A DNA stretch of 16,904 nt from Symbiobacteriaceae bacterium (GTDB lineage Bacteria; Bacillota_E; Symbiobacteriia; Symbiobacteriales; Symbiobacteriaceae). The DNA lies in assembly GCA_027356675.1 (NCBI GenBank), contig DAHVXO010000021.1:1-16904 (forward strand), written 5' to 3'. Shown here one piece after another: positions 1-16,904 of this stretch; within the stretch, counting starts at the first letter, position 1, and every line of letters starts with the position of its first letter. Below the pieces are notes generated by a model that worked only from the letters and a program-made list of their open reading frames with translations, did not search any database and was not told the DNA's origin. Made by a program: the position numbers and the translations under genes.

Positions 1-25
1 TGCAGTGCAGCCTGTGCGCAGTGTA

Positions 26-39
26 ACAAAACGATTACA
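26..39 (+). promoter_or_regulatory. Possible cre-like (CcpA) half-matched site upstream of the sugar ABC operon
   Basis: The 14 bases ACAAAACGATTACA match the catabolite-responsive-element pattern TGWNANCGNTNWCA at every position except the first two; the central CG and the right half fit fully. It lies about 100 bp before the GTG start of the binding-protein gene, a sensible place for carbon catabolite control of a carbohydrate importer. A site this degenerate can occur by chance, and no convincing promoter was recognised in 1-134, so this is a weak suggestion only. Confidence 0.22.
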
Positions 40-134
40 ACGTCGTCTCTCGTGCTACTTCCCACCTTAACAATCAAGTGTTACCATTGGGGCGGTTGAA
101 AATTCACACCCGTAAGATCAAAGGAGGCCGTACT

Positions 135-1466
135 GTGAGAAGGTTCAAGCGTACCCTGGCCCTCATTCTCGTCGCCGCTTTACTGGTGCTGGCTGGCTGC
201 TCGGGTACCAAGAAGGAAGAATCGCAGAAGGATGCGACTGCAGCCCCAGCGAAGAATGTTGAACTGAGCTTCTACTATCCGATCGCCGTCGGTGGTGCCA
301 TCCAGAAGACGATTGAGACCATGGTAGACGATTTCAATAAGGCCAACCCGAACATCAAGGTGACGCCCACCTTCGCCGGCAATTATGCCGAGACCATGAC
401 CAAGGTCCAGACCGCCATCAGCGGCGGCACCGCGCCCGATGTGGTCGTCCTGCTCTCCACCGATCTGTACACCCTGGTTGATATGAAAGCGATTGTCCCG
501 CTCGATGATTACATAAATGCCGATAAGGATGGCAAGGAGTACTTGAATGACTTCCTGCCCGCCTTCATGCTCAACAGTAAGCTGGATGGCAAGGTGTGGG
601 GCATCCCCTTCCAACGCTCGACCCCGGTCCTGTACTACAACAAGGAGCTGTTTAAGGCCGCCGGACTCGATCCGGAGAAGCCGCCGAAGAACTGGCAGGA
701 ACTACTGGACTTCGCCAAGCAGTTGACCAAGCCCGACGGCAGCCAGTGGGGCATCGAGATTCCGTCAGACGGTTACCCTTATTGGATCTTCGGCTCCTTC
801 TTCATTCAGGCTGGTAAGAACATCGTCAACGACAAGGGAACCGAAGTTTACTTCGATACACCCGAAGTCATCGAAGGTCTCGACTATATCCTGGGACTCT
901 CCAAGACCCACAAGGTCATGCCGCCCGGGGTCCTGGCCTGGGGCAACGTCCCGAATGACTCCATCGGTGGCAAGGCGGCCATGATCTATCACACGACCGG
1001 TTCGCTGGCCTCCATCAAGTCGAAGATGGATCCGTCCAAGTTCGGCGTGGCCTTCATGCCGGCCGGCAAGAAGGGTTACGGCGCCCCGACGGGCGGCGGC
1101 AACCTCTACGTCATCAACACGAAGAACAAGGACAAGATGGATGCTTCCTGGAAGTTCACTCGCTTCATGACCGAGCCCGAACGGCTCGCGAAGTGGGGTG
1201 TCGAATCCGGCTACGTGGCGGGCCGCAAGTCCGCTTGGGAGACCAAGCCCCTGAAGGATGCCGTCGCAGCCTTTCCCGGTTATGAGACGGCCAAGAAGCA
1301 GCTTGAGTTCGCCGACCGTGAGCTCTCCACGCATAAGAACCAGGAGATGTACAAGGCCTTCGGCGACCAGCTCCAGGCTGTGGTCAACGGCACCAAGGAT
1401 CCCAAGTCCGCCATGGCGCAGGCCCAAAAGGATGCCGAAGCCCTGCTCAAGGACTTCAAGAAGTAG
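135..1466 (+). CDS. Extracellular solute-binding lipoprotein of a carbohydrate ABC importer (UgpB-like, SBP family 1)
   Basis: This is the ligand-capturing lipoprotein of an ABC importer, anchored on the outer face of the membrane. I choose GTG 135 because AAAGGAGG (120-127) lies 7 bases before it; an in-frame GTG at 78 has no such site. The 443-residue product begins with basic residues (RRFKR), a hydrophobic stretch and the lipobox LAGC, with Cys22 the lipidation site, followed by a Lys/Glu/Ala-rich linker. The mature part has family-1 binding-protein features, notably the stretch PFQRSTPVLYYNKELFKAAG near residue 175, which closely resembles UgpB (glycerol-3-phosphate) and related sugar-binding proteins. 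Two permease genes follow in the same direction, the first 27 bases downstream. The substrate cannot be fixed from sequence; a glycerol-3-phosphate-type or oligosaccharide ligand is most likely. Confidence 0.9.
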   Translation: MRRFKRTLALILVAALLVLAGCSGTKKEESQKDATAAPAKNVELSFYYPIAVGGAIQKTIETMVDDFNKANPNIKVTPTFAGNYAETMTKVQTAISGGTAPDVVVLLSTDLYTLVDMKAIVPLDDYINADKDGKEYLNDFLPAFMLNSKLDGKVWGIPFQRSTPVLYYNKELFKAAGLDPEKPPKNWQELLDFAKQLTKPDGSQWGIEIPSDGYPYWIFGSFFIQAGKNIVNDKGTEVYFDTPEVIEGLDYILGLSKTHKVMPPGVLAWGNVPNDSIGGKAAMIYHTTGSLASIKSKMDPSKFGVAFMPAGKKGYGAPTGGGNLYVINTKNKDKMDASWKFTRFMTEPERLAKWGVESGYVAGRKSAWETKPLKDAVAAFPGYETAKKQLEFADRELSTHKNQEMYKAFGDQLQAVVNGTKDPKSAMAQAQKDAEALLKDFKK

Positions 1467-1493
1467 CAACTCATCGAACTGGAGGCAACCGTT

Positions 1494-2420
1494 TTGGCAG
1501 GCGACGCGACAAGCGCTGCAGCCGCCGGCGCCCCCGTGAAGAGGCAGGCCCCCGGGCTCCGCTGGGGGCCTTACCTCTTACTGCTGCCCTCGGCGATCAT
1601 GCTGACCGTATTCACGCTCTATCCGATGGCGGCTTCGGGGGTCTTGGCCCTCTTCAAGGCTGACATGGCCCACCCGGATCCGGTCTGGGGCGGCCTCCAG
1701 AACTTCCGGGACGTATTCTCCTCAGAGATCTTCCGCATCGTGATGCGCAACACGGTGGTGTTTGCTGTGGGCACGATCCCTTTATCGGTCGGGCTCGCCC
1801 TATTTCTGGCGATCCAACTGAACCGTAAAGTGCAGGGCGTGGCCTTCCTGCGAGCAGCCTTCTTCTACCCCACCATGCTGCCGCTGGTCAGCGCGGCTTC
1901 GATCTGGATTTTCATGTTCAATCCACACTACGGACCGGTCAATTACATGGTGCGGTTCTTCGGCGGGTCGTCGTTGAACTGGCTGGGGACGCCGGGTCTG
2001 GCGCTCCCGGCCATCATGGTCGTCTCGATCTGGAAGGATGCCGGCTACTTCATGATCTTCTATCTGGCGGGGCTGCAGAATCTGCCGTCGGATGTCTTCG
2101 AGGCCGCAGAGCTGGACGGCGCCTCCCGCTGGCAGCAGTTCTGGCGCATCACCTTCCCCCTTCTGATGCCCACCACGCTGTTCGTCTCGACGATCAGCTT
2201 TATCAACGCCTTCAAGACGGTCGATCAGATTTTTATCATGACCGCGGGCGGTCCGCAGAACGCCACCAACCTCCTGCTGTACCACGTCTTTGAGCTCACT
2301 TTCTCGTTCTTTGACAAGGGCAAGGGTGCGGCAGCATCGGTGGTGCTGATTGCAATTCTATTGGTGGCGGCACTGTTCAATCAGTTCTACGTAGACAAGC
2401 GGGTGCACTACGATGGGTAA
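1494..2420 (+). CDS. Carbohydrate ABC transporter permease (MalF/UgpA type)
   Basis: First of two membrane subunits forming the translocation channel. TTG 1494 is chosen because GGAGG at 1481-1485 lies 8 bases before it. The 308-residue protein starts with an Ala/Pro-rich cytoplasmic tail, then about six hydrophobic segments (for example residues 27-50, 86-108, 120-142, 170-192, 225-245 and 280-300). The cytoplasmic EAA loop that docks the ATPase is at residues 203-222 (EAAELDGAS...ITFP). The stretch VDQIFIMTAGGPQNATNLLL is typical of the MalF/UgpA class. Its stop overlaps the start of the next permease by 8 bases, so the two are translationally coupled. No ATPase gene is in the window; a shared MsmX/UgpC-type ATPase elsewhere is the usual solution in Gram-positive bacteria. 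Confidence 0.92.
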   Translation: MAGDATSAAAAGAPVKRQAPGLRWGPYLLLLPSAIMLTVFTLYPMAASGVLALFKADMAHPDPVWGGLQNFRDVFSSEIFRIVMRNTVVFAVGTIPLSVGLALFLAIQLNRKVQGVAFLRAAFFYPTMLPLVSAASIWIFMFNPHYGPVNYMVRFFGGSSLNWLGTPGLALPAIMVVSIWKDAGYFMIFYLAGLQNLPSDVFEAAELDGASRWQQFWRITFPLLMPTTLFVSTISFINAFKTVDQIFIMTAGGPQNATNLLLYHVFELTFSFFDKGKGAAASVVLIAILLVAALFNQFYVDKRVHYDG

Positions 2421-3243
2421 GCGGATGCGGCTCGCTGATTGGGCGCTCTATGGGCTGACCGCCGCACTGGCGCTGGCCTGGCTGATCCCGTTGGTGTGGA
2501 CGGTGGCGACGTCCGTCCGTCCAGAAAAAGTGCCCGTAGGATCTGGCTCCATGTGGTGGGGCGGGAGCGCTACACTCGCCAACTTCGGCCGCGCATGGAA
2601 CGTGGCGCCCTTCGGCACGTTCTATATGAACACAATTATCATCGTGGTGGGGATTCTCTGCGTACAGTTGGTGCTGATCACCCTGGGCGGCTACGTATTT
2701 GCCCGGATGAACTTTTGGGGCAAGGACCTCCTGTTCATCCTCTTCCTGCTCCAGTTGATGGTGCCCGCCGAGGCCCTGATCGTGCCCAACTTCACCACCA
2801 TTCGCTGGCTCGGGCTGGTGGACACGCGCACTGCGATCATGCTGCCGTACGTGGCTTCCGCCTTCGGCACCTTCCTGTTGCGCCAGACGTTCAAACAGGT
2901 GCCCAAGGATCTCGAAGAGGCCTCGGTGATCGATGGCTGCAACCCGCTCCAGACGCTCTGGCATGTGTTCATCCCCGTGGCGCGGCCAACGCTGGTGGCC
3001 TTCGGGCTGGTCTCGGTGAGCTACCACTGGAACAATTTCTTCTGGCCGCTGATCATCACCAATTCCAACAAGGTCCGGCCGCTTACGGTGGGTCTCGCCA
3101 TGCTCACCAAGTCATCCGAATCCGGCGCCGACTGGTCGGTGATTACGGCTGGGACGATGATCGTGGTAAGCCCGCTCCTGGTCGCCTTCTTCCTCTTCCA
3201 GAAGCAGTTCATCAACAGCTTCATGCGGTCCGGGCTGAAGTAG
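2413..3243 (+). CDS. Carbohydrate ABC transporter permease (MalG/UgpE type)
   Basis: Second membrane subunit of the importer, 276 residues, about the usual size for the MalG/UgpE class. The ATG at 2413 overlaps the end of the upstream permease by 8 bases, in keeping with equimolar synthesis of the pair. The N-terminal helix (residues 12-34) and VWTVATSVRP are typical of the class. The EAA loop is at residues 168-188 (EEASVIDGC...FIPVA), and the protein ends with a short basic tail. This is the last gene of the operon; the next plus-strand feature is the hairpin at 3371-3398. The 128 bases between the stop and that hairpin show no gene. Confidence 0.92.
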   Translation: MGKRMRLADWALYGLTAALALAWLIPLVWTVATSVRPEKVPVGSGSMWWGGSATLANFGRAWNVAPFGTFYMNTIIIVVGILCVQLVLITLGGYVFARMNFWGKDLLFILFLLQLMVPAEALIVPNFTTIRWLGLVDTRTAIMLPYVASAFGTFLLRQTFKQVPKDLEEASVIDGCNPLQTLWHVFIPVARPTLVAFGLVSVSYHWNNFFWPLIITNSNKVRPLTVGLAMLTKSSESGADWSVITAGTMIVVSPLLVAFFLFQKQFINSFMRSGLK

Positions 3244-3370
3244 GAGCAGGAACGTCAGCGCGTCATCCGTTCTTCCCGTATGGAGCGCAAGAAGTGCGCG
3301 GCGAGCGTCAGCATCGCAATCACCCCCTCGTAACGAGCATATTTGCGCCGACCCTCGGGCGGACAAGCAA

Positions 3371-3398
3371 GAGCAGCCGGGTCCATCCCCGGCTGCTC
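3371..3398. terminator. Bidirectional terminator-like hairpin between the ABC operon and the htrA-like gene
   Basis: GAGCAGCCGG (3371-3380) pairs perfectly with CCGGCTGCTC (3389-3398), extended by G3381-C3388, around a 6-base loop. It sits between two convergent genes (stops at 3243 on plus and 3422 on minus). The T-run is poor on both sides (GGTCATTTC on plus, TTGCTTGT on minus), so it may act as a weak or shared terminator. Confidence 0.65.
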
Positions 3399-3421
3399 GG
3401 TCATTTCACAAGATCGGGAGC

Positions 3422-4309
3422 TTACCCGGCCGCGACGGCCGGCATCTCCTCGACCCGCACGTCGCGCTCCACCAGCCGTCCGCCGCGCAGGACCTGGAGC
3501 CGAATCTCCCGGCCCACCTCCGTCCGGCGGATCTGGCGACGGAGTGCCGCCATGGAAGGCGTGGGCACCCCATCGGCCGCGACGATCATGTCGAATTCAT
3601 GCAATCCCCCCCGGTGCGATGGTCCACCCGGCTCCACACCGGCCACGACTACCCCCCGTTCGGGCAGGTCCAGCGCCCGAGCCATCACCGGGTCGAGCAC
3701 CTCGGTGGTGCCGGCGATTCCGACCCAGGGATGCTGGGCTCGACCGCCGCGGCGGAATTGTTCCACCACGGTCTCCACCTGCCATGAAGGGATGGCGAAG
3801 CCGATATTCTGCCCCTGGGCCAGTACCATGGTTGGAATGCCGACCAGATGACCGGCCAGGTCGACGAGGGCCCCGCCGCTGTTGCCGGGGTTGATGGCGG
3901 CATCGGTCTGAATCAGCCCGTCCAGGCCGCCGACCATCCGATCGATGGAACTGACCACACCCGTTGTGACGGTCCAACCAAACCCGTACGGATTGCCAAT
4001 AGCCATGACCAGTTTGCCGGGGAGGATGGACTCCTCTGCGGCCAGCGTGACCCGTGCCGCCACCGGTGCCTCAGTCTCGACCAGGGCCAGGTCGTACGCC
4101 CGATCAGCCGCGATCACTCGGCCGGAACGCGTCACACCGTCGGCAAAGGTCAGAGACGGGTTGGGATTGTTGCCGACCACGTGGGCGTTGGTGATGACGG
4201 AACGCTTGTCCAGCAGGACACCGGACCCCTGACCCCGGCCGCTCTTGACCTGAACGACTCCGGGACCGACCTCGGACGCCACTTTGACAAATGGTTCGCC
4301 AGTCAGCAT
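3422..4309 (-). CDS. HtrA/DegP-type trypsin-like serine protease with one PDZ domain, lacking a membrane anchor
   Basis: A protein-quality-control protease of the S1C family. With ATG 4309 as the start the product is 295 residues: protease domain about 5-190 with the catalytic triad His43 (NAHVVG), Asp73 (AYDLAL) and Ser144 (PGNSGG), then a PDZ domain about 195-285 (GVEPGGPSHRGGL). An in-frame GTG at 4318 is possible, but that GTG is the tail of the ribosome binding site TGAGGTG, which lies 6 bases before ATG 4309. Most HtrA proteins of Gram-positive bacteria carry an N-terminal membrane segment or signal peptide; here the protein starts directly with the protease domain, so it is probably cytoplasmic, unless an upstream start was missed. 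It is transcribed convergently with the ABC operon and appears to be monocistronic. Confidence 0.88.
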   Translation of the reverse strand: MLTGEPFVKVASEVGPGVVQVKSGRGQGSGVLLDKRSVITNAHVVGNNPNPSLTFADGVTRSGRVIAADRAYDLALVETEAPVAARVTLAAEESILPGKLVMAIGNPYGFGWTVTTGVVSSIDRMVGGLDGLIQTDAAINPGNSGGALVDLAGHLVGIPTMVLAQGQNIGFAIPSWQVETVVEQFRRGGRAQHPWVGIAGTTEVLDPVMARALDLPERGVVVAGVEPGGPSHRGGLHEFDMIVAADGVPTPSMAALRRQIRRTEVGREIRLQVLRGGRLVERDVRVEEMPAVAAG

Positions 4310-4324
4310 TGCCTGCACCTCACT

Positions 4325-4353
4325 TGACGTTCTTTGTCTTTCTGACGTTCCTT
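4325..4353 (-). repeat. Two 11-bp direct repeats in the htrA-like leader (possible operator)
   Basis: On the plus strand TGACGTTCTTT (4325-4335) and TGACGTTCCTT (4343-4353) differ at one base and are 18 bp apart, close to two helical turns. They lie 16-44 bp upstream of the htrA-like ATG. Position and spacing would suit binding of a regulator, but no known operator was recognised. Confidence 0.35.
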
Positions 4354-4461
4354 GACCAAAATGAGATACGCCCGTTCGTGTGCCCGGTGGCTACCCTTCG
4401 CATCCTGAAATCGTGCGCTATCGGATCGGTGGAAAACTGGCGATCAGAGAGCGCGCAAAAC

Positions 4462-4509
4462 GGAAGACCAGCCCCGCATCCCTCCCTGGGCATGCGGGGC
4501 TGATCTTCC
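4462..4509 (-). terminator. Rho-independent terminator of the cotSA-like gene
   Basis: Eighteen bases at 4462-4479 pair with 4492-4509 with a single mismatch, around a 12-base loop; the core is CAGCCCCGCAT/ATGCGGGGCTG. Read on the minus strand, the hairpin begins 15 bases after the glycosyltransferase stop and is followed by GTTTTG. This is a strong intrinsic terminator. It also separates the coat operon from the htrA-like gene. Confidence 0.8.
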
Positions 4510-4524
4510 TTTGCCTGGAGGGGC

Positions 4525-5661
4525 CTATCTGCCCCAGGTCTCCAGAATCTCTTTGGCAACACGGGCCCAACCGTACCGCTTTTCGGCCAGAGCCCTGCCC
4601 CGGTCCCCCATCTCCTGGCGGCTCCGATCGCTCCGGAGGATGGTGGAGAGCGCCTCGGCAAAGGCGGAGGGGTCCTGTGGCTGCGCCACCACCAGCCCGT
4701 TGCCTGCCCCTGCGACCACCTCAGGATTGCCCCCGCGGGCCGTCGTGATGATCGGCAGTCCTGCCGCCATGGCTTCGTAGTGCACCCGTGCCAGAGGCTC
4801 TTCCCACTGCGAGGGGCACACAAAGACATCGCCGGCCCAGAACCACTTATGGACCTGGTCCGGGGCCACAAACCCCGTCGTCACCACCGGCAGGGGGGAG
4901 CGGGCAGCCAGGGCACGCACGTATGCGACGTAATCGCTGACCTTGTCCTCGCCGTACCACTTGCTCCCGACCAGGACCAGCGCCGCGTCGGGGTGACGCT
5001 TTGCCAGTTCCGGCATGGCCCGCACCAGAATGTCGGCGCCCTTTTTCGGGGAGAGCCGGCCCACGAACAGGATCACGTCGCGCCCCGACAGCTTGTGCTC
5101 CCGGTGCAGCGCGTCGCGGGTCTGCTGCGCCTCGGGTCCGGTCGAGGGGGTGAAGCGGTCCAGGTCCACGCCGGAATAGATGGTCCGGAGCTTGGTCTTG
5201 GCCTGGGGATAGCTCTTGGCGATCGTGCGTCCTACATAGTCGCTCACCGTGATGATGCGCTCCACCTGCTCGATTGCCGCAGCGGCCTCCTCCGGGCTAA
5301 TCTTCTGCGGACCAAACATATCGTTGTGCATGCTCAGGACAATGTGCGCCTGGGGTGCGGCCGCCCGCACGACCTGCACCAGGCGGGGGCGGTTAAAGAT
5401 GTGGATCACATCGAACGTGTGCCGCCCCAGGTAGTCTGCGATCGCGGCGCCGTAGATGTCAAGGTCTCCGCCAGGCATTCGGGCATGGCGGACCCGGCCA
5501 TCGGTCTCCCGTCCGGGAAGCTGCTCATCAGTGATACCCACGATCGTGAGGCCGCACCGGGCCGACAGCAACGGGGCAAGTGCCGCAATATACGTCTGGA
5601 TGGCCCCCCCCCGGACCGGCGGCACAGGTAGCTTCTCGGTGCAGATCATCAGTGCTTTCAC
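4525..5661 (-). CDS. cotSA: CotSA-like spore-coat glycosyltransferase (GT-B fold, family 4)
   Basis: A predicted GT4 retaining glycosyltransferase of 378 residues, close to the size of B. subtilis CotSA. The N-terminus TEKLPVPPVRGGAIQTY carries the glycine-rich acceptor-side loop. Then come the family stretches HNDMFGPQKISPEEA, IITVSDYVG and YSGVDLDRF, the C-terminal domain FVGRLSPKKGAD (about residue 199), and the EX7E donor-site motif Glu288/Glu296 within SQWEEPLARVHYEAMAAG. All are characteristic of CotSA relatives. GTG 5661 is chosen because GGGAGG lies about 10 bases upstream and because it shares GTGA with the stop of the cotS 3' segment, implying translational coupling. Whichever RNA carries this gene would normally come from the cotS promoter, now almost 9 kb away, so expression may depend on removal of the inserted element. 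The sugar donor is unknown. Confidence 0.87.
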   Translation of the reverse strand: MKALMICTEKLPVPPVRGGAIQTYIAALAPLLSARCGLTIVGITDEQLPGRETDGRVRHARMPGGDLDIYGAAIADYLGRHTFDVIHIFNRPRLVQVVRAAAPQAHIVLSMHNDMFGPQKISPEEAAAAIEQVERIITVSDYVGRTIAKSYPQAKTKLRTIYSGVDLDRFTPSTGPEAQQTRDALHREHKLSGRDVILFVGRLSPKKGADILVRAMPELAKRHPDAALVLVGSKWYGEDKVSDYVAYVRALAARSPLPVVTTGFVAPDQVHKWFWAGDVFVCPSQWEEPLARVHYEAMAAGLPIITTARGGNPEVVAGAGNGLVVAQPQDPSAFAEALSTILRSDRSRQEMGDRGRALAEKRYGWARVAKEILETWGR

Positions 5662-6054
5662 CTTACACTGCCCTCCCATTTCAGGCCCAATTCCTTGAGC
5701 GCCGCCCATTTGGTGGTGTCGGTCTCCACCAGGCGATGGAGAAGCGCATCAGTCTCGGCGTTTAGGAAGGTAGGGTCGAATACCATCTCTTTAAGGTGCT
5801 TATAGAACTCGTTGGGGAGGGCCATGTCGATCAGCAGCACCTGGTACAGGTCCGACTCGATCCGGCAGGCCTTGTCATAGGCATCGATCATGCCTTTCAT
5901 GAACGCAGGGTCCCATACGCCCAGGTCGTCCATGGTGCTGGTGATCAGCTTACGTAGGTCGCGGATCGCCAGGTCGTAAGCCACACCGTCCAGGTCGATA
6001 ATCCAGACGCCCCCCGGCCCCATCTGGCCGTTGGACCAGCCGTAATCCTGATGA
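5658..6054 (-). CDS. cotS: cotS-like spore-coat kinase gene, 3' segment (split by the inserted element)
   Basis: This is the C-terminal part of a CotS-family protein (a kinase-fold coat protein related to aminoglycoside phosphotransferases). It has no start of its own: reading from the 10-bp repeat at 6045-6054 it continues the catalytic loop as YGWSNGQ, then the metal-binding WIIDLDG and the family signature YDLAIRDLRKLI. The remaining helices end at residue 402 of the reconstructed protein. The open frame runs on to about 6299, but that extension overlaps the recombinase gene on the other strand and lacks CotS features. The conserved residues and frame are intact, so this is not a decaying pseudogene. 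The 5' half is at 14944-15765. Stop and downstream GTG overlap as GTGA. Confidence 0.88.
6045..6054 (+). repeat. attL core: left copy of the 10-bp direct repeat
   Basis: ATCCTGATGA. On the minus strand it reads TCATCAGGAT and encodes His-Gln-Asp of the cotS catalytic loop. To its left is cotS sequence; to its right is element sequence leading to the recombinase start 58 bp away. The actual crossover dinucleotide within the 10 bp cannot be fixed from one sequence. Confidence 0.85.
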
Positions 6055-6071
6055 ATGACGGCAAGGTACAA

Positions 6072-6098
6072 CCTGCGCGAGCGTATGCTGTGCGCAGG
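6072..6098 (+). promoter_or_regulatory. Inverted repeat in the recombinase leader, overlapping its ribosome binding site
   Basis: CCTGCGC (6072-6078) and GCGCAGG (6092-6098) form a perfect 7-bp inverted repeat around 13 bases. Its right arm runs into the purine-rich ribosome binding site AGGGGGGTG (6096-6104) of the recombinase. As RNA it would partly mask that site; as DNA it could bind a repressor or the recombinase. It lies 18 bp from the att core. Confidence 0.5.
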
Positions 6099-6112
6099 GG
6101 GGTGCCTGTGCG

Positions 6113-7645
6113 GTGTTGAGCCCGTCCGAAGCGGCGCCCGATAAGGTGGCCGTCTACATTCGCTGGTCCACGGACGATCAGGGTGAAGGTACGACCCTGG
6201 CGGTCCAGGCCGAGCGATGCCAGCATTTCCTGGCGTCGCAGGGGTGGGTCTACCGGCCTGATCTCCTTTACGTGGATGAGGGATGGAGTGGGGGTACACT
6301 CGACCGACCGGCCCTGCGCCGCCTGCGAGACGATGTGGACCGCGGGTTGGTCCACTGCGTCGTGGTCTATAAGATCGACCGGCTGTCGCGCTCGGTGGTC
6401 GATATCGTGCAACTCGTCCTGAGAGAGTGGGATGGCCGTTGCTTCGTGAAGTCGACCACGGAGGATGTCAACACGCTGACGCCGGCGGGGAAGGTGTTCT
6501 TCTACATCCTGGTCTCATTCGCCGAGTATGAACGAAGCGTGATCCGAGAACGCACCATGGGTGGGAAGATTAAGCGGGCCGAGCAAGGACTGAACCCCGG
6601 GTTCCGGCCACCTTATGGTCTCACGCGGGGTCCCTCCCCTGGGACCTTTGCGGTGGTGGAGCACGAGGCAAACGTCGTTCGTCGCCTGTTCGACCTGTAT
6701 CGCCTGGGATATGGAGCGCATCAGATCGCCCGAATGCTCGATACTGCGCAACCGCTGCACCGGGGGCGGGTGTGGGCCCCCCTCACAGTGCGGCGCATGT
6801 TGGCTAATCCCGCGTATGCCGGTATCCTGGCCTACGGGCGGACGGTCCGGACGGGACGAAAGCCGGCGGTGCAGCGCCTTGCGACACCCCGCTACTGCGA
6901 GGTCCCGGGGGCCCTGCCTCCCATCGTTGCCGAAGGCCTGTGGAAGGAAGTGCAGGAGCGGCTGCAGGCGGGGAGGCGCCGCCGAAGTCCCCCGAGGGCG
7001 GAGGCTGCCCCGGCGGCCACCGGTGCGTTCCTGTTGGCCGGTCTCGCCGCGTGCCGCTGCGGCGCCCCCGTGCACGGCAAACGGGTGGGACGATATCGTT
7101 ATTACTATTGCTCCGCCCGCAAACGGCGAGGCCAGACCGCTTGTGCTGCCGGTCATGTGCAGGCCGAGCCTGCGGAGGCCGCATTGGAGCGGCAGGTGCG
7201 AGACGTATTGTCCGCTGCTTTGGACGGGGCGATGTGGCAGAAGGCCATGTGCGCTGCCCTGGAGCGAGAGACCCGGGAGGCGACCGCAGGTCTGGCTCAG
7301 GCGCGGTCCGAGCGGGAGGCATTGACCGAGCGCACACGCCGCCTGGAACGCGACTACCGCAGCGGCGGCCTGCCAGCAGATCTCTATACCTCAGAACTGG
7401 CGGCGCTTGAGCAGGCCAGCCAGGGCTTGGAGCACCGGATGACCGCTCTTGCGGTACGGCTGGAGCAGTGTTCCGCAGTCCTGCCCGAAATCGCCGGCAG
7501 TCCTGCCCCAGGTGAGGCCTGGGACGAGCTGGCGGGAGTTGAGCGCCAGGAACTTCTGAACAAGCTGGCGGTGTCGGTGGAGGTGTTCCGGCAGGCTGGC
7601 ACCCCCGACCCACCGGAGATGCGGGTCCAGTGGGTCAGACTCTAA
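6113..7645 (+). CDS. Large serine recombinase (site-specific integrase/excisionase)
   Basis: This enzyme is predicted to recombine the two att sites by double-strand cleavage through a serine-DNA linkage. The 510-residue protein has a resolvase N-terminal domain (about 11-155) with YIRWS, catalytic Ser19 and Arg17, plus KIDRLSRS (87-94). A recombinase domain follows (about 160-285, GFRPPYGL and the NPAYAG motif), then a zinc ribbon with Cys314, Cys316, Cys333 and Cys344. Next come a coiled-coil stretch (about 375-455) and a C-terminal tail. All are standard for large serine integrases such as SpoIVCA or SprA. GTG 6113 has AGGGGGGTG about 8 bases upstream; a TTG follows directly at 6116. The gene starts 58 bp inside the left end of the element. 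It is opposite in direction to the cotS fragments and the nitrate operon. Confidence 0.93.
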   Translation: MLSPSEAAPDKVAVYIRWSTDDQGEGTTLAVQAERCQHFLASQGWVYRPDLLYVDEGWSGGTLDRPALRRLRDDVDRGLVHCVVVYKIDRLSRSVVDIVQLVLREWDGRCFVKSTTEDVNTLTPAGKVFFYILVSFAEYERSVIRERTMGGKIKRAEQGLNPGFRPPYGLTRGPSPGTFAVVEHEANVVRRLFDLYRLGYGAHQIARMLDTAQPLHRGRVWAPLTVRRMLANPAYAGILAYGRTVRTGRKPAVQRLATPRYCEVPGALPPIVAEGLWKEVQERLQAGRRRRSPPRAEAAPAATGAFLLAGLAACRCGAPVHGKRVGRYRYYYCSARKRRGQTACAAGHVQAEPAEAALERQVRDVLSAALDGAMWQKAMCAALERETREATAGLAQARSEREALTERTRRLERDYRSGGLPADLYTSELAALEQASQGLEHRMTALAVRLEQCSAVLPEIAGSPAPGEAWDELAGVERQELLNKLAVSVEVFRQAGTPDPPEMRVQWVRL

Positions 7646-7676
7646 TGGAGAACCCAAGTGGCCGGAGGTGTTGCCG

Positions 7677-7853
7677 ATGCAGGTTCAGGTGGTGGAAGAC
7701 TGGGTGGATGATCATGTGCGGGCTGAAGGGGCCAGAGCCCATCTGGCAGCGATTGCGCTGCACCTCGCCTCTCGCCGGTTGACCACCCAGCTTGAGCGCA
7801 ATCGAAAAGGCGCAGGCACCCCGCAAGGAGATGGCTACGCCCGGCGGAACTAG
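7677..7853 (+). CDS. Small 58-residue protein, candidate recombination directionality factor
   Basis: ATG 7677 is preceded by GGAGGTG (7664-7670) with ideal 6-base spacing and lies 31 bases after the recombinase stop, so the two are probably cotranscribed. The protein is acidic at its N-terminus (VEDWVDDHVRAEG), has an alanine-rich helix-forming middle (AHLAAIALHLASRRL) and a basic tail rich in Arg, Lys and Gly. No known family was recognised. Small proteins encoded beside or within serine-integrase elements often control direction; SprB of SP-beta, also about this size, is required for excision during sporulation. The function here is inference from size and place, since directionality factors share little sequence. 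It ends 10 bp from the stop of the convergent gene. Confidence 0.6.
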   Translation: MQVQVVEDWVDDHVRAEGARAHLAAIALHLASRRLTTQLERNRKGAGTPQGDGYARRN

Positions 7854-7862
7854 GGTCACTGT

Positions 7863-8540
7863 TCATGTAGGGGAGCCTGAGGTGCGATTAGTCGGCAGAG
7901 GGGGGTCAGCGGCATCCGTCTTGGTCTGCGGAGCCTTCTCCTTGTCTTCAGCCGCCTTCTTCTGTTCCGTCTTGTGCTGCTTCCTCGACTTCTTCTCTGG
8001 CAACCGCGCTTTCTCAATTACCTGCGTCAGGTCGATCACCATTGCCGGACCTACGGGGCTCTCGTCCCCAGCATACTCAACCGCGAAGCGCATCTTGTAA
8101 CCGGGCTCTGCAAGCAAGTTGTGGGGCTGCAGCACGCTCCGGACATTCACCCTGGCTGCACCCTTTGAGCGTCCCACTTTGAGTCCACGCTTGTCCTCGT
8201 TGGCCGCCGGGTACACAAAGAGCAGCCTGTCGGGAAGAACCAGTGCTGTGCGCACCTTGTCCGGCCGGACCCGCAAACCACCCCGTAGCTCATTGACCCG
8301 CCCCATTCGGTTGTCAGCAAGGGCTGAAAACTGCAGGATTGCCGGGTCTTGCAGCCAGCATTCCGAGGGGTATTGGTTCCTGTTGACCAATTCGACATCT
8401 TCGCCATCAAAGTAAATGTGCTTGCCGTCTTGACCGCCGTTTGCGTCCCCCGTGCCCTTAGGCTGTGAGGATGCCGCTACCGCCCGGATCGCTGAGTCCT
8501 TGTCGTCTCCCTGTACCTTGCTTGAGGCCTTCTTGAGCAT
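7863..8540 (-). CDS. Hypothetical charged protein carried by the element
   Basis: I do not recognise this 225-residue protein. ATG 8540 is well supported: GGAG and AGGTGA precede it closely, and a good promoter lies at 8591-8619. There is no signal peptide or membrane segment. Residues 1-40 are polar and probably disordered (GTGDANGGQDG). Residues 43-175 look folded, with beta-rich stretches such as RTALVLPDRLLFVYP and MRFAVEYAGDESPVG. The last 50 residues are a Lys/Glu-rich low-complexity tail (EKKSRKQHKTEQKKAAEDKE) that could bind nucleic acid. Base composition looks less GC-rich than neighbouring genes, a hint of separate origin. It has its own promoter, is convergent with the recombinase and is separated from the nitrate operon by the repeat block. 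Function unknown. Confidence 0.75.
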   Translation of the reverse strand: MLKKASSKVQGDDKDSAIRAVAASSQPKGTGDANGGQDGKHIYFDGEDVELVNRNQYPSECWLQDPAILQFSALADNRMGRVNELRGGLRVRPDKVRTALVLPDRLLFVYPAANEDKRGLKVGRSKGAARVNVRSVLQPHNLLAEPGYKMRFAVEYAGDESPVGPAMVIDLTQVIEKARLPEKKSRKQHKTEQKKAAEDKEKAPQTKTDAADPPLPTNRTSGSPT

Positions 8541-8566
8541 TCACCTTTCTCCTTTCAACTCGATGT

Positions 8567-8578
8567 GGACGATCGTCC
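8567..8578. promoter_or_regulatory. 12-bp perfect palindrome just downstream of the 8540 gene promoter (candidate operator)
   Basis: GGACGATCGTCC is a perfect palindrome. It falls about 6-17 bases after the predicted transcription start near 8584, and about 27 bases before the ATG at 8540. That is a typical position for a dimeric repressor, but no regulator is identified. Confidence 0.45.
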
Positions 8579-8590
8579 CTCCTAAGGGAA

Positions 8591-8619
8591 ATATTACCAT
8601 ACCTATTTACTGGTTGCAA
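8591..8619 (-). promoter_or_regulatory. Vegetative-type promoter of the hypothetical gene ending at 7863
   Basis: On the minus strand, TTGCAA (8619-8614) is followed after exactly 17 bases by TAATAT (8596-8591). TGG directly before the -10 hexamer gives an extended -10 element. Each hexamer matches the sigma-A consensus at 4 of 6 positions. The surrounding AT-rich stretch stands out in this GC-rich window. Confidence 0.65.
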
Positions 8620-8646
8620 CTCCTGTTTTTAGAGATTTGAGCTCGG

Positions 8647-8905
8647 CCGATGCGCGGCGCGCCTCCGCGGACAGGCGGCCTGCCCGCGGCATAAACGCGG
8701 TGCAAAGGCGTCCGGGCGCGGCGCGTCTCCGCGGACAGGCGCCCTGCTCGCGGCGTAAACGCGGTACGAAGGCGGCAGGAGCGCGGTGCGCCTCCGCGGA
8801 AGGGCGCCCCACCCGCAACGTACATGCCGTGCGAAGGCGGCCGATGCGCGATGCGCCTCCGCGAAAGGGCGCCCTGCCCGCGGCGGTCATGCGCCACGAA
8901 GGCGG
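8647..8905. repeat. Four imperfect tandem repeats of 64-65 bp, very GC-rich
   Basis: The motif CTCCGCGG (CTCCGCGA in the last copy) starts at 8663, 8727, 8792 and 8857, giving periods of 64, 65 and 65 bp. Each unit also carries GGGCGCC- or CAGGCGGC-type blocks, CCCGCGGC-like blocks and ends in CGAAGGCGG or similar. The period is not a multiple of three, so reading frames through the block are not maintained by the repeat, and I regard it as non-coding. It occupies the gap between the unknown gene and the nitrate operon, 8641-8990, where no other gene is visible. Confidence 0.75.
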
Positions 8906-8935
8906 TCGGTGTCTAATGCACGGGCGGCCATGGCG

Positions 8936-8974
8936 CGAGGGAAGCTCGTCCTCCTTCGCGGGCGAGCTTCCTCG
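8936..8974 (-). terminator. Hairpin after the nitrate operon, probable transcription end
   Basis: CGAGGGAAGCTCG (8936-8948) pairs with CGAGCTTCCTCG (8963-8974) with one bulged base, around a 14-base loop. It lies 17-55 bases after the stop of the last nitrate-operon gene. No T-run follows on the minus strand, so it may instead protect the RNA 3' end. Confidence 0.5.
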
Positions 8975-8990
8975 CTGCCGAACTCGCCCC

Positions 8991-9224
8991 CTACTGAGGC
9001 GTCCGGTCAATCTTGAACACATAGCGGACCAGGTACACATTCAGCGCCAGACACGCCAGCGAGGCCAGGAAGGCCGGCAGGGCAATGCCGTGGTTGCCCC
9101 CCAGGTACGCATCCAAACTCGCAGTAAGCAGCCAGATCTGCAGGATCAAGACCAGCAGGATACATGCCAGGATCAGGTCGATCACCGTCGTCTGCTGACG
9201 GCGCCAGCCACCGTGGGTGTTCAT
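8991..9224 (-). CDS. Small two-helix membrane protein, last gene of the nitrate operon
   Basis: A 77-residue protein with two clear transmembrane helices (about residues 14-36 and 46-68) joined by a short loop DAYLGGNHG; the ends are basic (GGWRRQQ, KIDRTPQ). The ATG overlaps the Rieske stop by 4 bases (ATGA), so it is coupled to and probably made with that subunit. It carries no heme or cysteine ligands beyond a single His and isolated Cys residues. A membrane-anchoring or assembly subunit for the reductase complex is a reasonable guess; no named family is claimed. Confidence 0.75.
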   Translation of the reverse strand: MNTHGGWRRQQTTVIDLILACILLVLILQIWLLTASLDAYLGGNHGIALPAFLASLACLALNVYLVRYVFKIDRTPQ

Positions 9225-9751
9225 CCCAGGGTCACCCCCTTGGCGTAGATCAAGTCGCCGGCAATCTCAAGCTCGATCCGGGGCAGCGGACGGGGCGGCG
9301 GACCGGCCTTGGGCTCCCCCGTGACCGGGTCAAAGAACCCATAATGGCACGGGCAGACAATCTCCTTGCGCGCCTTGTCATAGTGCACGGCGCACGACAG
9401 GTGCGTGCACTTCTGGGTGTAGGCCACCCACTGCTGCTCACCCAGCCGGATCAGGATACACGGGTCTACGGCGGTGGGGTAGCGGAAGAGCTTGACCCCA
9501 CCCACCGAAACTTCGGCAACAGTCGCGACTGCCTCGCGCGCCGCCACGGGTGACCGCTCAAAGAGGCTCTTGCCCCAGAGCCAGGCGTTGCCCACGGTCA
9601 GCCCCATCGACCCTAACACCAGGAACTTCGTGAACTCTCGCCGCGCCACGTAATGATCCTCGGACCAACGAACCGGAAAGTCCTTGCGCCACTGCGGCTC
9701 CGATTCCGGCCCGGCAGCCCCGGTCTGCGTGCGGTCCTGCTCAGTCGTCAT
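9221..9751 (-). CDS. Rieske [2Fe-2S] protein with Tat-type membrane anchor, nitrate reductase electron-transfer subunit
   Basis: A 176-residue Rieske protein. A twin-arginine motif RREFTKF (residues 38-44) precedes a hydrophobic segment (about 44-60), the usual export and anchor signal of Rieske proteins, which are translocated folded. The cluster ligands are in CTHLSC (Cys115, His117) and CPCHYGFF (Cys133, His136), with Cys120 and Cys135 able to form the stabilising disulfide. The second loop has CPCHYG where many relatives have CPCHGS. The start ATG lies 11 bases inside the upstream ferredoxin gene and its end overlaps the next gene by 4. Haloarchaeal nar operons also encode a Rieske protein beside a membrane cytochrome, so a role between quinol and the reductase is plausible, with the cluster outside the membrane. 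Confidence 0.9.
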
Positions 9752-10352
9752 CGTCTAGCACCCCCAGCATCATGGCTGCGTCAGCCCGTTCGGCCACCAG
9801 GTCGGCCACGTCTACATCCAGCCGTTCGGCCCCCGCTGGTAAAATGATGTGGACCCGGGTCTTGACCACCTGTCCCCCGAACTTGAACTCATTTGCAGGC
9901 GACCCCTGCCGGCCCGCGAGGACCTTATCTTGCGGCCCAAAGCTAAGCGCACCGGAAGGGCAGACCGTGGCACACATGGGCCGCTTGCCCACCGACGTAC
10001 GGTCGTAGCACATATCGCACTTCATCATCTGGTCCAGTTCGCCCATGTACTTGGGCACGCCGAACGGGCAGGAGAGCACGCAGTTGGAGCAGCCGATGCA
10101 CCGGGGCTTCAGCGCGCTCTGCACGATGCCGTCCGGGGTCATCTTGATCGCGTCCGCAGGGCAGACCTGGGCACAGATTGGATCCTCGCAGTGCATGCAG
10201 ATCTGGGGCGCCGTCTCCGTGGTCCAGGCCCGGTTGATGAACTCCAGATGAATCATCGAGGTTCCCCGGTGCGTGTCGCACTCGGCACAGGCCTGTACGC
10301 AGGACTGGCAGCCAATGCAGCGGCTGGGGTCCAGGAAGAACTCCATCTCCAC
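9741..10352 (-). CDS. Four-cluster [4Fe-4S] ferredoxin subunit (NrfC/DmsB/HycB type)
   Basis: The electron-transfer subunit that passes electrons to the molybdenum subunit. Its 203 residues hold 16 cysteines in four groups: [11 protein letters not shown] (12-22), CMHC....C...CP (52-64), [12 protein letters not shown] (85-95) and CDMC (112-115) with Cys127 and Cys131. This is the pattern for four [4Fe-4S] clusters. There is no signal peptide. The GTG start at 10352 shares one base with the upstream TAG; an internal ATG at 10346 is an alternative. AAGGGTGA lies just upstream. The 3' end overlaps the Rieske gene by 11 bases. The C-terminal 60 residues lack cysteines and end in an acidic DDDD-type tail. 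Confidence 0.9.
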
Positions 10353-12529
10353 TACTGACTCACCCTTTCCACGCGCACGGCGCTGATTTTAAATTCGGGA
10401 ATGCGCGAGACGGGATCGAGTGCGCGGTTGGTCAGCAGGTTGGCGCTCAGGCGCCCAGGCCAGTGGTAAGGGATGAAGACGGTATCCGGCCGGATGGTCC
10501 GGACCACCATCGCCTTCAATGCCAACTGGCCCCGGCGGGAGGTGACCCGCACAAGGTCGCCATCCTTGACCCCGAGCCGTTCCGCCAGCCGGGGATGCAT
10601 CTCCACCTTGGGTTCGGGGTACTGGTTCACCAACGCTGCGATGCGCCGTGTCTGGGTGCCGCTCAGATACTGGGAGATCACCCTCCCGGTCGTCAGGAAT
10701 AGTGGATACTCCAGATCCGGTACCTCCGCCGGCGGTCGGTACTCAATGGCATGGAACTTCGCCCGTCCATCAGGGTGAGAGAACTTCAGGTCCGCGAAGA
10801 GGCGGGGCGTACCCGGATGGTCTTCGGTCGGGCAGGGCCAGCAGACGCCCATCTCCTTATCGATGCGCTCATAAGTGATGCCGCCATAATCAGCCGTTCC
10901 GCCGTGCGAAGCCACCCGCAGTTCGTTGAAGATCTGCTCTGAGCCGGTGTAGTTGAAATACTCACCCCGCCCCAGGCGGCGTGCCAGTTCGAGGATAATC
11001 GCCGTGTCCGTGCGGGCCTCCCCAGGCGGCGTCACGGCTGCCCGGAGATGAATGACCCTTCCCTCAACGTTCGTGGCGGTGCCTTCCTCCTCCTCGTGCA
11101 GCGAACCCGGCAGAATCACGTCCGCGTACTGCGCAGTCTCGGACATGAAGAAGTCGATCGCGACAAAGAAATCCAGCTTCTCGATAGCACGCTTGGTGAA
11201 CGTCGCATCCGGCAGCGAAACCACCGGGTTGAAGCAAATCGAGATCAGGCCCCGCACCTCGCTGCGTTCCATGGCCTCTACCATCTCTTCGGCGCTCAAA
11301 CCCTTGTGCGGAATCTCCGCTTCGGGCACGCCCCAGACCGAGGCAATGAACGCCCGATGCTCGGGGTTCTCGATATCCCGGTTCCCTGGTAGCTGATCAC
11401 ACTTGTGGCCGTGCTCCCGGCCACCCTGGCCATTGCCCTGTCCGGTGATGGTGCCATACCCGGCCCCGCGCCTCCCGATGCGTCCCGTCGCCAATATGAG
11501 GTTGATGCAGCTTAGCACGTTCTCGACACCCTTGCTCTGGTGCTCGAGCCCGCGAGCGTGCAGCAGCATGCTCAGGCCGCCCTCGGCCTTTCCCCAAAGT
11601 TTCGCCGCCTGCTCAATCAGTTCAGGCTTGACCCCGCAGATGGCGCCAACATACTCCGGCGTATACTTGCGCACCGTCTCCCGTAGCTCCGCCCATCCAT
11701 TTGTGTGCCCTTCGATGAACGCCTCATCCAGATAACCGCGCTCCACGCACACATGGAGGATGCCGTCCATAAGGGCGCTGTCGCTCCCGGGCTTGAGCGG
11801 AATGTAGAGATCGGCGTTGCGGGCGATTGGCGTGTACCGCGGATCGATAACGATCAGCTTGCCGCCGGCCTCCTTCATCCGCCAGATGTACTCGACCGTG
11901 ATGGGGGCGCACTCGGCCGTATTGGTACCGATGAGAATTAGGCACTTGGTATGAGCGATATCCTCCCAGGGATTGGCCGCACGGTCGATGCCGAAGGCCT
12001 TCTTGTTGCCGGCGCCGGCGCTGACCATGCAGAGGCGTCCGTTATAGTCCAGGTTCTTGGTGCGCAAGGCCAGGCGGGCAAACTTGCCGATCAGGTAGCT
12101 CTTCTCGTTGCTCAGTGAGACCCCGGAGAGCATGCCAAAGGCATCCGGCCCATGCTCCGTCTGGATCTGCCGGATGCGCTGCACAATCAGCTCCATCGCC
12201 TCGTCCCACGTGGCGCGCCGAAAGCCGCTGTCTGTGCGGATCAGCGGGTAGAGCAAGCGATCGGGATGGTTGTCTTGCATATAGCGCTTTACGCCCTTTG
12301 GGCAGAGCCGCCCCTGGTTGAACGGGAACTCCTCCCAGGGCTCGAACCCGATTACCCGGTTTTCCTTGACCTTCAGCTGGATCCCGCACTGCATGCTGCA
12401 GAAGCAGCAGTGGGTTTTGACCAGGGTATCCGGCTCCACGTCACCACGCCAACCCAGAACCGGGGTGGCGTTCAGGTGCGGACCAAACTGCTCGATGAAC
12501 TGCTCCTCAGAGAGCGGTAATTTTGCCAT
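10352..12529 (-). CDS. Molybdopterin oxidoreductase, NasC/NarB-type nitrate reductase catalytic subunit
   Basis: Predicted to reduce nitrate to nitrite at a Mo-bis-MGD centre. The 725-residue protein has an N-terminal [4Fe-4S] motif Cys41-x2-Cys44-x3-Cys48...Cys76 followed by Lys78 (CPKG). The likely Mo ligand is Cys167 in [12 protein letters not shown], the NapA/NasA pattern and unlike the Asp of NarG. The stretch [21 protein letters not shown] (about 365) resembles assimilatory-type nitrate reductases of Gram-positives. The dinucleotide-binding C-terminal domain (about 610-725) starts [20 protein letters not shown]. No Tat signal is present, so the subunit is probably cytoplasmic. AGGAGGG lies upstream of ATG 12529. 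Related formate dehydrogenases have similar folds; Cys instead of Sec/Cys-His context and the narK neighbour favour nitrate. Confidence 0.85.
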
Positions 12530-12554
12530 GTCCGTGTCCCTCCTGGTGATCTCT

Positions 12555-13580
12555 TCAGCGTCCCTGGAGCCTTAGCTGGCTCAGGGCGATGCTCTTGCGG
12601 CGGCAGGCAGGGCAGATATCCTGGTAGTGCCCATCATCGGCCAGGCGGTAATCCACTCCGAGCGCCGCCTGCACCTGCTTTAGATCCGCGACATGCATGG
12701 CTGAGGCGTACTCATCGCCGCACCGGGCGCAACGGGCCTGCTCACCGGCCTTGCCATCCCGCTTGTACAATGCGACACCCATCTGCGCAGGGCGCTGGAA
12801 CAGGTGAAAGAACTTGCCGAAGGGCAGGTAGAGCAGGAATATAATCACCGACACCGCATGGGAGATCGCAATAAAACTGAACGAGTAACCCTTTAGGTAG
12901 GCGGCGCTCACGGTCAACATGAGTCCCGTCATGGCGATGGCAAAGAGCAGAATCAGAGGCACGCCGTCATTCGCCAGCTGCTGTACCGACATGGCGCCCT
13001 TGTCCTTCAGACGGCGTGCGAAAGCAAACCCAACCCCGACGATCACAACCACCGCACTGATATCGAGGGCATGGAAAAAGAGCCAGGCGACAATCCCATC
13101 CACGGCGAAGCGGAAGGTGGGAAAGCCAAAGACGAAGGCCCGATAGAACATCTGGTCCCCCGCACTCTCAAAGTGGATCCACCCGAAGACCAGCGGGAAA
13201 GTCACAGCAAATGCCAAGTTAACGCCCCAGAAAATCAGGCTGTGCATCATCCAGCGCAGGTGACTGCGCTTGTCGATGAAGCCCTGCCGCACGAAGTGAT
13301 TGAAGAAATCCCCGGCCAGGAAGCGGATATTGCGCAGGCGGTGTCCCTTCTGCCAGAACAGCTCACGGCCTCGCCGCCAGTACAGGCTTGTCGGGGGCCG
13401 CTGGAGCCAGATGGCGTACCGGTACGTAATGCCGAAGAGCGCGAAGATGCTGGCGAAGGTGTAGGCCACCAGCGCCGCGTCGAAGTTCTGCAGGTTGCGC
13501 GAACCGATGATGACCAGGATCGAGAGACCACCAGCGACCATAACCCCTGCCCAAATCGCCCGTTTGACCTCGGACTTCAC
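12555..13580 (-). CDS. NarI/HdrE-like membrane cytochrome b-type subunit with C-terminal CxxC pair
   Basis: A 341-residue membrane protein with about six hydrophobic segments (8-28, 35-55, 108-132, 158-183, 207-230, 235-255). Several membrane-proximal histidines (His107, His113, His170, His241, His259) could bind b-type hemes, and GKFFHLFQRP resembles the heme-proximal segment of NarI/TmcC-like quinol oxidoreductase subunits. After the last helix a cytoplasmic tail carries CARC (284-287) and CPAC (323-326), which could hold zinc or an iron centre. It probably takes electrons from menaquinol for the reductase. Its start overlaps the narK stop by 4 bases (ATGA); 25 bases separate it from the molybdenum subunit. 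The assignment to a heme protein is by family resemblance only. Confidence 0.75.
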   Translation of the reverse strand: MKSEVKRAIWAGVMVAGGLSILVIIGSRNLQNFDAALVAYTFASIFALFGITYRYAIWLQRPPTSLYWRRGRELFWQKGHRLRNIRFLAGDFFNHFVRQGFIDKRSHLRWMMHSLIFWGVNLAFAVTFPLVFGWIHFESAGDQMFYRAFVFGFPTFRFAVDGIVAWLFFHALDISAVVVIVGVGFAFARRLKDKGAMSVQQLANDGVPLILLFAIAMTGLMLTVSAAYLKGYSFSFIAISHAVSVIIFLLYLPFGKFFHLFQRPAQMGVALYKRDGKAGEQARCARCGDEYASAMHVADLKQVQAALGVDYRLADDGHYQDICPACRRKSIALSQLRLQGR

Positions 13581-14773
13581 TGGGTAGCCCCCTTTCCGGC
13601 TCCTGTGGGGGCACGACCGATGCTACCCATGACATGGATCAGGAGGCAGAGTGCGGCGAAGGTCGCCAGGAAGCCAAATCCCAGGGCATAGCTGCCGGTC
13701 GACTGCTTGACGGCGCCCATCACCAGGGGTGGAAAGAAGCCACCCAGGCCCCCGGCGGCACCGACCACGCCGGTCACCGTGCCAGTCTCTTTCGGATAGA
13801 CCTCGGCCACCAGCTTAAAGACGGCTCCGTTGCCAATTCCAAAGCAGACGGCCAGGGCGAGGAAGGCCGCCGTCAGGACCGTCATGTCCGGATCAGTGGC
13901 AAGCACCCCGGCAAGTGCCGGAATGATGACGAAGATCGTTGTCAGCACTCGGCGTCCGCCGAAGCGGTCGGCCAACCAACCACCCAGAGGCCGTGCCAGG
14001 GTCGCCACCAGCACGAAGCCGGCCGTCCGGTTCCCCGCATCGATACGGTCCAGGGCGAAGCGGTCCACCAGGAATTTGGGTAGGTACGCACCCAGGGCCA
14101 CGAAGCCGCCGAAACTCAGGAAGTAGTAGAGGCTCAGCAGCCAGGCGCCCCAGCCCTTGCCAAGCACGCTGAGGCGATCCGCGATCGACCGCTGCGGACC
14201 GGCGGGCCGGGGGGCATCCCGCCCCGTCAGCCAGTAAATCAGCGCCATGATGGCCGCAACGGCACCCAACACTTGGAATGGCCGGATCCAACCGCCACCC
14301 GCCGACAAGGCTGGGGCCAGCCGTGCCGAGACCGCCGTGCCAATGTTCCCCATCCCAAAGATGCCCAGGACAAGTCCCTGTTCTTTGGGGCTAAACCAAC
14401 GGGAGACCGTGGGCACCCCGATGGCGAAAGAGGAACCCGCCGTACCCAGAAGCAGTCCCATGAGGACCAGGATCGCAAAACTGGACGCAAACATGAACGA
14501 GAAAGCGGTCGCAGCTGAGAACAGTAGGAGCAGAGTGAACATCAGCCTGCCGCCGTACCGGTCCGTCAGGAGCCCCATGGGAATCCGCAGGACGGAGCCA
14601 AGCAGCACCGGCACGGCAATCAGCGTGCTGACGGCGACGTCCGAGAGGTGGAACTCCTTCTGTAGGGATGGGGCAAGCGGCGAAATCAGAGACCAGACTG
14701 CGAAGGCGACTGCGAAGGCGACGGTGGCGAGGATAAGGTTGTAGTTGGCCGGTCCTCTCTGTTCCCGAGTCAT
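13577..14773 (-). CDS. narK: Nitrate/nitrite transporter of the major facilitator family (NarK)
   Basis: First gene of the operon; imports nitrate and/or exports nitrite. It is 398 residues long with 12 predicted helices. The MFS loop motifs are GLLTDRYGGR (about 68-77) and GGWLADRFGGRR (about 260-271), and the nitrate signature is visible in SSFAIGVPTVSRWF and GIFGMGNIGTA (about 140-150). The glycine-rich GAAGGLGGFFPP is the second signature. ATG 14773 has GGGGAGG 5 bases upstream. Its 5' leader carries a hairpin (14796-14816) and the promoter region an Fnr-type box. The gene is coupled to the next by an ATGA overlap. Confidence 0.92.
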   Translation of the reverse strand: MTREQRGPANYNLILATVAFAVAFAVWSLISPLAPSLQKEFHLSDVAVSTLIAVPVLLGSVLRIPMGLLTDRYGGRLMFTLLLLFSAATAFSFMFASSFAILVLMGLLLGTAGSSFAIGVPTVSRWFSPKEQGLVLGIFGMGNIGTAVSARLAPALSAGGGWIRPFQVLGAVAAIMALIYWLTGRDAPRPAGPQRSIADRLSVLGKGWGAWLLSLYYFLSFGGFVALGAYLPKFLVDRFALDRIDAGNRTAGFVLVATLARPLGGWLADRFGGRRVLTTIFVIIPALAGVLATDPDMTVLTAAFLALAVCFGIGNGAVFKLVAEVYPKETGTVTGVVGAAGGLGGFFPPLVMGAVKQSTGSYALGFGFLATFAALCLLIHVMGSIGRAPTGAGKGATQ

Positions 14774-14795
14774 ATTGACCTCCCCTTCAGTGGGT

Positions 14796-14816
14796 GCCCG
14801 GGGGCGACACCCGGAC
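14796..14816 (-). promoter_or_regulatory. Hairpin at the extreme 5' end of the predicted nitrate-operon mRNA
   Basis: On the minus strand GTCCGGG (14816-14810) pairs with CCCGGGC (14802-14796), including one G-U pair, around a 7-base loop. It begins one base after the predicted transcription start near 14817 and ends about 15 bases before the ribosome binding site. It could stabilise the transcript; no ligand-binding motif is seen. Confidence 0.45.
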
Positions 14817-14823
14817 TTATTCC

Positions 14824-14829
14824 ATTATC
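14824..14829 (-). promoter_or_regulatory. -10 element of the nitrate operon
   Basis: GATAAT on the minus strand matches TATAAT at five of six bases. It predicts a start near 14817, which places the Fnr-type box centre at -41.5. No clear -35 hexamer is needed at a class II activator site. Confidence 0.65.
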
Positions 14830-14850
14830 CAATCTGGTGGCGTAGTGGAA

Positions 14851-14866
14851 TGTGACTGTGATCACA
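14851..14866. promoter_or_regulatory. Fnr/Crp-family operator upstream of the nitrate operon
   Basis: TGTGACTGTGATCACA is a perfect TGTGA-N6-TCACA site, the consensus for Fnr of B. subtilis (and for Crp of E. coli). Centred at 14858.5, it lies 41.5 bp before the predicted start, the classic activating distance. Oxygen-controlled induction of nitrate respiration fits the downstream genes. The regulator itself is not in the window. Confidence 0.8.
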
Positions 14867-14910
14867 AGGCCAACGGCATCTTTGTGCAACGCATCTCCGC
14901 AGCCGGGTCG

Positions 14911-15765
14911 TCAAGCGTTTACCGTTTCCCTCCCGGATCGTTCATCCTGATGAGCGATCCCCCAATGTGACTCTCCGCGGGCGATTAGCTTCCCGTAGGG
15001 CGATCGTTGTAGCATTTCCACCGCCTGCCGTGCCTGCGCCTCGAACCTGCTGACCGCCGACCGCAACGTACTCGCCGCCGGCATCTCGGCATAGGCCTCG
15101 CCCAGGATGCGAAACCAGCCGATCTTGGTTAGGGTCTTCTCGTAGGTCTTGGGCCAGCGGTAAAGCCGGGAGGCCCGCTGTGCCCCCTGGGGCGGCACAT
15201 ACCCATGGGAGTGCTTGTGGACCTCGCCAAGCCCGAAGCAGAGTGTGGTCGCCCCCTCCAGGCCCGTCTTGGACGCAGGCCTTAGCGATTCGATCCACTC
15301 CGTGACGATCCAGACGTGCCCGTCCGCGTCTACATAGGGCAGCCCGTCCTTGGATTGAATGAGGGCGGGGACCCGCGCCCCGCGTCCGTGCAGATACTCC
15401 TGCGCTCCGATGCTAAAGAGGCTACGCGCGAGCGGCCGGTGCAGCAGCTTGAGACTGCGGGGACCGCGATTCGTCTCGATGCGCCAGATTGCACCGCCCT
15501 TATCGGGTTTGGTGGTGATCAACTGCATCGCCGATACCTTCATGTCGTAGCGGGCCATCACCCGCTGCGCCATCGCCTCGGTCTCAGGCGGCACCGCCAG
15601 GGTCTCATCGGGACCGCCGCCGGTTTCCTCCCCCTCGGCCGCGGAGTCGCCCCCTTCAGGACTCGGCTGCTCACCGATCGTCCGCACCTCGATTCCCGGC
15701 GAGACGAGCGGGGGTGACCCCGGAGGCGCCCAGACGAGAAACGGTTCAGGCTCCTTTTTCACCAC
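14911..15765 (-). CDS. cotS: cotS-like spore-coat kinase gene, 5' segment (split by the inserted element)
   Basis: N-terminal part of a CotS-family kinase-fold protein. GTG 15765 is preferred: GGAGGAGGG (15781-15773) precedes it by 6 bases, whereas ATG 15789 has no such site and falls near the likely transcription start. After a Pro/Glu/Gly-rich extension of about 60 residues come the family stretches IWRIETNRGPRSLKLL, LFSIGAQEYL, HKHSHGYVPP and RASRLYRWPKTYEK, then SHWGIAHQD, the catalytic loop (HQD at 272-274). Directly after it CotS homology ends: element DNA adds ERSGRETVNA and a stop. In this state only a protein lacking the metal-binding and C-terminal parts can be made. Joined at the 10-bp repeat to 5658-6054, it gives 402 residues with Asp274, Asn279 and Asp291 in the expected order. 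Confidence 0.88.
   Translation of the reverse strand: MVKKEPEPFLVWAPPGSPPLVSPGIEVRTIGEQPSPEGGDSAAEGEETGGGPDETLAVPPETEAMAQRVMARYDMKVSAMQLITTKPDKGGAIWRIETNRGPRSLKLLHRPLARSLFSIGAQEYLHGRGARVPALIQSKDGLPYVDADGHVWIVTEWIESLRPASKTGLEGATTLCFGLGEVHKHSHGYVPPQGAQRASRLYRWPKTYEKTLTKIGWFRILGEAYAEMPAASTLRSAVSRFEAQARQAVEMLQRSPYGKLIARGESHWGIAHQDERSGRETVNA
14944..14953 (+). repeat. attR core: right copy of the 10-bp direct repeat
   Basis: ATCCTGATGA, identical to 6045-6054 and in the same orientation. To its right is cotS 5' sequence; to its left is element sequence. On the minus strand it encodes the HQD triplet and is the exact point where CotS homology stops. The 14774-14910 stretch just inside holds the nitrate-operon promoter, and no further gene. 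Confidence 0.85.
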
Positions 15766-15795
15766 CGTGTACCCTCCTCCGTCATCCATCAGACC

Positions 15796-15803
15796 AGTTT
15801 ATG
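15796..15803 (-). promoter_or_regulatory. Possible mother-cell (sigma-E/K-like) -10 element for cotS
   Basis: CATAAACT on the minus strand resembles the CATAnnnT core of sigma-E and sigma-K -10 elements. It predicts a start near 15789, giving a short leader before the ribosome binding site at 15781-15773. No good matching -35 element was found, so the sigma assignment is weak. Confidence 0.3.
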
Positions 15804-15931
15804 TGAACAACGTCACCGCCGACCACAGGGCTCACAAAAATCAGATGATCCTCCCGGAACCAGTGATTGGTGCGGCTTGGCCGGAAGCAGGTCAACAGGC
15901 TTGGATAAGGGCCGCTGCAGGTTCGACCTGT

Positions 15932-16579
15932 TTAGACATATGCCACCATGGCCACGGGGATATGCGGCCCCGGCCGCAGCTTCGGCTCCATGCGACCGGC
16001 GATGTTCCGGTAGAACAGCCGATTGATAACGCCGACTGCCAGCGCCTCCCGGGCGAGGTCGACCCCACCGGTCGGCGACCCCAGGGCCTGGGCCACTGTC
16101 GTTTTCAGGTCCCGCCCGCCAGCCTCGAGATCAACGCCCAGGGCCCAGTCCCATTCCCCGCCAATAAACCCATCGCGCCCGGGCAGGCTGCACCAGCGGG
16201 CCCGGTTCATGAGCCAGGCCGCCAGGATCCGCCGGGAGGGCGTCGCTTCACACAGCCGCCGGGCACATCCCGCCCGGAGAACCTCCCCCACTTCGCCGCC
16301 CAGGATGGCGAAGATGGCCTGCCGCAACTCCTCCACGCTCGCCACCTCCCGCATTTCCCGGCACTCCTCGGCCAGCCGAGAGACCAGGTCGATGGCCGGT
16401 TGCCCATACCGCTGGTTCAGATTGGTCGCGATGAAACCACAGTTCTCTTCCAGCGCATACCCGGCCGATGGTGGGGTCGGATTTGATGCCCACTGCCAGT
16501 AACCATCCAGCATCCGCTCGTCTTCGGTGTACGGCTCAAGCACTCGGCGAACCAGGTCTCGCACCTCTGCGTCCTGCAT
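15932..16579 (-). CDS. Hypothetical protein, 215 residues
   Basis: Not recognised. ATG 16579 has a strong GGGGGGT ribosome binding site about 5 bases upstream. The protein is soluble, probably mainly helical, without signal peptide or membrane segment. Features visible: a leading helix rich in Glu/Arg (DAEVRDLVRRVLEPYTEDE), aromatic WQWASNP, a helical centre (IDLVSRLAEECREMREV, FAILGGEVGEVLRAG), a Gly/Trp segment GGEWDWALGVD and a final PHIPVAMVAYV. Four cysteines are scattered and form no metal-site pattern. It lies on the same strand as cotS, 166 bases upstream of the cotS GTG, and could share its developmental setting, but nothing proves this. The intervening 15790-15931 holds the cotS promoter region and a short inverted repeat CAGGT-TCG-ACCTG (15918-15930). 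Confidence 0.7.
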   Translation of the reverse strand: MQDAEVRDLVRRVLEPYTEDERMLDGYWQWASNPTPPSAGYALEENCGFIATNLNQRYGQPAIDLVSRLAEECREMREVASVEELRQAIFAILGGEVGEVLRAGCARRLCEATPSRRILAAWLMNRARWCSLPGRDGFIGGEWDWALGVDLEAGGRDLKTTVAQALGSPTGGVDLAREALAVGVINRLFYRNIAGRMEPKLRPGPHIPVAMVAYV

Positions 16580-16759
16580 AGCGTACCCCCCTGGTCTTCC
16601 ATTCTTGACCCTTGTCGGCCGCCCTAAAACAGTAAACCCGTTCCAGCCCGATCGGATTTATTTGAAAAATGACCACCGTGCATGAAGAAAGAGGGGGCCA
16701 CGGACAGCATGATTCGAACGGTTTCTTTGACTTTAAACAATATCGCACAGGTAAACGCG

Positions 16760-16890
16760 ACCTACCGTCAAATAGCATCAAGCAGAGCGGTAAGTCACCG
16801 GGAGTGTTGCCTTTTCAACCCGAAGAGCCGGTGGCTGACTGAACCAAACCGTCACCCCGCTAACTCTTGTGAGATGTCGACTCCGTGGGG
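16760..16890 (+). ncRNA. Possible structured leader RNA (remotely ydaO/c-di-AMP-riboswitch-like) before a gene cut by the window end
   Basis: The stretch 16580-16904 has no convincing gene. Within it AGCGG can pair with a distant CCGCT, enclosing a stem GTCACCGG/CCGGTGGC and a small hairpin GTTG/CAAC. The segment CGTCACCCCGCTAACTC resembles the GACAGCTAAC(C/T)TC signature near the 3' end of ydaO-type c-di-AMP riboswitches, though other conserved parts are not evident. An ATG at 16897, with a G-run just before it, may start the regulated gene, of which only two codons are inside the window. This is weak, from visual pairing only. Confidence 0.25.
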
Positions 16891-16904
16891 GTAAATATGA
16901 AGTT

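What the first reader, a model, noticed from the sequence alone, without database searches (positions are those of the whole stretch)
5658..15765. A spore-coat kinase gene (cotS-like) is split by an 8.9-kb serine-recombinase element and can be rebuilt exactly in frame
Seen: minus-strand 15765-14954, one copy of the 10-bp repeat, and 6044-5658 add up to 403 codons with one stop. The junction restores IAHQD-YGWSNGQ, followed by IDLDG and the RDLRKLI signature, all CotS-family hallmarks. Neither half has decayed. Known: skin in sigK and SP-beta in spsM are excised in the Bacillus mother cell by serine recombinases. Inferred: this is another developmentally excised element, with cotS as the switch gene. 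I know of no description of this particular arrangement, but could not search.
Basis: partly seen in the sequence, partly recalled or inferred. Interest (0 to 1): 0.95.

Follow-up and report, generated by a model that had tools for sequence, protein, structure and literature searches.

The report
Spore-coat kinase gene split by recombinase element
A spore-coat kinase-family gene is cut in two, at the stretch encoding its predicted catalytic motif, by an 8.9-kb DNA element that carries a serine recombinase gene and likely nitrate-reduction genes; the element is predicted to be cut out precisely during spore formation, which would restore the gene, and the same cut is seen in 20 related protein fragments from other sequences.

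Summary
A CotS-family gene is split by an 8,899-bp element; dropping the element with one copy of the 10-bp repeat restores 403 in-frame codons. The joined protein passes the CotS cut-off (252 against 172.7 bits); neither half does.

The arrangement recurs. Of 50 CotS C-terminal fragments found in public proteins, 20 lose CotS homology exactly at the same HQ|D site. Five N-terminal fragments, besides a 99% copy of the window's, end there too. Ten relatives of the recombinase have the contig length and a data source of such fragments (0.27 coincidences expected), all inside one 33-member clade. Across lineages only the Gln of His-Gln-Asp is always shared by both junctions, which places the crossover in that codon.

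Best reading: a non-phage cotS-intervening element, recurrent in what is probably Symbiobacteriaceae, that works like skin, SP-beta or gin and is predicted to be excised in the mother cell. Excision, its timing and a directionality factor are untested.

The parts
14954..15765 (-). N-terminal part of the CotS-family gene, up to the core repeat; as it stands the frame runs on into the element and stops at 14911
5658..6044 (-). C-terminal part of the CotS-family gene, from the core repeat to the stop
14944..14953 (.). core repeat copy at the N-part end (predicted attL)
6045..6054 (.). core repeat copy at the C-part end (predicted attR)
6045..14943 (.). the intervening element, 8,899 bp with one repeat copy
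6113..7645 (+). large serine recombinase, 510 aa: Resolvase, Recombinase and zinc-ribbon domains
7863..8540 (-). 225-aa ORF without family match; possible but unproven directionality factor
8991..9224 (-). DUF6755 protein, 77 aa, end of the cargo operon
9221..9751 (-). Rieske iron-sulfur protein
9741..10352 (-). 4Fe-4S electron-transfer protein (DmsB-like)
10352..12529 (-). molybdopterin oxidoreductase nearest to assimilatory nitrate reductase NasC, below that model's cut-off
   Evidence: 859.1 bits against 1100
12555..13580 (-). membrane protein with weak match to QmoC
13577..14773 (-). MFS transporter nearest to the NarK nitrate/nitrite family, below that model's cut-off
   Evidence: 237.9 bits against 311.7
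4525..5709 (-). family-4 glycosyltransferase (cotSA-like) overlapping the end of the C part; a relative follows cotS on the same strand in 36 of 38 intact loci
15796..15803 (-). CATAAACT, 38 nt before GTG 15765, like the -10 box of sigma-E/sigma-K promoters as recalled; no good -35

Best explanation
An 8,899-bp element with a serine recombinase gene interrupts a CotS-family spore-coat kinase gene at its predicted catalytic His-Gln-Asp motif, and it is predicted to be excised precisely in the sporulating mother cell, which would restore the 403-codon gene and rejoin it to the glycosyltransferase gene behind it. Shown: the split, the in-frame repair on joining, the recombinase gene, the same junction in other sequences, and contig-length evidence that ties it to one recombinase clade. 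Inferred: the element's recombinase exchanges strands within the Gln codon of the two repeats, probably helped by a directionality factor that I could not identify; this happens in the mother cell, whose DNA is not inherited, so that the element and its nitrate-reductase-like cargo persist through the spore. Without excision the N part lacks the residues that match Asp239, Asn244 and the DxD motif of YtaA, so an active kinase could not be made from it.
For: Exact in-frame join and abutting family matches. Alignment to YtaA (2q83) puts the junction in HQDYG; passages of PMC2860764 name H237, Q238, D239, N244 and D257 of YtaA. Same junction in 20 of 50 C-side fragments; 13 have native sequence there, 3 are too short, 14 lack the site, the window's own C part among them. 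N side: 6 of 12 proteins end at HQ, one of them a 99% copy of the window's. Crossover confined to the Gln codon: 6 of the 20 C fragments lack the His, 2 of the 6 N fragments lack the Asp. Ten of 120 listed recombinases have the contig length of a CotS fragment, 0.27 expected; 10 of the nearest 32 against 0 of the other 88; with the window all 11 lie in one clade of 33 (SH-aLRT 100). At columns invariant in 38 intact genes, split parts keep 317 of 341 (N), 750 of 780 (C) and 234 of 240 (twice split) cells.
Against: No excised molecule, expression or timing was seen. No directionality factor was identified, and no sporulation promoter before the recombinase. Same-contig linkage rests on equal contig lengths and shared sources; I could not read the contigs. 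Of the nine C fragments so linked, six show the junction, P0142 is too short and P0131 and P0162 start past it. Co-inheritance of recombinase and cotS is weak (r 0.32, p 0.025, 10 pairs), and linked rows are not more clustered on the tree by change count than shuffled labels (10 against 10.5). Symmetry of predicted attP and attB is not better than shuffles (0.11 and 0.12). Databases favour open frames, so decayed halves would be under-counted. The window departs at 5 of 57 and 3 of 44 invariant columns. No genome is held, so a second, intact copy cannot be excluded.
Confidence: 0.72

Rival explanations
1. The element is a serine-integrase genomic island that uses the conserved active-site sequence of cotS as its attachment site and simply inactivates the gene; the halves are leftovers that have not yet decayed.
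For: The cargo looks like a metabolic island; integrases that target conserved coding sites are known (passages of PMC10083194); element ends differ between close cotS genes, as P0121 shows, so elements come and go; excision was not observed.
Against: Both halves keep 93-96% of cells at invariant columns in diverged carriers, and recombinases of linked carriers differ by 28-47%, so the state looks old. The His or Asp that each end has lost is kept on the other side, so every join would restore HQD.
Confidence: 0.16
2. The element leaves and returns as a reversible switch that is not tied to sporulation, for example as an active mobile island or a phase-variation device.
For: Serine recombinases can do this; in C. 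botulinum the yin element was seen integrated and excised in one culture, depending on growth phase (abstract of PMC10747680). P0124, an uninterrupted site, is very like the split P0126 and P0147.
Against: The gene is a coat gene, useful only in the mother cell by family knowledge, so vegetative switching would have no visible product. Published sporulation-gene elements are timed to sporulation (PMC5595907 introduction and discussion).
Confidence: 0.1
3. No excision is needed: the two parts are made as separate polypeptides that work together.
For: The C part has an internal Met (MGPGG) that gene callers use as a start, as in P0122.
Against: That Met is also found in fragments with native sequence at the site, so it was not acquired for this; the cut lies inside the catalytic loop.
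Confidence: 0.02

Closest known systems
gin element in gerE of Bacillus cereus ATCC10987 (PMC5595907: abstract, introduction and discussion read)
   Same: Element without phage genes; serine recombinase; short shared core (9 bp there, 10 bp here); splits a mother-cell gene that is restored in frame by excision
   Different: gin is 28.6 kb with three recombinase genes and sits in the regulator gene gerE; here 8.9 kb, one recombinase, a coat kinase gene, nitrate-reductase-like cargo, a recurrent clade. Excision was shown for gin, not here
SP-beta in spsM of Bacillus subtilis (PMC4191935: passages read)
   Same: Serine recombinase excision rebuilds a spore-envelope gene in the mother cell
   Different: SP-beta is a prophage with a known 58-aa factor SprB; no phage genes beside the integrase were found here
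skin in sigK, vfbin in spoVFB, vrin in spoVR (named in PMC4191935 passages and PMC10747680 introduction)
   Same: Elements inside mother-cell sporulation genes
   Different: Prophage-like, in other genes and in Bacillus, Geobacillus or Clostridioides
yin in yabG of Clostridium botulinum (PMC10747680: abstract and introduction read)
   Same: Element inside a gene for coat assembly, precise restoration
   Different: Prophage-like and reported from one strain; the present kind recurs in many sequences
fdxN element and XisF of heterocyst-forming cyanobacteria (recalled; NCBIfam model NF041201)
   Same: Programmed excision restores a split gene in a terminal cell, with a serine recombinase
   Different: The recombinase scores 72.9 bits against the XisF cut-off of 375; other lineage and gene

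Membership tests
Sporulation gene-intervening elements (skin, SP-beta, vfbin, vrin, gin, yin) | Lies inside the coding region of a sporulation gene and leaves it in frame on removal | tested here: met
Sporulation gene-intervening elements (skin, SP-beta, vfbin, vrin, gin, yin) | Encodes a serine recombinase | tested here: met
Sporulation gene-intervening elements (skin, SP-beta, vfbin, vrin, gin, yin) | Short core repeat at both ends | tested here: met
   10 bp
Sporulation gene-intervening elements (skin, SP-beta, vfbin, vrin, gin, yin) | Recombination directionality factor | tested here: inconclusive
   no family match or usable model for the 225-aa ORF; smaller ORFs not tested
Sporulation gene-intervening elements (skin, SP-beta, vfbin, vrin, gin, yin) | Excised during sporulation in the mother cell | not testable with these tools
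   needs cells or reads
Prophage-type intervening elements | Phage genes in the element | tested here: not met
   of four element ORFs scanned against PHROGs only the integrase matched; the other cargo ORFs match redox and transport families
CotS family (TIGR02906) | Score above the curated cut-off | tested here: met
   joined protein 252.2 against 172.7 bits; halves 140.5 and 96.9
CotI equivalog (NF053880) | Score above the curated cut-off | tested here: not met
   211.3 against 550 bits
Large serine recombinases | Resolvase, Recombinase and zinc-ribbon domains in order | tested here: met
SCC recombinase CcrB, or XisF | Score above the curated cut-off | tested here: not met
   136 against 900, and 72.9 against 375 bits
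NasC nitrate reductase (NF047855) | Score above the curated cut-off | tested here: not met
   859.1 against 1100 bits; a relative, substrate unproven

The most novel reading that the evidence does not exclude
A clade of serine recombinases has made the catalytic codon of a spore-coat kinase a standing programmed-rearrangement site across a bacterial family, using non-phage elements that can carry metabolic operons; in some members a second element cuts the same gene again, so that cotS lies in three pieces and needs two excisions to be rebuilt.
Probability: 0.5. Interest if true: 0.87.

Novelty: new variant of a known kind. Interest (0 to 1): 0.76.

Why it matters
The published sporulation-gene elements that I saw are described strain by strain, mostly as prophages in Bacillus and Clostridium. 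Here one coat gene appears to be split repeatedly, at the same catalytic codon, in connection with one recombinase clade, in what is probably a different lineage. If excision is confirmed, programmed rearrangement would be a lasting trait of a group of spore formers, such elements would be a safe place for metabolic genes, and the carriers would form a natural series of related recombinases and attachment sites, with a possible three-piece gene as the extreme case.

Tried and rejected
Reaching genomes of the window's own lineage failed: no genome is held, and the one genome-contig scan gave Bacilli and some MAGs. Samples of the phylum of those genomes searched with the recombinase (249, 119 and 9 genomes, partly the same ones) held no close relative, the best being 5.2e-46 at 35% identity. 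A sample of 398 was searched with the glycosyltransferase, and only eight of its genomes again with the recombinase (matches in 3 of 8, best 1.6e-15). Viral contigs gave nothing close (none; three at 22-28% identity; none). In phage records 645 have a match, none over 80% of the query, the best listed being 31.7% identity over 71%.

A phage origin of the element was considered and not supported. No tRNA and no Rfam family was found in the window. The model of the 225-aa ORF has mean pLDDT 38.8 and says nothing. Strict co-inheritance of recombinase and cotS was tested and is weak. The att symmetry test supports the AG centre for attL only: 14 of 22, a value reached at 0.065% of window positions, one of 36 site-and-centre combinations looked at.
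Full report
Observation. The + strand word ATCCTGATGA occurs at 6045 and 14944. Dropping the 8,899 bp from one copy to the other joins minus-strand 15765-14954, one repeat copy and 6044-5658 into 403 codons with one terminal stop. TIGR02906 (CotS) matches the N half up to model position 194 and the C half from 194 on; the joined protein passes the family cut-off and the halves do not. Among solved structures only YtaA, 2q83, matches at E up to 0.001 (1e-48), with HQDYG on HQDYG. Passages of the paper on that structure (PMC2860764) name H237, Q238 and D239 of YtaA in the active site or catalytic loop, link D239 to catalysis, name N244 and D257 as further motif residues, and say that no member had been assayed and that some are pseudokinases. 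The cut thus falls between the residues that match H237 and D239.

Intact relatives. One scan returned 38 loci with a relative at 55-67% identity, among them Aneurinibacillus, Brevibacillus, Paenibacillus, Anoxybacillus and some MAGs. Each is one stretch of 337-352 codons across the site; two hold one stop. In 36 of 38 a relative of the window's glycosyltransferase follows on the same strand, in several of them directly (none found in L026 and L038). In the window this gene overlaps the end of the C part, so the element also cuts it off from the start of cotS.

The element. A large serine recombinase with its three usual domains begins 58 bp beyond the repeat at the C-part end. On the other strand lie a NarK-like transporter, a membrane protein, a NasC-like molybdopterin enzyme, a 4Fe-4S protein, a Rieske protein and a DUF6755 protein. 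Transporter and enzyme are below their curated cut-offs, so nitrate as the substrate is likely, not shown. Of four element ORFs scanned against phage families only the integrase matched.

Recurrence. It gave 50 fragments. 20 have unrelated sequence directly before Q-D-Y-G, 13 have native CotS sequence there, 3 are too short to judge and 14 lack the site, among them the window's own C part P0122. A search with the N part gave 12 proteins. In 6 of them CotS sequence ends right after H-Q; P0171 is 99% identical to the window and so not independent.

Where the crossover lies. Six of the 20 C fragments have S, Y, C or F where the repaired protein has His (P0126, P0127, P0130, P0140, P0147, P0151). 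Two of the six N fragments have Gly where it has Asp (P0175, P0177). Only the Gln codon is common to all, and each missing residue is supplied by the other side. In the window the arm symmetry peaks at the AG of that CAG in attL (14 of 22), attP (11) and attB (11), not in attR; only attL stands out from background. Exchange at this dinucleotide is inference.

Link to a recombinase clade. The recombinase search found 222 relatives and listed 120. Of the nine C fragments, six show the junction, one is too short and two start past it. All ten are among the nearest 32; none of the other 88 matches (Fisher p 5.6e-7, with the cut chosen after seeing the list; jittered lengths give 0.27 coincidences on average and at most 3 in 2,000 trials). 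In a tree of the window and 80 of the 120, the ten and the window lie in one clade of 33 rows, SH-aLRT 100; within it they are scattered. Short contigs cannot show cotS, so the other 22 rows are undecided.

Host. Names that sources give to the nearest 32 are Symbiobacteriaceae (P0005, P0015, P0025, P0030), Bacillota or Firmicutes; of the ten linked ones P0007 and P0018 bear a name, Bacillota and Firmicutes. I take the window to be from Symbiobacteriaceae or near it; no call proves this.

Constraint. At 57 N and 44 C columns that do not vary in the 38 intact genes, six split N parts keep 317 of 341 cells, 18 split C parts 750 of 780 and six twice-split pieces 234 of 240 up to the second break; the window itself departs at 5 and 3. 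The 24 C fragments counted are the 20 with P0137, P0142, P0131 and P0143. P0171 and P0121 are near kin of the window. Databases favour open frames, so this supports selection but does not prove it.

Turnover. Recombinase and cotS distances correlate weakly (r 0.32, p 0.025, 10 pairs). The three closest pairs by cotS (5-12% apart) have recombinases 28-39% apart. P0121 has a C part about 90% identical to the window's and a different element end. Either elements are exchanged at a fixed site or the recombinases evolve much faster than cotS.

Second site. Nine of the 50 fragments lose CotS sequence straight after FYK(H/N)VK: P0136, P0140, P0148, P0153, P0156, P0160 and P0165 continue with two residues and V-(T/S)-K, P0162 with RNVSIS, and P0147 ends one residue later, which could also be a contig end. 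The family model is matched only to 288, 285 and 281 of 314 in P0153, P0136 and P0162. Six of the nine also show the first break. The simplest reading is a second element in the same gene, but I could not see the DNA, and the last piece was not searched for.

Mechanism. In published cases a serine recombinase, with a directionality factor where that was studied, excises the element during sporulation (PMC5595907 introduction and discussion; PMC4191935 passages). The anatomy here fits that scheme. A CATAAACT box lies 38 nt before GTG 15765 and resembles the -10 of sigma-E or sigma-K promoters as I recall them, without a good -35; the window holds two more CATANNNT words on this strand and two on the other, fewer than composition predicts. 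Timing is therefore inferred.

In print. Nine searches of the held library, on cotS with recombinases or intervening elements, sporulation gene rearrangements, Symbiobacterium with sporulation and recombinase, CotS and CotI kinases, and Symbiobacteriaceae with nitrate and spores, listed papers on skin, SP-beta, gin and yin but no title or abstract on a split cotS. Preprints and most subscription papers are not held.

Noticed in passing
P0136, P0140, P0147, P0148, P0153, P0156, P0160, P0162, P0165: Second break in cotS after FYK(H/N)VK; six of the nine also show the first break, so cotS may lie in three pieces.
   Followed up: partly
P0124: Fragment with both sites uninterrupted that is very like the split P0126 and P0147: an empty site or an excised form.
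   Followed up: partly
P0121 against window 5658-6110: cotS C part about 90% identical to the window's but with a different element end, which suggests exchange of elements at a fixed site.
   Followed up: partly
window 8991-14773, - strand: Nitrate-reductase-like operon with Rieske and DUF6755 proteins as cargo of an element inside a sporulation gene.
   Followed up: partly
window 8644-8905: Tandem array of a 65-nt GC-rich unit, about 3.7 copies at 80% match, between the cargo operon and the 225-aa ORF.
   Followed up: no
window 7863-8540, - strand: 225-aa ORF without match in Pfam, NCBIfam or PHROGs, converging with the recombinase gene; single-sequence structure model is of no use.
   Followed up: partly
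window 6080-6087, - strand: CATACGCT word inside the element, about 40 nt before the C part and pointing towards it; it might drive the glycosyltransferase gene before excision.
   Followed up: no
window 3422-4318, - strand: Trypsin-like serine protease gene beyond the glycosyltransferase gene that matches the PHROGs families phrog_11383 and phrog_9683.
   Followed up: no
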